From: Burkholderiales bacterium
Lineage (GTDB): Bacteria; Pseudomonadota; Gammaproteobacteria; Burkholderiales; Casimicrobiaceae
Assembly: GCA_905339295.1 (NCBI GenBank)
Contig: CAJPFI010000032.1
Coordinates: 1 to 64,000, forward strand
DNA: 64,000 nt
Direction: 5' to 3'
Positions 1 to 64,000 of this stretch are shown in pieces (within the stretch, counting starts at the first letter, position 1; every line of letters starts with the position of its first letter). The position numbers and the translations under genes were made by a program. Below the pieces are notes generated by a model that saw only the letters and a list, made by a program, of their open reading frames with translations, searched no databases and was not told where the DNA came from.

Positions 1-141
1 GTACGCCTTCGCCTCCCCACCGTACTTCTTCGACAGCACCAGCGTCATCGCCGCCGTCAGCGTCGTCTTCCCGTGGTCCACGTGACCGATCGTCCCCACG
101 TTCACGTGCGGCTTCGTACGCTCGAACTTGCCCTTCGCCAT
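1..141 (-). CDS. tuf: Elongation factor Tu, N-terminal fragment (cut by window edge)
   Basis: The reverse strand encodes the first 47 residues of EF-Tu, the GTPase that delivers aminoacyl-tRNA to the ribosome. It begins [14 protein letters not shown] and contains the P-loop GHVDHGKT followed by TLTAAMT. The start codon is at 139-141 and the gene continues past the left edge. It lies downstream of tRNA-Tyr, tRNA-Gly and tRNA-Thr on the same strand, the arrangement of one of the two tuf copies in betaproteobacteria, so it is probably co-transcribed with them. The identification is secure despite the truncation. Confidence 0.97.
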
Positions 142-256
142 CGCTATCTCCAGCTGTCTCGTGGTTTCGCCCGCCCCGACCGCCGGCGGCGCCGGGCGGC
201 TCGGGTCATTCCACCTGCCGGGCGAAAGCCGCACTGAGCCTTCGCCCGCCGTCCGT

Positions 257-331
257 TGGTGCCCATGGCGCGGATTGAACGCGCGACCTCTCCCTTACCA
301 AGGGAGTGCTCTGCCACTGAGCTACATGGGC
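257..331 (-). tRNA. tRNA-Thr (anticodon GGT)
   Basis: Read on the reverse strand this gives a full cloverleaf. The acceptor arm is GCCCATG/CATGGGC, the anticodon stem CTCCC/GGGAG closes the loop TTGGTAA (anticodon GGT), and the T-loop is TTCAATC. The 3' CCA is encoded (257-259). It is the third of three tRNAs transcribed towards tuf. Confidence 0.96.
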
Positions 332-464
332 GTGTCGTCGTCTTGCACGGCACGCCGGTCAGCGCACGCTATCCCCGCCACCGCTCCCGCCGTCCCGCCG
401 TCCCGCGCCCGCTCGCGCGTCACTCCGCTTCCGCGACCCGCCCGCAACGCCCGCGGGCAGGCGC

Positions 465-538
465 TGGAGCGGGTGAAGGGAATCGAACCCTCGTCGTAAG
501 CTTGGAAGGCTTCTGCTCTGCCATTGAGCTACACCCGC
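465..538 (-). tRNA. tRNA-Gly (anticodon TCC)
   Basis: The reverse-strand cloverleaf has acceptor arm GCGGGTG/CACCCGC, loop CTTCCAA (anticodon TCC), T-loop TTCGATT and an encoded CCA at 465-467. The outermost anticodon-stem pair is weak (G-A), as I recall from other betaproteobacterial tRNA-Gly(TCC). It lies between tRNA-Tyr and tRNA-Thr. Confidence 0.95.
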
Positions 539-556
539 GTTTCAGGAACCAGATGA

Positions 557-730
557 CAGAGGACAGGGATCAGACGCGGCGGAGATTCCCGGGGAGGCGC
601 ATCGGGCGCCGTGGGGGGCCATCGCCGCATGGGGTGATCGACTGCCGACCGTTACCGGACCTCCCCGACGCCACCCCGCGCGCCGTGCGCGGACTCCGGA
701 GACACGGCGGCAACTGATTCCTGTCCTCTG
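557..730. repeat. 17-bp inverted repeat between tRNA-Gly and tRNA-Tyr
   Basis: CAGAGGACAGGGATCAG at 557-573 is inverted at 714-730 (CTGATTCCTGTCCTCTG) with a single mismatch, enclosing about 140 bp. In the tRNA precursor the arms could pair and loop out the spacer between tRNA-Tyr and tRNA-Gly. The right arm is followed by further ATTCCTGATT copies (731-740). Function is unknown; it could be a processing structure or the remnant of a small repeat element. Confidence 0.7.
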
Positions 731-745
731 ATTCCTGATTCCCGA

Positions 746-831
<86 letters not shown>

Positions 832-843
832 GCGAAACCAGAA

Positions 844-873
844 ATTCTAGCAGGCGGACGGGCATGGCGTCAA
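844..873 (-). promoter_or_regulatory. Sigma-70 promoter of the tRNA-Tyr/Gly/Thr-tuf operon
   Basis: On the reverse strand, TTGACG (868-873) and TAGAAT (844-849) are separated by 18 nt. The predicted transcription start falls about 6 nt upstream of the mature 5' end of tRNA-Tyr. Both boxes are close to the sigma-70 consensus, unusual in such GC-rich DNA, as expected for a stable-RNA operon. Confidence 0.8.
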
Positions 874-1077
874 ACCGCCCTGCATCGCCGCGCGGACGAC
901 AGGAGTCCCACGGGTTTCCTTGCAAATCAACGGGTTGGCCGATCGCCCCCGCGAACTTTCCGCACCACGACCTCGACCGAGGCGGTCCGGCGCGTCCACC
1001 GCTCACGGCCAGGGCGCGGGCGGCCGCGCAGGCCCGCGCGGCATAATCGGGGGTCGAAAGCCGGGCGAGAGGGTCCG

Positions 1078-2388
1078 ATGCGCTGCTGCCATGCCGATTT
1101 CGCGCTCGTCGAGGGAAGCGACCGCGGCTTCACCGTCGGGATGCCCACGTTCACGTTCGGCGCGGGGGTCCTGGGCGAAGCCGGCGACAACGCGCGCGAC
1201 CTGGGCATGACCCGCGTCGCGCTGTACACCGACGCGAGGCTCGCCGGCGGCGAGCACGTCGGCACCGTCCGCGCGTCGCTCGCCGCCGCCGGGGTCGACG
1301 TCGCCGTCTACGACCAGGTGAGAATCGAGCCGGACGACGTGTCGTTCGAGGAGGCCGCGCGCTTCGCGGCCGACGGCCGCTTCGACGGCTACGTCTCGGT
1401 CGGCGGCGGCTCGGTGATGGACACCTGCAAGGCGGCCAATCTCTACGCGACGCATCCGGCGGCGTTCATGACGTACGTGAACGCCCCGATCGGCGAGGGC
1501 CGGCGCGTGCCGGGCGCCGTCAGGCCGCACATCGCCTGCCCCACGACGTCGGGCACCGGCTCGGAGACGACCGGCATCGCGATCTTCACGCTGCGCGCCC
1601 TGAACGCGAAGACCGGCATCATCTCGCGCCGGCTGATCCCGTCGATCGCGCTGGTCGACCCGGACGTCACGCGCTCGCTGCCGCCGGCGGCGATCGCGGC
1701 GACCGGATTCGATTGCATGAGCCATTCGCTCGAGTCGATCACCGCGCGCCCGTTCCCCCGCCGGCTCAATCCGGCCGTGGGCGCGGCGCGGCCGGTATCG
1801 CAGGGCGCCAACGCATTCTCCGACATGCTGGCGACCGAGGCGCTGAAGCTCGTCGGCGCGTTCCTCGAGCGCGCGGTGCGAGATGTGTCGGACGCCGAGG
1901 CGCGCACCGAGATGATGTACGCGGCGATGCTGTCCGGCATCGCGTTCAACGCCGCCGGCTGCCACCTGCCGCACGGGCTGTCGTACGCGGTGTCGGGCCT
2001 CGCGAAGGACTGGCACGTTCCGGGCTATCCCGCCGACCGGTCGCTCGTCCCGCACGGGATGGCCGTGGTGCTCAACAACCCGTCGGTGTGGCGTCACACC
2101 GCGCCCTCGTCCCCCGAGCGCCATCTGCATTGCGCGCACTGCCTCGGCGCGGACGTGCGCGGCGCGGGCCCCGACTTCGCCGGCGAGGCGCTCGCCACGC
2201 GCGTCGTCGAGCTGATGCGAGCGACCGGCATGCCCAACGGGCTCTCCGCGCTGGGATTCGACGACTCGCACGTCGACGCGCTCGCCACCGGCGCCGAGCC
2301 GCAGTACCGCGTCATCCGCAACGCGCCCGTCGACATCGGGCGCGACGAGCTCAAGGGCCTGTTTCGCGCGGCGATGCGGTACTGGTAG
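1078..2388 (+). CDS. Iron-containing alcohol dehydrogenase, hydroxyacid-oxoacid transhydrogenase (HOT/ADHFE1) type
   Basis: This 436-aa protein belongs to the group III (iron) alcohol dehydrogenases. Family members of the HOT type transfer hydride between a 4-hydroxy acid such as 4-hydroxybutyrate and an oxo acid such as 2-oxoglutarate, using tightly bound NAD. The N-terminal CCH motif (residues 3-5), the nucleotide-binding GGGSVMDT (109-116) and the PTTSGTGSE stretch (155-163) fit this subfamily. Predicted metal ligands are D212, H216, H299 and H326. The start is chosen because the HOT-type CCH motif follows it directly. Its 3' end overlaps the 3' end of phoR on the other strand by 38 bp. 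The substrate is not proven by sequence, and a simple alcohol dehydrogenase remains possible. Confidence 0.85.
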   Translation: MRCCHADFALVEGSDRGFTVGMPTFTFGAGVLGEAGDNARDLGMTRVALYTDARLAGGEHVGTVRASLAAAGVDVAVYDQVRIEPDDVSFEEAARFAADGRFDGYVSVGGGSVMDTCKAANLYATHPAAFMTYVNAPIGEGRRVPGAVRPHIACPTTSGTGSETTGIAIFTLRALNAKTGIISRRLIPSIALVDPDVTRSLPPAAIAATGFDCMSHSLESITARPFPRRLNPAVGAARPVSQGANAFSDMLATEALKLVGAFLERAVRDVSDAEARTEMMYAAMLSGIAFNAAGCHLPHGLSYAVSGLAKDWHVPGYPADRSLVPHGMAVVLNNPSVWRHTAPSSPERHLHCAHCLGADVRGAGPDFAGEALATRVVELMRATGMPNGLSALGFDDSHVDALATGAEPQYRVIRNAPVDIGRDELKGLFRAAMRYW

Positions 2389-3721
2389 GCGCATCGCCGT
2401 TCGCGGCCGCGTCGGCGGCGGGCTCGGGGTGCACGCGACGCGCCGGCAGGCGCACCGAGAACGTGCTGCCCGCGCCCGGGGCGCTCGCGATCTCGAGGTC
2501 GGCCTGGTGGCGCAGCAGAACGTGCTTGACGATCGCGAGCCCGAGCCCGGTGCCGCCGGTCGCGCGCGAGCGCGAGCGGTCGACGCGGTAGAAGCGCTCG
2601 GTCAGGCGCGGCAGGTGCTCCTTCCCGATGCCGATGCCGGTGTCGGTCACCGAGAACACGCCGGCGCCCTGCGGCTCCACGCGCCAGGCGAGCGCGATCC
2701 GGCCGCCGGGCGGCGTGTACCGGATCGCATTCGACACGAGGTTGGCGAACGCGCTGCGGATCTCGTCGCGGCTGCCGCTCACCGACGCGGCCCGGCCGAG
2801 GTCGAGCTCGACGGCGTGGCGGCCGCCCGACAGCGCCTTCGCGTCCGCGGACAGCTCGAGCATCAGCGGCAGGATCGCGAAGCGCTCGTCCGCGATCGGG
2901 GCGTGCTCGCTCTCGAGCGCCGAGAGCGCCAGCAGGTCGTCGACCAGGCGCTGCATGTTGCGCGTCTGGTCGTGCATCAGGCCGAGGTAGCGCGCGCGCT
3001 GCCGCGGGTCGAGCTCGATGTCCTGCATGGTCTCGACGAATCCGGCGATCACCGTGAGCGGCGTCTTGAGCTCGTGCGAGACGTTGGCGATGAAGTCGCG
3101 GCGCATGCGCGCCACCAGCTCGACCTGCGTCACGTCGTGCGACAGCAGCAGCTTCTCCTCGATGCCGTACGGCACGAGCTGCAGCGACAGCGTCCGGCGC
3201 GCCCCGTCCAGGTTCGTCTCGACCAGCACGCTCTCGCCGTAGTCGCCGGTGTCGACGTAGCGCAGGAACTCGGGCTGGCGAAGCAGGTTCACGATCGGCT
3301 GGCCCCGGTCGCGGTCCGGGTCGAGACCGAGCTGCGCGTGCGCCCGCGGGTTGGCCCATTCGATGCGGTTCGACGCGTCGAGCAGCACGACGCCGTCGGG
3401 AATCGCCTCGGCCGCCTCGCGGAAGCGCGCGATCGTGAGCTTGAGGTCGCGCTGGTAGGCCGAGCGCACGCGGACGCGCCGATAGATGGCCGAGAACGCG
3501 TCGGCCCAGGTCCCGCGGCCTTCCGGCGGCAGCGCGTCGAGCGGGCCGCGCGCCCACGCCGTGATCAGGCCGATGTGCCAGAGGTGGAACGCGACGATCG
3601 CGAGGAATCCGGCGATCGACACGGCGAGCCCCCAGCCCGGCCCGGCCGCGGCCCAGGTGACGAGCGCCGCGCCGACGACGCCCGCCGGCGCGATGAGGCC
3701 GGACCGGAAGACGGGGCTCAT
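2351..3721 (-). CDS. phoR: Phosphate regulon sensor histidine kinase PhoR
   Basis: This is a 456-aa membrane histidine kinase that autophosphorylates and passes phosphate to PhoB when phosphate is limiting. Two hydrophobic segments fill residues 8-55. A PAS domain follows (about 100-200, with IPDGVVLLD). The H-box FIANVSHELKTPL carries H216. The N-box (FANLVSNAIRYTP), G1 (VTDTGIGI), F (RFYRVD) and G2 (GTGLGLAIVK) boxes of the ATPase are all present. The start overlaps the phoB stop as ATGA (3718-3721), indicating translational coupling. A short Ala/Pro-rich tail after the kinase domain reaches into the convergent HOT gene. It is the last gene of the pst-pho operon. Confidence 0.95.
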   Translation of the reverse strand: MSPVFRSGLIAPAGVVGAALVTWAAAGPGWGLAVSIAGFLAIVAFHLWHIGLITAWARGPLDALPPEGRGTWADAFSAIYRRVRVRSAYQRDLKLTIARFREAAEAIPDGVVLLDASNRIEWANPRAHAQLGLDPDRDRGQPIVNLLRQPEFLRYVDTGDYGESVLVETNLDGARRTLSLQLVPYGIEEKLLLSHDVTQVELVARMRRDFIANVSHELKTPLTVIAGFVETMQDIELDPRQRARYLGLMHDQTRNMQRLVDDLLALSALESEHAPIADERFAILPLMLELSADAKALSGGRHAVELDLGRAASVSGSRDEIRSAFANLVSNAIRYTPPGGRIALAWRVEPQGAGVFSVTDTGIGIGKEHLPRLTERFYRVDRSRSRATGGTGLGLAIVKHVLLRHQADLEIASAPGAGSTFSVRLPARRVHPEPAADAAANGDAPTSTASPRETGP

Positions 3722-4407
3722 CTGGGCAGGGCGAGGCGGTAGCCGCTCCCCCTGACGGTCTGGATCAGACCCTGCTGGCCGAACGGCTCGAGCGCGAGCC
3801 TCAGGCGCCGGATGTGGACGTCGACGGTGCGCTCCTCGATGTAGACGCGGTCGCCCCACACCTGGTCGAGAAGCTGCGTGCGCGAATGCACGCGCTCGGG
3901 CCGGGCGAGGAAGTAGCGGAGCAGCCGGAACTCGGTCGGACCGAGACGCACCTCGGCGGCGCCGGCCGTGACGCGATGCGTCAGGGGATCGAGCGTGAGC
4001 GCCCCCGCCTGCAGCGGCTCCTGGGCCGCCTCGGGCGCCCTCCGGCGAAGCACGGCCTTGATGCGCGCCTTGAGCTCGCGCGGCGAGAACGGCTTGGTGA
4101 CGTAGTCGTCGACCCAGGCTTCCAGCCCGGCGACCCTGTCGGCCTCGTCGGCCCGCGCCGTCACCATGATGATCGGCAGCTCGCGCGTGCGCGCATCGGC
4201 GCGCAGCTGTTTCGCGAACGCGAGGCCGGATCGGCCGGGCAGCATCCAGTCGAGCAGCAGGAGGTCGGGCAGCGACTCCTGCATCATCCGCTCGGCCGAC
4301 TCGGCGTCGGCTGCCGTCCTGACCTCGTAGCCGGCGTCCTGCAGGTTGACCGTCAGCAGCTCGAGTATGGCGGGCTCGTCCTCGACCGCGAGGATCGTCG
4401 GCGTCAT
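3718..4407 (-). CDS. phoB: Phosphate regulon response regulator PhoB
   Basis: This 229-aa OmpR-type regulator activates phosphate-starvation genes by binding Pho boxes. The receiver domain (1-120) holds the acidic pocket ED (9-10), phospho-acceptor D53 in LLLDWMLPG, and the conserved Thr (MVTARAD) and Lys (DDYVTKPFS). The winged-helix effector domain contains the recognition region EERTVDVHIRRLRLAL. The start codon overlaps the phoU stop (4404-4407, ATGA) and its own stop overlaps the phoR start, so phoU-phoB-phoR form a tightly coupled unit. The Pho box upstream of pstS suggests that PhoB regulates this operon itself. Confidence 0.97.
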   Translation of the reverse strand: MTPTILAVEDEPAILELLTVNLQDAGYEVRTAADAESAERMMQESLPDLLLLDWMLPGRSGLAFAKQLRADARTRELPIIMVTARADEADRVAGLEAWVDDYVTKPFSPRELKARIKAVLRRRAPEAAQEPLQAGALTLDPLTHRVTAGAAEVRLGPTEFRLLRYFLARPERVHSRTQLLDQVWGDRVYIEERTVDVHIRRLRLALEPFGQQGLIQTVRGSGYRLALPR

Positions 4408-5111
4408 TCCCCTGCGACCTCCGCGCGGATCTGCTCGGCGGACGCGTGGCGGACGTCCTTGCCCTTGACGACCTGGACCACCGACTCCGCGATGTTCTTC
4501 GCGTGGTCGCCGATGCGCTCGATCGACTTGGCGATGAACACGGCCTCGAGCGCCGCCGTGATCGTGCGCGGATCCTCCATCATGAAGCTGATCAGCTGCC
4601 GCAGGATCGCGTTGAACGCGTGGTCGATCGCGTCGTCGTCGTCGACCACCTCGGCCGCGGCGTTCACGTCGAGGCGCGCGAACGCGTCCAGCGCCTTGTG
4701 GAGCATGCCCTGCGCACCCGATGCCATGCGCGCGACGTCGAAGTTGCGCGTGCGCGTGAGCCCCTCGTTGCCGCGGATGCCCGCGGCCTTGTACGCGACC
4801 TTCTTCACCTCGTCGCCGATGCGCTCCAGGTCGTTGACCACCTTGGAAACGGTCAGGACCATGCGCAGGTCCACCGCGGTCGGCTGGCGGCGCGCGATGA
4901 CCTGCGCGCACATCTGGTCGATGTCGACCTGGAACCGGTTGATCGCATGCTCGTCCGCCGCGACGGCGTCGATGAGCCCGTGGTCCTCGTCCTGCTCGAG
5001 CGCCTCGATCGCGCGCGCGAGCTGCCGCTCGACGAGCCCTCCCATCGAGAGGACGCCGCTGCGGATCGCCTCCATCTCGGCGTCGAACTGCTTGGACGTG
5101 TGGTCGCTCAT
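4404..5111 (-). CDS. phoU: Phosphate-specific transport system regulator PhoU
   Basis: This 235-aa protein has two helical PhoU repeats. It contains the family metal-binding signatures RIGDEVKKVAY in the first half and SIERIGDHAKNIAE in the second. PhoU damps PhoR kinase activity when phosphate is plentiful, probably by linking the PstSCAB transporter to PhoR, and limits uptake. Length and motifs are typical. It sits 28 bp after pstB and overlaps phoB by 4 bp, the common pst-phoU-phoBR arrangement. Confidence 0.97.
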   Translation of the reverse strand: MSDHTSKQFDAEMEAIRSGVLSMGGLVERQLARAIEALEQDEDHGLIDAVAADEHAINRFQVDIDQMCAQVIARRQPTAVDLRMVLTVSKVVNDLERIGDEVKKVAYKAAGIRGNEGLTRTRNFDVARMASGAQGMLHKALDAFARLDVNAAAEVVDDDDAIDHAFNAILRQLISFMMEDPRTITAALEAVFIAKSIERIGDHAKNIAESVVQVVKGKDVRHASAEQIRAEVAGE

Positions 5112-5139
5112 GCGCTGGACTCCTCGGGGCGGCGACGGA

Positions 5140-6000
5140 TCAGCCGAACCGCCCGGTGATGTAGTCCTCGGTTTCCTTCTTCCTCGGCTTGAAGAAGATC
5201 TCGTCGGTCCGGCCGAACTCGACCAGCTCGCCGAGGTACATGTACGCAGTGTAGTCCGACACGCGGGCCGCCTGCTGCATGTTGTGCGTCACGATGAGGA
5301 TCGTCACCCGCTTCTTGAGCTCGGTGACGAGCTCCTCGATGCTCGCCGTCGCGATCGGGTCGAGCGCCGACGTGGGCTCGTCGAACAGCATGATCTCCGG
5401 GTCGGTCGCGAGCGCCCGCGCGATGCACAGTCGCTGCTGCTGGCCGCCGGACAGGTTCGAGCCGACCTCGTTCAGGCGGTTCTTCACCTCGTCCCAAAGC
5501 GCCGCGGCCTTGAGCGAGTCCTCGACCTTCTCGTCGAGCGCGTTCTTCCTCGACACGCCGCGCACGCGCAGCCCGTACGCCACGTTCTCGTAGATCGACT
5601 TCGGGAACGGATTGGGCTTCTGGAACACCATCGACACGCGCATGCGGACCTCGATCGGGTCGACGTCGCGCGCGAGCAGGTCGGTGTTGTCGGGGTACAG
5701 GACGATCGTGCCCTTGTACCGGTTGCCCGGGTACAGGTCGTGCATGCGGTTGAAGCAGCGCAGCAGCGTCGACTTGCCGCAGCCCGACGGTCCGATCAGC
5801 GCGGTCACCCGGTTCTCGTGCACCGGCATCGTGATGTCCTTGAGCGCCTGGAACGTCCCGTAGTGGAACGACAGGCCGCGCGCTTCCGCCTTGAGCGGCG
5901 GCGCGGGTTCCGCGCCCGGCCGTGTCAACGCGGGCGCGATGCCGTCGCGCATCAGCGATCGGGTTCGAGGCGGCGCGGCGGAGTCCATGGGGTTCACCAT
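5140..6000 (-). CDS. pstB: Phosphate ABC transporter ATP-binding protein PstB
   Basis: This 286-aa ATPase energises high-affinity phosphate import. It contains Walker [10 protein letters not shown], the PstB-specific QKPNPFP in the Q-loop, the signature LSGGQQQR, Walker [13 protein letters not shown] and the switch His in VTHNMQQA. The start at 6000 (MVNPMDS) overlaps the pstA stop by 7 bp; an in-frame ATG at 5988 is the alternative. The first 35 or so residues before the ABC domain are a Pro/Ala-rich extension, longer than in the E. coli protein. Confidence 0.97.
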
Positions 6001-6950
6001 TTGAGGTTCCTGCGCAACCGGTAACGCAGCCAGATCGCCAGCCCGTTCATCGTCAGCGTCATGAAGACGAGGATCGCGCCCGCCGCGGCGGCATTGGCGT
6101 GGAAGGCCTCGTCGGGACGCGAGGTCCAGTTGAACATCTGGATCGGCATCACCGTGAACGGCGCCTGCAGCCACTCGAGCGAGAGGTACGGGAACTCGGC
6201 GGTGACCGGCGCGGGCGGCAGGAACGCGATGAAGGTCAGCGCGCCGATCGTGATGATCGGCGCGGTCTCGCCGATCGCGCGCGACAGTCCGATGATCACG
6301 CCGGTCAGGATGCCCGGCATCGAGTACGGGACGATGTGGTCCCTGACGGTCTGCCACCGGGTGGCGCCGACCGCATAGGCGCCCTCGCGGATCATCGCCG
6401 GGATCGCGCGGATCGCCTCGCGCGTCGCGACGATGACGATGGGCAGGATCAGAAGCGCGAGCGTGAGCCCGGCGGTCTGCACGCTCTGCCCCAGCCCGAA
6501 CGCGTAGACGAACAGCCCGAGCGCGAGCAGCCCGTAGACGATCGACGGGACGCCCGCGAGATTCGTGATGTTGATCTCGATGACGTCGGTGATCCAGTTC
6601 TTCGGCGCGTACTCCTCGAGGTAGATGCCCGCCGCCACCCCGAGCGGCACCGCAACCACCGCGGTGACGATCATCACAAGCGTCGAACCGACCCAGGCCG
6701 ACAGGATTCCCGCCTGCTCGGCCCTGCGCGACGGGAACTGGGCGAAGAACTCCGGCCGCAGGCGCGACCAGCCGTCGATCAGCATGTCGACGAACAGCGC
6801 GAGGAACGTGAGGATTCCGATGCCGAGCGCGAGCAGGCCGAGTCCGATGAAGATCACGTCCCAGCGCCTGGCCGTGGCGATGAGCCTGCGCAGGTCCGCG
6901 GTCGAGCCCCTGACGGTCGTCGCGGCCGGCTTCGGCGGGATCATCGCCAT
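5994..6950 (-). CDS. pstA: Phosphate ABC transporter permease PstA
   Basis: This 318-aa inner-membrane permease has about six membrane segments, the first at residues 34-58. The cytoplasmic EAA loop that contacts PstB reads [20 protein letters not shown]. It pairs with PstC to form the phosphate channel. It begins 1 bp after the pstC stop and overlaps pstB, as expected for a coupled transporter operon. Length and motifs are normal for the family. Confidence 0.96.
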
Positions 6951-6951
6951 G

Positions 6952-7908
6952 TCAGTAGGCCTCCCGGAATCGCTTGCGCATCCAGAAGCCGATCAGGTTG
7001 AAGGACAGCGTGAGCAGCATCAGCGTCAGCCCCGCGGCGAAGATCGTCTGGTAGCCGACGCTTCCGTGCGGAAGGTCGCCCAGCGCCACCTGCACGATGT
7101 AGGCGGTGATGGTCGCCGCGGGCTCCAGCGGATTGAACGTCAGGTTGGGCTGCATGCCCGCCGCGACCGCGAGGATCATCGTCTCGCCGACCGCGCGCGA
7201 GATGCCGAGGATGTACGCGGCCGCGATGCCGGAAATCGCCGCGGGAACGACGACATGGACGGCGGTCTGCAGCCGCGTCGCCCCCATCGCGAACGAGCCC
7301 TCGCGCAGCGCCATCGGCACCGCGCGCATCGCGTCCTCGGAGATCGAGGCGACGGTGGGGACGATCATGATCCCCATCACGATGCCGGCCGAAAGCAGGT
7401 TGAAGCCCGGAAGCGACGGGATCAGCACCTGCAGGATCGGCGTGACGAACAGCAGCGCGAAGTAGCCGTAGACGATCGTCGGGACCCCGGCCAGCAGCTC
7501 GAGGACCGGCTTGGCGATCTCCCGCGCCCTGGGCGACGCGAACTCGGACAGGAAGATGGCGATCGTCGTCCCGAGCGGGATCGCGACGAGCAGCGCCACG
7601 ATCGAGCTCGTGATCGTGCCCGACAGGAGCACCATGATCCCGAAATGCGCGTCGTCGAACAGCGGCGTCCACTGCGTGTCGGTGAGGAACTGCCAGATCG
7701 GAACGTGCGTGAAGAACAGCACGCTTTCCTTCACCAGGACGTAGACGATGCCGGCCGTCGTCAGCACGGACACGAACGCCGCGAGGAACAGCACCGCCTC
7801 GATCGCGCGTTCCTTGAGGTTCCGGGAGAATTTCTTGGCCAGGCGCTCGCTGACCATGGTGGGCCGCCGTGCCGATCCCGGCACGGCAAGAGTCGATGCC
7901 GGCGACAT
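6952..7908 (-). CDS. pstC: Phosphate ABC transporter permease PstC
   Basis: This 318-aa permease has a first membrane segment at about 37-60 and the coupling loop REGSFAMGATRLQTAVHVVVP. The listed start gives a 17-residue leader (MSPASTLAVPG) before an internal Met, MVSERLAKK; translation could begin at that Met (7857), giving about 301 aa. It is separated from the upstream pstS by about 100 bp that include a strong hairpin (7968-7994), so it may be expressed at a lower level than pstS. Confidence 0.96.
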   Translation of the reverse strand: MSPASTLAVPGSARRPTMVSERLAKKFSRNLKERAIEAVLFLAAFVSVLTTAGIVYVLVKESVLFFTHVPIWQFLTDTQWTPLFDDAHFGIMVLLSGTITSSIVALLVAIPLGTTIAIFLSEFASPRAREIAKPVLELLAGVPTIVYGYFALLFVTPILQVLIPSLPGFNLLSAGIVMGIMIVPTVASISEDAMRAVPMALREGSFAMGATRLQTAVHVVVPAAISGIAAAYILGISRAVGETMILAVAAGMQPNLTFNPLEPAATITAYIVQVALGDLPHGSVGYQTIFAAGLTLMLLTLSFNLIGFWMRKRFREAY

Positions 7909-7967
7909 TATAGCGACCCCGAGGGTGAACGCCGCGCCCGGCTCGAGGCGCGCGGCGCGCCGCGAAG

Positions 7968-7994
7968 CCGGAGGGCCGCGCGTGCGGCCTCCGG
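7968..7994 (-). terminator. GC hairpin between pstS and pstC (attenuator or mRNA-stabilising stem)
   Basis: On the transcribed strand, arms CCGGAGGCCGC and GCGGCCCTCCGG pair over 11 bp with one bulged base, 13 nt after the pstS stop codon. There is no U-tract, so complete termination is unlikely. Such stems after substrate-binding-protein genes usually protect the upstream message or attenuate read-through. Equivalent hairpins follow the other two binding-protein genes in this window. Confidence 0.65.
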
Positions 7995-8007
7995 TGCGGA
8001 CCCGATG

Positions 8008-9006
8008 CTAGAGCTTCGCCTCGCGTGCGAGGAGTTCGTCGATCCGGACGCCGACCTCGGCCACGCCGCCGAACACCGTGCCGATCTTCTTCCGGGCCAG
8101 GTGCTCCCTGTTCATCGCGTAGGCCCTGTCGGGCAGCGGGACGTACTTCACTTCCCGGGCCAGCGCCGAGCCGTGCGTCAGGTAGAACTCGACGAACTTC
8201 CTCACCTCGGGCCGGTCGAGCGCCCTGGCGCTGACGTAGATGAAGATCGGGCGCGCGAGCGGCTGATAGGTGCCGTCCAGCACCGACTCCATCGAGGGCT
8301 TGACCGGGGGCTTGCCGGCCTTCTCGATGATCGGCACCGCCTTCAGCTTGCCCTGGTTCTCGGCATAGTACGCGTAGCCGAAATATCCGAGAGCGTTGAC
8401 GTCGCGCTGCACGCCCTGCACCAGCACGTTGTCGTCCTCGGACGCCGTGAAGTCGCCGCGCGACGACTTCGCCTTGCCGACGACGGCCTCGGTGAAGTAG
8501 TCGAAGGTGCCCGAGTCGGCGCCCGCGCCGAACAGCTTCATCGGCGCGTCGGGCCACGACGGGTCGACCTGATTCCACCGCAGGAGCTTGCCCTGGGCGG
8601 AGGGCTCCCACATCTTCTTCAGCTGCTCGACCGTGATGCCCTTGTCGAGGAACGTGTTCTTCGGATTGACCACGACGGTGAGCGCGTCGAAGGCGACCGG
8701 CAGCTCGTAGTACGTGATCCCTGCCTTCGCGCAGTCGTCCATCTCCTTCCTCAGGATCGGACGCGACGCATCCTGGATGTCGGTCTCGCCGCGGCAGAAC
8801 TTCTTGAACCCGCCGCCGGTGCCGGAGATGCCGACCGTGACCCTGATCGCGTTCCGCTCGGCCTTCTGGAATTCCTCGGCGACGGCCTCGGTCACCGGAT
8901 ACACGGTCGACGAGCCGTCGACCTTCACGAGCGCGCTCTGCGCGAGCGCCGCCGTGGAAACGGCCGCCGCCAGCGCGGCGGCAACGAGCCTGGGGGAAAT
9001 TCGCAT
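8008..9006 (-). CDS. pstS: Periplasmic phosphate-binding protein PstS
   Basis: This 332-aa exported receptor captures phosphate in the periplasm for PstCAB. A Sec signal peptide ([22 protein letters not shown]) ends near residue 22. The phosphate-binding loops include [11 protein letters not shown] (30-40), [12 protein letters not shown] and ADSGTFDYF, with [13 protein letters not shown] between them. The start at 9006 is the only one that places the signal peptide at the N terminus. It is first in the operon, 53 bp downstream of a Pho box, and is followed by a hairpin before pstC. Confidence 0.97.
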
Positions 9007-9058
9007 GGGGTTCCTCGTGCGTTGGGGTTGTCCGATCCCCGGAGGGTAGGCCGCCGAT

Positions 9059-9076
9059 GTTACGGGGGCGTGACAG
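9059..9076 (-). promoter_or_regulatory. Pho box (PhoB-binding site) upstream of pstS
   Basis: On the reverse strand the site reads CTGTCAC-GCCC-CCGTAAC: two 7-bp half-sites at the 11-bp spacing of the classical CTGTCAT-N4-CTGTCAT Pho box. A further CCGTCAC lies upstream at 9087-9093 but out of the 11-bp phase. The site is 53 bp before the pstS start codon, where PhoB would replace a -35 element. Confidence 0.75.
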
Positions 9077-9125
9077 CGACGCGGGCGTGACGGGCACGGG
9101 AAGCCGCAGGAACGGCCTCCGCGAT

Positions 9126-10112
9126 TCACCGACCCTGCGAGCGTCCCCGCAGGGGCGCGCGGGACGGTGCGCTCCGCGCGTCGCGGGAAGTCCCGTCGCC
9201 TGGATGCGCGCGCGCCGTGTGACGCGCGTCCGCGAGCATCCGCCAACGCCAGGCCATGGTGCCCGCGAGGCAGCCGATCGACGCGGCGAGCCCCGCGGCC
9301 ATGTCGTCGGTGCCGGCGGCGAGCCAGAGCGCCGGGACGACGCCCGTCGCGACGATGAAAGCCGCGCGCACCCAACCGCTCCGTGAATCCGGCTCCCAGG
9401 TCGCCGCGCCCCGTGGAGCGGCGGGCGGACCTCGCCCCGCGGGGGCGTCACCCTGCCCCGTTCCCGGCGCAGGCTCGATCAAGAGCGAGCCTGCTCCGCT
9501 CTGCGCGACGCTCCCGGGATCCTCCGTGACCAGCAGCGCGGCGACGAGCAGCGCGATACCCGCCGCGGCGACCCAGGTCGCACCGGAGTGCGGCCGCGCG
9601 ACCGCCTCGACGATGACCGCGCCCGACGCGTGGCCGAGCACGAGGAAGGCGAGCAGCACGCGGACCGCGGGCCATTGCCGCATCGGCTTCGGGCTCGCAT
9701 CGACCATCGCCATGCAGGCCGATACGGTCCACGCGAGCAGCAGCGTGCCCGTCGCGAGTCCCCACATGCGGCGCGGGCGCACGTCGAGCCAGAGGCCCGC
9801 GACCCATGCCGCGGCGACCGGCAGGAGCGCGAGGACGAACACCAGCTCGCGCGCAGGCCACGACGTGCGCCAGCGCGATGCCGTGCGCCACGCCTCGCGC
9901 GGATGGGCGAGATGCGGCCACGCCGGCGCACCTCGTCCCGCGACGACGAGTGCGAGGCCGATCGCGGCGGCGAGCGCGAGCGTCCTTCGCGTCGCGACGG
10001 CGTTCCATCCGGCATACGTCGCGCCGAGGTCGGCGAGCGCGACGATGGCGAGCGCGCCCAGTCCCGCCGCCGGAAGTGCGGTGGACGCGATGAGCCGGAA
10101 TGCGGGAGGCAT
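9126..10112 (-). CDS. Orphan DmsC/SoeC-family membrane anchor subunit
   Basis: This 328-aa integral membrane protein has about eight hydrophobic segments. The N terminus (PPAFRLIASTALPAAGLG), AWRTASRWRTSWPARE and CMAMVDASPKPMRQW match hallmark positions of the DmsC family. Those proteins anchor molybdopterin oxidoreductases such as DMSO reductase or the sulfite dehydrogenase SoeABC and exchange electrons with quinone. No catalytic (A) or iron-sulfur (B) subunit is encoded nearby, so its partner is unknown. A polar Ala/Gly/Pro-rich linker precedes the last two membrane segments, and the tail is basic. The start is taken at MPPAFRL because that is where family similarity begins. It sits alone between the Pho box and the divergent DUF2868 gene. 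Confidence 0.75.
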   Translation of the reverse strand: MPPAFRLIASTALPAAGLGALAIVALADLGATYAGWNAVATRRTLALAAAIGLALVVAGRGAPAWPHLAHPREAWRTASRWRTSWPARELVFVLALLPVAAAWVAGLWLDVRPRRMWGLATGTLLLAWTVSACMAMVDASPKPMRQWPAVRVLLAFLVLGHASGAVIVEAVARPHSGATWVAAAGIALLVAALLVTEDPGSVAQSGAGSLLIEPAPGTGQGDAPAGRGPPAAPRGAATWEPDSRSGWVRAAFIVATGVVPALWLAAGTDDMAAGLAASIGCLAGTMAWRWRMLADARHTARAHPGDGTSRDARSAPSRAPLRGRSQGR

Positions 10113-10344
10113 TCGATCGCCCTGGTGTGCGCCGGCCGGAAGGTTGCCTGATCGCCCGCGCCCGATCGCGCCGCCGTCCCCGGAAGACCGGCTCCGACCG
10201 AAGGGCGGTGCCGGCTCGCATGCCGGCACGGCGCATGTCCGTCGGAGGCCGGCGCGCGACGAGCCACCGGCGCTCGCAGGCGCCCGGGCGCGCCGATGAT
10301 ACCGGGTCGCGGGTCGAATTCCCGCGCGATCGGCGATCGCCGCG

Positions 10345-10350
10345 TAGAAT
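10345..10350 (+). promoter_or_regulatory. -10 box TAGAAT placing the transcription start almost at the DUF2868 ATG
   Basis: TAGAAT lies only 9 bp before the ATG at 10360, so a start about 7 nt downstream of the box would give a leaderless or nearly leaderless mRNA. No good -35 element is seen. The same hexamer occurs upstream of tRNA-Tyr, mrp, metG and purM. Confidence 0.45.
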
Positions 10351-10359
10351 CCGCCCGAA

Positions 10360-11796
10360 ATGAACGAGTCTTCCGCCCTGAAGGTCGTCGCGGTCCGGGC
10401 GCTCGAAACCACCGACGCCGCGCGCGCAACGTGGACCGACGTGGACCGCGCGTGGGCGAGCCGCGCCTCGGCGCAGGTCGTCGGCGCCGGGGCCTCGCCG
10501 GACGTGTTCCTCGCGCGTCGCGCGGACCTTGCGCTCGAACGGTTCGGGGCCGCGCAGCCCGCGTTGCCGCGCGCGATCCGGGCGCTCGCCTGGCGGCCAT
10601 GGGTCGGCAGCGCGGTCGTCGCCGCCGCGTTCGTGCTCGGCGTGCTCCTCGACCAGGCCGACACGACGCAACGCGTCAACGTCCTGGCACCGCCGGTTCT
10701 CGGCCTGCTCGTCTGGAACCTCGCCGTCTACGTGTTCATCGCCGCAGGCTACGTCGTGCGCTACGGCGAGCCGGCGACGCCCGGGTTCCTGCGCGGCATC
10801 GTCGCTCGCGTCTCCGGCGGCCGCGTGACGGCCCGCGGCACCGGCGGCCTGCGCGAGACGATCGCCGTGTTCGGCGACGAGTGGGCGCGCCGTGCCGCGC
10901 CCCTCTACCGCGCACGCGCCGCGCGCATCCTGCACCTCGCCGCGGCGATGCTCGCCGCCGGCGTGCTCGCGGGGCTCTATCTGCGCGGGCTCGCCTTCGA
11001 GTACCGCGCGAGCTGGGAGAGCACCTTCCTCGATGCGCCGACCGTGCGCTCGATCCTGGCCGTCGCCTACGCGCCCGGCACGCTGCTGACCGGCTTTCCC
11101 GTTGCGTCGGTCGCCGAGGTCGCCGCGATCCGCGCTCCCGCCGGCGAGAACGCGGCGCGATGGCTGCACCTGATGACCGCCACGGTCGTCGTGCTGGTGT
11201 TCGTCCCGCGGCTGCTGCTGGCGCTCGTCGCGGGAATCGTCGAGCGTCGACGCGCGGCGCACATGCCGATGGCGCTCGACGAGCCGTACTTCCAGCGACT
11301 GCTGCGCGGATTCCGCGGCGGGCCCGCGCGCGTGCGCGTGTTCCCGTACAGCTTCTCGCCTCCGCCCGCCGCGATCGCGGGCCTGGAGGCGATCGTGGCG
11401 CGCACGTTCGGCGGCAGCGCCGCGATGGTCGTCGCGACGCCCGCGGCCTACGGCGCCGACGAGGCGCTCGCCGGCGGCGACGAGGCGGCGACGGGCGCGA
11501 CGCTGGTCGCGCTGCTGAGCGCGTCGGCGACGCCCGAACGCGAGGCGCACGGCGCGTTCCTCGCCGCGCTCGCGCGCGAGCGAAGTCGCGCCGACGCCGT
11601 GTTCGCGCTGGTCGACGAGAGTGCGTGGGCCGAGCGCTGGCGGGGCGAGCCCGGGCGCGTCGCGGACCGCCGCTCGGCGTGGCGACAGGTATGCGACGAG
11701 GCTCGCGTGCCCGTCGTGTTCGTCGACCTGGCGAACCCTGACCTCGCCGCCATCGACGCCGAGCTCGACGCCGCGATCGGAAACCGAACGCCGTGA
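10360..11796 (+). CDS. DUF2868 domain membrane protein
   Basis: This 478-aa protein of unknown function has several hydrophobic segments (about residues 85-102, 108-132, 195-215 and 270-295) and a soluble C-terminal half. The N-terminal ALETTDAARATWTDVDRAWASR and the segment YFQRLLRGFRGG resemble the DUF2868 family as I recall it. Its stop overlaps the start of the DUF3482 GTPase gene (11793-11796, ATGA). The two domains are repeatedly found side by side in proteobacteria, which suggests a membrane protein and its partner GTPase. There is no ribosome-binding site spaced normally before the ATG, in keeping with the very short predicted leader. Confidence 0.8.
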   Translation: MNESSALKVVAVRALETTDAARATWTDVDRAWASRASAQVVGAGASPDVFLARRADLALERFGAAQPALPRAIRALAWRPWVGSAVVAAAFVLGVLLDQADTTQRVNVLAPPVLGLLVWNLAVYVFIAAGYVVRYGEPATPGFLRGIVARVSGGRVTARGTGGLRETIAVFGDEWARRAAPLYRARAARILHLAAAMLAAGVLAGLYLRGLAFEYRASWESTFLDAPTVRSILAVAYAPGTLLTGFPVASVAEVAAIRAPAGENAARWLHLMTATVVVLVFVPRLLLALVAGIVERRRAAHMPMALDEPYFQRLLRGFRGGPARVRVFPYSFSPPPAAIAGLEAIVARTFGGSAAMVVATPAAYGADEALAGGDEAATGATLVALLSASATPEREAHGAFLAALARERSRADAVFALVDESAWAERWRGEPGRVADRRSAWRQVCDEARVPVVFVDLANPDLAAIDAELDAAIGNRTP

Positions 11797-13292
11797 CCGG
11801 GGCGACGCCAGGCGGTGCGATCGCGCTGTCGCTGATCTCGCACACCAACGCCGGCAAGACGACGCTCGCCCGTACGCTGCTGGGACGCACGGTGGGCGAG
11901 GTGCGCGACGAGCAGCACGTCACGCAGGAGGCCGCGTCGTGGCCGCTGATCGAAACTCCGGAGGGCGACACGCTCGTCCTGTGGGACACGCCGGGCTTCG
12001 GCGACAGCGCGCGGCTCGCGCGGCGCCTCGGGCAGCAGGGCAATCCGGTCGGCTGGTTCCTGTCGCAGGTCTGGGATCGCTTCCGCGACCGCGCGTTCTG
12101 GCTGTCGCAGAAGGCGGTCGCCAACGTGCGCGACCAGGCCGACGTGGTGCTCTACCTCGTCAACGTGTCCGAGGCGCCGCAGGATGCGGGCTACCTCGCG
12201 CCCGAGCTCGCGGTGCTCGAGTGGATCGGCAAGCCGGTGATCGTGCTGCTCAACCAGACCGGCCGGCCGCGCCCGCACGACGAGGAGCTCGCGGACGAGG
12301 CGCGCTGGCGCGACGCGCTCGGTCCGCGCCCGGTGATACGCGCGGTGACGACGCTCGACGCGTTCGCGCGCTGCTGGGTGCAGGAAATCGCGCTGTTCGA
12401 CCTGGTCGGCGACGCGCTGCCCGCGCCGCGCCGCGCGACGTTCCGCCGACTCGCCGACGCATGGCAGGCGCGGCGCCTCGAGCAATTCGACGCGTCGATG
12501 GACGCGCTCGCCGAGCCGATCGCGCAGGCCGCGTGCGACCGCGAGGCGCTGCCCGGCACGGGCGCGGGCGGCGCCTTGCGCGACATCGGCCGCAGCCTCG
12601 GGCTGCGCCGCGACGACGCCGACGACGTGAAGGCGCGCGCATCGCAGGCGATGGCCGCTCGGCTCGACGACGCGCTGCGCCGCAGCACCGATCGCCTGAT
12701 CGCGCTCCACGGCCTCGACGGCAGCGCCAGGGGCGAGGTGCTCGCGCGTCTCGCCGCGGGCGTCACGGTCGACGCGCCGATGAGCGAAGGGAAGGCCGCG
12801 ATGATGGGCGGCGTCGTGTCCGGCGCGCTCACCGGCCTCGCCGCGGATCTCGCGGCCGGCGGGCTCACGTTCGGCGCCGGGATGCTCGCCGGCGCGGTGC
12901 TCGGCGCGCTCGGCGGCGCCGGCCTCGCGAAGGGCCTCAATCTCGCGCGCGGCAGGTCCGGGACGTCGCTGCGCTGGGACGACGCGTTCCTCTCCGGGCT
13001 CGTCGTCGCGGCGCTGCTGCGCTACCTCGCGGTCGCGCACTACGGGCGCGGGCGCGGCGACTGGACCGAGACCGAGTATCCGCCGTTCTGGCCGCCGCTC
13101 GTCGCGGACGCCGTCGAGCGCCGCCGCGGCGCGCTTGCCGCGCTGTGGGCGCAGCGCGAGCCGGCCTGCGATGTCGCGACGCTCGCCGAGGGCGTTCGCG
13201 CGATCCTCGCCGACGCGGCGCGCGACACGCTCGACGCGCTGTATCCCGGCGCGCTCGCGCGCCGGCGCGGCGCCGCGGCCGCGCCGGGGTAG
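11793..13292 (+). CDS. DUF3482 GTPase, partner of the DUF2868 protein
   Basis: This 499-aa protein has an N-terminal Ras-like G domain (1-200). The P-loop reads SHTNAGKTT (16-24), G3 is WDTPGFGDS (DTPG at 65-68) and G4 is the unusual LLNQTG instead of NKxD, a variant also seen in other small membrane-associated GTPases. The C-terminal half carries a Gly/Ala-rich hydrophobic stretch (about 335-385) that could insert into the membrane, resembling the glycine-zipper region of membrane-remodelling GTPases. It is translationally coupled to the DUF2868 gene and converges on xsc with only 15 bp between stops. Cellular role unknown. Confidence 0.8.
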   Translation: MTGATPGGAIALSLISHTNAGKTTLARTLLGRTVGEVRDEQHVTQEAASWPLIETPEGDTLVLWDTPGFGDSARLARRLGQQGNPVGWFLSQVWDRFRDRAFWLSQKAVANVRDQADVVLYLVNVSEAPQDAGYLAPELAVLEWIGKPVIVLLNQTGRPRPHDEELADEARWRDALGPRPVIRAVTTLDAFARCWVQEIALFDLVGDALPAPRRATFRRLADAWQARRLEQFDASMDALAEPIAQAACDREALPGTGAGGALRDIGRSLGLRRDDADDVKARASQAMAARLDDALRRSTDRLIALHGLDGSARGEVLARLAAGVTVDAPMSEGKAAMMGGVVSGALTGLAADLAAGGLTFGAGMLAGAVLGALGGAGLAKGLNLARGRSGTSLRWDDAFLSGLVVAALLRYLAVAHYGRGRGDWTETEYPPFWPPLVADAVERRRGALAALWAQREPACDVATLAEGVRAILADAARDTLDALYPGALARRRGAAAAPG

Positions 13293-13307
13293 TCGCGCCG
13301 GCGACGG

Positions 13308-15101
13308 CTACTTCGCGGCCGTCGCCTTGTACTTGGCGAGGTGCCGCGTCGGCAGCGCGAGCGCGTCGCGCCGGAACGGGTCGCCCAGCTCGCGCGTCAC
13401 CATCATCTCGAGCACGGTGGTCCTGCCGTCCTTCTGCGCGGCGGCCGCGGCGCGCAACGCCGGTCCGACGTCGGCGAGCTTCTCGATCCGGTGCCCGTCG
13501 GCGCCCATCGCCGTCGCGACCTCGGCCCACGACGGCTGCTTGTCGAGGTTCACGCCGACGAAGCGGTTCGCGTAGAAATCGACGTGGTTCTTCTTCTCGG
13601 CGCCCCACTGGCCGTTGTTGAACACCACCGCGGTCACCGGGATGGCCTCGCGCACGCAGGTCTGCAGCTCGCCGAAGCTCATTCCCCATGCGCCGTCGCC
13701 GACGTAGGCGATCGCCGGCCGGTCGGGCGCGGCGACCTTCGCGCCGACGATCGTGGGGAATGCGTAGCCGCAATTGCCGAAGCTCATCGCCGCGAACATC
13801 GAGCGCGGACGCTCGAAGCGGAGGTAGCTGTTCGCCACCGAGCAGATGTTGCCGATGTCGGTCGACACCATCGCGCCGTCCGGCATCGCGCGCTCCAGCT
13901 CGCGCAGCATCTGGCGCGGGTGCATGTACGCGCTCGCCTTCGCCTGCGCGAGTGACCACGTGTCCTTCTCGTGCGTCCAGGCGTCGAGCTCGACTTCCCA
14001 GGCGGCCTTCTCGGCCTTCACCTTCGCGAGGCGCTCCGCCCGGTTCACCTGCCCCGCGAGCGACTTGCCCCTGAGCCGCGCGGCGAGCGCGCGCGCCGCC
14101 GATTTCGCGTCGCCGAAGATGCCCACGGAGATCGGCTTCACGAGCCCGAGCATCTTCGCGTCCGCGTCGACCTGGATGATCTTCGCGTGCTTCGGCCAGT
14201 AGTCGATCCCGTGCTGGGGGAGCGTGCCGAACGGCCCGAGCCGCGTGCCGAGCGCCAGCACGACGTCCGCCTGGCCGATGAGCTTCATCGCCGCCTTGCT
14301 GCCCTGGTAGCCGAGCGGGCCGCACCACAGCGGGTGGCTCGACGGGAACGCGTCGTTGTGCAGGTAGGAGACCGCGACCGGCGCCTGCAGGAGCTCCGCG
14401 AGCGCGATCGCCTCCGGCTGGCCGTCCGCCATCACCACGCCGCCGCCGGCGAGGATCACCGGGAACTTCGCGCCCGCCAGCAGCGCGGCCGCCTCGTCGA
14501 GGCTCCTCTCGCCGCCGGCGCCGCGCTCGATGGTCACCGGCCGCGGGATCTCGCACTCGATGTCGCCGTAGAAGAAGTCGCGCGGGATGTTGAGCTGCGT
14601 GGGCCCGAGCTCGAGGTGCGCGCGGTCGAACGCGCGCGCGGTCAGCTCGGCCATGCGCGAGCGGTTGTTCACGTGCGCCTGGTACTTGGTGATCCTGCTG
14701 AAGATCGGCAGCTGATCGGTCTCCTGGAAGCCTCCGAGCCCGATCGTCGCGCTGCCGGTCTCGGGCGTGATCACGACGACCGGCGAGTGCGCCCAGAACG
14801 CGGCCGCGGTCGACGTGACGAAGTTCGTGATCCCGGGACCGTTCTGTGCGATGCACACGCCGTGGCGACCGGACACGCGCGCGTAACCATCGGCCATGTG
14901 GCCACCTCCCTGCTCGTGCGCGACCGAGATGAAGCGGATGCCCGCCAGCGGGAACAGGTCGAGCGCATCCATGTACGCGGAGCCGACGATGCCGAAGACG
15001 TCCTTCACGCCCTGCGCGACGAGCGTCTCGACGAAGGCCTCCGAAGGCGTCATCGTCTGGCGGCCGGTCACCGGCGCAGGCAGTTCGACGGGCTTGTTCA
15101 T
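13308..15101 (-). CDS. xsc: Sulfoacetaldehyde acetyltransferase
   Basis: This 597-aa thiamine-diphosphate enzyme cleaves sulfoacetaldehyde with phosphate into acetyl phosphate and sulfite, the desulfonation step common to taurine and isethionate degradation. The N-terminal TPP domain has VAHEQGGGHMADGY with catalytic E63. The C-terminal domain has GDGAWGMSF (468-476) and NN (495-496) for Mg-TPP binding. The segments GIVGSAYMDALDLFP, ETDQLPIFSRITKYQ and NIPRDFFYGDIECEIPRP are characteristic of Xsc rather than acetolactate synthase. A strong AGGAGG (15111-15116) precedes the start. It is divergent from an IclR regulator, with a candidate operator between them, and lies near all genes needed to make its substrate. 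Confidence 0.93.
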   Translation of the reverse strand: MNKPVELPAPVTGRQTMTPSEAFVETLVAQGVKDVFGIVGSAYMDALDLFPLAGIRFISVAHEQGGGHMADGYARVSGRHGVCIAQNGPGITNFVTSTAAAFWAHSPVVVITPETGSATIGLGGFQETDQLPIFSRITKYQAHVNNRSRMAELTARAFDRAHLELGPTQLNIPRDFFYGDIECEIPRPVTIERGAGGERSLDEAAALLAGAKFPVILAGGGVVMADGQPEAIALAELLQAPVAVSYLHNDAFPSSHPLWCGPLGYQGSKAAMKLIGQADVVLALGTRLGPFGTLPQHGIDYWPKHAKIIQVDADAKMLGLVKPISVGIFGDAKSAARALAARLRGKSLAGQVNRAERLAKVKAEKAAWEVELDAWTHEKDTWSLAQAKASAYMHPRQMLRELERAMPDGAMVSTDIGNICSVANSYLRFERPRSMFAAMSFGNCGYAFPTIVGAKVAAPDRPAIAYVGDGAWGMSFGELQTCVREAIPVTAVVFNNGQWGAEKKNHVDFYANRFVGVNLDKQPSWAEVATAMGADGHRIEKLADVGPALRAAAAAQKDGRTTVLEMMVTRELGDPFRRDALALPTRHLAKYKATAAK

Positions 15102-15201
15102 CGCTGGGTCCTCCTGGGTTCGGTCGGCGTGGCGCGAGAACCGAAGTGTTCCACGGCTTCGCGCCACAGGCAACCGACCAGATCGAAATTTGGCTTGCCT
15201 C

Positions 15202-15214
15202 GTTTCATATTTCG
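15202..15214 (+). promoter_or_regulatory. Candidate IclR-family operator, copy 1 (xsc/iclR divergent region)
   Basis: GTTTCATATTTCG is an AT-rich island in otherwise GC-rich DNA between xsc and the IclR gene. The same 13-mer with one change occurs upstream of the GMC dehydrogenase gene (17688-17700). Here it sits between a possible -35 (TTGCCT, 15195-15200) and the -10 at 15216-15221, a position suited to autorepression. TCGAAAT (15183-15189) and ATTTCGA (15209-15215) form an enclosing inverted repeat. Confidence 0.5.
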
Positions 15215-15215
15215 A

Positions 15216-15221
15216 TATAGT
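15216..15221 (+). promoter_or_regulatory. -10 box TATAGT of the IclR gene
   Basis: TATAGT ends 7 bp before the ATG at 15229, so the transcript is predicted to start at or within a base or two of the start codon (leaderless). The candidate operator 15202-15214 lies directly upstream. Confidence 0.45.
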
Positions 15222-15228
15222 TTTGGTC

Positions 15229-16005
15229 ATGGCCACGAAGCGCGACCGCATACCCCCGTTGCTTCGCGCGTTCGCGCTCCTCGAGCATGTCGCGCGCGCC
15301 GACGGCCCGACCGCGTTGCAGGAGCTCGCCGCGGGGTCGGGACTGCCGAAGCCCACCGTCTACCGGATGCTCTCCGTGCTCGAATCGGCCGGCCTGGTCA
15401 CGCGCGAACCCGACGGCCGCCGCATCGCCGCGGGTCCGCGCCTCGTCCGCTTCGCGCGCGACGTGCAGCTCTCCGACGCGGTGCGCGCGCCGCGCCACGC
15501 GATCCTCAAGCGGCTGGCCGACGAGCTCGGCGAGACCGTCAATCTCACGATGCTCGACGGAAGCGAGGTCGTCTACCTCGACCGCGTCGAGACCGCCTGG
15601 CCGCTGCGCATGACGCTGCAGCCGGGATCGCACGTGCCGCTCCATTGCACGGCGAGCGGGAAGCTCCTGCTCGCGCTGCTGCCCGCCGCGCGCCGCCGCC
15701 GCATCGTCGCCGAGCTGCCGCTTTCGCGCTACACCGACCACACGATCACGGACGCCCGCGGCCTCGAGGCCGAGCTCGCGTCGATCCGCCGCGCCGGCTG
15801 CGCGACCGACAACGAGGAGTACCTCGCGGGACTGGTGTGCGTCGCGGCGCCGGTCGCGACGCCCGACGGCCGCAACGTGGCGTGCGTCGCCGTGCACGCG
15901 CCGATCGCGCGCATGAGCCTCGCGCGCGCGATGACGCACCTGCCCGCGCTGAGGCGGGCGGCTGACGCGCTCGGCGGGACGTTCGGCGCGCCGGACAGCC
16001 GCTGA
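15229..16005 (+). CDS. IclR-family transcriptional regulator of the sulfonate genes (IseR-like)
   Basis: This 258-aa protein has an N-terminal winged helix-turn-helix (about 29-60, LQELAAGSGLPKPTVYRMLS) and a C-terminal IclR effector domain (about 80-250, with GSHVPLHCTASGKLLLALLP). It is divergent from xsc and convergent with the GMC dehydrogenase gene. In Cupriavidus necator an IclR-type regulator, IseR, accompanies the isethionate dehydrogenase gene, so an isethionate or sulfoacetaldehyde ligand is a reasonable inference. The start at 15229 was chosen because it opens directly on the IclR N terminus. A paralogue is encoded at 21060-21857. Confidence 0.85.
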   Translation: MATKRDRIPPLLRAFALLEHVARADGPTALQELAAGSGLPKPTVYRMLSVLESAGLVTREPDGRRIAAGPRLVRFARDVQLSDAVRAPRHAILKRLADELGETVNLTMLDGSEVVYLDRVETAWPLRMTLQPGSHVPLHCTASGKLLLALLPAARRRRIVAELPLSRYTDHTITDARGLEAELASIRRAGCATDNEEYLAGLVCVAAPVATPDGRNVACVAVHAPIARMSLARAMTHLPALRRAADALGGTFGAPDSR

Positions 16006-16056
16006 CCCTGGCCGCCGGACTTCGGCACTCCCGCACGCGTCGAATCGGCCGCGGCT

Positions 16057-17655
16057 TCAGGAGCGCGCGTCCTCGACGATCATGTCGCTCGCCTTCTCGG
16101 CAATCATCACGACCGGCGCATTGGTGTTGCCGGAGACGAGCGTCGGCATGATCGAGCAGTCGACCACGCGCAACGCCTCGACGCCCCGTACTCGCAGGCG
16201 GTCGTCGACGACCGCCATCGGATCGCCTCCCATCCTGCAGGTGCCCGACGGGTGGAAGATCGTCGCCCCCCAGGCGCGCGCGAACGCGAGCAGCTCGTCG
16301 TCGCTTTGCGCGGTGGCGCCGGGCCGGAACTCCCCGGCGATGTACGGCGCGAGCGCGCGCGTGGCCGCGAGCTTCCGCGCATAACGCAGCGCGGCCACCG
16401 CGTACGAGCGATCCTCGTCGGTCGACAGGTAGCGGGGCTGCATCGACGGCGCGGCGAGCGGATCGGGCGAGGCGAGCCGCACCTGCCCGCGCGACGTCGG
16501 CCTGAGCTGGCACACGCTCATCGTGAAGCCGGAGAACGGGTGCGGCTTCGCGCCGGCCAGATCGGCCGAGAGCGTCGCGAAATGGAACTGGATGTCGGGC
16601 GTCGCCGAGTGCGGCATGACACGCGTGAACAGCCCGCCCTGGTTGATGCCGATCGCGAGCGGGCCCTTCCTCCGGAACAGCCAGTCCGCGCCGATCTTCA
16701 TCGACCGCCACCACGACGCGAGGTCGTCGTTGGTCGTGATCGGCTTCGTGCACCTGTAGATGAGGCGAAGCTGCAGGTGGTCCTGGAGGTTCTCGCCGAC
16801 GCCCGGCAGGTCGCGGACGACCGGGATGCCGAACGACTGCAGTTGGGGCGCCGGCCCGATGCCCGAGAGCAGCAGCAGCTGCGGGCTCTGCAGCGCCCCG
16901 GCGGCGAGGATCACCTCGCGCCGCGCCGTGACGCGCCTCGACGCTCCGCCCCGGCGGAACTCGACGCCGGTCGCGCGCGCGCCGTCGAGGAGCACGCGCG
17001 TCGCGTGCGCGTCCGTCTCGACCGCGAGGTTGCGTCGTCCGCGCGCCGGCTTGAGGTAGCCGTCCGCGGTGCTGCAGCGCCAACCCTTGTGGGTAAATAG
17101 CTGGTAGTAGCCGACCCCTTCCTGCACGCCGCCGTTGAAATCGTCGGTGCGCGGCACGCCCAGCTCGTTCGCGCCCGCGATGATCGCCTCGATCAGCTCG
17201 TGCCTGTCGGCGATGTCCGAGCACCTGAGCGGCCCGTCGTCGCCGTGCGTCGCGGACGCGCCGCGCTCGTTGCCCTCGCTGCGGATGAAGTACGGCAGCA
17301 CGTCGCGCCAGCCCCAGCCGCGATTGCCCGCGAGCGCCCAGCGGTCGTAGTCCTCGGGTTGGCCGCGGACGTAGATCAGTCCGTTGATCGACGAGCTGCC
17401 GCCCAGTCCCCGCCCGCGCGGCCAGTAGATGCGCCGCCCGTCCATGCCCGGATCCGGATCGGTCTCGAATCCCCAGTTGTACACCGGGTGGAACATCGTC
17501 TTGCCGTACCCGATCGGGATGTGGATCCAGAGGTAGCGATCCTCGGGACCCGCCTCGAGCATGCATACCGAGTCGCTTCCGGTGGCGGTGAGGCGATTCG
17601 CGAGCACGCAGCCGGCGGTGCCGCCGCCGACGATCACGTAGTCGTAGGTGTCCAT
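16057..17655 (-). CDS. GMC-family FAD-dependent dehydrogenase, probable isethionate dehydrogenase (IseJ-like)
   Basis: This 532-aa glucose-methanol-choline oxidoreductase has the FAD-binding VIVGGGTAGCVLANRL (8-23), the GMC signatures WPRGRGLGGSSSINGLIYVRG and GALQSPQLLLLSGIGP, and the C-terminal catalytic His region FHPSGTCRMG with NTNAPVVMIAEKASD. GMC enzymes oxidise primary alcohols. Placed between the IclR gene, xsc and a TRAP transporter, the likely substrate is isethionate (2-hydroxyethanesulfonate), giving sulfoacetaldehyde for Xsc. This matches the membrane-associated IseJ described in C. necator. A choline- or alkanol-type substrate cannot be excluded from sequence. The candidate operator 17688-17700 lies 33 bp upstream of its start. 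Confidence 0.78.
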   Translation of the reverse strand: MDTYDYVIVGGGTAGCVLANRLTATGSDSVCMLEAGPEDRYLWIHIPIGYGKTMFHPVYNWGFETDPDPGMDGRRIYWPRGRGLGGSSSINGLIYVRGQPEDYDRWALAGNRGWGWRDVLPYFIRSEGNERGASATHGDDGPLRCSDIADRHELIEAIIAGANELGVPRTDDFNGGVQEGVGYYQLFTHKGWRCSTADGYLKPARGRRNLAVETDAHATRVLLDGARATGVEFRRGGASRRVTARREVILAAGALQSPQLLLLSGIGPAPQLQSFGIPVVRDLPGVGENLQDHLQLRLIYRCTKPITTNDDLASWWRSMKIGADWLFRRKGPLAIGINQGGLFTRVMPHSATPDIQFHFATLSADLAGAKPHPFSGFTMSVCQLRPTSRGQVRLASPDPLAAPSMQPRYLSTDEDRSYAVAALRYARKLAATRALAPYIAGEFRPGATAQSDDELLAFARAWGATIFHPSGTCRMGGDPMAVVDDRLRVRGVEALRVVDCSIMPTLVSGNTNAPVVMIAEKASDMIVEDARS

Positions 17656-17687
17656 GCTTTCGCGCGCAGCAGGAGTCGATGACTTCT

Positions 17688-17700
17688 CGGAATATGAAAC
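17688..17700 (-). promoter_or_regulatory. Candidate IclR-family operator, copy 2 (upstream of the GMC gene)
   Basis: Read towards the GMC gene the sequence is GTTTCATATTCCG, identical to 12 of 13 bases of the site before the IclR gene and in the same orientation relative to the downstream gene. A direct repeat CGGAATA occurs at 17688-17694 and again at 17710-17716, 22 bp apart (two helical turns). The region also lies upstream of the TRAP operon promoter, so one site could control both directions. Confidence 0.5.
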
Positions 17701-17728
17701 GTCTGCTTCCGGAATAAGCGATTGAGTA

Positions 17729-17757
17729 TTGCCAATCGCCGGCGGACTGTCTACATT
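17729..17757 (+). promoter_or_regulatory. Sigma-70 promoter of the TRAP transporter operon
   Basis: TTGCCA (17729-17734) and TACATT (17752-17757) are separated by 17 bp. The predicted start near 17764 gives a leader of about 70 nt before the ATG at 17837, preceded by a GAGGAGG ribosome-binding site (17826-17832). Confidence 0.6.
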
Positions 17758-17836
17758 CCCGACAGCGCTTCGCAGGCGGAACGCGAAGACGCGCAGGACG
17801 AAACCGCGCACACGCGGCCCACACTGAGGAGGAATC

Positions 17837-18958
17837 ATGAAGCATTCAGGATTCGCCCGCGCGGCGGTCGCCGTCGGGGCATTCGTGATTGCCTGCGCGA
17901 CGGCGCACGCGCAGACCGCGTCGTCGCCGGTGCGCATGCGCATCCAGACCGCGGTGCCGTCCGCCAGCATCTACTTCGAGCTGCTGAAGAAGATGGGCGA
18001 CCGCATCGACAGGATGTCGGGCGGCCGCGTCAAGATGGAGATGCTGCCGGATGGCGCCGTCGTGCCGGCGTTCGAGATCCTCGACGCGGTCGACAAGGGC
18101 ATCGTCGACGGCGGCTACGCGTGGACGCACTACTGGTCGGGCAAGCACCCGGCGGCGGGACTGTTCAGCAACCCGATGGCGGGCGCCGGCGTGGGCCTCG
18201 ACCAGCTGTCGCACGTCGCGTGGATCTTCGAGGGCGGCGGCTACGACCTGTACCGGAGGCTCTACAGCGACGTGCTGAAGGTCAACGTCGAGCCGCTGTT
18301 CGTGCAGCCGATGGGGCCGGACCCGCTCGGCTGGTTCAAGACGCCGATCGCGAGCGTCGCCGACTTCAAGAAGATGAAGTACCGCTCGCCGCCGGGGATC
18401 ACCGGCGAGATCTTCAAGGAGATGGGCGTCGCGGCGGTCGCGATGCCGGGCGGCGACATCGTCCCGGGCGCGCAGCGCGGCGTGATCGACGCGGCCGAGT
18501 GGATCGGCCCGGCCGACGACCTGAACCTGGGCCTGCAGACGATCTGGAAGCACTATTACCTGCAGGGCCTGCACCAGTCGACCGACATCGGCGAGGTGCT
18601 GATCAACAAGACCGTGTGGAACAGGCTCTCGCCCGACCTGCAGGAGATCATCCGCACCGCGGCGATGGCGTCGATGACCGAGACCTACACCTACAACGTC
18701 TACAAGAACGCGCAGGCGATCGTGCGGCTGCGCAACGAGTTCAAGGTGCAGATCCACGACACGCCCAAGGACTTCTTCCCCGAGTTCGTGCGCGCGACCA
18801 ACGTCGTGCTCGACCGCTACGCGGGCCGCGACGCGTTCTTCAAGCAGGTGCTCGATTCGCAGCGCAACTTCGCCAGGACCGTGGTCCCGTACTGGACGAA
18901 GATCCTCGACCTGTACTCGAACCTCGGCAACGCAGCGCTCGCCTCGCAGCCGAAGTGA
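17837..18958 (+). CDS. TRAP transporter substrate-binding protein, DctP/TakP type (IseK-like)
   Basis: This 373-aa periplasmic receptor has a Sec signal peptide (residues 1-25, ending CATAHA). The mature part has the DctP fold, with landmarks MPDGDIV-like AMPGGDIVPGAQRG, GVIDAAEWIGPADDLNLGL and the dimer-type helix region typical of TakP relatives. It would hand an organic anion to the DctQM permease encoded just downstream. Its place between the GMC dehydrogenase and xsc genes suggests isethionate. IseKLM is the name used for such TRAP systems in other isethionate degraders, but a keto acid or taurine would also be compatible. A perfect 12-bp hairpin follows the stop. Confidence 0.85.
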   Translation: MKHSGFARAAVAVGAFVIACATAHAQTASSPVRMRIQTAVPSASIYFELLKKMGDRIDRMSGGRVKMEMLPDGAVVPAFEILDAVDKGIVDGGYAWTHYWSGKHPAAGLFSNPMAGAGVGLDQLSHVAWIFEGGGYDLYRRLYSDVLKVNVEPLFVQPMGPDPLGWFKTPIASVADFKKMKYRSPPGITGEIFKEMGVAAVAMPGGDIVPGAQRGVIDAAEWIGPADDLNLGLQTIWKHYYLQGLHQSTDIGEVLINKTVWNRLSPDLQEIIRTAAMASMTETYTYNVYKNAQAIVRLRNEFKVQIHDTPKDFFPEFVRATNVVLDRYAGRDAFFKQVLDSQRNFARTVVPYWTKILDLYSNLGNAALASQPK

Positions 18959-18965
18959 CGGCGCC

Positions 18966-18997
18966 CGCCGCCGTCCCCTCGGCCCGGGACGGCGGCG
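18966..18997 (+). terminator. Perfect 12-bp GC hairpin after the TRAP receptor gene
   Basis: Arms CGCCGCCGTCCC (18966-18977) and GGGACGGCGGCG (18986-18997) pair perfectly around an 8-nt loop, starting 7 nt after the stop codon. There is no U-tract. It probably stabilises the receptor message or attenuates transcription into the dctQM-like genes 145 bp further on. Confidence 0.7.
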
Positions 18998-19141
18998 ACG
19001 CGCACCGCGCCGCCCCGCCGTCGACGTGACGGCGGCGTTCGACGTCCCGTTCCCGGGCGGGAATCCCGCGTCGTCCGGTGGACGTCGCCGGGTTTCCGCC
19101 TGCGCGGCGACGGCGGCCAGTCCGAGGATCGTGGAGACCCG

Positions 19142-19723
19142 ATGACGTCCCGATCGAGCATGTCCCTGCGTGTCGCCGATGCCATCGATGCGCTCACGCG
19201 CCTCGTCGGCAAGGCGATCGCCTGGCTCGTCCTCCCGATGGTGCTCTCGCTCGTCTGGGAGGTCGTCGCGCGCTACTTTTTCAACGCGCCCACCGTCTGG
19301 GCGTACGACATGACGTTCATGCTCTACGGCACGTTCTTCATGATCGGCTCCGCATGGACGCTCCAGCGCGGCGGCCACATCCGCACCGATGTCTTCTACG
19401 CGAAGTGGTCGACGCGCACGCAGGCGCGCGTCGACCTCGCCTGCTACGCGGTGCTGTTCTTCCCCGCCATGGTCGTGTTCGGCTGGCTCGGCGCCGAGTA
19501 CTTCTGGAAATCGTTCGGCCAGAACGAGCGGATCGTGACGAGCCCGTGGCTGCCGATCGTGTGGCCGTTCAAGTTCATGATCCCGGCGACCGCGGCGCTC
19601 CTGCTGCTGCAGGGCATCGCAGAGTGCCTCCGCGCCTGGCGGCGCGCGTTCGGCGACGACGATGCAGGCGAGGCCGGTGCAGGACCCGCCGGGAGCGACG
19701 CGGACGGGAGCGTCGCGACATGA
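19142..19723 (+). CDS. TRAP transporter small permease, DctQ type
   Basis: This 193-aa protein has four predicted membrane helices (about 18-45, 52-75, 98-118 and 138-160) and the family pattern VWEVVARYFFNAPTVWAYDM. DctQ subunits stabilise the large DctM channel subunit and help the receptor dock. Its stop overlaps the dctM-like start (19720-19723, ATGA). The C-terminal tail is Asp/Gly/Ala-rich and cytoplasmic. Specificity is set by the receptor, so this gene adds no information on substrate. Confidence 0.9.
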   Translation: MTSRSSMSLRVADAIDALTRLVGKAIAWLVLPMVLSLVWEVVARYFFNAPTVWAYDMTFMLYGTFFMIGSAWTLQRGGHIRTDVFYAKWSTRTQARVDLACYAVLFFPAMVVFGWLGAEYFWKSFGQNERIVTSPWLPIVWPFKFMIPATAALLLLQGIAECLRAWRRAFGDDDAGEAGAGPAGSDADGSVAT

Positions 19724-21036
19724 GCACCGAGTGGCTGGGCCTCCTGCTCCTCGCCGTGCTGTTCGCCGCGATCTTCATCGGCTTCCCGATCGCGTTCACG
19801 TTGATCGCCGTCGGCGCCATCGGTGGCTACCTGGCGCTCGGGCCGCTCGCGCTGCACCTGCTGACGCTGCAGGTGTTCTCGGTGATGCGCGACCCGACGC
19901 TCGCGTCGGTCCCGTTCTTCCTGTTCATGGGCTACCTGCTCGAGCAGTCGGGCCTGATGGAGCGGCTGTTCCGCGGCGTGCAGCTCGCGCTCGCATCGGT
20001 GCGCGGCTCGCTCTACATCGCGGTTCTGCTCACCGCCACGGTCTTCGCCGCGGCGACCGGCATCGTCGGGTCGTCGGTGACGCTGCTCGGCGTCATGGCC
20101 GCGCCGGCGATGAAGAAGAGCGGCTACGACGTCCGGATGTCCGCGGGCGCGATCACCGCGGGCGGCACGCTCGGCATCCTGATCCCGCCGTCGGTGATGC
20201 TGATCGTGATGGGCCCGGTCGTCGGCGTGCCGGCGACCGATCTGTTCGCCGCGGCGGTGATCCCGGGCCTCATGCTGTCCGGGCTCTACATCGCCTACAC
20301 GCTGGTCCGAAGCTACCTCGACCCGTCGCTGGGACCCGCGCTGCCGCTGGACGAGCGCGCCGGTTCGATCGGCGAGGTCGTGAAGGAGCTGGCCTTCGGC
20401 ATCGCGCCGGTCGTCGTCGTGGTCTTCGCGACGCTCGGCGTGATCCTCGCCGGCATCGCGACGCCGACCGACGCCGGCGCGGTCGGCGCGTTCGGCGTGC
20501 TGCTGCTCACGCTCGCGTACCGCAGGCTGAGCTGGCCGCGCTTCCGCTCTGCCGTGTACTCGACGCTGCTGACGTCGTGCATGATCCTGCTTCTGGTCGC
20601 GGCGTCGAACTACTTCGGCGCGGTGTTCTCGCGCATGGGCAGCGCCTCGCTGATCGCCGAGTCGCTGCTCGGGCTCGACCTGCCGCCGACGCTGATGCTG
20701 ATCGTGATCCTCGCCATCATCTTCGTGCTGGGCTGGCCGCTCGAGTGGGTGCCCATCGTGCTGATCGTCGTCCCGATCCTCCTGCCGCTGGTTCAGAAGC
20801 TCGGCGTCGACATCGTCTGGTTCTGCACGCTGGTCGCGGTGTGCCTGCAGACGGCGTGGCTGTCGCCCCCGGTGGCGCTGTCCGCCTACTTCCTGAAAGG
20901 CGTCGCCCCCGAATGGGAGCTCGCCGACATCTACAAGGGGATGATGCAATTCATGGTGCTGCAGGTGTTCGGCCTCGGCCTGGTGCTGGCCTTCCCGCAA
21001 CTCGCCCTGTGGCTGCCCGCGGTGCTTCGCGACTGA
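19720..21036 (+). CDS. TRAP transporter large permease, DctM type
   Basis: This 438-aa membrane protein has about 12 segments and DctM-family motifs: FIGFPIAFTLIAVGAIGGY near the start, ATGIVGSSVTLLGVMAAPAM and SAGAITAGGTLGILIPPSVM in the first half, TPTDAGAVGAFGVLLLT in the middle. The second hairpin motif carries WLSPPVALSAYFLKGV. The protein drives sodium-coupled uptake of the ligand delivered by the receptor. It is coupled to the dctQ-like gene by a 4-bp overlap and is followed after 23 bp by a second IclR gene on the same strand. Confidence 0.93.
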   Translation: MSTEWLGLLLLAVLFAAIFIGFPIAFTLIAVGAIGGYLALGPLALHLLTLQVFSVMRDPTLASVPFFLFMGYLLEQSGLMERLFRGVQLALASVRGSLYIAVLLTATVFAAATGIVGSSVTLLGVMAAPAMKKSGYDVRMSAGAITAGGTLGILIPPSVMLIVMGPVVGVPATDLFAAAVIPGLMLSGLYIAYTLVRSYLDPSLGPALPLDERAGSIGEVVKELAFGIAPVVVVVFATLGVILAGIATPTDAGAVGAFGVLLLTLAYRRLSWPRFRSAVYSTLLTSCMILLLVAASNYFGAVFSRMGSASLIAESLLGLDLPPTLMLIVILAIIFVLGWPLEWVPIVLIVVPILLPLVQKLGVDIVWFCTLVAVCLQTAWLSPPVALSAYFLKGVAPEWELADIYKGMMQFMVLQVFGLGLVLAFPQLALWLPAVLRD

Positions 21037-21059
21037 CGGCGGCGCGCCCTCCGCCGGCC

Positions 21060-21857
21060 GTGGCACGGCCGGCAGCGAAGGCCGCGGCGCGCACGGCGGC
21101 GCGATCCCCGACGCGACCGCTCGCCCGCTCGTTCGACGCGCTCGCGTTCGTCGCCTCCTCGCCGCGCCCGCCGTCCGCCTCGGCGATCGCGGCGAGGCTG
21201 GGTCTCGCCCCGTCGAGCGCGCATCGGCTGCTCGCGCAACTCGCCGAGGCGGGGCTCGTCGTGCGCGAGCCCGGCTCGCGCGGCTGGCGGCCCTCGCCGC
21301 GCCTGGCGTCGTTCGCGCGCGACGTGCTGCTGGGCGAGCCGGCGCAGGCCGGCCGCCACGCGATTCTCGCGGGACTGGTCGCGCGGATCGGCGAGACATG
21401 CAACCTCACGATGCCCGACCACGGCCGCGTCGTGTACCTCGACCGCGTGGAGAGCGCCTGGCCGCTGCGGCTCCACCTCGCCCCCGGCTCGCACGTGCCG
21501 ATCCACTGCACGGCGAGCGGCAAGCTGTTCCTCGCGACGATGCCGAGGGCGCGGCGCGCCGCGCTCCTTCGCGCATCGCCGCTCGAGCGCCGCGCGCCGG
21601 GGACGATCGTCGACCCGGCGCTGTTCGAGCGCGAGCTCGAAAGACTGCGCGCGCAGGACCTCGGCATCGACAACCAGGAGTTCATCGCCGGGCTGATCGC
21701 GATCGCGGTTCCGGTACGCGACAGGCGCGGGCGCGTCGTCGCGGCGATCGCCGTGCATGCGCCGGAGGCGCGGATGTCGCTCGCGGCCGCGATGGGGCAC
21801 GTGCCGGCACTGCGCGAGGCGGCGAAGGCGATCGGGACGACGCTGGCGGCGGGCTGA
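21060..21857 (+). CDS. Second IclR-family regulator, paralogue of the one at 15229
   Basis: The 265-aa product has the helix-turn-helix (ASAIAARLGLAPSSAHRLLAQL) and the IclR ligand domain. It shares VVYLDRVE(T/S)AWPLR and PGSHVP(L/I)HCTASGKL(L/F)LA with the regulator at 15229-16005, so the two are duplicates or close relatives. No ATG is available; GTG at 21060 is chosen, 23 bp after the dctM stop, and a CTG at 21033 overlapping that stop is possible. The Ala/Arg-rich first 25 residues are unlike the first copy. Being last in the TRAP operon it may report on transporter expression. Its ligand is unknown. Confidence 0.82.
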   Translation: MARPAAKAAARTAARSPTRPLARSFDALAFVASSPRPPSASAIAARLGLAPSSAHRLLAQLAEAGLVVREPGSRGWRPSPRLASFARDVLLGEPAQAGRHAILAGLVARIGETCNLTMPDHGRVVYLDRVESAWPLRLHLAPGSHVPIHCTASGKLFLATMPRARRAALLRASPLERRAPGTIVDPALFERELERLRAQDLGIDNQEFIAGLIAIAVPVRDRRGRVVAAIAVHAPEARMSLAAAMGHVPALREAAKAIGTTLAAG

Positions 21858-21866
21858 CTCGATTGC

Positions 21867-21891
21867 GCGGGAACGCGCGGAGCGTTCCCGC
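21867..21891. terminator. Bidirectional hairpin between iclR2 and ald
   Basis: GCGGGAACGC and GCGTTCCCGC pair perfectly (10 bp) around a 5-nt loop, 9 bp after the IclR stop and in front of the convergent ald gene. The position suits a shared terminator, though there is no U-tract on either strand. Confidence 0.6.
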
Positions 21892-21996
21892 CCGACGGGA
21901 ACCGGATTCGCCGGACGGCGGCGCCGGCGACCCGATCGACCGGCCGGCAGGCCTGCGGCCGACGCCGCGCCGCCCCCGGCAGGAACCGCGAACGCC

Positions 21997-23115
21997 TCAC
22001 TCGACGAGCAACGTCTCCGGCGTCACATACGGATACCCCTGCGCGTCCGCCACGGGACGGCAGGTCACCTTCCCCATCGCGACGTTGAGGCCGTTGCGCA
22101 GGTGCGGATCGCTGCCCAGCGCCCGCTTCCAGCCCATGTCGGCGAGCGCGAGCACGAACGGCAGCGTCGCGTTGTTGAGCGCGTAGGTCGACGTGCGCGG
22201 AACGCCGCCGGGCATGTTCGCGACGCAGTAGTGGATGACGCCATCGGCCGCGTACACCGGCTCGGCGTGCGTCGTCGGCGTCGAGGTCTCGAAGCACCCG
22301 CCCTGGTCGATCGCGACGTCGACGACGACCGAGCCGGCCTCCATCCTGCGGATCAGCTCGTGCGAGACGAGCTTCGGCGCCTGTGCGCCGGGGATCAGCA
22401 CGCCGCCGATCACCAGGTCGGCCATCGCGACATGACGCTCGATCGCGTCGCGCGTCGAGAACACCGTGTTGAGCGCGGGGCCGAACTGCGCCCACAGCCG
22501 GCGCAGCGCCTCGACGTTGCGGTCGATCACCCAGACGTCGGCCTCCATGCCGAGCGCGACCGTGATCGCGTGCGTGCCGACCACGCCGCCGCCCAGGACG
22601 ATCACCTTCGCCGGCTCGACGCCGGGCACGCCGCCCAGCAGGATGCCCTTGCCGCCGTGCGCCTTCTCCAGGTAGTGCGCGCCGGCCTGCACCGCCATCC
22701 TCCCCGCGACTTCCGACATCGGCGCGAGCAGCGGCAACCCGCCCGCCGCCGACGTCACCGTCTCGTACGCGATGCCGATCGCGCCGCTCGCGACGAGGTC
22801 CCTGGTCTGCTCGGGATCGGGCGCGAGATGGAGGTAGGTGAAAAGGACCTGGCCCGGCCTCAGCATCGCGCGCTCGGCCGCCTGCGGTTCCTTGACCTTC
22901 ACGATCATCTGCGCCAGCGCGTAGATCTCGGAGGCCGACGCGGCGATCGCGGCACCGGCACGCGCGTAGTCGTCGTCGCTCGCACCGATGCCCTGCCCGG
23001 CGTTGCGCTCGACGATCGCCTGATGGCCGTGGTGCACGAGCTCGCGCACCGACGCGGGCGTGAGGCCCACGCGGTTCTCGAGCACCTTGACCTCCTTCGG
23101 TACGCCGATCAGCAT
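21997..23115 (-). CDS. ald: Alanine dehydrogenase
   Basis: This 372-aa NAD-dependent enzyme deaminates L-alanine to pyruvate and ammonium. K75 (KVKEP) and H96 (YLHLAPD) are the catalytic pair at canonical positions, the nucleotide-binding motif is [11 protein letters not shown], and [12 protein letters not shown] holds the catalytic Asp region. In taurine degraders Ald regenerates the pyruvate consumed by taurine:pyruvate aminotransferase and releases the nitrogen. That aminotransferase is encoded at 25524-26867, divergently from the tauR-SRPBCC-ald strand. Length and N terminus ([10 protein letters not shown]) are typical. Confidence 0.95.
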
Positions 23116-23234
23116 GACGCGCTCCCGCGGAACGATCCGGCGCGCACGTTACCGTCACGCGCGCGGCGCGAACAGGGCCAGCGGCCGGGGCGCCGTGGGG
23201 TCAGTCGCACGCGCGAACCCGCGCCGCCCGGACG

Positions 23235-23783
23235 TCAGGGCGCCGGCTTGCCGGTCTCGGCGTAGCGCTTGAGACGCTGGACCTGGAGCGCCAGCACGCC
23301 GTCGACGGCGGCCGCGTCCTTGTCGAGCGCGCTCGCGGCCGCGCCGTTGACGCGGTAGCCGACGGTCAGCGCCGTGCCGCCTTCCTCGGGCTTCATCAGG
23401 ATCGTGAACACGCCGCTGACCGCCTTGTTCTGCAGCGGGCCCAACGCGGCGTCGAGGCGCACGGCCTGGTCGCGCATCAGGAGGATTACGCGCCCGTGCT
23501 CCACCGCGCCGTCCTTCCAGCGTTCGCAGAAGCAGCCTCCCGGCTGCATCGCGAGGCTCAGGTTCGTCGCGTCGCCCGAATAGGTGTGGTCCGGCGACCA
23601 CCAGCGCTCCACCTGGCCGACGGCGGCGTAGACGGCCGCCGGAGGTGCCGCCACGCGCTCGTTGAAGAGGAGCTGGAACCCCTCGGGCGAAGACGTCTTG
23701 ACGTCGGCGCCGGCGAGCACAGGGCAACCCGCCCCGATGACGAGCACGAGCGCGACACGGCGCAGCGAACGCAGGCGGGACAT
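23235..23783 (-). CDS. Exported SRPBCC/START-like protein of unknown function
   Basis: This 182-aa protein has a signal peptide (about 1-25: Arg-rich start, hydrophobic core VALVLIGAG-like, small residues before DVKT). An SRPBCC-type domain follows, in which NERVAAPPAAVYAAVGQVERWWSPDHTYSG is a typical opening helix-strand segment. The family binds hydrophobic ligands in a deep cavity. It lies between tauR and ald on the same strand, with 54 and 119 bp gaps, and may be co-transcribed with them. I know of no role for it in sulfonate metabolism. A lipoprotein reading is conceivable because a Cys (GAGCPVLAG) lies in the signal region, but the lipobox is poor. Confidence 0.7.
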   Translation of the reverse strand: MSRLRSLRRVALVLVIGAGCPVLAGADVKTSSPEGFQLLFNERVAAPPAAVYAAVGQVERWWSPDHTYSGDATNLSLAMQPGGCFCERWKDGAVEHGRVILLMRDQAVRLDAALGPLQNKAVSGVFTILMKPEEGGTALTVGYRVNGAAASALDKDAAAVDGVLALQVQRLKRYAETGKPAP

Positions 23784-23837
23784 GGCGGATGGACTCCGGG
23801 CGGCAACGCGATGGACGGGGTTCCGGCAACGCGCAGC

Positions 23838-25343
23838 TCAATGCGCGCGGGACGGCGTGGTGCCGAGCTCGGCGAGGGCTGCCGCGAGCGCGGCGATGCC
23901 GGGAGCGATGCGCTCGGTCGCGATCGACGCGAAGCCGAGGCGTGCGTACTGGCGCGGCGGACGGTCGCCGGCGAAGAACACGTCGCCCGGTTCGATCAGC
24001 ACGCCCGCGCGCTCGGCGGCGGTCGCCAGCGCGCGCGTGTCGACGCCGTCGGGGAAACGCAGCCAGCACGACGCCGCGCCCGGCGCGGTCGACACCGCGA
24101 CATCCGGAAGGTGGCGCGCGAGCGCGGCGGTGACGGCCGCGCCGCGTTCGGCGCAGGCCTGCCGCAGCCGGCGCAGCAGCGCGTCGTGGTAGCCCATGGC
24201 GAGGAAGAGTCCCGCCGATCGCTCGTTGTTCGCGGCCGGGTGGCGCAGCATCAGCCGCCGCATCGCGCGCGCCTCGCGGATCAGGTCGCGGTGCGCGACG
24301 ATGTAGCCCAGCCGGATGCCCGGCGCGAGCGTCTTGGAAAGGCTGCCGAGGTAGACGACGCGGCTCGAGCGGTCGAGACTCTTCAGCGCCGGCTGCGCGC
24401 GGCCCTCGACGGCGAGCTCGACCTCGTAGTCGTCCTCGATCAGGACGCGGTCGCGCGCCTCGCCCCACGCAAGCAGCGCCTCGCGGCGCGCGAGCGGCAT
24501 CGTGATGTTGGTCGGGCACTGGTGCGACGGCGTCAGCACGACGTATTCGCACGCGTCGAGCGAGGGCGACAACGCGAGGCCCGACGCGTCGAGCGGCAAT
24601 GCGACGACCGACGGCGTGCGCGACGCCATGATGTTGCGCGCGTCCGGGTAGCCGGGGTCCTCGACGCCCACCGTGGTGGCCGGGCCGACGAGCAGCGTCG
24701 CGAGCAGGAACAGCGCGTGCTGCGCGCCGACCGTGACCAGGATCTCGTCCGCGCTCGCCCAGACGCCGCGCCGCGCGAGGAGCCGCGTCTGGATCTGCTC
24801 GATCAGGAGCGCGTCGTCGCCGTCGATCAGGTCGCCGGCCCAGCCGCGCACCTCGGCGCCGGACAGCGCCTGCAGGCTGCACTCGCGCCAGCCGTGGATC
24901 GGCAGGAGCGCCGGGTCGATCTGGCCGTACAGGAACGGGTACGGGTACCTCTGCCAGTCGCGCGGCTTGACGATGTTGCGCTGGCGGACGACCGACCCGC
25001 GCACGCGCGGCCCCCACGACGTCTCCGACGCCGGCGCCGGGGCGTGCGGCGCTGCCGCGCGCCCGGGGACGATCTCGGGATTGACGTAGTGGCCGCTGCG
25101 GTTGCGCGTGACGAGGTAGCCTTCGTCGACGAGCAGCTCGTAGGCCAGCGCGACGGTGTTGCGCGCGACGCCGAGCTGGTGCGACAGCTCGCGGGTCGAC
25201 GGCAGCGCGACGCCGTACGGCAACCGCCCGCCGAGGATCGCCCCGACCAGCATCTCGCGGATCTGCGCCTGCAGGCTCACCCGGCCCTCGAACGAGAGAG
25301 GGATCAGCTGGTTCCACATCAGCGGGTCGGTACGGGAAGTCAT
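23838..25343 (-). CDS. tauR: MocR-family (GntR/aminotransferase-like) regulator, probable TauR
   Basis: This 501-aa protein fuses a GntR winged helix (about 20-85, LPSTRELSHQLGVARNTVALAYELL) to a fold-type I aminotransferase domain (about 125-500). The PLP lysine is K337 in SLSKTLAPGIRLGY and the cofactor Asp lies in IEDDYEVEL. MocR proteins sense amino compounds through PLP. TauR of alphaproteobacteria activates taurine genes. Here the gene is divergent from the aminotransferase-tauABC unit, with direct repeats in between, so taurine is the probable effector. The start at 25343 (MTSRTDPLMWNQ) is preferred; an in-frame ATG eight codons on is possible. Confidence 0.85.
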   Translation of the reverse strand: MTSRTDPLMWNQLIPLSFEGRVSLQAQIREMLVGAILGGRLPYGVALPSTRELSHQLGVARNTVALAYELLVDEGYLVTRNRSGHYVNPEIVPGRAAAPHAPAPASETSWGPRVRGSVVRQRNIVKPRDWQRYPYPFLYGQIDPALLPIHGWRECSLQALSGAEVRGWAGDLIDGDDALLIEQIQTRLLARRGVWASADEILVTVGAQHALFLLATLLVGPATTVGVEDPGYPDARNIMASRTPSVVALPLDASGLALSPSLDACEYVVLTPSHQCPTNITMPLARREALLAWGEARDRVLIEDDYEVELAVEGRAQPALKSLDRSSRVVYLGSLSKTLAPGIRLGYIVAHRDLIREARAMRRLMLRHPAANNERSAGLFLAMGYHDALLRRLRQACAERGAAVTAALARHLPDVAVSTAPGAASCWLRFPDGVDTRALATAAERAGVLIEPGDVFFAGDRPPRQYARLGFASIATERIAPGIAALAAALAELGTTPSRAH

Positions 25344-25398
25344 GTCCGGCGGGGGTCCCGGTCGCGGCGCGGCACCGGAAGGATACCCGTTGCGCGGA

Positions 25399-25431
25399 CT
25401 GGCCTCACCGCCCGCCCCCATCTGGCCCTAC
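25399..25431 (+). promoter_or_regulatory. Candidate TauR operator: two direct repeats in the tauR/tpa divergent region
   Basis: CTGGCCTCAC (25399-25408) and CTGGCCCTAC (25422-25431) are direct repeats 23 bp apart, 8 of 10 bases identical. They match 7 and 8 positions of the CTGGACYTAA repeat I recall for alphaproteobacterial TauR. Direct repeats about two helical turns apart are typical for dimeric MocR regulators. Confidence 0.45.
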
Positions 25432-25523
25432 TGCGCCGCCGCGGCTTGCCGCTACAAGGGCGTACCATTGCAGCCACCCTGCATGGGCCGCGCACGCGCG
25501 CGGCCCGCCACCGGAGACCATCC

Positions 25524-26867
25524 ATGGGCCACGCCGAATTCACGCTGCACGACAAGGTCGAGGCACGCCGCATCTCGCTCGACGAGTACTGGATGCCGTT
25601 CACCCCCAACCGCGAGTTCAAGGCCGATCCGCAGATGATCGTCCGCGCGGAGGGGATGTTCTACTGGAACGACCGCGGCGAGAAACTGATCGACGCGTCG
25701 TCGGGCCTGTTCTGCTGCGCGGCCGGCCACGGCCGCAAGGAGATCGCCGAGGCGGTCGGCAGGCAGCTCGCGGAGCTCGACTTCTCAGCGCCATTCCTGC
25801 GCGGCCACCCGAAGCAGTTCGAGCTCGCGACGCGCGTCGCCGAGCACACGCCGGGGGACCTCAACCGCATCTTCTTCGGCAACTCGGGCTCCGAAGCGGT
25901 CGAGAGCGCGATGAAGGTCGCGCTGGCCTACCACCAGGCGCGCGGCCAGGGAGGCAGGAACCTGTTCGTGTCGCGCGAGCGCGCCTACCACGGCGTCAAC
26001 TTCGGCGGCGTGTCGCTCTCGGGGCTGGTCAACAACCGGCGCAAGTTCGGCCCCGGGCTCGCCGGCATCACGCACATGCGCCATACGCACCTCAAGGAGA
26101 ACTACTTCGTCCCGGGCCAGGGCGAGCACGGCGCCGAGCTGGCCGACGACCTCGCGCGCATCGTGAACCTGGTCGGCGCGGAGAACGTCGCCGCGTGCTT
26201 CGTCGAGCCGATCGCCGGGTCGACCGGCTGCCTCGTGCCGCCGAAGGGGTACCTCGATCGCCTGCGCACGATCTGCGACCAGCACGGCATCCTGCTCGTG
26301 TTCGACGAGGTGATCACCGGCTGGGGGCGCACCGGCCAGGCCTTCGCGGCGCAAAGCTTCGGCGTCACGCCGGACATCATCACGATGGCGAAGGGCATCA
26401 CCAACGGCGCGCAGCCGATGGGCGCGGTCGCGATCTCCGAGCGCATCCACGACACGATCATGGCCGCGGCTCCCGAGGGGGCGATCGAGTTCTTCCACGG
26501 CTACACGTACTCCGGCCACCCGGCCGCGTGCGCCGCGGGGCTGGCCACGCTCGACATCTACAGGCGCGACGGGCTGTTCGAGCGCGGGCGCGCGCTGTCG
26601 CCCTACTTCCTCGAGGCGCTGTTCTCGCTCAGGGACCTGCCGGTCGTCACCGACATCCGCGGCTACGGAATGATGGGGGCGATCGACGTCGCGGTCGACG
26701 GGGCGCCCGGCAAGCGCGGCCACGTGTTCCAGAGGAGGCTGTTCGACAACGGGCTGCACCTCAAGACCACCGGAGACTCGGCGATCGTGGCGCCGCCCCT
26801 CGTCGCCGAGAAGGCGCACATCGACATGATCGCGGACATCTTGCGGAAGACGCTCGCGACGCTCTAG
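25524..26867 (+). CDS. tpa: Class III aminotransferase, probable taurine:pyruvate aminotransferase
   Basis: This 447-aa PLP enzyme of the omega-amino acid:pyruvate aminotransferase class has PLP lysine K290 (TMAKGITNGAQPMG), cofactor Asp D261 (VFDEVITGWGRTG), and GNSGSEAVESAMK (119-131) for phosphate binding. Taurine:pyruvate aminotransferase converts taurine and pyruvate to sulfoacetaldehyde and L-alanine. Context makes this the best call: the gene heads a unit with tauABC and pta, faces a MocR regulator, and Ald and Xsc for its two products are nearby. Sequence alone cannot separate it from a beta-alanine:pyruvate aminotransferase. A GGAG ribosome-binding site precedes the chosen ATG. Confidence 0.8.
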   Translation: MGHAEFTLHDKVEARRISLDEYWMPFTPNREFKADPQMIVRAEGMFYWNDRGEKLIDASSGLFCCAAGHGRKEIAEAVGRQLAELDFSAPFLRGHPKQFELATRVAEHTPGDLNRIFFGNSGSEAVESAMKVALAYHQARGQGGRNLFVSRERAYHGVNFGGVSLSGLVNNRRKFGPGLAGITHMRHTHLKENYFVPGQGEHGAELADDLARIVNLVGAENVAACFVEPIAGSTGCLVPPKGYLDRLRTICDQHGILLVFDEVITGWGRTGQAFAAQSFGVTPDIITMAKGITNGAQPMGAVAISERIHDTIMAAAPEGAIEFFHGYTYSGHPAACAAGLATLDIYRRDGLFERGRALSPYFLEALFSLRDLPVVTDIRGYGMMGAIDVAVDGAPGKRGHVFQRRLFDNGLHLKTTGDSAIVAPPLVAEKAHIDMIADILRKTLATL

Positions 26868-26909
26868 GATTCGACGGTTCCGTTCCACGACATTCCCGGG
26901 GAGATTCCC

Positions 26910-27908
26910 ATGAAACGTTTCGCGGCTGGACTCGTACTGGCGGCCTTCGCGGCCGCCCCCGCCTTCGCGCAGAAGGAAGTCACGATCGCCTACCAGGACA
27001 TGGTCGTGCCCTACCGGATCGCGCAGGAGGCGAAGGAGCTCGAGAAGGCGACGGGCTACAAGATCACCTGGCGCCAGATCGGCGGCGGCGGCGAGGTCAT
27101 CAAGGCGATGGCGTCGGGCGCCGTCCAGATCGGCGAGATCGGCTCGGCCGGCATCGCGGCGGCGGTGTCGCGCGGCGAGCCGCTGGAGGTGTTCTGGATC
27201 CTCGACGACATCGGCAGCGCGGAAGCGCTCGTCGCGAAGAACGGGTCGGGCATCAACAGCGTCAAGGACCTGAAGGGCAAGAAGATCGCGATGCCGTACA
27301 ACTCGACGACGCACTTCCACACGATGGTCGCGCTGCAGCAGGCGGGAGTGAACCCGTCCGAAGTGCAGATCCTCAACATGCGGCCGCCGGAAGTGCGAGC
27401 GGCGTGGCAGCGCGGGGACATCCAGGCGACGTTCATCTGGGACCCGGTGCTCGCCGAGGTCAAGAAGGACGGCAAGGTCATCGTGACGTCCGGCAAGATC
27501 TCCGCCGACACCGGGAAGGCGACGTTCGACGGCTATGTCGTCAACCGCGACTGGGCCAAGGCGAACAAGGACTTCATGGTCAAGTTCGTCAGGATCCTCG
27601 CGGCGGCGGACGACAACTACCGCAAGAACACGGCGAAGTGGTCGAGCACGTCGAACGAGGCCAAGGCAGTGGCGAAGTGGTCGGGCGCGAAGGTCGAGGA
27701 CGTGCCGGCCAGCATGTCGCTCTACCAGTTCCCGACCATGCAGGAGCAATCGTCCAAGTGGCTCGGCGGCGGCAAGAACAGCCTCGCGGCGAAGGCGTTC
27801 GCGGCGACGGCCGAATTCCAGCTGTCGCAGAAGCAGATCGAGAAGACGCTGCCCGACTATTCGGTGGCCGTGAATCCTGCGTACGTGCAGGAAGCCATGA
27901 AGAAGTGA
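26910..27908 (+). CDS. tauA: Taurine ABC transporter substrate-binding protein
   Basis: This 332-aa periplasmic receptor has a Sec signal peptide (1-20, ending APAFA). The mature protein starts [17 protein letters not shown] and contains [42 protein letters not shown] and ATFIWDPVL, all close to TauA-type sulfonate receptors. It begins 42 bp after the aminotransferase gene, with a GGGGAG site. A perfect 11-bp hairpin follows its stop codon before tauB, so the receptor can be made in excess over the membrane components. Confidence 0.93.
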
Positions 27909-27910
27909 GG

Positions 27911-27935
27911 TTCCGTCGGACCGGGTCCGACGGAA
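27911..27935 (+). terminator. Perfect 11-bp hairpin between tauA and tauB
   Basis: TTCCGTCGGAC (27911-27921) and GTCCGACGGAA (27925-27935) pair perfectly around a 3-nt loop, 2 nt after the tauA stop. No U-tract follows. The location matches the hairpins after pstS and the TRAP receptor gene. Confidence 0.7.
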
Positions 27936-28071
27936 GGCCCCGGCGCGGTCGGGCGTCGCTGAAGTCGACGCGCTTCGCGCCGGGGGCGACGTTACTCCCC
28001 GCGGCGCCGTTGACCGCCGCACCGGCGGTCTCGTGCCCGCCGCACTCGCGCGAGCCGGCGCGATCGCCCCG

Positions 28072-28866
28072 ATGAGCAAGCTCGAAGTCCGCCACCTGTC
28101 GGTCCACTACGCCGGCCGCGCCGGCCAGACGACGCACGCGCTGGCGGATGTCAACCTCGCGCTCGACCCGGGCGACTTCGTGGTCGCGCTGGGCGCGTCG
28201 GGCTGCGGCAAGACGACGCTGCTCTCGTGCATCGCGGGCTTCATGGACTACTCGTCGGGCGACATCGTGCTCGACGGCAAGCGCGTCGTCGCGCCGGGCG
28301 CGGAGCGCGGCGTCGTGTTCCAGAAGCACGCGCTGATGCCCTGGCTCGACGTCGCCGACAACGTCGAGTTCGGGCTGCGCATGCGCGGCATCGCCAAGCC
28401 GGAGCGGCGGCGCATCGCGCTCGACAAGCTCCGGCTGGTCGGCCTCGAGAAGTTCGCGACCCACCCGATCTACCAGCTCTCCGGCGGCATGCAGCAACGC
28501 GTGGGCCTCGCGCGCGCGCTCGCCAGCGATCCCGAGGTGATGCTGATGGACGAGCCGCTCGGGGCGCTCGACGCGCTGACGCGCGAGCAGATCCAGGAGC
28601 TGATCCTCGACCTGTGGTGGCAGACCCGGAAGATGTTCTTCTTCATCACTCACTCGGTCGAGGAGGCGCTGTTCCTCGCCACCGAGCTGATCGTGATGAC
28701 GCCTTCGCCGGGTCGCATCGCGCATCGCTACAAGCTCGACTTCGGTCGCCGCTTCATCGAGTGCCGCGACGCGCGCAAGGTCAAGTCCGATCCCGCGTTC
28801 ATCGCGTTGCGCGAGGACATCCTGCAGCTCATCCACAAGGGGATGCCGGCCGAGGAGGCCGCGTGA
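28072..28866 (+). CDS. tauB: Taurine ABC transporter ATP-binding protein
   Basis: This 264-aa ATPase has Walker [11 protein letters not shown]-loop [16 protein letters not shown], signature LSGGMQQR, Walker [13 protein letters not shown] and switch His in [12 protein letters not shown]. The Q-loop and overall pattern are those of the nitrate/sulfonate/taurine (SsuB/TauB) class. The ATG at 28072 ([10 protein letters not shown]) is preferred over a start 13 codons upstream because the ABC domain begins there. Its stop overlaps the GTG start of tauC. Confidence 0.93.
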
Positions 28867-29738
28867 GTCCGGGGTCGGAGACGACTCCGGCGCGCGGCAT
28901 GCCGCAGGGCGAGACGTCCAACGAAGTCGTCCCCGACCCCAGACTCGTCACCGGCTACAGCCTCCCGGGCAAGGGCCCGAGCACGCTGATCTCGGTCGTC
29001 ACCGTCGTGACGCTGTTCGCTCTGTGGTGGCTCGCCACGCACCTCGGCTGGATCCGCGACATCTTCCTGCCGACGCCCGAGAGGGTGCTGAAGGCGTTCG
29101 CGGACGCCTGGCGCGGCGACATCCAGGGCGGCAGGCCGCTGCCCGAGCATTTCTGGGCGAGCATCTGGCGCGTGTTCGCCGCATTCCTGCTCGCGTGCGT
29201 CACGGCGATTCCCGCCGGCATCGCGATGGGCGTCTCGCGCATCGCGCGCGGCGTGCTCGACCCGCCGATCGAGTTCTACCGCCCGCTGCCGCCGCTCGCG
29301 TACCTGCCGCTGATCGTCATCTGGTTCGGCATCGACGAGACCGCGAAGGTCGTGCTGATCTTCCTCGCGTGCTTCGCGCCGCTCGCGATGTCGGCGCGCG
29401 CGGGCGTGAGGAGCGTGATGATCGAGCAGATCAACGCCGCGTACTCGATGGGCGCGTCGCGCTGGCAGGTGATCTGGCACGTGGTCATCCCCGGCGCGAT
29501 GCCGGAGATCTTCACCGGCATGCGCATCGCGATCGGGTTCGGCTGGACCACGCTGGTCGCCGCCGAGATGGTGGCGGCGACCGAGGGCCTGGGCCAGATG
29601 GTGCTGAACGCGTCGAACTTCCTGCGCACCGACGTCGTGATCATGGGCATCGTCGTGATCGGCGTCGTCGCCTACCTGTTCGACCTGCTGATGCGCTACG
29701 TCGAGCGGCTGGTCGTCCCGTGGAAGGGGAAGGCCTGA
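28863..29738 (+). CDS. tauC: Taurine ABC transporter permease
   Basis: This 291-aa inner-membrane permease has six predicted helices and the coupling loop [41 protein letters not shown] is a signature of the SsuC/TauC class. The start is GTG at 28863, inside a GTGA overlap with tauB, and puts a polar 40-residue leader before the first helix. An ATG at 28899 would shorten it by 12 residues. With TauA and TauB it completes a taurine importer. Confidence 0.93.
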
Positions 29739-29930
29739 CGGCGGCTGCTGCGACGCACCAGCCGAGGCGGGAAGTCGGGGGAGCCGCACCGGTGGCGATC
29801 GAACCCGCCGGTCGCGATGCCGGACCGGGGCAACGGGCCGGAACGCATTCGGCGCCGGACGGCCGCCGCCGGCCGTCTTCCGTCGGCGGTCGTTGACAAC
29901 CCCGCGGCGGGTTGCGAGTCTGTGGGCGTC

Positions 29931-30914
29931 ATGCGGGCGCGCGCGCACCTCCAGAAGCTCGTCGAGCAGGTCCGCTTTCTGCCGCCGTTGCCTACGGCAT
30001 TCGTCTACCCCTGCGACGGCGAGTCGCTCGAGCTCGCGCTCGCCGGCGTGTTCGGCGGCTATCTCGCGCCGACCCTGATCGGGCCGGAAGCGCGCATCCG
30101 CGACGCGGCGATGCGCGCGGGCATCGACATCTCGCGGCTGAAAGTCGTCGACACGGCGGACGCCGCCGCCGCGGCGGCGGAGCGCGCCGTCGAACTCGCC
30201 CGCGACGGGAGCGTGGCCGCGCTCGTCAAGGGACCGATTCCCGACGGCGCGCTGCTGGCGCCGGTCGCCGCGCCCGACGGCGGCCTGCGGACCGACCGCC
30301 GCCTGTCTCACGTGACGCTGCTCGACGTGCCCGGCCGCGCCGGGATGCTGTTCGTCGCCGACGACCGACTCAATGTCGCGCCGACGCTCGCGGCCAAGCG
30401 CGACATCCTCGCCAACACCGTCGAGCTCGCGATCGCGCTGGGCATCGCCGCGCCCGCGGTCGCGCTGGTCGCCGCCGTCGGCGCGCCCTCGGCGGCCTTC
30501 GCGTCGACGGTCGACGCGGCCGCGCTGAAGTCCATGTCCGCCCACGGCGCGATGCGCGGCGCGCGCGTCGACGGGCCGATGACGCCCGACGTCGCGCTGT
30601 CGGCGGACGCGGCGCGGCAGCAGGGCGCGACGTCGGCGATCGCCGGGGCCGCCGACGTGCTCATCGCGCCGTCGATGGAATCCGCGGTGATGGTCGTGCG
30701 CACGCTTTCGGCCGTCACCGGCGCCCTTTGCGCCGGGCTCGTGCTCGGCGCGCGCGTGCCGATCGTCGTCACGACGCGCGGCGGGACGATGGAAAGCCGG
30801 GTGGCCTCGTGCGTGCTCGCCTCGCTCGCGGCCGACGCGATGCGCGGCGGCGGCGCGCGGAAATTCGCGCCGACGCCGGGTACGCCCGCCGACGCCGCGT
30901 ACAGCACCGCCTGA
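29931..30914 (+). CDS. pta: Phosphate acetyltransferase (short PTA/PTB type)
   Basis: This 327-aa enzyme converts the acetyl phosphate made by Xsc to acetyl-CoA, completing carbon recovery from C2 sulfonates. Family landmarks are PTLIGPEARI, ALVKGPIPDGALL, RRLSHVTLLDVPG, MFVADDRLNVAPTL and DVLIAPSMESAVM. It lacks the extra N-terminal domains of long Pta proteins, as is common in sulfonate gene clusters. The ATG at 29931 is favoured; a TTGACA (29893-29898) 38 bp before it may belong to a separate promoter. The 190-bp gap after tauC suggests partial independence from the transporter genes. Confidence 0.88.
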   Translation: MRARAHLQKLVEQVRFLPPLPTAFVYPCDGESLELALAGVFGGYLAPTLIGPEARIRDAAMRAGIDISRLKVVDTADAAAAAAERAVELARDGSVAALVKGPIPDGALLAPVAAPDGGLRTDRRLSHVTLLDVPGRAGMLFVADDRLNVAPTLAAKRDILANTVELAIALGIAAPAVALVAAVGAPSAAFASTVDAAALKSMSAHGAMRGARVDGPMTPDVALSADAARQQGATSAIAGAADVLIAPSMESAVMVVRTLSAVTGALCAGLVLGARVPIVVTTRGGTMESRVASCVLASLAADAMRGGGARKFAPTPGTPADAAYSTA

Positions 30915-31066
30915 GCTCCGCCGCCCGGCCGTCAGGGGTCCTCCCGCCACCGGGTCGCGGACGGCCCGGCAACCGGCGGCCGCGCCTCGCCCGGGCGCCC
31001 GCGCCAGCCGCGTGACGGGGAACGACGCACGTCCTGTCGCCTGCCCCTGCCTTCGTCCGAGCGCCT

Positions 31067-33061
31067 TCAGTTGCGCTTGAAAAGGCCCCGCAGCACGTCG
31101 ACGACTTCCTCCGCGCCGCGCCCCGCTCCGGGCGCTCGCTCGGCCGTCGCGGCCACCTTGCCTCCCGCGCGCGCGGTGGCGCACGGACGCGGGTCGTCGC
31201 CGGCGGACAGAAGCGGCGTGGCAAGCAGCCCCCAGCCGCCGGTCGCGATCGCGCCTCCGATCGCGAGCGCCGTCTTGGCGGCGCCGAGCGTGTCGAGCCG
31301 CACGGACGGCTGCCGGATCGGCCCGCTCACGCGGATGACCTCGGCGAGCTCGACCGACGGCAGCGACGCCACCTTCCGCGCTCGCGGCCGCACGAGCAGG
31401 TCGAGCGACTCGCGCGCGAGATCGATCGTGCCGGATGCGGAAACGGCGAGCCGCGAGGTCTCGAGCGCGAGCGTCCGCTCGGCGTGCGCGACGCCGTCGC
31501 GCACCGCGAGCCGCGCGACGAAACACTGCACCTCGGTCGACGAATCGACGCGCCGGAACGGATTGACCGCGTCGAGCACGCGCCCGAGGACCTCGCCCCC
31601 GGCGTCGAGCGCCGCGCCCCTGACGCGCATCGGCCCCACGTCCGCGCGAAGGCTGCCCGACGCCCCCGCGAGGAAACGCGCCGACGCAGGCCCCTGGAGG
31701 TCGATGGCGAACGTCGTGACCCCGCCCGACGCCTCGCGCCCCGGAAGGACCTTTCCGGCCGCGCGGCCGAGTTCGATTCCACGGCCTTCGACGACCACGC
31801 GGCCGCGCCCGGTCGCCGCGTCGGCGTGCACCCGCGCCGACACCTTCCCGCCCTCGGCGTCGGCGTCGATCGGCTCCGCCGCGAGGCGTCCTCCCTTGAC
31901 GACAACGCGGCCGCGCAGGTTGGTCGCCTCGACGCCGCCCGCGACGCGCAGGCGGTCGACGACGAAGTCGAGGTCCGCGTCGACGTTCGCGAGCCGGGCA
32001 AGCGGCAGCGGGGGGTCGCGCTCCGCGCCGGTCGCCGGCCCGCCGGCGCGCGCCGCGGAGCGCTGGCGCGCGAGGTCCACCCCATCGGCGTGCAGCCGCC
32101 CTTCGACGCGCGGGCGCGCGCCGCCCGCCTCGAGCGCCACGTTGCCGTCGAACCTGGTGCCGGCGAAGGCGCCCGCGATGCCATCCAGCGCGTAGCGTTT
32201 CTCGCGCGCGTCGAGGCGCGCCGCCATGCGTCCGGCCTCGCGCGCGAGCGCCGGCGACCAGCGGGACATCCGCTCGCTGCCCGCTTCCCACGCCACGCTC
32301 ACGTCGACCACCGCCGCGGGGCCGGTGTCGCGGCGCTCGACGCGTCCCGTCGCCGCGAGCTCGACACCCCCGCCCGCGAGCTTCGCGTCGAGGTCGAACG
32401 GAACGCGTTCCCGCAGCGTCATCACCGGATCGCCGGTCGTGGCATCCAGCGTCCAGCGCGTGCCGTCGACGTCGAACGTGCCGCGCCACGCGTAGCGGCC
32501 ACCGTCGCGCGGCGCGACGTCGACGCGCGGGATCGCGACGACGCTCGCCGCGCCGCCGCCGGGCGGGCGCCAGCTCACCGTGGCGTCGACGAGCACGATC
32601 GCCCCGCCCAGCCGGAATGGCGCCGAGCGCGCGCCCGTGTCGCCGGCCGCCGGCGCGTCCGCGCCCGCGAACTGCCAGTTGCCCCGCCCGTCGGGCAGCG
32701 TCTCGAGCGCGAGGTCGAGGCCCTGCAGCTCGACCTCCTCCGCGACGATCTCGCGGGAGCGCAGCAGCGGCCAGGTCGCGACCGATCCCCTGACGACCGC
32801 GGCGCGCGCGAGCTCCGTGCGCGCCGCGCCCGGCGCGTTCGCGATCGACACGTCGTGCGCCACGACGGCGAGACGCGGCCAGAACGCGAGGGTCACGGGG
32901 CCCCGGGCGCTGATCTCGCGCCCGGTCAGCCGGGAGGCCTCGGCGGCCGCGTAGCGGACGATCGCCTGCGTGTCGATCGTCGCGTAGGCGACGACCGCCG
33001 CCGCGACGACCAGCGCGACGACGGCGGCCGCCGCGATGCCGATCCAGCGCAGTGCGCGCAC
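31067..33061 (-). CDS. AsmA family protein
   Basis: This 664-aa protein has one N-terminal membrane anchor (about 5-28) followed by a large periplasmic region. It opens with the AsmA pattern (IVRYAAAEASRLTGREISARGPVTLAFWPRLAV, then VSIANAPGAARTELARA) and closes with the conserved C-terminal domain (LRADVGPMRVRGAALDAGG, LVRPRARKVASLPSVELAEVIRVSGPIRQPSVRLD). AsmA-like proteins belong to the bridge-like lipid transport family and affect outer-membrane lipid homeostasis. It converges on pta and lies 25 bp downstream of the decarboxylase gene on the same strand. It ends with a short basic tail. Confidence 0.88.
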   Translation of the reverse strand: MRALRWIGIAAAAVVALVVAAAVVAYATIDTQAIVRYAAAEASRLTGREISARGPVTLAFWPRLAVVAHDVSIANAPGAARTELARAAVVRGSVATWPLLRSREIVAEEVELQGLDLALETLPDGRGNWQFAGADAPAAGDTGARSAPFRLGGAIVLVDATVSWRPPGGGAASVVAIPRVDVAPRDGGRYAWRGTFDVDGTRWTLDATTGDPVMTLRERVPFDLDAKLAGGGVELAATGRVERRDTGPAAVVDVSVAWEAGSERMSRWSPALAREAGRMAARLDAREKRYALDGIAGAFAGTRFDGNVALEAGGARPRVEGRLHADGVDLARQRSAARAGGPATGAERDPPLPLARLANVDADLDFVVDRLRVAGGVEATNLRGRVVVKGGRLAAEPIDADAEGGKVSARVHADAATGRGRVVVEGRGIELGRAAGKVLPGREASGGVTTFAIDLQGPASARFLAGASGSLRADVGPMRVRGAALDAGGEVLGRVLDAVNPFRRVDSSTEVQCFVARLAVRDGVAHAERTLALETSRLAVSASGTIDLARESLDLLVRPRARKVASLPSVELAEVIRVSGPIRQPSVRLDTLGAAKTALAIGGAIATGGWGLLATPLLSAGDDPRPCATARAGGKVAATAERAPGAGRGAEEVVDVLRGLFKRN

Positions 33062-33086
33062 CCGGATCTCCCCCGCGCCGCCGCGG

Positions 33087-35387
33087 TCAGGACTTCCGCA
33101 CGCTGCGCACGCGCAGGTTCGGCACGGCAGCGATCACCTTGGCGCCCGCGACGCAGTCGACGAAGTAGCGCTTGCGCCCCGCGATCTCCTCCTCGACCAG
33201 CCCGTGGATGTCGGTGTCGAACCCGGGGAAGCGCTCGTTGAAGTCGCGCGCGAACTGCAGGTACTTGACGATCTTCCGGTTGAAGCGCTCGCCGGGGATC
33301 AGCAGCGGGATGCCCGGCGGGTACGGCGTCAGCAGCGCGCTCGTGACGCGGCCCTCGAGGTCGTCGATCTCGACGCGCTCGATCTCGCGGTGCGCCATGC
33401 GCGCGAACGCGTCGGCGGGCTTCATCGCGGGCTCGAGGTTCGACACGTACATCTCGGTCGTGATGCGCCCGATGTCGTTCGCCCGGTAGATGCCGTGGAT
33501 CGCGTCGCACAGTTCGCGCAGCCCGGTCTTCTCGTAGCGCGGGTGCGCGTGCACGAACTCGGGCAGCGCGCGCCACAGCGGCTGGTTCTTGTCGTAGTCG
33601 TCCTTGAACTGCTGGAGCGCGCTCAGGAGGGTGTTCCAGCGGCCCTTGGTGATGCCGATCGTGAACATGATGAAGAACGAGTACAGCCCCGTCTTCTCGA
33701 CGATCACGCCGTGCTCGGCAAGGTAGCGCGTGACGATCGCGGCGGGGATGCCCGGATCGGCGAAGTCGCCGTCGACGTCGAGGCCGGGCGTGAGCACGGT
33801 CGCCTTGATCGGGTCGAGCATGTTGAAGCCCTCGGCGAGCTCCCCGAAGCCATGCCAGCGCTCGTTCGCGCGCAGCATCCAGTCGTCGCGGCTGCCGATG
33901 CCGTCCGCGGCGAGGCGGTCCGGGCCCCAGACCTTGAACCACCAGGAATCGCCGTACTCGTCGTCGACCTTGCGCATCGCGCGGCGGAAGTCCAGCGCCT
34001 CCCTGATCGACTCCTCGACGAGCGCGGTGCCGCCCGGCGGCTCCATCATCGCCGCCGCGACGTCGCACGACGCGATGATCGCGTACTGCGGCGACGTCGA
34101 CGTGTGCATCAGGTACGCCTCGTTGAAGCGGAATCGGTCGAGCTGGCGCGTCTCGGAATCCTGCACCAGGATCTGCGACGCCTGCGACAGGCCGGCCAGC
34201 AGCTTGTGCGTGGACTGGGTCGAGAAGATCAGCGCGTCCTTCGAGCGCGGCCGGTCGCGTCCTATCGCGTGCATGCCGCGGTAGAAGTCGTGGAACGCCG
34301 CGTGGGGCAGCCACGCCTCGTCGAAGTGCAGCGTGTCGATCCTCGTGCCGAGCAGCTCCTTGATCGTGTCGACGTTGTAGACGACGCCGTCGTAGGTGCT
34401 CTGCGTCATCGTCAGGATGCGCGGCTTGGACTTCACGTCGCGCGCGAACGGGTGCGCGCGGATCTTGCGCTCGATGTTCTCCCAGCGGAACTCGTCCTTC
34501 GGGATCGGCCCGATGATTCCCAGGTTGTTCCGCGTCGGCGGCAGGAACACCGGGATCGCGCCGGTCATCGTGATCGCGTGCAGGATCGAGACGTGGCAGT
34601 TGCGGTCCACGACCACGACGTCGCCCGGCGCCACGGTCGCGTGCCACACCATCTTGTTCGACGTCGACGTGCCGTTGGTGACGAAGAACAGGTCGTCGGC
34701 ATTGAAGATGCGCGCGGCATTGCGCTCGGACGCCCCCACCGGTCCCGAGTGGTCGAGCAGCTGCCCGAGCTCGTCGACCGAGTTGCAGACGTCTGCGCGC
34801 AGCAGGTTCTCGCCGAAGAACTGGTGGAACATCTGGCCCACCGGGCTCTTGAGGAACGCGACACCGCCGGAGTGGCCCGGGCAGTGCCACGAGTACGACC
34901 CGTCGCTCGCGTAGTGGAGCAGCGCGCGGAAGAACGGCGGCGCCAGACTGTCGAGGTAGCTCTTCGCCTCGCGGATGATGTGGCGCGCGACGAACTCCGG
35001 CGTGTCCTCGAACATGTGGATGAAGCCGTGGAGCTCGCGCAGGATGTCGTTCGGCACGTGCGACGCGGTGCGCGTCTCGCCGTAGAGGTAGATCGGGATC
35101 TCGGCGTTCTTGAACCGGATTTCGGTGATGAACGCGCGCAGGCTGCGCAGCGCCGGGCTCTCCTCGGGCGCGCCGTGCGCGAGCTCCTCGTCGTCGATCG
35201 ACAGGATGAACGCGGACGCGCGGCTCTGCTGCTGCGCGAAGCTCGCGAGGTCGCCGTAGCTCGTCACGCCCAGCACCTCGGTGCCCTCGGCCTCGATCGC
35301 CCTGGCGAGCGCCCGGATGCCCAGCCCGCTCGCGTTCTCCGAACGGTAGTCCTCGTCGATGATGACGATGGGAAAACGGAACTTCAT
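33087..35387 (-). CDS. Orn/Lys/Arg decarboxylase, large inducible type
   Basis: This 766-aa fold-type I PLP decarboxylase has an N-terminal wing (receiver-like) domain (1-125, VIIDEDYRSENASGLGIRAL). The catalytic domain contains HCPGHSGGVAFLKSP, FVTNGTSTSNKMVWHA, the cofactor Asp in LHFDEAWLPHAAF and the PLP lysine in IFSTQSTHKLLAGL. The C-terminal domain ends with TPYPPGIPLLIPGE. Enzymes of this group turn lysine, ornithine or arginine into the diamine or agmatine for acid resistance or polyamine supply. The specificity cannot be read from these motifs. In relatives, as I recall, it sits directly beside dcd; here three genes intervene. Confidence 0.9.
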   Translation of the reverse strand: MKFRFPIVIIDEDYRSENASGLGIRALARAIEAEGTEVLGVTSYGDLASFAQQQSRASAFILSIDDEELAHGAPEESPALRSLRAFITEIRFKNAEIPIYLYGETRTASHVPNDILRELHGFIHMFEDTPEFVARHIIREAKSYLDSLAPPFFRALLHYASDGSYSWHCPGHSGGVAFLKSPVGQMFHQFFGENLLRADVCNSVDELGQLLDHSGPVGASERNAARIFNADDLFFVTNGTSTSNKMVWHATVAPGDVVVVDRNCHVSILHAITMTGAIPVFLPPTRNNLGIIGPIPKDEFRWENIERKIRAHPFARDVKSKPRILTMTQSTYDGVVYNVDTIKELLGTRIDTLHFDEAWLPHAAFHDFYRGMHAIGRDRPRSKDALIFSTQSTHKLLAGLSQASQILVQDSETRQLDRFRFNEAYLMHTSTSPQYAIIASCDVAAAMMEPPGGTALVEESIREALDFRRAMRKVDDEYGDSWWFKVWGPDRLAADGIGSRDDWMLRANERWHGFGELAEGFNMLDPIKATVLTPGLDVDGDFADPGIPAAIVTRYLAEHGVIVEKTGLYSFFIMFTIGITKGRWNTLLSALQQFKDDYDKNQPLWRALPEFVHAHPRYEKTGLRELCDAIHGIYRANDIGRITTEMYVSNLEPAMKPADAFARMAHREIERVEIDDLEGRVTSALLTPYPPGIPLLIPGERFNRKIVKYLQFARDFNERFPGFDTDIHGLVEEEIAGRKRYFVDCVAGAKVIAAVPNLRVRSVRKS

Positions 35388-35585
35388 CGTGACTCCTGGC
35401 CGGCGGACGGCGGGCTCGGCGGCAGTGCGGTTGGAAGGATCGCGGCGGCGGGCGCGGGACGCCGACGTCGCGTGGGCCGGATTGTCGCGCGGTTCGCGAC
35501 CGGGCGCGACCGGTTGGACCCCGAAAGCGCGATTCGGTGCCGCGGGTCTTGCGCCGGCGCAACAGGCCCGGGCGGTCGCCGGCGG

Positions 35586-36455
35586 TCAGGCGTGCGCGAG
35601 CGCGATCGCTCCCGCCCAGGCGAGGAGCCCCGCTCCCAGCGGCGTGCGGAGCCGGCGGCCGCCCGGCAGGTTCTTCTCGGCCGCCATGACGGCGGCGATC
35701 AGCAGCATCCACCCGGGATTGCCCATGCCGACGACGAACATGACCAGCATCAGCGCCCAGCAACAGCCGACGCAGAACGCGCCGTGGTCGAGCCCGATCC
35801 GGAACGCCTCCCGCGCCGGATGGCGGCCGCGCCAGCGCGAATTCATGAAGCCGAGCGTCGTGCGGCAGCGGTCGAGGCAGTGGTACTTGAGGGCGGAGAA
35901 CTGGAACGCGCCGGCCAGCGCAAGGACCGCAGCGCCGATCGCCCACGCGTGGGCGAGCATCCACGGCGACGACGCAGCGGCGGCGCGCACGGCGGCGTCG
36001 GCGGCGTGCGCGGCGACGCCGAACGCCAGCCACACGACCACGTAGCCCGCCAGCAACGTGGCGACCAGCCGGGCCGCGTCCGCGCGGCCCGCCACGGCAC
36101 GGCGGAACGCGCCGACCAGCGGCAGCACGGTCGGGACCATCATCGCCGCGATCATCAGCAGCCACGCGAGCCCGGTGACGAGCGCCGGGACGATGACCGC
36201 ACCGCCCGGCAACGCGCGGCAGATCGGCGAGAGCGCGAGCGCGTCGCCCCAGCCGCCGTGGTCGAGATAGCCGCGGTAGGGGCTCGCGCTCCACAGCGCG
36301 AGCAGCGCCCACGCCGGCACGACGACGGCCGCGACGAGCGTCGCCGCGAGGCGCTGGCCATCGCGCCAACGCGCACCGCGCGCGACGACGCCTGACGATG
36401 CCCGGGCCACGATGCGCCGGGGCGGCGCCGCGAGCTCGTGCGGCGGCCGCCCCAT
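35586..36455 (-). CDS. DUF2182 membrane protein
   Basis: This 289-aa protein of unknown function has about six or seven membrane helices. Cysteine-containing loops are its distinctive feature: YHCLDRCRTTLGFM and LDHGAFCVGCCWALMLVMF. The arrangement is typical of DUF2182 (predicted metal-binding membrane proteins). The gene starts 5 bp after the DUF1326 stop, on the same strand, so both are probably made together. The first 35 residues are basic and cytoplasmic; a later start is possible. Confidence 0.8.
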   Translation of the reverse strand: MGRPPHELAAPPRRIVARASSGVVARGARWRDGQRLAATLVAAVVVPAWALLALWSASPYRGYLDHGGWGDALALSPICRALPGGAVIVPALVTGLAWLLMIAAMMVPTVLPLVGAFRRAVAGRADAARLVATLLAGYVVVWLAFGVAAHAADAAVRAAAASSPWMLAHAWAIGAAVLALAGAFQFSALKYHCLDRCRTTLGFMNSRWRGRHPAREAFRIGLDHGAFCVGCCWALMLVMFVVGMGNPGWMLLIAAVMAAEKNLPGGRRLRTPLGAGLLAWAGAIALAHA

Positions 36456-36460
36456 GCCGG

Positions 36461-37063
36461 TCAGCTGCTGAACACGAACGTGCTCTGCAGCGCGTTGTGG
36501 CCCTTGAGATCGACGTCGATCCCGAGCTTCGCGTTCTTCGAGCGGTAGTGCGGCGACTTGCCGACGAACACCGGCGCGCCGGGCACCGTCGAGAACACCG
36601 TGTCGGCGAGCGTCGTCGTGGCGCCGGTGGCGTTCGTGTACGGCTCGAGCTCGGCGTACCCGGCGGTTCCGACCTTGAGCGTGCCCTTCCCGCCGTGCAC
36701 GTCGAAGCTGATCGGGACCTTCTCGACCGAGACGACCTCGCCGACGAGCTTCGCCAGCTCCGCGACCGGCCCGCCCTTCTTGCCGGTGTAGACGCCCAGG
36801 ATCGCCTGCTCCTGGTCGTGCGTCACGCGCTCGTCCAGGTACACGGCGGCCTTCCAGTTGCCCTTCAGGATGTTGCCCGGGACGTGCGCGATCATCGCGA
36901 TCGTGCGACCGGCGACGTCGACGCCGTCGATCGTGCCCTTGTCGAAGTGCCAGGCGATGATCGTGTCGCAGGTGCCGTAGTCGGGATCCTCGCCGATCCA
37001 GCACGGGCACAGGACGCGACAGTTGCAGACTTCGAGGAGTCGTCCCTCGAGATGGTAGGCCAT
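36461..37063 (-). CDS. DUF1326 protein
   Basis: This 200-aa soluble protein has a Cys-rich N terminus, CNCRVLCPCW (C13, C15, C19, C21) plus C32, suggestive of metal or redox-thiol chemistry. The rest is the DUF1326 beta-rich domain (DGVDVAGRTIAMIAHVPGNIL, YTGKKGGPVAELAKLVGEV). No signal peptide is evident. It is followed after 5 bp by the DUF2182 gene; this pairing recurs in proteobacteria, but I know of no established function. The start is taken at MAYHLEGRL, since family similarity begins there. Confidence 0.82.
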   Translation of the reverse strand: MAYHLEGRLLEVCNCRVLCPCWIGEDPDYGTCDTIIAWHFDKGTIDGVDVAGRTIAMIAHVPGNILKGNWKAAVYLDERVTHDQEQAILGVYTGKKGGPVAELAKLVGEVVSVEKVPISFDVHGGKGTLKVGTAGYAELEPYTNATGATTTLADTVFSTVPGAPVFVGKSPHYRSKNAKLGIDVDLKGHNALQSTFVFSS

Positions 37064-37423
37064 GGTCCCTCCCTCTGGTTGGACACGCGGGCCGGACCGG
37101 ACTGCTCCGGGGCGGGAAATCCTACGCCGTTGCCGGGCGCGATGCCATACGCAACTCGCGCAGCACCGGCCTGCCGGTGGGCGTGGGCCCTCCGGCCGTG
37201 TCGTCAGTCCCCGGCGAATCGCCTCACGGGCCCGCGCAGCGCGCCGGCGCGCATCGGCCCGGGTCCGGAACTCCGTGTGTGCGCCAACCCGCGGGGCCAG
37301 TCGTCCGGGGCGCCGTCCATCCTGCCGCCTCGGGCGCGGGGCCTGCCGCACCCGTCGGTCGGCGTCGCGCCATCGTCCCCGGCGCGCGCCGCGCCGCGGC
37401 GGACCCGTGCAGGGCTCTCCCGG

Positions 37424-38638
37424 CTAGCGCCGCCCGCCGGCGAGCGCCGCCGAGCGCGGATGCATGCGCAGGCGCGCCATCGCCCATACCCCGATCGCCG
37501 GGCCGATCGCCAGCGGCACGAACGCGTAGCGCCACGTGAGCGCCTCGACCAGCGGCGGCATCAGGTGGATCGTCGCGAGCGTCAGCGTGAAGCCGAGCGC
37601 CGTCTGCAGCGTGAGCATCGTGCCCACGCGCGCGCGATCGGCGAGCTCGGCGATCGAAGCGGAGAACTGCGCCGAGTCGGCCACGATGCTGATCCCCCAG
37701 ACCACGCACACGGCGACGAGCGCCGCGGGGGAGCCGCCGAAGAGCATCCCGACCGCGGCCGCGCAGCTCCCCGAAATCGCCATCGCGACGATCGTGAGCG
37801 TCGTGCGGCCGAGCCGGTCGGCGAGGAAGCCCGCGCCGACGCAGCCGATCGCGCCCGAGGCGATGGTCGCGAACGCCGCGAGCTTCGCGTAGGTCGGCGC
37901 GACGTCCGCGGACAGCGTGAGCGCGAAGCTCGCGTGCAGGAACACGCCGATCCACGCCCACATCGCGTAGAGCTCCCACATGTGCCCGAGGTAACCCAGG
38001 TTGGCGAGGCGCAACGGCACGTCGCGCCATGCCTCGAGGACCGCCCTCGGGTCGAAGCGCGGGGCGGGCGCGCGGTTGGGACCGACACCCGCGCGGCCGA
38101 TCAGGAGGGCGGCGGCGAGCGCGCCGGCGGACGCGGCCGCGAGCGGGACGCGCCAGTCGACGCCGGCGAACGCATTGAACAGGTGCGGCGAGGCGGACCC
38201 GAGCGTGAGCGCGCCCACCAGGATGCCGACCATCAGCCCCATGTCGCCGTCGGCCCAGGTCGCCGCCAGCTTCATGCCGACCGGGTAGACGCCCGCCATC
38301 GCGACGCCGGTGACGAAGCGCAGCACCGGCATCCACGCCGACGTCGGCTCGACGACGAGCAGCAGCGCGTTCGCGCCCGCGCCGAGCAGCGCCGACGCGG
38401 CGAAGAAGCGCCTGAGCTCGAGCCGGTCGGCGAGCGAGAAGAACGCGCTCACGAGGCAGCCTGCGACGAAGCCCAGCTGCACGCCGCTCGTCAGCGCCGA
38501 CTGCATGAAGCCGGAGAGCCGGTACTCGGCGACCAGCTGCGGCACGACGGCGGACGCCGAGAACCACAGCGCCATCGCCAGGACCTGGCAGGCCGCGATG
38601 ATCGCGATCGACGCGCGCTTCGGGTTGGCCACCGACAT
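37424..38638 (-). CDS. Major facilitator superfamily transporter
   Basis: This 404-aa protein has 12 predicted membrane helices. The loop between helices 2 and 3 (SLADRLELRRFFAAS) and its counterpart in the second half (FLADRLGRTTLTIVA) are the MFS A-motif repeats. The N terminus AIIAACQVLAMALWFSASAVVPQL resembles drug/metabolite or nitrate-type MFS exporters of unknown substrate. It lies between dcd and the DUF1326 gene on the same strand, with a 360-bp gap to DUF1326 that shows no other gene. Substrate not predictable. Confidence 0.85.
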   Translation of the reverse strand: MSVANPKRASIAIIAACQVLAMALWFSASAVVPQLVAEYRLSGFMQSALTSGVQLGFVAGCLVSAFFSLADRLELRRFFAASALLGAGANALLLVVEPTSAWMPVLRFVTGVAMAGVYPVGMKLAATWADGDMGLMVGILVGALTLGSASPHLFNAFAGVDWRVPLAAASAGALAAALLIGRAGVGPNRAPAPRFDPRAVLEAWRDVPLRLANLGYLGHMWELYAMWAWIGVFLHASFALTLSADVAPTYAKLAAFATIASGAIGCVGAGFLADRLGRTTLTIVAMAISGSCAAAVGMLFGGSPAALVAVCVVWGISIVADSAQFSASIAELADRARVGTMLTLQTALGFTLTLATIHLMPPLVEALTWRYAFVPLAIGPAIGVWAMARLRMHPRSAALAGGRR

Positions 38639-38698
38639 CCGCTCCCGTCCGGATCAGGCCGGCGGGCACCCGCGCCGGCCGTCGACTCCCGCGCGACG

Positions 38699-39259
38699 TC
38701 AGATCCTCGGCAGCGTGACCCCCCGCTGCCCCTGGTACTTGCCGCCGCGGTCCTTGTACGAGGTCTCGCAAACCTCGTCGGATTCGAAGAAGATCACCTG
38801 CGCCACGCCCTCGTTCGCGTAGATTTTCGCGGGCAGCGGCGTCGTGTTGGAGAACTCGAGCGTCACGTAGCCCTCCCATTCGGGCTCGAGCGGCGTGACG
38901 TTGACGATGATGCCGCAGCGCGCGTAGGTGCTCTTGCCCAGGCAGATCGTCAGCACGGCGCGCGGGATGCGGAAGTACTCGACCGTTCGCGCGAGCGCGA
39001 ACGAGTTGGGCGGGATGATGCAGACGTCGCCCTTGAAGTCGACGAACGACTTCTCGTCGAACGCCTTCGGGTCGACGATCGTCGAGTTGATGTTGGTGAA
39101 GATCTTGAATTCGTCCGAGCAGCGGATGTCGTAGCCGTAGCTCGACGTGCCGTACGAGACGATGCGCCGGCCGTCGATCTCGCGCACCTGCCCGGCCTCG
39201 AACGGCTCGATCATGCCCTGCGCCGCCATGCGGCGGATCCACTTGTCGGCCTTGATCAT
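38699..39259 (-). CDS. dcd: dCTP deaminase
   Basis: This 186-aa enzyme converts dCTP to dUTP, feeding dTMP synthesis. The family motifs are intact: [31 protein letters not shown] with the catalytic Glu, [18 protein letters not shown], and the C-terminal [12 protein letters not shown] that closes over the nucleotide. The ATG at 39259 ([10 protein letters not shown]) matches the usual N terminus; longer in-frame starts are ignored. It lies next to mrp and metG, a neighbourhood common in betaproteobacteria. Confidence 0.95.
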
Positions 39260-39409
39260 GCGAGCATCGCCCGAGGTTGAAGTGACGCTTCGTCTACCCC
39301 GGGCGCCGCACGCCGCCACCCGGTGTCTCGCCCTGCCGGGCGACGGCCCTGGCGCGTCGAGCGTCGCGCGGCGACGCTCCAGCGCGGCGAGGGCGTCGCC
39401 GTGAAGGGA

Positions 39410-40498
39410 TCACGTGTTCTGGACCGTGATCGTCGGGAACTTCGCCGAGAAGTCCTGCGCCTTCTGCGCCACGGCGACCGCGACCTTGCGCGCGATCGAC
39501 AGGTACTCGCGCGCGACCGGGCCGTCCGGATCGGCGACGACGGTCGGGCGGCCCGAGTCCGCCTGCTCGCGGATGCGGATGTCCAGCGGGAGGCTGCCCA
39601 GGAACGGCACGCCGTAGTCGCGGCACATGCGCTCGCCGCCGCCCTCGCCGAAGATGTGCTCGGCATGGCCGCACTTCGAGCACACGTGGATCGCCATGTT
39701 CTCGACGATGCCCACGATCGGCACGCCGACCTTCTCGAACATCTTGAGGCCCTTGCGCGCGTCGAGCAGGGCGATGTCCTGCGGCGTGGTGACGATCACC
39801 GCGCCGGTGACCGGCACCTTCTGCGACAGCGTGAGTTGGATGTCGCCGGTGCCCGGCGGCATGTCGACGATCAGGTAGTCGACCTCGCGCCAGTTGGTGT
39901 CCTTCAGCAGCTGTTCGAGCGCCTGCGTGACCATCGGGCCGCGCCACACCATCGGCGTGTCGACGTCGATCAGGAAGCCGATCGACATCGCCTGCAGCCC
40001 GTACGCCTCGAGCGGCTCGAGCGTCTTGCCGTCCTTCGACTCCGGCCGGCCGCTGATGCCCAGCATCGTCGGCTGCGACGGTCCGTAGATGTCGGCGTCG
40101 AGGACGCCCACGGTCGCGCCTTCGGCCGCGAGTGCGAGCGCCAGGTTGACCGCCGTCGTCGACTTGCCCACGCCGCCCTTGCCGCTCGCGACCGCGACGA
40201 TGTTCTTGACTCCCGGCACGAGCTTGACGCCGCGCTGGACGGCGTGCGACGTGATCTTCTGGTCGACGGTCACGGTCACGCGGCCGACGCCCGGGAGGGC
40301 GGCGAGCGCGTCGGCAACGAGCCTGCGGATCGTGTCGTGCTGGCTCTTCGCCGGATAGCCCAGCATGAGGTCGACCGCGACGTCGCCGCCGGACACCGCG
40401 GCCTTCCTCACCGCCTTGCCCGACACGAAGTCGCGCCCGGTGTTGGGATCGAGGAGGCCCTTGAGGCAAGCCTGCACGTCGGCGTCGGCGATCGGCAT
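39410..40498 (-). CDS. apbC: Mrp/ApbC iron-sulfur cluster carrier ATPase
   Basis: This 362-aa P-loop ATPase delivers Fe-S clusters to target proteins. It has an N-terminal MIP18/DUF59 domain (1-85), the deviant Walker [11 protein letters not shown] (105-114), [13 protein letters not shown], and CSKCGH with the CxxC that binds the bridging cluster. The ATG at 40498 (MPIADADVQ) is preferred over one 14 codons upstream. It is divergent from metG, and a TAGAAT -10 candidate on its strand lies at 40553-40558. Confidence 0.93.
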
Positions 40499-40552
40499 CG
40501 GAAGTTCGGGTCCGCTTGCGCGGCGCCCGGAAGACGGCATTCGGGGGCCCTC

Positions 40553-40609
40553 ATTCTATCCGATCCCCGGCGTCGGCCTCCGGGGTCCGCGCGGGCGCTT
40601 TGCTAGAAT
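40553..40609. promoter_or_regulatory. Back-to-back -10 boxes for mrp (reverse) and metG (forward)
   Basis: TAGAAT occurs on the reverse strand at 40553-40558 and on the forward strand at 40604-40609, placing starts about 48 and 28 bp before the mrp and metG start codons. Neither has a convincing -35, so the assignment rests on the hexamers and position only. Confidence 0.45.
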
Positions 40610-40643
40610 CGTTCGCTTGCCCCTGCCTGTCGCAAGGTTTTCG

Positions 40644-42725
40644 ATGCCCGCCCCCCGCCGGACCCTGTTCGTCACCACGGCGTTGCCGTACGCGAACGGC
40701 CCGTTCCACATCGGCCACATCATGGAGTACATCCAGGCCGACATCTGGGTGCGCTTCCAGCGCATGCAGGGGCACGAGGTCCACTTCGTGTGCGCCGACG
40801 ACGCGCACGGCGCGCCGATCATGCTGAAGGCGGAGGCGGAGGGCGTCACACCCCGCGAGCTGGTGGCTCGCGTCGCCGCGACGCGGCCGAAGCACCTCGA
40901 CGGCTTCCACATCGGCTTCGACCACTGGCACTCGACCGACTCGCCCGAGAACGTCGAGCTGTCGCGGGACGTCTACCGCAGGCTCAGGGCGCGCGGCCTC
41001 GTCTACGGCAAGCCGGTCGAGCAGTTCTACGACCCGGTCAAGGCGATGTTCCTGCCGGACCGCTACATCAAGGGCACCTGCCCGAACTGCGGCGCGAAGG
41101 ACCAGTACGGCGACGCCTGCGAGAACTGCAGCTCGACCTACCAGCCGACCGACCTCATCGACCCGTACTCGACGCTCACCGGCGCGCGGCCGGAGCTGCG
41201 CACCTCGGAGCACCTGTTCTTCCGGCTGTCGGCACCCGAGGTGGTCGCGTTCCTGCGGCGCTGGACCGCGGAGCCGTCGCCCGGCCGCGCACTGCAGCCC
41301 GAAGTGCTGAACAAGGTTCGCGAGTGGCTGGGCGGCGACGAGGTCGCGAGCAAGCTCACCGACTGGGACATCTCGCGCGACGCCCCCTACTTCGGCATCC
41401 CGATCCCCGACGCACCCGGTAAGTACTTCTACGTCTGGCTGGACGCGCCGATCGGCTACCTCGCGAGTCTCAAGGCCCATCTCGCCGCACGCCGGACCGA
41501 CTTCGCGGCGTTCCTTCAGGATCCGCACGTCGAGCAGTACCACTTCATCGGCAAGGACATCATCTACCACCACCTGCTGTTCTGGCCCGCGATGCTGAAG
41601 TTCGCCGGCGCGCCGTACAAGACGCCGGACAACGTCTTCGTGCACGGCTTCATCACCTTCCTCAACGAAAAGATGTCGAAGTCGCGCGGCACCGGCATCA
41701 GCCCGGACGTGTATCTCGACCTCGGGATGAACCCGGAGTGGCTGCGCTACTACCTCGCGGCCAAGCTCAACGACCGCGTCGAGGACCTCGACTTCAATCC
41801 GGACGATTTCGTCGCCCGCGTCAACAGCGACCTCGTCGGCAAGTACGTCAACATCGCGAGCCGGGCGGCGACGTTCGTCGCAAGGCATTTCGGCGGCGAG
41901 CTGTCGACGCGCGTGCCGGAGGCCGGGCGCGTCGCCGACCGCGCGGGCTCGACGAGCATTGCGTGGGGTGCCAGGGACTCGATCGCCGAGGCCTACGCGA
42001 GCCGCGAGTTCGGCCGGGCGATGCGCGAGATCATGCGCATCGCCGACCGGATCAACGAGCGATTCGACGAGGCCAAGCCGTGGGAGCTCGCAAAGGATCC
42101 CGCGAGTCGCGAGCGGCTGCACGACGTCTGCTCGGACGCGATCAACGCGTTCCGGGCGCTCACCTACTATCTCGCGCCGGTGCTCCCCGCGACCGCGGGG
42201 AAGGTCGCGAAGCTGCTCGGCCTGCGGCTTCCGCTGCGCTGGAGCGACGTCGAGCAGCTGTCGGACCGCATCCAACCCTACGAGCACCTGATGACCCGCA
42301 TCGACCCGAAGCAGATGGACGTGCTGATCGCGCCGCCGGCACCGGCCGGTCCCGCCACGACCGCCGCCGCTGCGGCCGCGCCGGCGGCGCCGGACGCCAC
42401 GATCTCGATCGACGATTTCACGAAGGTCGAGTTGCGCATCGCGCGCATCGTCGCCGCGGAACACGTCGAGGGCGCCGACAAGCTCCTCAAGCTGACGCTC
42501 GACGTCGGCGAAGGCCGGCACCGCACGGTGTTCGCCGGCATCAAGTCGGCCTACGATCCCGCGACGCTGGTCGGCCGGCTGACGCCGATGGTCGCGAACC
42601 TCGCTCCGCGCAAGATGAAGTTCGGCCTGTCCGAAGGCATGGTCCTCGCCGCATCGGGCGACGGCCCCGGCATCTTCCTGCTCGCGCCCGACGCCGGCGC
42701 GCAGCCCGGAATGCGCGTGAAGTGA
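40644..42725 (+). CDS. metG: Methionyl-tRNA synthetase
   Basis: This 693-aa class I synthetase charges tRNA-Met. HIGH is at 22-25 ([14 protein letters not shown]), the zinc knuckle is [22 protein letters not shown] is in [11 protein letters not shown], and the anticodon-binding helical domain follows. The C-terminal OB-fold tRNA-binding (Trbp111-like) domain (about 585-693, [29 protein letters not shown]) is joined by an Ala/Pro linker. The E. coli-like long form is complete. The start at 40644 puts the HIGH motif at the usual distance. Confidence 0.96.
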
Positions 42726-42857
42726 ACGCGGCTTCACCGTCCCGGCGCCGCCGTCGGCGACCGCACGGCGACCCCGAGGCTGCCGTGCCGCCCCGGGCGA
42801 AGGCTCGCGCAACGGCCAGTGCGGGACGTTCGCGCCCCGCGCACGGCTGACCGCGCG

Positions 42858-44861
42858 ATGGCGATGCCGCCCGACTCGACGACGCTGGTGCTCGCCGCGA
42901 TCTCGGCGTGGCTGCTGATCGGCGCGCTGGGCATCGCGGCGCTGCGCAAGCTGCGCTTCGTGAGCCGGGTGCTGTTTCCCGCGGGAGCGGCGGTCGGCGT
43001 CGGACTCGCAGTCGCGGCGTTCGTCGCGATCGGCGCGCCGCCGCAGGTGGCCGTGCTGCCGCTCGGCCTGCCCGACCTGCCGTTCCACGTTCGCGTCGAT
43101 GCGCTCTCCGCGTACTTCCTCGTGCTGCTCGGCGCCGCGGGCGCCGCGATCTCGTGGTTCTCCGCCGGCTACTTCCGGTCGAGCGAAGGCACCCCGCCGG
43201 GCCTGATCTGCTTCCAGTACCACGTGTTCCTCGCCGCGATGGCGTTCGTGCTGATCGCCGACGACGCCTACGCGTTCATGGTGGCGTGGGAGGCGATGGC
43301 GCTCGCGTCGTACTTCCTCGTCACGACCGAGCACCGCATCCCGGAGATCCGCCGCGCCGGCTTCCTCTACCTGCTGATCGCGCACGTCGGCGCGATCGCC
43401 ATCCTGCTGTGCTTCGGCGTGCTGCAGGGCGGCGGCGGCGACTACACGTTCGGCGCGATGCGCGCGGTGACGCTGCCCGCCGCCTGGGCGTCGGTCGCGT
43501 TCTTCCTCGCGCTCTTCGGCTTCGGCGCGAAGGCGGGCCTGCTGCCGCTGCACGTCTGGCTGCCCGAGGCGCATCCGGCCGCGCCGTCGCCGGTCTCCGC
43601 GCTGATGAGCGGCGTGATGCTCAAGACGGCGATCTACGGCCTGCTTCGCGTCGCGTTCGACCTCCTGCACCTGCAGCTCTGGTGGTGGGGCGCGATCGCG
43701 CTGTCGCTCGGGCTCGTCACCGCGCTGTTCGGCGTGATCTTCGCCGCCGCGCAGACCGACATGAAGCGCCTGCTCGCCTACTCGTCGATCGAGAACATCG
43801 GCATCATCGTCGCCGGCATCGGTCTCGCAATCCTGTACAAGGCGTACGACAAGCCGCTGCTCGCCGCGATCGCGCTGACGGCGGTGCTCTATCACGCGCT
43901 CAACCACGCGTTCTTCAAGAGCCTGCTGTTCCTCGCGACCGGCTCGGTGCTGCACGCGACGAAGGAGCGGAGCCTCGGCAGGCTCGGCGGCCTCATCCAC
44001 CGGATGCCGTGGGTCGCGTGGCTCGCGCTCGTCGGCACGCTGGCAATCGCGGGACTGCCGCCGCTGAACGGATTCGTCTCGGAGTGGCTGCTGCTGCAGG
44101 CGTTCCTGTTCACGCCGACGCTGCCGCAGTCGTTCGTGAACATGCTGGTGTCGATCGCGGCGGCGGCGCTCGTGCTGGCGGCGGCGCTCGCCGCCTACGT
44201 GATGGTCAAGTTCTACGGCGTCGTGTTCCTCGGCCGGCCGCGCGAGCCCTCCCTCGCGTACGCGAAGGACGCCGGCAAGTACGAGCGCGCCGCGCTTGCG
44301 GCGCTCGCCCTGGGCTGCGTGCTGCTCGGGGTGTTTCCGGGCGTGGTCATCGGCGCGCTCGACCCGGTGAACCTGCTGCTCGTCGGACACTCCACCGGCG
44401 AGGCCGCCGGCGACTGGCTGCTGCTCGCGCCGTTCGGCGAGGACCGCTCGAGCTACAGCGCCGTGATCGTGCTGGTCGTGATCGTCGCGGTCGTGCTCGT
44501 GACGATGCAGGTCGTCCACCGCTACTACCACGGCCGCGTGCGCCACGCGGACCCGTGGGACTGCGGCCATCCGCTGCAGACGCCGCGAATGCAGGACACC
44601 GCGGAAGGGTTCGGCCAGCCGGTGCGGCAGGTGTTCGAGCCGTTCTTCCGCATCGAGCGCCACCTGCCCTCGCCGTTCGACGACAAGCCGCGCTACTGGC
44701 TCAAGCCGAGCGATCCGTGGTGGCACTGGATCTACCTGCCGATCGCGCGCGCGGCGGAGTTCGCCGCCCGCTTCGTGGGGCTGATCCAGCAGGGCCGCAT
44801 CTCCGTGTACCTGACCTACAGCTTCGTCACGCTCCTCGCGCTGCTGTTCTTCGTCCGATGA
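42858..44861 (+). CDS. hyfB: Hydrogenase-4-like subunit B (NuoL-type antiporter-like subunit) of an Ehr complex
   Basis: This 667-aa polytopic protein is related to HyfB and to the NuoL/M/N proton channels of complex I. Conserved pieces are MVAWEAMALASYFLV, FGAKAGLLPLHVWLPEAHPAAPSPVSALMSG, MKRLLAYSSIENIGII and ALNHAFFKSLLFLATGSV. These carry the charged Glu and Lys residues of the ion path. A hydrophilic segment with PWDCGHPLQTPRMQDTAEGF is typical of HyfB C termini. It is first of six co-directional genes with 4-bp overlaps or short gaps. Because the catalytic subunit lacks its metal site, the name describes ancestry and not hydrogenase function. Confidence 0.85.
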   Translation: MAMPPDSTTLVLAAISAWLLIGALGIAALRKLRFVSRVLFPAGAAVGVGLAVAAFVAIGAPPQVAVLPLGLPDLPFHVRVDALSAYFLVLLGAAGAAISWFSAGYFRSSEGTPPGLICFQYHVFLAAMAFVLIADDAYAFMVAWEAMALASYFLVTTEHRIPEIRRAGFLYLLIAHVGAIAILLCFGVLQGGGGDYTFGAMRAVTLPAAWASVAFFLALFGFGAKAGLLPLHVWLPEAHPAAPSPVSALMSGVMLKTAIYGLLRVAFDLLHLQLWWWGAIALSLGLVTALFGVIFAAAQTDMKRLLAYSSIENIGIIVAGIGLAILYKAYDKPLLAAIALTAVLYHALNHAFFKSLLFLATGSVLHATKERSLGRLGGLIHRMPWVAWLALVGTLAIAGLPPLNGFVSEWLLLQAFLFTPTLPQSFVNMLVSIAAAALVLAAALAAYVMVKFYGVVFLGRPREPSLAYAKDAGKYERAALAALALGCVLLGVFPGVVIGALDPVNLLLVGHSTGEAAGDWLLLAPFGEDRSSYSAVIVLVVIVAVVLVTMQVVHRYYHGRVRHADPWDCGHPLQTPRMQDTAEGFGQPVRQVFEPFFRIERHLPSPFDDKPRYWLKPSDPWWHWIYLPIARAAEFAARFVGLIQQGRISVYLTYSFVTLLALLFFVR

Positions 44862-45808
44862 CCGCCGCGGCGCTCCTGTCCCAGTTCGTGCAGCTCGCGC
44901 TCGCCCTGGCGCTGGCGCCGCTGCTCGTCGGCTGGGTCAACCAGTGCCGGGCCTGGCTTTCCAACCGCAGCGCGCCGCCGCTCACGCTGCCCTACCGCAC
45001 GATCCGGAAGCTGTTCATGAAGGACGCGGTCGTCGCGAGCAACGCGTCGCCGCTGTTCAGGCTCACGCCCTACGTGGTGTTCGGCGCGATGTGCTGCGCG
45101 GCGGCGATCGTGCCGTCGCTCGCCACCGACCTGCCGTTCGCGCTCGCCGCCGACGCGATCGCGCTGGTCGGACTGTTCGCGCTGGCCCGCGTGTTCATCG
45201 CGCTCGCCGCGATGGACATCGGCACGGCGTTCGGGACGCTCGGCGCGCGCCGCGAGATGTTCGTCGGGTTCCTCGCCGAGCCGGCGCTCCTGATGGTGCT
45301 GTTCACCGCGTCGCTGATCTCGGGGTCGACGTCGCTGCCGTCGATCGTCGACACGCTCGCGCACCGCGAGCTCGCGATCTACCCGAGCCTCGCGCTCGCC
45401 GGCGTCGCGTTCACGATGGTGTCGCTCGCCGAGAATGCCCGCATCCCGGTCGACAACCCGGCCACCCACCTCGAGCTCACGATGATCCACGAGGCGATGC
45501 TGCTCGAGTACTCGGCGCGCCACCTCGCGCTGATCGAGTGGGCGTCCGCGCTCAAGCTGTTCAACTACTCGTGCATCGGGCTCGCGCTGTTCTTCCCGTT
45601 CGGCATCGCGCAGGGCAGCGACGACTGGCTCGCGATCGCGCTGGCGGTCCCGGTGCTCGTCGCCAAGCTCGCCGCGGGCGGGTTCGCGCTCGCGGTGATC
45701 GAGACCGCGTCGGCCAAGATGCGCATCTTCCGCGCGCCCGAGTTCCTCGGCACGGCGTTCCTGCTCGCCGTGCTGGCGATGCTCGTCCGGCTGCTGCTGG
45801 GAAGCTAG
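44858..45808 (+). CDS. hyfC: Hydrogenase-4-like subunit C (NuoH-type)
   Basis: This 316-aa membrane protein is homologous to HyfC/HycD and NuoH, the subunit that couples the hydrophilic arm to the membrane arm. It contains PYRTIRKLFMKDAV, MDIGTAFGTLGARREMFVGF and ENARIPVDNPATHLELTMIHEAMLLEYSARH, the conserved loop lining the quinone-like cavity and its acidic funnel. It overlaps hyfB by 4 bp (ATGA). Confidence 0.9.
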   Translation: MTAAALLSQFVQLALALALAPLLVGWVNQCRAWLSNRSAPPLTLPYRTIRKLFMKDAVVASNASPLFRLTPYVVFGAMCCAAAIVPSLATDLPFALAADAIALVGLFALARVFIALAAMDIGTAFGTLGARREMFVGFLAEPALLMVLFTASLISGSTSLPSIVDTLAHRELAIYPSLALAGVAFTMVSLAENARIPVDNPATHLELTMIHEAMLLEYSARHLALIEWASALKLFNYSCIGLALFFPFGIAQGSDDWLAIALAVPVLVAKLAAGGFALAVIETASAKMRIFRAPEFLGTAFLLAVLAMLVRLLLGS

Positions 45809-45810
45809 CG

Positions 45811-46479
45811 ATGGCGACGCTCCCCCTGTACGCGCAGTTCATCAACCTCCTCGCGGCGCTGCTCCTGCTGCTGTCGTTCGCGATGCTCGCCCAGCGGCGC
45901 GTGCTGTCGCTGATCGACCTGTTCGCGGCCCAGGGCCTCGCGCTCGCCGCGTCGACCGCCATCGTCGCGTACGGAACCGGCCAGCACCACCTCTACTGGT
46001 CGGCGGGGCTCACGCTGATCCTCAAGGTCTTCCTGCTCCCGTGGATCCTCTACCGGCTGATCCGCAAGCTCGACGTCAAGTGGGACGTCGAGGGGCTGAT
46101 CAACGTGCCGACGACGATGCTGATCGGCATCGTGCTGGTCGTGTTCGCGTTCAACCTCGCAGCGCCGATCTCGCAGCTCGCGAGCACGGTGACGCGCGCG
46201 ACGCTCGGCATCGCGATGGCCTGCGTGATGCTGTCGTTTCTCATGATGATCACCCGACGCAAGGCGATTCCGCAGGTGATCGGTTTCCTGTCGATGGAGA
46301 ACGGGCTCTTCTTCGCGGCGACGAGCGCCACCTATGGCATGCCGATGGTGGTCGAGCTCGGCATCGCGCTCGACGTGCTGGTCGGCGTGCTGATCCTCGG
46401 CGTGTTCTTCTTCCAGATCCGGGAACAGTTCGACAGCCTCGACCTCCGGCACCTCGAGAAGCTCAAGGAGGGCGAATGA
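45811..46479 (+). CDS. hyfE: Hydrogenase-4-like subunit E
   Basis: This 222-aa membrane protein resembles HyfE, whose N-terminal part is NuoK-like. It has about seven helices; landmarks are DLFAAQGLALAASTAIVAY, VPTTMLIGIVLVVFAFNLAAP and IGFLSMENGLFFAATSATYGMP. It starts 2 bp after the hyfC stop. Its own stop overlaps the ATG of a 14-codon mini-ORF leading into hyfF. Confidence 0.88.
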   Translation: MATLPLYAQFINLLAALLLLLSFAMLAQRRVLSLIDLFAAQGLALAASTAIVAYGTGQHHLYWSAGLTLILKVFLLPWILYRLIRKLDVKWDVEGLINVPTTMLIGIVLVVFAFNLAAPISQLASTVTRATLGIAMACVMLSFLMMITRRKAIPQVIGFLSMENGLFFAATSATYGMPMVVELGIALDVLVGVLILGVFFFQIREQFDSLDLRHLEKLKEGE

Positions 46480-46520
46480 CGCGTCGTCACAGCGACGGCG
46501 CCGCGGGAGCCGCGGCGTGA
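46476..46520 (+). CDS. 14-codon mini-ORF bridging hyfE and hyfF
   Basis: An ATG overlapping the hyfE stop (ATGA, 46476-46479) opens a frame of 14 codons (MTRRHSDGAAGAAA). Its TGA overlaps the GTG start of hyfF (GTGA, 46517-46520). It may keep ribosomes moving across the 37-bp gap for coupled translation. Because hyfF also has its own GGGAG site (46505-46509), the mini-ORF could be incidental. Confidence 0.35.
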   Translation: MTRRHSDGAAGAAA

Positions 46521-47968
46521 TCGAGATCCTCGCCGTCCTGGGCATCCCCCTCGCGGGCAGCCTCGCGCTCGCGGCCGTGGGCCACCGCCCCGTGGCCGCC
46601 TCGGTCAACATCGCGGCGAGCCTCGGCACGTTCGTCGCGGCGGCGGTGCTGACGGCCCGCGTGGTCACCGACGGTCCGATGCTGGTGCTCGACAAGCTGT
46701 TCTTCGTCGACCCGTTCAACGTCTTCCTGGTCGCGCTGACCGCCTTCGTCGGGTTCACGACCTCGCTGTTCTCGCGCCCGTACATGCGGATCGAGCGCGA
46801 GCGGGGCAAGGTCGACGCCGCGCGCCTGCGGCTCTACCACGCGATGTACCAGCTGTTCAACTTCACGATGCTGCTCGCGCTGCTCACGAACAACATGGGC
46901 ATCCTGTGGGTGGCCCTCGAGGCCGCGACGCTGACTACCGTGCTGCTCGTGTCGCTCTACCGCACGCCGGCGAGCCTCGAGGCGGCGTGGAAGTACTTCA
47001 TCCTGTGCGGTGTCGGCATCGCGCAGGCGCTGTTCGGCACGATCCTGCTGTTCTTCGCCGCCGAGAAGCTGCTCGGAGCGGGCGGCGGCGCGCTGCTGTG
47101 GACCGAACTCGACGCCGTCAAGAGCCAGCTCGAGCCCACGGTGCTCTCGATCGCGTTCGTGTTCCTGCTGGTCGGCTACGGCACGAAGGTCGGGCTCGTG
47201 CCGCTGCACAACTGGCTGCCGGACGCGCACGCCGAGGGCCCGACGCCGGTCTCCGCCGTGCTCTCGGGCCTGCTGCTCAACGTCGCGCTCTACGCCGTCG
47301 TCCGCTGCAAGGTGCTGGTCGAGGGCGCGATCCCGACCGCCTTCGCCAAGAACCTGATGATGGGCTTCGGTCTCCTGTCGGTGGTCGTCGCCGCGTTCCT
47401 GCTGTCGCGCCAGAAGGACGTCAAGCGCCTGTTCGCGTACTCGTCGATCGAGCACATGGGCATCGTCACGTTCGCGTTCGGCATGGGCGGCGCGGTGGCC
47501 AACTTCGCCGGACTCCTGCACATGACGGTGCATTCGCTCACCAAGTCGGCCATCTTCTTCGCGGTCGGCCACGCCACGCAGAAGACCGGGACGCAGCTGA
47601 TGGACGGCATCCGCGGCCTGATCACGACCAGCCCGGTGATCGGCTGGGGCCTGATGATCGGCACGCTCGCGATCCTGGGCATGCCGCCGTTCGGCGTGTT
47701 CGCGAGCGAGTTCCTGATCCTGACGACGGCGATGCGCGAGCAGCCGTGGGCGACGCCGTTCCTGCTGGTCGCGCTCGGGGTCGCGTTCGCCGCGGTGTTC
47801 TCGAAGGTGCAGCCGATGGCCTTCGGCGAGCCGGTCGCGGAGCGACTGCCGCACCGCCCCGCGATGATCCCGGTGTTCGTGCACCTCGCGATCGTGCTGA
47901 TGCTGGGCCTGTGGATCCCGCCGTTCCTCGCCGACTGGTACCGGCAGGCGGCGCAACTGATCGGCTGA
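46517..47968 (+). CDS. hyfF: Hydrogenase-4-like subunit F (second NuoM/N-type subunit)
   Basis: This 483-aa antiporter-like subunit has about 14 helices with LLVGYGTKVGLVPLHNWLPDAHAEGPTPVSAVLSG, VKRLFAYSSIEHMGIV and MTVHSLTKSAIFFAVGHATQKTGT, the charged channel residues of the family. The start is GTG at 46517 with a GGGAG site 7 nt upstream. Together with HyfB it gives the complex two potential proton or sodium pumping modules. No hyfD is present. Confidence 0.9.
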   Translation: MIEILAVLGIPLAGSLALAAVGHRPVAASVNIAASLGTFVAAAVLTARVVTDGPMLVLDKLFFVDPFNVFLVALTAFVGFTTSLFSRPYMRIERERGKVDAARLRLYHAMYQLFNFTMLLALLTNNMGILWVALEAATLTTVLLVSLYRTPASLEAAWKYFILCGVGIAQALFGTILLFFAAEKLLGAGGGALLWTELDAVKSQLEPTVLSIAFVFLLVGYGTKVGLVPLHNWLPDAHAEGPTPVSAVLSGLLLNVALYAVVRCKVLVEGAIPTAFAKNLMMGFGLLSVVVAAFLLSRQKDVKRLFAYSSIEHMGIVTFAFGMGGAVANFAGLLHMTVHSLTKSAIFFAVGHATQKTGTQLMDGIRGLITTSPVIGWGLMIGTLAILGMPPFGVFASEFLILTTAMREQPWATPFLLVALGVAFAAVFSKVQPMAFGEPVAERLPHRPAMIPVFVHLAIVLMLGLWIPPFLADWYRQAAQLIG

Positions 47969-47973
47969 ACGCG

Positions 47974-49521
47974 ATGGACTTCTCGCGACTCGGGCTCTCC
48001 GCCGCATCCCTCGCCTCGGCGATTCCCGCGGTGCGCGTGCCGGTCGGATCGGGCCAGCTCGTGCCGGCCTGCAGGCTCGCGCGCGAGCAGGGGGCGCACC
48101 TGGTCGCGCTGTGGGCGAGCGACGAGCGCGACCGCGGCGGCGGCGCGATGGTGCGCGTGCTGCTGCAGGACGGCAGCGGGCTCGCGGTGCTCGAGGTCGC
48201 GCTGCCCGACCTGCCCGATGCGCGCTACGGCGACGTGTCCGCGATCTTCCCCGAGGCCGGACGGATGCAGCGCGCCGCGTTCGACCTTGTCGGCGCAGCC
48301 TGCGAGGCCGACGACCAGCGCCCCTGGGCGTGGATGGCGGGCTGGCCGATCGACCGCTTTCCGCTGCGGCGCGACTTCGAGGCGTCGCCCAAATGGGAGC
48401 CCGGCCAGGAGGACTACGAGTTCGTGAAGGTCGAAGGCGACGGGGTCCACGAGATCGCGGTCGGCCCGGTGCACGCCGGCATCATCGAGCCGGGGCACTT
48501 CCGCTTCCAGGTCGTCGGCGAAAAGGTGCTGCGCCTCGAGGAGCGCCTGTCGTACACGCACAAGGGCATCGAGAAGCGCTTCGAGGCGATGGCGATCGCC
48601 GATGGGCACCGTCTCGCGGGACGCGTGTCGGGCGACAGCACCGTCGCGTACGCGTGGGCGTACGCGCAGGCCCTCGAGGCGATCGCGGGCGCCGCCGTGC
48701 CGCCGCGCGCGCTCTGGCTGCGCGCGCTCGCGCTCGAGCGCGAGCGTATTGCCAACCACCTGGGCGACCTGGGCGCGCTCGGCAACGACGGCGGCTTCGC
48801 GTTCGGCCTGGCGCAGTTCTCGCGGCTGAAGGAGGACCTGCTGCGCACGAATCTCGCCGCCTTCGGCCATCGCTTCATGATGGACCACGTCGTGCCGGGC
48901 GGCGTCGCGCGCGACCTCGACCACAGTCACGTGGCGGCGATCGTCGAGGAGGCGCGGCGCATCGCGCGCGAGGCGAGCGCCTTGCGCGAGATCTACGACG
49001 AGCACGACGGGCTCCAGGACCGTTTCCGCGCCTGCGGCCGCGTGAGGCCCGAACTCGCCCTGCGCCTCGGTCTCACCGGCATGGCGGCGCGGGCGAGCGG
49101 GCAGGCGCGCGACCTGCGCTGCGACTTTCCATCGGCGCCGTACGACGCGCTCGAACCGCGCAGGATCGTCCACGACGGCGGCGACGTCGCGGCGCGCGTC
49201 GCGGTCCGCTTCGACGAGCTCGCGGAGTCGCTGCGGCTCGTGCGCACGATCGTCGAGCACGCCCCCGGCGGCGACGTTCGCGCGCCGGTCGGCGACATCC
49301 CGCCCTACCGGCTCGGACTCGGCTGCGTCGAGGGCTGGCGCGGGCCGGTGGCGGTCGCGCTCGAGGCCGGTCCCGGCGGCACGATCCGCCGCTGCCATCC
49401 GCACGACCCGTCGTGGTCGAACTGGCCGGTGATCGAGCACGCGGTGATCGGCAACATCGTTCCCGACTTCCCGCTGATCAACAAGTCGTTCAACCTCTCG
49501 TACAGCGGACAGGACCTCTAG
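47974..49521 (+). CDS. hyfG: Hydrogenase-4-like large subunit lacking the Ni-Fe cysteines (NuoCD/Ehr-type)
   Basis: This 515-aa protein joins a NuoC-like domain (1-115) to a NuoD/hydrogenase large-subunit domain (130-515). The RVCGIC motif of true hydrogenases reads RVSGDS here (217-222, Ser219 and Ser222). The C-terminal DPCxxC reads DPSWSN (478-483, Ser480 and Asn483). All four Ni-Fe ligands are therefore missing and H2 chemistry is ruled out. The remaining fold is well conserved (LEERLSYTHKGIEKRFE, RIANHLGDLGALGNDGGFAF), so the gene is not decayed. Such cysteine-free versions define the energy-converting hydrogenase-related (Ehr) complexes, whose electron donor and acceptor are unknown. 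Confidence 0.88.
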   Translation: MDFSRLGLSAASLASAIPAVRVPVGSGQLVPACRLAREQGAHLVALWASDERDRGGGAMVRVLLQDGSGLAVLEVALPDLPDARYGDVSAIFPEAGRMQRAAFDLVGAACEADDQRPWAWMAGWPIDRFPLRRDFEASPKWEPGQEDYEFVKVEGDGVHEIAVGPVHAGIIEPGHFRFQVVGEKVLRLEERLSYTHKGIEKRFEAMAIADGHRLAGRVSGDSTVAYAWAYAQALEAIAGAAVPPRALWLRALALERERIANHLGDLGALGNDGGFAFGLAQFSRLKEDLLRTNLAAFGHRFMMDHVVPGGVARDLDHSHVAAIVEEARRIAREASALREIYDEHDGLQDRFRACGRVRPELALRLGLTGMAARASGQARDLRCDFPSAPYDALEPRRIVHDGGDVAARVAVRFDELAESLRLVRTIVEHAPGGDVRAPVGDIPPYRLGLGCVEGWRGPVAVALEAGPGGTIRRCHPHDPSWSNWPVIEHAVIGNIVPDFPLINKSFNLSYSGQDL

Positions 49522-49529
49522 GGCCCGGC

Positions 49530-50045
49530 ATGCTGCGCATCCTCCGCCAGATCGCGAAGACCGGCATCGTCACCGAGCCCCGGCCGGCGCCCGCCGACGA
49601 GGCGGTCCTCGTCGCGCGCCTGCAGGAGCGCGTGCTGCGGACGCTGGGCCGCGCGCTCACGATCCGGCAGGTCGACGCCGGCTCGTGCAACGGGTGCGAG
49701 CTCGAGATCCACGCGCTCGGCAACCCGTACTACAACATCGAGGGGATGGGCATCAAGTTCGTCGCAAGCCCGCGCCACGCGGACCTGCTGCTCGTCACCG
49801 GCCCGGTGTCGAAGCACATGGCAATCGCGCTGAAGCGCACCTACGACGCCACGCCCGAGCCGAAGCTCGTCGTCGCGGTCGGCGATTGTGGCTGCCACGG
49901 CGGCATCTTCGGCGAGGGCTATGCGACGGTCGGTCGCGTGTCGAACGTGATCCCGGTCGACGTCGAGGTGCCCGGCTGCCCGCCGACGCCGACGGCGCTG
50001 CTGCGGGGCATCCTCGCGGCGATCTCGGGCAAGGCGCCGGACTGA
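49530..50045 (+). CDS. hyfI: Hydrogenase-4-like small subunit (NuoB-type, [4Fe-4S] protein)
   Basis: This 171-aa protein is homologous to HyfI/HycG and NuoB. The four ligands of the proximal [4Fe-4S] cluster are present: C53 and C56 (SCNGCE), C120 (VGDCGCHGG) and C150 (VPGCPP). The electron-transfer centre is therefore kept although the large subunit lost its metal site. It is the last gene of the operon; no ferredoxin-type HyfH or HyfA follows. The stop codon lies inside the first unit of the 22-bp repeat array. Confidence 0.9.
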   Translation: MLRILRQIAKTGIVTEPRPAPADEAVLVARLQERVLRTLGRALTIRQVDAGSCNGCELEIHALGNPYYNIEGMGIKFVASPRHADLLLVTGPVSKHMAIALKRTYDATPEPKLVVAVGDCGCHGGIFGEGYATVGRVSNVIPVDVEVPGCPPTPTALLRGILAAISGKAPD

Positions 50046-50141
50046 AGCCCGATTGGCGTCGGGCTGAAGCCCAAACGGCGTCAGGCTGAAGCCCAAACGG
50101 CGTCGGGCTGAAGCCCAAACGGCGTCGGGCTGAAGCCCGAC
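50042..50141 (+). repeat. Tandem palindromic array A, 22-bp period
   Basis: Five units beginning CTGAAGCCC start at 50042, 50064, 50086, 50108 and 50130, exactly 22 bp apart. Units 1-4 continue with a short linker and GCGTCGGG or GCGTCAGG. Adjoining units create the core GTCGGGCTGAAGCCC. A complete palindrome GTCGGGCTGAAGCCCGAC occurs at 50124-50141. The hyfI TGA (50043-50045) is part of unit 1. Confidence 0.9.
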
Positions 50142-50194
50142 CCACAAGCGCCGGGCCATCGGTCGGGGCCGGCGTCCGGAGCATGGCCATGCGC

Positions 50195-50317
50195 GACGGG
50201 CTTCAGCCCGACGAGCCGCTGCCCCGTGGGTCGGGCTTCAGCCCGACAGGCCGCAACCCCGTGGGTCGCGCTTCAGCCCTACGAGCCGCAACCCCGTGGG
50301 TCGGGCTTCAGCCCGAC
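50195..50317 (-). repeat. Tandem palindromic array B, 35-bp period, inverted relative to array A
   Basis: Four units beginning CTTCAGCCC start at 50201, 50236, 50271 and 50306, exactly 35 bp apart. They share the linker GCCGCAACCCCGTGG, with minor changes in the first unit. The core GTCGGGCTTCAGCCCGAC is the reverse complement of that in array A. About 55 bp of non-repeated sequence separates the arrays. Together they fill the convergent gap between hyfI and the carbonic anhydrase gene and resemble REP/BIME elements. Confidence 0.9.
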
Positions 50318-50329
50318 GTCGTTCGCGTA

Positions 50330-51037
50330 TCAGATGAAAAACGTCACGCGGCCGGTGGCGACGTCGTGCATGGCGGAGACGATGCGCAACTGCCCCTGCT
50401 CGACCATCGAGCGCAGGACCTCGCTCCGCGCGACGAGCTGCGCCGCCGAAAGCGTCGCGTTCGCGTCGGCCACCGCCTGGACGAACGCCCTGTTCCTCGA
50501 CGTGTGCTCGCCGGGCACGCCGCGCGACGCCTTGATGGCCGGCGCGAAGTTGCGCAGCATCGCGGTCAGGTAGCCCAGCTTCGCGCCGTCGACCGCGCCC
50601 TTGATCGCGCCGCACTCGGTGTGCCCGAGCACGACGGCGAGCCTCGCGCCCGCGAGCTTCGTCGCGAACTCGAGGCTGCCGAGGATGTCGTCGTTGACGA
50701 AGTTGCCGGCGATGCGCGCGCAGAACACGTCGCCGATGCGCTGGTCGAAAACGAGTTCCGGCGGCACGCGCGAATCGATGCACCCGACGATCGTCGCGAA
50801 CGGCGCCTGGCCGGATGCGGTGTCGCGCACCTGCGCGCGCAGGTCGCAGTTGACCGTGCGGCCCGCGACGAACCGCTCGTTGCCTTCCTTCAGCAGCGCG
50901 AGCGCCTCGTCGGGCGAGGTCGACTGCTGGCGCGCGCGCGTGAAGACGGCGCACTCGGGCGGCGACGTGCCCGCACCGGCCCGCGCCGCCGCGCCGAGCG
51001 CGGGCACGGCGATCATGAACCTGCGACGATCGAACAT
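50330..51037 (-). CDS. Tat-exported beta-carbonic anhydrase
   Basis: This 235-aa zinc enzyme interconverts CO2 and bicarbonate. Zn ligands and catalytic residues are C86, D88 and R90 (GCIDSR), H139 and C142 (GHTECG). The N terminus MFDRRRFMIAVPALGAAARAGAG is a twin-arginine signal (RRRFM) followed by a hydrophobic stretch, predicting export of the folded, metal-loaded enzyme. Most beta-class enzymes are cytoplasmic. The start at 51037 places the signal at the N terminus. It converges on the Ehr operon across the repeat arrays. Confidence 0.9.
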   Translation of the reverse strand: MFDRRRFMIAVPALGAAARAGAGTSPPECAVFTRARQQSTSPDEALALLKEGNERFVAGRTVNCDLRAQVRDTASGQAPFATIVGCIDSRVPPELVFDQRIGDVFCARIAGNFVNDDILGSLEFATKLAGARLAVVLGHTECGAIKGAVDGAKLGYLTAMLRNFAPAIKASRGVPGEHTSRNRAFVQAVADANATLSAAQLVARSEVLRSMVEQGQLRIVSAMHDVATGRVTFFI

Positions 51038-51412
51038 TGGCGAGGCCCCTCCGGCATCCCGGTTCGCCGCGCGGCGGCGCCCGTTCGGACACGATGGTCT
51101 CATTTTCCGCGCGGTCGGCGATAGCCCCGCACCCGCCCGCTCCGTCCTGGCGGCGGCCCGGTCGGGCCGCACGCGGCATGGCGGCGCCGGTACCGCTCGC
51201 GGCCGCCGGGAGCGGCTGCGATGGCGGTACGCACGGCGGCTGCGGATCGTGCGCGTGCGGGAGGAGGCGCGCGGCCCGGCACGAGCGTGGCGCTCGTCGG
51301 ATCGGCGAGCGACGGGCTCACCGAATCGGGCATGGGGCCGACGCGAGATCGGGACAGACTGCGGCACCCGCGCTCCGTCATGACGTTCGCGCGAGCGTTC
51401 CGACCGCCGAAT
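51038..51412. other. Gene-free stretch between carbonic anhydrase and the GNAT gene
   Basis: About 375 bp without a supported gene. It should hold the promoter of the carbonic anhydrase gene and the 3' end region of the acetyltransferase gene. The sequence is GC-rich; I see no clear terminator, repeat or RNA gene. Confidence 0.5.
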
Positions 51413-51880
51413 CTACGCGATCGGCCTCCGGTAGCGCACGTCGGGCTCGCGCTCCTCGTTGCCGCTGCCGTCGCCGAACTCGACGGCGACGAAGCCGTGG
51501 CGCTCGTAGAAACGCCGTGCGCCGTCGTTGCGACGGAAGGTCCACAGGTCGAGCACCGGCGACTCGCCCGCGATGCGCTCGAGCAGTCGCGTGCCGACGC
51601 CGCATCCGGTCCAGCCCGGCGCGACGTAGAGTTGCGTGAGCCACGTCCCCTCGCGCGCCGCGATGCCGACGATCGTCTCGTCCGCGCATGCCAGCCAGAC
51701 CGACTGCGACGGGAACACGACGTCGCGCATCCAGGCGAGGTCCTCGTCGGCCCCGTGGAGCCGCGCGAGCCAGGGCATCGCCGCGACGCGCGACGCGGCG
51801 TGCACGCCCGACGCGCCCGCGGCATCCTCCGGTCCGCTCGGACGCCGCAGCGTGACGAAGCGCGCGTCGCGGTCCGCCAT
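51413..51880 (-). CDS. GNAT-family N-acetyltransferase
   Basis: This 155-aa protein has the acetyl-CoA-binding signature LYVAPGWTGCGVGTRLLERI (Q/RxxGxG/A-like) and the following strand-helix DLWTFRRNDGARRFYERHGFVAVE typical of GNAT enzymes. The substrate is unknown. The start at 51880 (MADRDARFVTLRRP) is chosen because upstream sequence is low-complexity Arg-rich and overlaps uvrA. It lies 10 bp after the uvrA stop on the same strand and may be co-transcribed with uvrA. Confidence 0.82.
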   Translation of the reverse strand: MADRDARFVTLRRPSGPEDAAGASGVHAASRVAAMPWLARLHGADEDLAWMRDVVFPSQSVWLACADETIVGIAAREGTWLTQLYVAPGWTGCGVGTRLLERIAGESPVLDLWTFRRNDGARRFYERHGFVAVEFGDGSGNEEREPDVRYRRPIA

Positions 51881-51890
51881 CGCCGCGGCG

Positions 51891-54800
<2,910 letters not shown>

Positions 54801-54945
54801 GCGTGCCGGAAGTGGCGCTCGCCGCGACCTCGGCCGGACGGCCGAAGGCGAGCGAGGCGAACCTGTTAGTATAGTGCGTTCGGCGCGTCAGACCGCAATC
54901 GACGCATCCCGCGACTCCTCCCGGACAGCTCCCGGATCCACCCCG

Positions 54946-56175
54946 ATGCCCCGCAGCGCCGCCGACAGCCGGCCCCCGAGCCGGATGACGCCCGCGGAGC
55001 GGCGCTCGACGGCCTTCCTCGCGGGCGTGAGCGGGCTGCGCATGCTCGGCCTGTTCATCGTGCTGCCGGTGCTCGCGCTGCATGCCGAGTCGCTGCCCGG
55101 CGGCCACGACACCGCGATGATCGGCTTCGCGCTCGGCGCCTACGGCCTCGCGCAGGCGATCCTGCAGATTCCGTTCGGCTGGGCGTCCGACCGCGTCGGC
55201 CGCAAGCCCGCGATCGCGTTCGGCCTCGCGGTGTTCGCGGCCGGCAGCTTCCTCGCCGCTTGGGCGCCCGACATCCTGTGGCTGGTCGCCGGGCGCACGC
55301 TGCAGGGCGCCGGCGCGGTGTCGGCCGTCGTGATGGCGCTCGCCGCCGACCTCACGCGCGACGAGGTGCGCACGCGCGCGATGGCGATGATCGGGATCAC
55401 GATCGGCGCCACGTTCGCGCTGTCGCTCGTCGCCGGGCCCGTGCTGGCCGGCGCGATCGGCGTCCCGGGCATCTTCGTGCTGACCGGCGCGCTCGCGGCG
55501 GCCGCGATCGCGGTCGTCCGCTTCGGCGTGCCCGCGCCGCCGGCGCGTGCGCACGCGGACCCGCGCGTCGGCTTCCGCCGCGTGCTCGCCGACGCCCAGC
55601 TGCTGCGACTCGACTTCGGCATCTTCGCGCTGCACGCGATCCTGACCGCGCTGTTCGTGCACGTGCCGTTCGCGCTGCGCGACGCCGGGATCGCGCCGGC
55701 GCGCCACTGGACCGTCTACCTGCCGGTGCTCGCCGTCTCGGTTGCCGTCGTGCTGCCGCTGTTCCGCGTCGTCGACCGGCCCGGCCGCGGCAGGGCCGTG
55801 CTCGGCGCCACGATCGCGACGCTCGCCGTCTCGCTCGTCATCCTGGCCGCGTCGGGCGGGTCGCTGCCGATGATCGTCGCGGGGCTCGCGGTATTCTTCT
55901 GCGCGTTCAACCTGCTGGAGGCGAGCCTGCCCGCGATGGTGTCCCGCTTCGCGCCGAGGGCGACGCGAGGCACCGCGATCGGCGTGTTCAGCGGGATGCA
56001 GTACCTCGGCATGTTCGTCGGCGCGACCGGCGCCGGGGTGTTGCTCAAGCTCGCCGGACCGGCGGCGGTCTACGGCTTCGGCGCCGCGCTGGCGGTGCTG
56101 TGGCTCGTCGCGGTCGCGACGATGGCGAACCCGCCGGCGCCGGCGGAATCCACTTTCTCGATGGGAAGGACCTGA
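54946..56175 (+). CDS. Major facilitator superfamily transporter (uvrA-ssb neighbour)
   Basis: This 409-aa, 12-helix protein has the A-motif GWASDRVGRKPAIAFG and GRTLQGAGAVSAVVMALAADL, typical of the drug:H+ antiporter family (YajR/bicyclomycin-resistance-like). The start at 54946 is chosen; MTPAERRS 13 codons later is possible. The gap to ssb is 3 bp, so the two are likely co-transcribed. The divergent region to uvrA holds an AT-rich TTAGTATAGT (54866-54875) that could serve as a -10 region. Substrate unknown. Confidence 0.88.
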   Translation: MPRSAADSRPPSRMTPAERRSTAFLAGVSGLRMLGLFIVLPVLALHAESLPGGHDTAMIGFALGAYGLAQAILQIPFGWASDRVGRKPAIAFGLAVFAAGSFLAAWAPDILWLVAGRTLQGAGAVSAVVMALAADLTRDEVRTRAMAMIGITIGATFALSLVAGPVLAGAIGVPGIFVLTGALAAAAIAVVRFGVPAPPARAHADPRVGFRRVLADAQLLRLDFGIFALHAILTALFVHVPFALRDAGIAPARHWTVYLPVLAVSVAVVLPLFRVVDRPGRGRAVLGATIATLAVSLVILAASGGSLPMIVAGLAVFFCAFNLLEASLPAMVSRFAPRATRGTAIGVFSGMQYLGMFVGATGAGVLLKLAGPAAVYGFGAALAVLWLVAVATMANPPAPAESTFSMGRT

Positions 56176-56178
56176 CAG

Positions 56179-56682
56179 ATGGCATCGGTGAACAAGGTGA
56201 TCCTGCTCGGCAACCTGGGCCGGGATCCCGAGACGCGCTACACGACCGGCGGCGACGCGGTGACGAACCTGCGCATCGCCACGACGGAGACCTGGAAGGA
56301 CAAGAGCGGCGAGAAGCAGGAGAAGACCGAGTGGCACTCGGTGGTCCTGTTCGGGCGGCAGGCCGAGATCGCGGGCGAGTACCTGAAGAAGGGCCGCTCG
56401 GTCTACATCGAGGGCCGGCTGCAGACGCGCAAGTACACGGACAAGGAAGGCGTCGAGAAGTACTCGACCGAGATCGTGGGCGACCGCATGCAGCTGCTCG
56501 GCAGCGGGCGTGACGCGGGCGCAGGCGGCGGCGACGAGGAGGCTCCTGGCGGCGGCCGCGCGCCGTCACGCGGCGCCAGCGGGGCCGGCGGCGGCCCGCG
56601 CCCGGGCGGCGGATCCGGCGCGCAGGGCGGCGGGAAGAAGCCGGAGAAGCCGGACGACTTCGACGACGACATCCCGTTCTGA
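56179..56682 (+). CDS. ssb: Single-stranded DNA-binding protein
   Basis: This 167-aa protein has an OB fold (1-112: [56 protein letters not shown]), a Gly/Ala/Pro-rich linker and the acidic tip DDFDDDIPF that recruits partner proteins. It coats single-stranded DNA during replication and repair. The linker is especially Gly-rich. A CGCGAAAC/GTTTCGCG hairpin follows the gene. Confidence 0.97.
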
Positions 56683-56687
56683 GGCCT

Positions 56688-56717
56688 CGCGAAACCGTTC
56701 CGGCTGTCCGTTTCGCG
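56688..56717 (+). terminator. Hairpin after ssb
   Basis: CGCGAAAC (56688-56695) and GTTTCGCG (56710-56717) form an 8-bp stem with a 14-nt loop, 5 bp after the ssb stop. It has no U-tract. The remaining 230 bp up to the mnmA end show no gene. Confidence 0.5.
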
Positions 56718-56945
56718 CCGTGGCCGGGATGCGCGGCGACCCATGGGCGCCCGGCGCGGCGGCGGCGACCGGCGGGGGGTCGCTGCGCTCCGCGCCGCGC
56801 AAGCGCGCGATCCCGTCCGGGACGCGGCATGCGTCGCCCCCGACAGCAGCGACGGTGACTCGCGCGCCAGCCCTCGCCATCGTTGCGACGGTCGGACGTT
56901 TCGGCGCGGTGTGCGCCTCCGCCCGTCGCGTCGCCGGACGACCTC

Positions 56946-58088
56946 CTACGTCGGATGCGCGGCGGCCTCGGCGATGACCGGCCGATCGCTCCGGTCGGTC
57001 CCGCCGCCCGATGCGATCACCGCGCCGCCCAGGCAGACGTCGCCGTCGTACAGGACCAGGTACTGGCCCGGCGTCGGCGCGAACTGCGGCGCGTCGAACG
57101 TCGCGCGGAACCCGGCCGGCGTGGCGACGATCTCGCACGCCGCATCCGCCATCCGGTAGCGCGTCTTGGCCGCGAGGCACGCGGGCAGGTCCGGCGCCGC
57201 GCCGGCGATCCAGTGCATCTCGACCGCCTCGACGCGGGTCGCGTGCAGCAGCGGGTGATCGTGTCCCTGCACGACCACGAGCGCGTTCCGCGCGAGGTCC
57301 TTCGCCGCGACGAACCACGGCGACTCCGGACCGCCGCGCACGCCGCCCAGCCCGAGTCCCTGCCGCTGGCCGAGCGTGTAGTACGCGAGGCCGATGTGCC
57401 GCCCCACCTCGCGCCCCTCCGGCGTCACCATCGGGCCGGGCTCCCGCGGAACGTAGCGCGCGAGGAACTCGCGGAACGGCCGCTCGCCGATGAAGCAGAT
57501 GCCGGTCGAATCGCGCTTCGCGTGCGTCGGCAGCCCCGCCTCGCGTGCGATCTCGCGCACGCGGCGCTTGGCGAGGTCCCCGAGCGGGAAATCGACCGGC
57601 GCGAGCTGCTCCTGCGTCAGTCGGTGCAGGAAGTAGGTCTGGTCCTTCGACGCGTCCGCGGCCTTGAGGAGCTCGGCGCGCGCACCCGCGCGTCGCACGC
57701 GCGCGTAGTGGCCGGTCGCGATCCGGTCCGCGCCGAGCGCGAGCCCGTGATCGAGGAACGCGCGGAACTTGATCTCGCTGTTGCACAGCACGTCGGGATT
57801 GGGCGTGCGCCCGGCGCGGTACTCGCGCAGGAACTGCGCGAACACCCTCTCGCGGTACTCGGCGGCGAAGTTCACCGCCTCGAGCTCGATGCCGATCACG
57901 TCGGCGACCGCGGCGGCGTCGACCAGGTCCTCGCGCGACGAGCAGTACGCGTCGTCGTCGTCGTCCTCCCAGTTCTTCATGAAGACGCCGATGACCTCGT
58001 GCCCGGCGCGCTTGAGCAGCAGCGCCGCGACCGACGAGTCGACCCCGCCCGACAGGCCGACGACCACCCGCTCGCGCTTCGCGCTCAT
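56946..58088 (-). CDS. mnmA: tRNA-specific 2-thiouridylase
   Basis: This 380-aa enzyme installs sulfur at U34 of tRNA-Lys, -Glu and -Gln. The PP-loop is GLSGGVDSS (11-19), the catalytic Cys pair is C102 (VLCNSEIKF) and C198 ([12 protein letters not shown]), and the AMP-binding GHYAR precedes. The start overlaps the nudix stop (58085-58088, ATGA). Length is normal for the family. Confidence 0.96.
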
Positions 58089-58570
58089 CGCACGTAGAGT
58101 CCGGCGCCCTCGCCGACGACGTCCTGCACGAGGTCGAGGGGCCAGCGCAGGCCGGCCCGGTAGTCCTCGATGCAGCGCAGGACGAGCGGGCTGCGGTGCT
58201 CGTCGCGCCGCGCGACGATCTCGTCGTAGGGCAGCCACAGCGCGCCGACGATGCCCTCGTCGAGCGCGCGTCCCGGCACCGCGGCGATCGGTGTCGCCGC
58301 GTACGCGAAGCGCACGAAGGTTGCGCCGTTGTCGGGCGCCTCCCAGCGATAGACGCCGACGAGCGCGGTCGCCTCGACGTGCCACGCCGCCTCCTCGAGC
58401 GTCTCGCGCGCCGCCCCGGCGGGCGGCGACTCGCCCGGCTCCAGGTGTCCCGCGGGCTGGTTCAGCCGAAGTCCGTTGCGCGTGCGCTCGCGCACGAGCA
58501 GGAACGCGCCGTCGCACTCGACGATCGCGGCGACGGTGACGGCGGGACGGACGGCGGCGATTTCCCTCAT
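58085..58570 (-). CDS. NUDIX hydrolase
   Basis: This 161-aa protein has the Nudix box [20 protein letters not shown] with catalytic Glu residues. It resembles the NudJ-type phosphatases that sit beside mnmA in many proteobacteria and hydrolyse thiamine or nucleoside pyrophosphates. The start is immediately before [17 protein letters not shown]. It is coupled to mnmA by a 4-bp overlap. Confidence 0.9.
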
Positions 58571-58601
58571 CGGAGGCCGGGATCGCAGGTCGCGGGCAAA
58601 G

Positions 58602-58633
58602 AAAAAGGCAGGGGCCGTTCCGGCGCCCCTGCC
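58602..58633 (-). terminator. Rho-independent terminator of the small exported-protein gene
   Basis: On the reverse strand a GGCAGGGGC/GCCCCTGCC stem (9 bp, 58607-58633) is followed by five T residues (58602-58606), CTTT. It lies 22 bp after the stop of the 121-aa gene and separates it from the nudix-mnmA unit. Confidence 0.85.
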
Positions 58634-58655
58634 CTCGAGTCGAGGAACGCGAGCG

Positions 58656-59021
58656 TTACTGCGTCGCCTTCTTCGCCTCTTCCTTCTGGACCGCCGGGTC
58701 CCTCAGGTTCGGCTTCACGGCCTTCGGCAGGCTCTTGTCGACCTTCGGCGAGCCGGTCGGGTTGTCGGCGGCGACCGCGGCGGCCGTCGTCGACTTGACC
58801 GCCGCCTGCTTCGCGGCCTTGTCCGGCAGCGCCTTCGCCGTGCCCTTCATCGCCTTCGCCTTGGCGGCGCCTTCCGCCGTCGCCGCGCCGGTCGTTTCCT
58901 TCGCCTGCGACTCTGTCACCGACTTGACGGTCGACTGCTTTTCCTTCGCCGTCGCGCCCGCTTGCGCGCCGGCCACGGTCGCGAACGAGGCCGCGATCAG
59001 TGCAACGAGGAGCTTGCTCAT
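58656..59021 (-). CDS. Small exported Ala/Lys-rich protein of unknown function
   Basis: The 121-aa product has a Sec signal peptide (MSKLLVALIAASFATVAGA, cleavage before QAGAT). The mature part is nearly all Ala, Lys, Thr, Glu and Val (for example TTGAATAEGAAKAKAMKG), ending PNLRDPAVQKEEAKKATQ. No cysteine or known domain is present. It should be extended or disordered in the periplasm, and histone-like or cell-envelope roles are speculative. A clear intrinsic terminator follows, supporting a real gene with its own transcript. Confidence 0.7.
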   Translation of the reverse strand: MSKLLVALIAASFATVAGAQAGATAKEKQSTVKSVTESQAKETTGAATAEGAAKAKAMKGTAKALPDKAAKQAAVKSTTAAAVAADNPTGSPKVDKSLPKAVKPNLRDPAVQKEEAKKATQ

Positions 59022-59601
59022 GAATGTTCCCTCAGTAAGTCGTGGTTGTTGTGGTGGTCGGTGCCGGACCCGGAACGCGTCCAACCGAATTTCCTGAAAC
59101 CGGTACAGGCTACGACGTATTGCCCGTGTCCGCAACCCCGCCGCCCCATGGGAAGCCCGGGGCTGCCCGATGGGGACGCGACGTGCGGGTACGGTCGCTT
59201 CGCCGGCTCGTCGCCCGCCGCCGGGATGGCCGCGGCCGGGGCCGCTCCCATCGACGCCGGACCGGACGTCTTCGCCCGCTTCACCCACCCGTGCCGCAAG
59301 GCCGGCGTCGGCAACGCTTCCACCGCCGCCGTGGCGGCCATTGCCGACGCAGACAGCGCCCGCGCGTTGCCGGGCACCGCAGCCGAACCCTCCGACCGGG
59401 CGTACGCCATGACCACGAACGCCGAGGCGATCGGAGCCGTGAAGTGCGTGGTCATTTGCGACGAGTCCCTTTCGGCGCGAGTCGGTGGTCGAAACGGCGC
59501 CTGAGTCCGGTACCGCGGCATTAACGGCCCGCCAGGACGGCGGGTTGACAGCCGCCTTGGTGCCCGCGGGCGACTGTCGCCGAAATACAACAGCCCGCGC
59601 C
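59022..59601. other. Gene-poor stretch between the small exported-protein gene and hda
   Basis: About 580 bp without a convincing gene. A reverse-strand frame (about 59018-59455, MTTHFTAPIASAF...) is open but has no recognisable domain and reads into the leader of the exported-protein gene, so I do not call it. GTTGTTGTGG-like low-complexity sequence lies at 59042-59062. The right end holds the terminator of hda. Confidence 0.5.
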
Positions 59602-59610
59602 TCAGGGCTG
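59583..59610 (-). terminator. Intrinsic terminator overlapping the hda stop codon
   Basis: On the reverse strand CAGCCC (59605-59610) pairs with GGGCTG (59591-59596) and is followed by TTGTATTT (59583-59590). The hda TGA (59602-59604) lies in the loop. The stem is short (6 bp) but the T-rich tail is good for this GC-rich genome. Confidence 0.6.
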
Positions 59611-60294
59611 CGCGGGATCGTCGATCGACCGCTGCAGCCATTCGCGCAGCAGCGGAACGGTGACCGGACGCTTCCGGGCGAGCGAGCGCCGGTCCAGCGC
59701 GGCGAGCGTGGCCACCAGCGTGCGCATGTCGCGCCGCCCGTGCGCGAGCAGGTAGACGATGACGTCGTCGGAGAGCGAGAACCCGCGCGACCTCGCGTAC
59801 GCGGCGAGCGCCGCGGGCTTCTCGTCGTCGGCGAGCGGGAGGATCTCGTAGACCAGCCCCCACGCCAGCCGCGTGCGGACGTCGTCACGGACCGGCACGC
59901 GGGCCGGCGGCGCCGATGCTGCGACGACCAGCGTGCCTCCGCTCTCGCGCAGCGCGTTGTAGAGCGTGAACAGCCGGGCCTGCGCGGCGGCATCGGCCGT
60001 GTCGATGTCGTCGACCGTCAGGAGCGCGCCCGCGTCGGGCGCCGTCGAGGTCAGGTCGGCCGGAGACGCGCAGGCGAGGACTGTGCGCCCGGCGCGTCGC
60101 GCGGCGTCCGCGACCGCCGCGAGCAGGTGCGACTTGCCCACGCCCGGCGTGCCCCACACGACGATGCCGGTTTCCGGGAGCGCGCCCGTCGCGGCACGCT
60201 CGAGCGCGGCGACCGCCTCGGTGTTGCGTCCGGCGACGAACGTGCGAAACGCCTGCGGCTCGGGCGCGACGAGGTCGAAGACCAGCTGTTCCAC
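59602..60294 (-). CDS. hda: DnaA regulatory inactivator Hda
   Basis: This 230-aa DnaA-like AAA+ protein works with the sliding clamp to stimulate ATP hydrolysis on DnaA and prevent over-initiation of replication. The N terminus MEQLVFDL carries the clamp-binding motif (QLVFDL). The P-loop is WGTPGVGKSH (47-56), Walker B is LLTVDDID, and sensor and arginine-finger regions follow. It has no DNA-binding domain IV. It is 7 bp after the perM-like gene, a conserved pairing in betaproteobacteria, opposite purM. Confidence 0.92.
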   Translation of the reverse strand: MEQLVFDLVAPEPQAFRTFVAGRNTEAVAALERAATGALPETGIVVWGTPGVGKSHLLAAVADAARRAGRTVLACASPADLTSTAPDAGALLTVDDIDTADAAAQARLFTLYNALRESGGTLVVAASAPPARVPVRDDVRTRLAWGLVYEILPLADDEKPAALAAYARSRGFSLSDDVIVYLLAHGRRDMRTLVATLAALDRRSLARKRPVTVPLLREWLQRSIDDPAQP

Positions 60295-60301
60295 GGCGAC
60301 G

Positions 60302-61432
60302 TCAGGACGCGCGCGGGTCGTCGCCGTAGAGCGCGCTCCTCCGGTACTCCCTGCGCAGGTGGCGCAGGCCCACGAGCAGCGCGGCGGACACGGGCAGCGC
60401 GAGCAGCACGCCGGCGATGCCGAACAGGCTCCCGAACGCGAGCAGCGCGAAGATCACCGCCAGCGGGTGGAGGCCGATGCGGTCGCCGATGAGCCACGGG
60501 ATCAGCACGTAGTTCTCGAGGATCTGCCCCACCCCGTAGACGGCGACCACGGCGAGGAACCCCGGCAGCCCGTTCCACTGCAGCAGCGCGGCCAGCATGC
60601 CGAGGACGAGGCCGGTCCCGAAGCCGATGTAGGGGATGAAGACCAGAAGCCCGGTCAGGATGCCGATCGGTATGGCGAACTGCAGCCCGGCGATGGACAG
60701 CCCGATCGCGTAGTACAGCGCGAGCGACGCCATGACCGTGCCCTGGCCGCGCAGGAACTCGGCGAGGACCTGGTCGATCTCCGTCGCGATCTGGCGCGTC
60801 GGCCGGCGCCAGCGGCGCGGCACCAGCGCGAACATGCGCCGCCAGATCATGTTCCAGTCGCGCAGGAGGTAGAACATCACGACCGGGATCAGCACGACGT
60901 TGACGATGAGCGAGATGAGGAAGATGCCGCCGGCCTTCAGCCCCGATGCGATGTGCAGCGAGAACGCCTTCGCCTCCTCGATGTGCTCCGCGACGAACTC
61001 GCGCAGCGAGGCGACGTCGGTCGAGATCACGATGCCCAGGTGCTTCTCGAGCCACGGCGTCGCCTCCGCCGCGAAGCGCGCGAACAGGTCCGGCAGCTTC
61101 TTCGCCGCGAGCGCGGCCTCCGCCTGCACGAGCGGGACCAGGACGAGCAGGAGCGCGATCACGGCCAGGCCGAACAGCAGCACGACGAGAAGCGTGCCCA
61201 GCGTGCGGGACAGGCCGCGCCGCTGCATCCTGTCGACCAGCGGCGCGCCGAGGTAGGCGAAGATCGCGCCGACCAGGAACGGCGTGAGCACCGGCCCGAG
61301 GAACTGCAGCGCGAGCACGACGACGGCCGCTGCGCCGACGATCCACAGGTACTGGCGCGGCGTGACCAGCCGGGCCGCCGCGGCGGGCGCCGGGACCGGT
61401 GCGGGCGTCGCTTCGGGGCGGGAGGGTTCCAT
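60302..61432 (-). CDS. AI-2E/PerM family transporter
   Basis: This 376-aa membrane protein has about eight helices and the family signatures LGAPLVDRMQRRGLSRTLG near the start, IPYIGFGTGLVLGMLAALLQWNG in the middle and LIPWLIGDRIGLHPLAVIFALLAFGSLFGIAGVLLALPVSA near the end. The family includes the AI-2 exporter TqsA and Na+/H+ antiporter-like members. The substrate here is unknown. It is coupled to hda and divergent from purM. Confidence 0.9.
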   Translation of the reverse strand: MEPSRPEATPAPVPAPAAAARLVTPRQYLWIVGAAAVVVLALQFLGPVLTPFLVGAIFAYLGAPLVDRMQRRGLSRTLGTLLVVLLFGLAVIALLLVLVPLVQAEAALAAKKLPDLFARFAAEATPWLEKHLGIVISTDVASLREFVAEHIEEAKAFSLHIASGLKAGGIFLISLIVNVVLIPVVMFYLLRDWNMIWRRMFALVPRRWRRPTRQIATEIDQVLAEFLRGQGTVMASLALYYAIGLSIAGLQFAIPIGILTGLLVFIPYIGFGTGLVLGMLAALLQWNGLPGFLAVVAVYGVGQILENYVLIPWLIGDRIGLHPLAVIFALLAFGSLFGIAGVLLALPVSAALLVGLRHLRREYRRSALYGDDPRAS

Positions 61433-61438
61433 TTCCGG

Positions 61439-61444
61439 TAGAAT
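61439..61444 (+). promoter_or_regulatory. -10 box TAGAAT upstream of purM
   Basis: TAGAAT lies in the perM/purM divergent region, giving a predicted start near 61451 and a leader of about 87 nt before the purM ATG. No convincing -35 is present. Confidence 0.4.
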
Positions 61445-61537
61445 TCGCGCGCTCCGCGCTCGGCGGACGGGCGTCGAACTTTACCGCGTTCGCACCGCCC
61501 GCGCCTACTCCGCGCTCCTCCCCGCCTCCCGCGACCG

Positions 61538-62590
61538 ATGCCTCCCGCCGATCCCGCTCCGCCCGCCGGGCTGTCCTACCGCGACGCGGGCGTCGACATC
61601 GACGCGGGCGAGGCGCTCGTCGAGCGCATCAAGCCGTACGCGAAACGCACGATGCGCCCCGAGGTTCTGGCCGGCATCGGCGGCTTCGGCGCGCTCGTCG
61701 AGATCGGCAGACGCTTCCGCGAGCCGGTGCTGGTCGCCGGCACCGACGGCGTCGGCACCAAGCTCAGGCTGGCGTTCACCCTCGACCGGCACGACACGAT
61801 CGGCGTCGACCTGGTGGCGATGAGCGTCAACGACATCCTCGTGCAGGGCGCCGAGCCGCTGTTCTTCCTCGACTATTACGCCTGCGGCAAGCTCGACGTC
61901 GGGCTGGCCGAGCGCGTGGTCAAGGGCATCGCGCACGGCTGCGAGCTCGCCGGTTGCGCGCTCATCGGGGGCGAGACGGCCGAGATGCCCGGCATGTACG
62001 CCGAAGGCGAGTACGACCTCGCCGGCTTCGCCGTCGGCGTCGTCGAGAAAGACCGCATCGTCGACGGGCGCGGCATCGTCGCCGGCGACGCCGTGCTGGG
62101 GCTCGCGTCCTCCGGCCCGCACTCGAACGGCTACTCGCTCGTCCGCCGCATCGTCGCGGAGGCGCGGGCAGACCTCGCCGCGCCGCTCGGACAGGGAACG
62201 CTCGCCGACGCGCTGATGGCGCCCACGCGCATCTACGCGAAGCCGCTGCTCGCCCTGATGCGCGACACGCCGGTCAAGGGCATGGCGCACATCACCGGCG
62301 GCGGCATCACCGGCAACGTCCCGCGGATGCTGCCGCCCGGCGTCCAGGCGCGGCTCGAGCGGGGAAGCTGGACGCGGCCTCCGGTGTTCGACTGGCTCGC
62401 GGAGCACGGACGCGTCGACGGGGCGGAGATGCTGCGCGTGTTCAACTGCGGCGTGGGCATGACCGTGGTCGTCGCATCCGAGCACGAGGCCCGCGCGACG
62501 CGACTCCTCGCCGCGGCCGGCGAGCGCGTCTCGCGCATCGGCACGATCGTGGCGCGTCCCGACGGCGCGCCCGCGGCCATCGTCGCGTGA
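61538..62590 (+). CDS. purM: Phosphoribosylformylglycinamidine cyclo-ligase
   Basis: This 350-aa enzyme closes the imidazole ring to make AIR in purine synthesis. Family motifs are [57 protein letters not shown] and [11 protein letters not shown]. It is complete and of normal length. It is followed after 7 bp by purN, which catalyses an earlier step of the same pathway. Confidence 0.97.
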
Positions 62591-62597
62591 CGCGCAC

Positions 62598-63245
62598 GTG
62601 AAGCGCATCACCGTGCTCGTCTCCGGCCGCGGCTCGAATCTGGGCGCGCTGCTCGCCGCGGAGCGCGCGGGCGCGTTCGACGGGAGCGTGACGCACGTGA
62701 TCTCCAGCCGCCCCGGCGCCGGCGCGCTCGACCTCGCGCGCGAGCACGGCGTGTCGGCCGAGGTCGTCGACCACCGGGCGTTCGCGACGCGCGAGGCGTT
62801 CGATTCCGCGATCGTCGCGGCGATCGACCGCTCCGAGCCCGACCTCGTCGTGCTCGCCGGCTTCATGCGCGTGCTGGGCCGCGAGGCCGTGCTCCGATAC
62901 GCGGGGCGGCTCATCAACATCCATCCGTCGCTGCTGCCCGCGTACCCGGGCCTCCATACGCATCGCCGCGCGCTCGCCGACGGGGCGGCGATGCACGGCT
63001 GCACCGTGCACTTCGTCACGCCCGAGGTCGACGTCGGCCCGATCATCGCGCAGACCGCGCTCGCCGTTCGCGACGACGACGACGAGGCGTCGCTCGCCGC
63101 GCGCGTGCTCGAGCTCGAGCACAGGATCCTGCCCGCCGCGGTCGGCTGGTTCTGCGCCGGCAGGCTCGTCATCGAAGGCTCGCGCGTTCACGTTCTCGGC
63201 GACGCCGCGTCGCACGCGGCACGCACGCCGGGGGCGATGCGCTGA
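62598..63245 (+). CDS. purN: Phosphoribosylglycinamide formyltransferase
   Basis: This 215-aa enzyme transfers a formyl group from 10-formyl-THF to GAR. Catalytic residues N107, H109 (INIHPSLLPAYPG) and D145 (EVDVGPII) are present, as is the GAR-binding SGRGSNLGALL (9-19). The start is GTG at 62598 and gives the usual N terminus MKRITVLVSG. It is in an operon with purM. Confidence 0.96.
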   Translation: MKRITVLVSGRGSNLGALLAAERAGAFDGSVTHVISSRPGAGALDLAREHGVSAEVVDHRAFATREAFDSAIVAAIDRSEPDLVVLAGFMRVLGREAVLRYAGRLINIHPSLLPAYPGLHTHRRALADGAAMHGCTVHFVTPEVDVGPIIAQTALAVRDDDDEASLAARVLELEHRILPAAVGWFCAGRLVIEGSRVHVLGDAASHAARTPGAMR

Positions 63246-63284
63246 TGCGCGGAACCCGGACCGCTCGCGCGGCATCGAAGCACG

Positions 63285-64000
63285 ATGGCGTCCCCGATCT
63301 CCCTCCCGCTGCCCGCGGCGCGTCGACCACGCCCGCTCGCCCTCGGCGGAATGCGCGCGCTTGCGGTCGCACTGGCGGCATCGCTCATGCTGCACCTGGC
63401 GGCGACGCTGTGGCCGGTCGAGCCGCCGGAGGTGCCGGAATCGACGGTGCTCACGGCCACGATCACCGAGTTGCCGCCGCCGCCCGTCCCGGCGCCCGCG
63501 CCGCCGGCGGCGAAGGCGAAGCCCAGGCCGAAGCGCGCCGCCCCCCCGGTCGCGCCGCCGACCGCGCCGCCGATCGCGCCGCTGGACGCCATGCCGGTGC
63601 CCGAGCGGATCGTCGAGCCGGAGCTGCCGCCCGCGCTGCTGGCTGCCGACGCGGCGGCGAGCGCCGCCCCGGTGCTCGCGGAGGAGACCGCACCGGCGGC
63701 CCTGCTTTCACCGCCGCCGTCGATCAAGACGCTGCCCGCGCGCGTCGACCTCACGTACCGCGTCTACTACGGGCCAGGCCTGTACATCGGCAACGCGACG
63801 TACCGGTTCGAGCACGCAGGCAACCGCTACCGCATCGCGACGCTCGGCGAGGCGAGGGGGCTGGCCGCGCTCATCCTGCGCGGACAGGGCAGGATCGAGA
63901 GCCGTGGCCTGATCACGCCCGCGGGACTGCAGCCCTGGGAGCTCGTGGTCGAGCGCGGCAGCCGCGACCGGCGCGAGACGGCGACGTTCGACTGGGAATC
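63285..64000 (+). CDS. DUF3108 domain protein, N-terminal part (cut by window edge)
   Basis: The ATG at 63285 opens a frame that runs off the right end (238 codons seen). An N-terminal membrane anchor (about 23-46, MRALAVALAASLMLHLAATLW) is followed by a TonB-like region rich in Pro, Ala and Lys/Arg (about 60-150, with PPPPVPAPAPPAAKAKPRPK). Then comes the start of a DUF3108 domain (DLTYRVYYGPGLYIGNATYRFEH, RYRIATLGEARGLAALIL). The function is unknown. The domain is usually periplasmic and the purMN-DUF3108 order is common in betaproteobacteria. It begins 39 bp after purN. Confidence 0.85.
   Translation, partial: MASPISLPLPAARRPRPLALGGMRALAVALAASLMLHLAATLWPVEPPEVPESTVLTATITELPPPPVPAPAPPAAKAKPRPKRAAPPVAPPTAPPIAPLDAMPVPERIVEPELPPALLAADAAASAAPVLAEETAPAALLSPPPSIKTLPARVDLTYRVYYGPGLYIGNATYRFEHAGNRYRIATLGEARGLAALILRGQGRIESRGLITPAGLQPWELVVERGSRDRRETATFDWE

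Follow-up and report, generated by a model that had tools for sequence, protein, structure and literature searches.

A predicted energy-converting hydrogenase-related (Ehr) complex in a Burkholderiales genome, with a large subunit that lacks the Ni-Fe ligand cysteines

The hyfBCEFGI operon and its genomic setting

The window (the whole stretch of 64,000 nucleotides that was analysed, from a Burkholderiales genome) contained a complete hyfBCEFGI operon at 42858-50045, with six intact and close-packed genes on one strand (+). The first gene, hyfB (42858..44861), encoded an antiporter-like subunit with an ND3-like C-terminus and matched NCBIfam PRK06521 with 901.8 bits; it was followed by hyfC (44858..45808), encoding a NuoH-like subunit recognized by PF00146 and by its E-channel residues. 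The small membrane subunit HyfE (45811..46479) had no Pfam match and was assigned through its conservation with the operon and through NCBIfam PRK11492 ('hydrogenase 4 membrane subunit'), where it scored 101.8 bits, under the cut-off of 136. A second antiporter-like subunit was encoded by hyfF (46517..47968; 874 bits in NCBIfam). The large subunit gene hyfG (47974..49521) encoded a protein of 515 aa with NuoC-like and NuoD-like parts, identified by family, PDB and fold matches, and the operon ended with hyfI (49530..50045, from the ATG at 49530), encoding a small subunit (PF01058) that carries a single [4Fe-4S] motif and whose N-terminus is HycF-like. The order BCEFGI was found in 78 of the 81 loci with all six genes. 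The genes belonged to the expected families, in line with the original prediction of six intact, tightly coupled genes, and no ferredoxin-type gene was located between hyfB and hyfI, as had also been claimed. NuoE, NuoF, NuoG and NuoI were missing from within the operon, as were HycF and HycB genes. Pairwise dN/dS against two congeners was 0.26 and 0.28 for hyfG, 0.27 and 0.32 for hyfI, and 0.13 and 0.13 for hyfF; judged from these ratios, hyfG is under purifying selection.

The retention of ion-path residues in HyfB, HyfC, HyfE and HyfF was borne out for the residues checked, which were invariant or nearly so and included E-channel, antiporter and ND3-loop residues. HyfB E158, K238, H252, K316, H363, K367, E422 and C582 were conserved in 74/74 rows (Cys582 being numbered in the longer GTG reading), and seven checked residues of HyfF in 138/138, both row sets including the window twice (WIN, L003).

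Maturation and hydrogenase genes were also investigated. HypD was absent from the window's own genome, and among 33 Ehr-holding genomes it was absent in 21 (this one and 20 further) and present in 12; its absence fits a complex that needs no assembly of the Ni-Fe cofactor. PF00374 hydrogenase had no match in the window's genome, and the sole other PF00346 match was a 418-aa protein of NuoD type on contig C21; a separate complete NiFe large subunit was thus not found there. Ehr complexes are common: of 299 genomes sampled across the phylum, 57 had a match in the window-type score band.

No single neighbour gene was shared by most of the loci compared. The clustering of neighbours from six-frame ORFs, which was part of this comparison, is noisy because antisense ORFs form false families. 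A carbonic anhydrase gene (PF00484) adjoins the window operon and was rejected as a general partner, as it followed the operon in 1 of 20 loci (congener L047) and in 0 of 86 further loci. A spermidine-synthase-like gene (PF01564) was near 18 of the 86 loci in varying orientations, and when the match lists for the 57 phylum-sample genomes with Ehr were inspected by eye, it was within 10 kb of the operon in only G304 (~6 kb); from these neighbourhoods, the link looks confined to some Betaproteobacteria. SulP transporters were near 8 of the 86 loci and metG near 12, apart from the window's own kin. Proximity to metG is not telling, because metG is commonly found beside apbC.

Former ligand positions and pocket residues of HyfG

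Four residues, Ser219, Ser222, Ser480 and Asn483, had been named in the original prediction as standing in place of the Ni-Fe ligand cysteines. When HyfG was aligned with HycE and NuoD, the first pair, in Ser219-Gly-Asp221-Ser222 (48628..48639, +), matched HycE Cys241 and Cys244 as predicted. The second pair did not hold: Ser480 and Asn483 belong to a DPSWSN look-alike (residues 478-483; 49405..49422, +) roughly 30 residues ahead of the true site, and their HycE counterparts are not ligands. The DPCxxC ligand positions correspond instead to Ser509 and Gly512, in Asn503-Lys504-...-Asn507-Leu-Ser509-Tyr-Ser-Gly512-Gln-Asp-Leu515 (49480..49518, +), which also holds the canopy residue Asn507. The RxCGxC and DPCxxC ligands of group 4 [NiFe] hydrogenases were absent from the window HyfG.

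Window-type HyfG was compared in a set of 146 distinct sequences, with the window counted once. Position 219 was Ser in 128, Ala in 10 and Cys in 8; position 222 was Ser in 129, Thr in 12, Met in 4 and Ala in 1; position 509 was Ser in 123, Ala in 10, Asn in 8, Thr in 3 and Cys in 1, with 1 gap; and position 512 was Gly in 144 and Ala in 1, with 1 gap. Cysteines at the four positions numbered zero in 137 of the 146 sequences, one in 9, and two in none. By this alignment, the predicted loss of all four Ni-Fe ligands in the window HyfG stands. The remaining cysteines at 33, 110, 354, 383, 451 and 474 were Cys in 49, 3, 26, 35, 5 and 101 of the 146, respectively, which indicates that they rebuild no conserved metal site. 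HyfG ended at the HycE Arg537 position and had no HycE-like C-terminal extension, which is missing in some hydrogenases too. Beyond the 146-sequence set, a few HyfG proteins also had a single Cys at position 222.

The proton-path residues Glu172, His262, Arg373, Glu415 and Arg456, whose HycE equivalents have roles described in the available part of PMC9474812, were each present in 146/146 window-type HyfG. Invariant residues specific to Ehr in the former active-site motifs were Asp221, Lys504 and Asn507, and Arg217 and Arg456 were kept. An AlphaFold model of HyfG, modelled alone, had its lowest confidence at 147-197 and 511-515, covering much of the pocket.

It had been suggested that the site might have become a complex I-like quinone- or ion-coupling module. 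A quinone (or quinone-like) reductase, in which the emptied Ni-Fe pocket would hold quinone as in complex I with other contact residues, would be consistent with the closeness of the HyfG fold to NuoCD and with the kept E-channel, but we consider it unlikely. The position of complex I His38, which has a quinone role together with Tyr87 (PMC5938582, in the part available), was Ile171 in 146/146 window-type HyfG, and the Tyr87 position was Gly220 in 145/146. Ile171, which is also at the HycE Asp192 position, is followed by Glu172 at that of HycE Glu193 (48484..48489, +). A reshaped HyfC loop, P197-S219 (PVDNPATHLELTMIHEAMLLEYS; 45446..45514, +) with Ehr-specific Asn200, His204 and His211, was unlike that of E. 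coli HycD/HyfC and likewise counts against a quinone reductase. The canopy Asp position was Asn507 in 145/145 ungapped sequences; since two complex I-like paralogues with an intact quinone His also have Asn there, quinone cannot be rejected on Asn507 by itself. Taken together, the three positions weaken the quinone module as suggested, and quinone might bind in other modes.

HyfI and the history of ligand loss

As predicted, HyfI kept its four [4Fe-4S] cysteines: Cys53, Cys56, Cys120 and Cys150 (numbered from ATG 49530) were conserved in 147/147, 147/147, 147/147 and 146/146 ungapped rows, respectively, the window being included twice. Related types have, joined to HyfI, a HycF-like ferredoxin domain containing either eight cysteines or four, which sharpens the claim that no ferredoxin-type subunit is encoded here. 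Such a domain was detected in none of the 149 window-type HyfI (146 distinct), while the five fused domains do find each other or HycF. The N-terminus of the window HyfI was nevertheless HycF-like, as only 0 to 5 of 20,000 shuffles, which preserve composition and not helix pattern, reached its score with six HycF/HyfH N-termini and one fused relative. The same test gave no match of E. coli HycG (3052 of 20,000) or HyfI (7680 of 20,000) to the N-terminus.

One relative, known from a single metagenome assembly, kept all four cysteines, branched within the Ehr clade and adjoined an Ehr operon; its assembly gave no match to HypC or HypD. Its position inside the clade means either that ligand loss occurred at least two times or that there was a single regain. 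The protein was used as a query on 398 genomes of the phylum and 399 of the order, and no further four-cysteine relative was present among the 40 HyfG whose ligand positions were read from the loci so found. In the first tree (FastTree), L218 and L219 formed two very long branches within the Ehr part at low support (0.377), and the Variovorax type grouped with the rest at a support of 0.654. The IQ-TREE runs left out L218, L219, L229 and near-duplicates. A conceivable, though somewhat doubtful, history is that Ehr is a grade, with Ni-Fe ligands lost at least twice in a clade with an ancestral fusion of HycF ferredoxin and small subunit. The electron wire, at first with two additional clusters, would then have been reduced to one and finally to none, giving a minimal complex with one near-solvent cluster that feeds a new non-quinone site. 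The four-cysteine relative would represent a surviving intermediate stage, its cysteines holding a group that is not the Ni-Fe cofactor.

Possible function and comparison with known systems

The original assignment to a non-hydrogenase Ehr complex under selection is supported by the ligand counts, the lack of HypD and PF00374 matches in the genome, and dN/dS, and the complex belongs to an already published kind. We tentatively favour, at somewhat less than even confidence, a six-subunit membrane redox-driven ion pump with a soluble donor and a non-quinone acceptor, which would be distinct from hydrogenases and from canonical quinone reductases. A soluble donor of low potential, either ferredoxin or flavodoxin, would pass electrons straight to the HyfI cluster, since the fused ferredoxin domain of the related types is missing here. 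A small polar acceptor would be reduced in the former Ni-Fe pocket, and a proton-coupled step there would drive ion movement via HyfC, HyfE, HyfF and HyfB; the pump may also operate in reverse. This reading is based on the ligand loss under purifying selection, the missing quinone residue pair, the HycF-like N-terminus, and the retention of the proton path, E-channel, antiporter and ND3-loop residues and HyfI cysteines.

The two antiporter-like subunits with conserved charges would also suit a mainly Mrp-like cation/proton antiporter, in which HyfG-HyfI is a redox sensor or structural cap and not a catalyst, and pH homeostasis has been suggested for the Methylacidiphilum complex (PMC6688271, in the part available). 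We regard this as improbable, given that the HyfI cysteines and former active-site motifs are nearly invariant, beyond the needs of a cap. An unlinked oxidoreductase partner passing electrons to HyfI, such as the formate dehydrogenase of the FDH-Ehr complex proposed for Margulisbacteria and Saganbacteria (in the available part of PMC6349859), is less probable still, as no formate dehydrogenase was present among the recurring neighbours or in six annotated neighbourhoods inspected. Despite the hydrogenase fold and proton path, a hydrogenase with a different metal site is hardly credible, with no ligands, conserved replacement Cys, HypD, PF00374 protein or C-terminal extension.

The residue-level case against hydrogenase and canonical quinone chemistry, together with the likely soluble-donor site on HyfI, gives testable predictions. 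The fused-ferredoxin and four-cysteine relatives suggest that a complex I-type machine can switch its chemistry and keep the pump, which bears on the origin of complex I. In the available parts of the literature on Ehr and the HyfI fusion, including PMC6349859, PMC10284858, PMC7304191, PMC4378227, PMC10432482, PMC6728331, PMC6688271 and PMC12361115, no Ehr function was found.

The best sequence and fold match to the window HyfG was E. coli formate hydrogenlyase/hydrogenase-4 (HycE, HyfG). HyfI cysteine spacing and the E-channel are common to both, whereas the window lacks the Ni-Fe ligands, the C-terminal extension, HycF/HycB in the operon and HypD in the genome. Respiratory complex I has in common with the window complex the NuoCD fold, the ion-path residues and the NuoD-like protein end position; the window differs in lacking the quinone His/Tyr pair and NuoE/F/G/I in the operon. 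The PDB search also returned the related, group-4-derived Pyrococcus MBH and MBS (6cfw, 6u8y), and in its alignment MBH, in contrast to the window, kept the CGxC cysteines. The founding Ehr paper is said to be Marreiros 2013. Apart from that work, the Ehr literature compared (PMC4378227, PMC10284858 and PMC6688271, in the parts available) makes no mention of the lost ferredoxin domain, the canopy Asn or the HyfC loop. According to these sources, the Ehr gene cluster (ehrABCDLS) combines membrane subunits resembling those of complex I and Hyf with a large subunit that has neither RxCGxC nor DPCxxC, and the window shares both the cluster type and the motif-less large subunit. As in Ehr, two antiporter-like, a NuoH-like, a HyfE-like and a small subunit are encoded in synteny, and nothing sets the window complex apart from known Ehr as a new kind.

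The operon and its former Ni-Fe site

The hyfB, hyfC, hyfE, hyfF, hyfG and hyfI genes (window 42858-50045, forward strand) lie in a genome of 4.03 Mb in 60 contigs. Their NCBIfam and Pfam names were concordant, with a weak family match for HyfE. hyfB and hyfC overlapped by 4 bases, and the remaining gaps in the operon were 2 to 37 bases (hyfI start, ATG 49530). The top match of the 515-aa HyfG was HycE, the large subunit of E. coli formate hydrogenlyase (phmmer E 1.3e-54; PDB 7z0s). Foldseek with the HyfG AlphaFold model (mean pLDDT 83.8) also placed HycE first (TMq 0.87), followed by E. coli NuoCD, the complex I counterpart (0.81). This is a real, conserved, non-hydrogenase Ehr (energy-converting hydrogenase-related) complex, and the original prediction was right in substance.

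HycE Cys241, Cys244, Cys531 and Cys534 aligned with HyfG Ser219, Ser222, Ser509 and Gly512, which bears out the loss of all four Ni-Fe ligands. Ser219 and Ser222 had been named correctly; Ser480 and Asn483, proposed for the other two positions, were rejected, as both fall within DPSWSN, a look-alike motif. A source set of 154 loci gave 151 distinct HyfG, from which five rows were excluded (L035, a hydrogenase; L034 and L036, of another type; L043 and L044, fragments), leaving 146 distinct window-type proteins with the window counted once. No cysteine occupied the four positions in 137 of these; nine had one and none had more. The dN/dS of hyfG against two congeners was 0.26 and 0.28. The ligand loss is widespread and maintained by selection.

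HyfG terminates at the position of HycE Arg537, the cleavage site, and has no extension like that seen in HycE and HyfG from E. coli; NuoD ends at the same position. Neither the maturation protein HypD nor a PF00374 protein was found in the window's own genome. Window-type Ehr (long matches of at least 46% identity, with two short fragments excluded) was present in 33 of 61 genomes, its own included, and HypD was absent from 21 and present in 12 of the 33.

Distribution and gene neighborhood

In the phylum sample, window-type Ehr (at least 529 bits) was detected in 57/299 genomes, its own included. Plasmid-borne copies occurred in Variovorax, Cupriavidus, Burkholderia, Rhizobium, Azospirillum, Bradyrhizobium and Methylocalor, as well as on a Rhodococcus plasmid, and others in contigs labelled Acidobacteria and Myxococcaceae. 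No partner gene common to all was seen in seven opened neighborhoods, six of them annotated. HycF- and HycI-like matches were present in all five hydrogenase loci (L213-L217); no HycI match was found in the Ehr-type loci of the same survey, many with only 1.5 kb flanks.

An apbC-like gene (reverse strand) and metG (forward strand) occupy window 39410-42725, upstream of hyfB; metG was near Ehr in 12/86 other loci. A beta-type carbonic anhydrase (PF00484) whose N-terminus is twin-arginine-like (window 50330-51037, reverse strand) is convergent with the operon, shared with one congener (L047) and absent from 86 other Ehr loci. Tandem arrays right after hyfI (window 50033-50138 and 50197-50318; a 22-bp unit repeated 4.8 times and a 35-bp unit repeated 3.5 times) contain GGGCTGAAGCCC- and GGGCTTCAGCCC-like words. 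Elsewhere, 18 of 86 loci had a spermidine-synthase-like gene close to Ehr (L100:10020-10925 and 17 others), in several of them less than 100 bp away; only one of the 57 Ehr-holding phylum-sample genomes had it within 10 kb. A SulP-family transporter was near Ehr in eight of 86 loci, including two Thiobacillus-labelled contigs where it lies 46 bp upstream of the operon (L104:597-2732 and L116:282-2570). Tandem pairs of complete, divergent Ehr operons were observed at L130:2792-17518 and L281:1397-16320.

Residues kept and changed

The roles of the HycE, HycD and HycC residues used for comparison are those described in the part of PMC9474812 covered. HyfG His167, Glu172 (HycE Glu193), His262, Arg373, Glu415 and Arg456 were each kept in 146/146 proteins. 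HyfC kept Phe125, Glu141 and positions 192, 206, 212 and 217 in 79/79 and Glu133 in 78/79; seven HyfF residues were kept in 138/138 and eight HyfB residues, including Cys582, in 74/74. The HyfI cluster cysteines were kept in the alignment of window-type loci.

The suggestion of a quinone module as in complex I was too generous. His38 and Tyr87 of complex I have quinone roles according to the part of PMC5938582 covered. In our own alignment with NuoD, the His38 position (HycE Asp192) was Ile171 in all 146 window-type HyfG and the Tyr87 position was Gly220 in 145 of 146; the canopy Asp529 position was Asn507 in all 145 ungapped proteins. Canopy Asn was also found in two complex I-like paralogues (genomes G058 and G016). 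Complex I-like NuoD paralogues at L041:7953-9251 and L038:8363-10639 have the quinone His and Tyr, with canopy Asp changed to Asn. Twenty-one residues, including Asp221, Asp265, Asn271, Asp272, Asn503, Lys504 and Asn507, were invariant (at least 98%) across window-type Ehr, and none of the three hydrogenases compared had them; in HyfC, one loop was reshaped and bears Asn200, His204 and His211. Given the low quality of the HyfG model at residues 147-197 and 511-515, a single pocket shared by these Ehr-specific residues is suggested by analogy with HycE.

A four-cysteine relative and the history of HyfI

L106, a MAG labelled Betaproteobacteria, carries a second operon directly upstream of its window-type Ehr operon. 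The HyfG of this second operon has RICGVC and ELCYSC motifs, a terminal TDR without extension, Ile, Glu and Lys at the Ile171, Glu172 and Lys504 positions, and a canopy Glu; its HyfC loop is of the Ehr type. IQ-TREE grouped this HyfG with the Variovorax and window types (support 100) and placed it outside a branch uniting those two (97-99), whether the ligand columns were included or removed. The whole Ehr clade, including the L034/L036 type, had support of 96 and 99, and 90 after the third type was added; a first FastTree tree gave weaker support. HypD and HypC were not found in the L106 assembly, which may be incomplete. Since this four-cysteine protein falls inside the Ehr clade, the ligand cysteines would have undergone either two or more losses or a single regain, as suggested by one locus of one MAG.

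In a second, distant cluster on a Variovorax plasmid (L065), HyfI carries a fused ferredoxin domain containing eight cysteines; L115 and L125 have the same kind of fusion close to their Ehr operons. In the third, cysteine-free type (L278-L280 and L268), HyfI is fused to a two-cluster ferredoxin, and HyfG has canopy Gly and a terminal AGxDR. A fused domain also occurs in L106, L034 and L036. In the two loci counted, L106 and L036, four cysteines are left, namely the final one of motif one and the initial three of motif two. In two-cluster ferredoxins this set serves one cluster. Pfam found no Fer4 domain in the L106 fusion, and by BLAST its domain matched HycF (32% over 109 residues, E 2e-16).

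BLAST with five ferredoxin domains, each of which recovered others of the five, found none in the 220 residues before the cluster motif of 149 window-type HyfI (146 distinct). A position matrix of 135 distinct HyfI N-termini was scored against 20,000 shuffles: the scores of six HycF/HyfH N-termini were reached by 0 to 5 shuffles, and E. coli HycG and HyfI gave no match (3052 and 7680 shuffles). By this measure, window-type HyfI N-termini resemble HycF. The simplest reading would be that HycF and HycG fused first and that the window type later lost the ferredoxin, retaining the N-terminal anchor.

No mention of this fusion history or of a four-cysteine relative was met in the parts of the Ehr literature covered, a body that excludes the founding paper. 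In those parts, Ehr complexes are described with function unassigned from Sulfobacillus, comammox Nitrospira, CPR bacteria, ammonia-oxidising archaea, mycobacteria, Margulisbacteria (PMC6349859) and Methylacidiphilum (PMC6688271), and the window operon is a further example of these published complexes.
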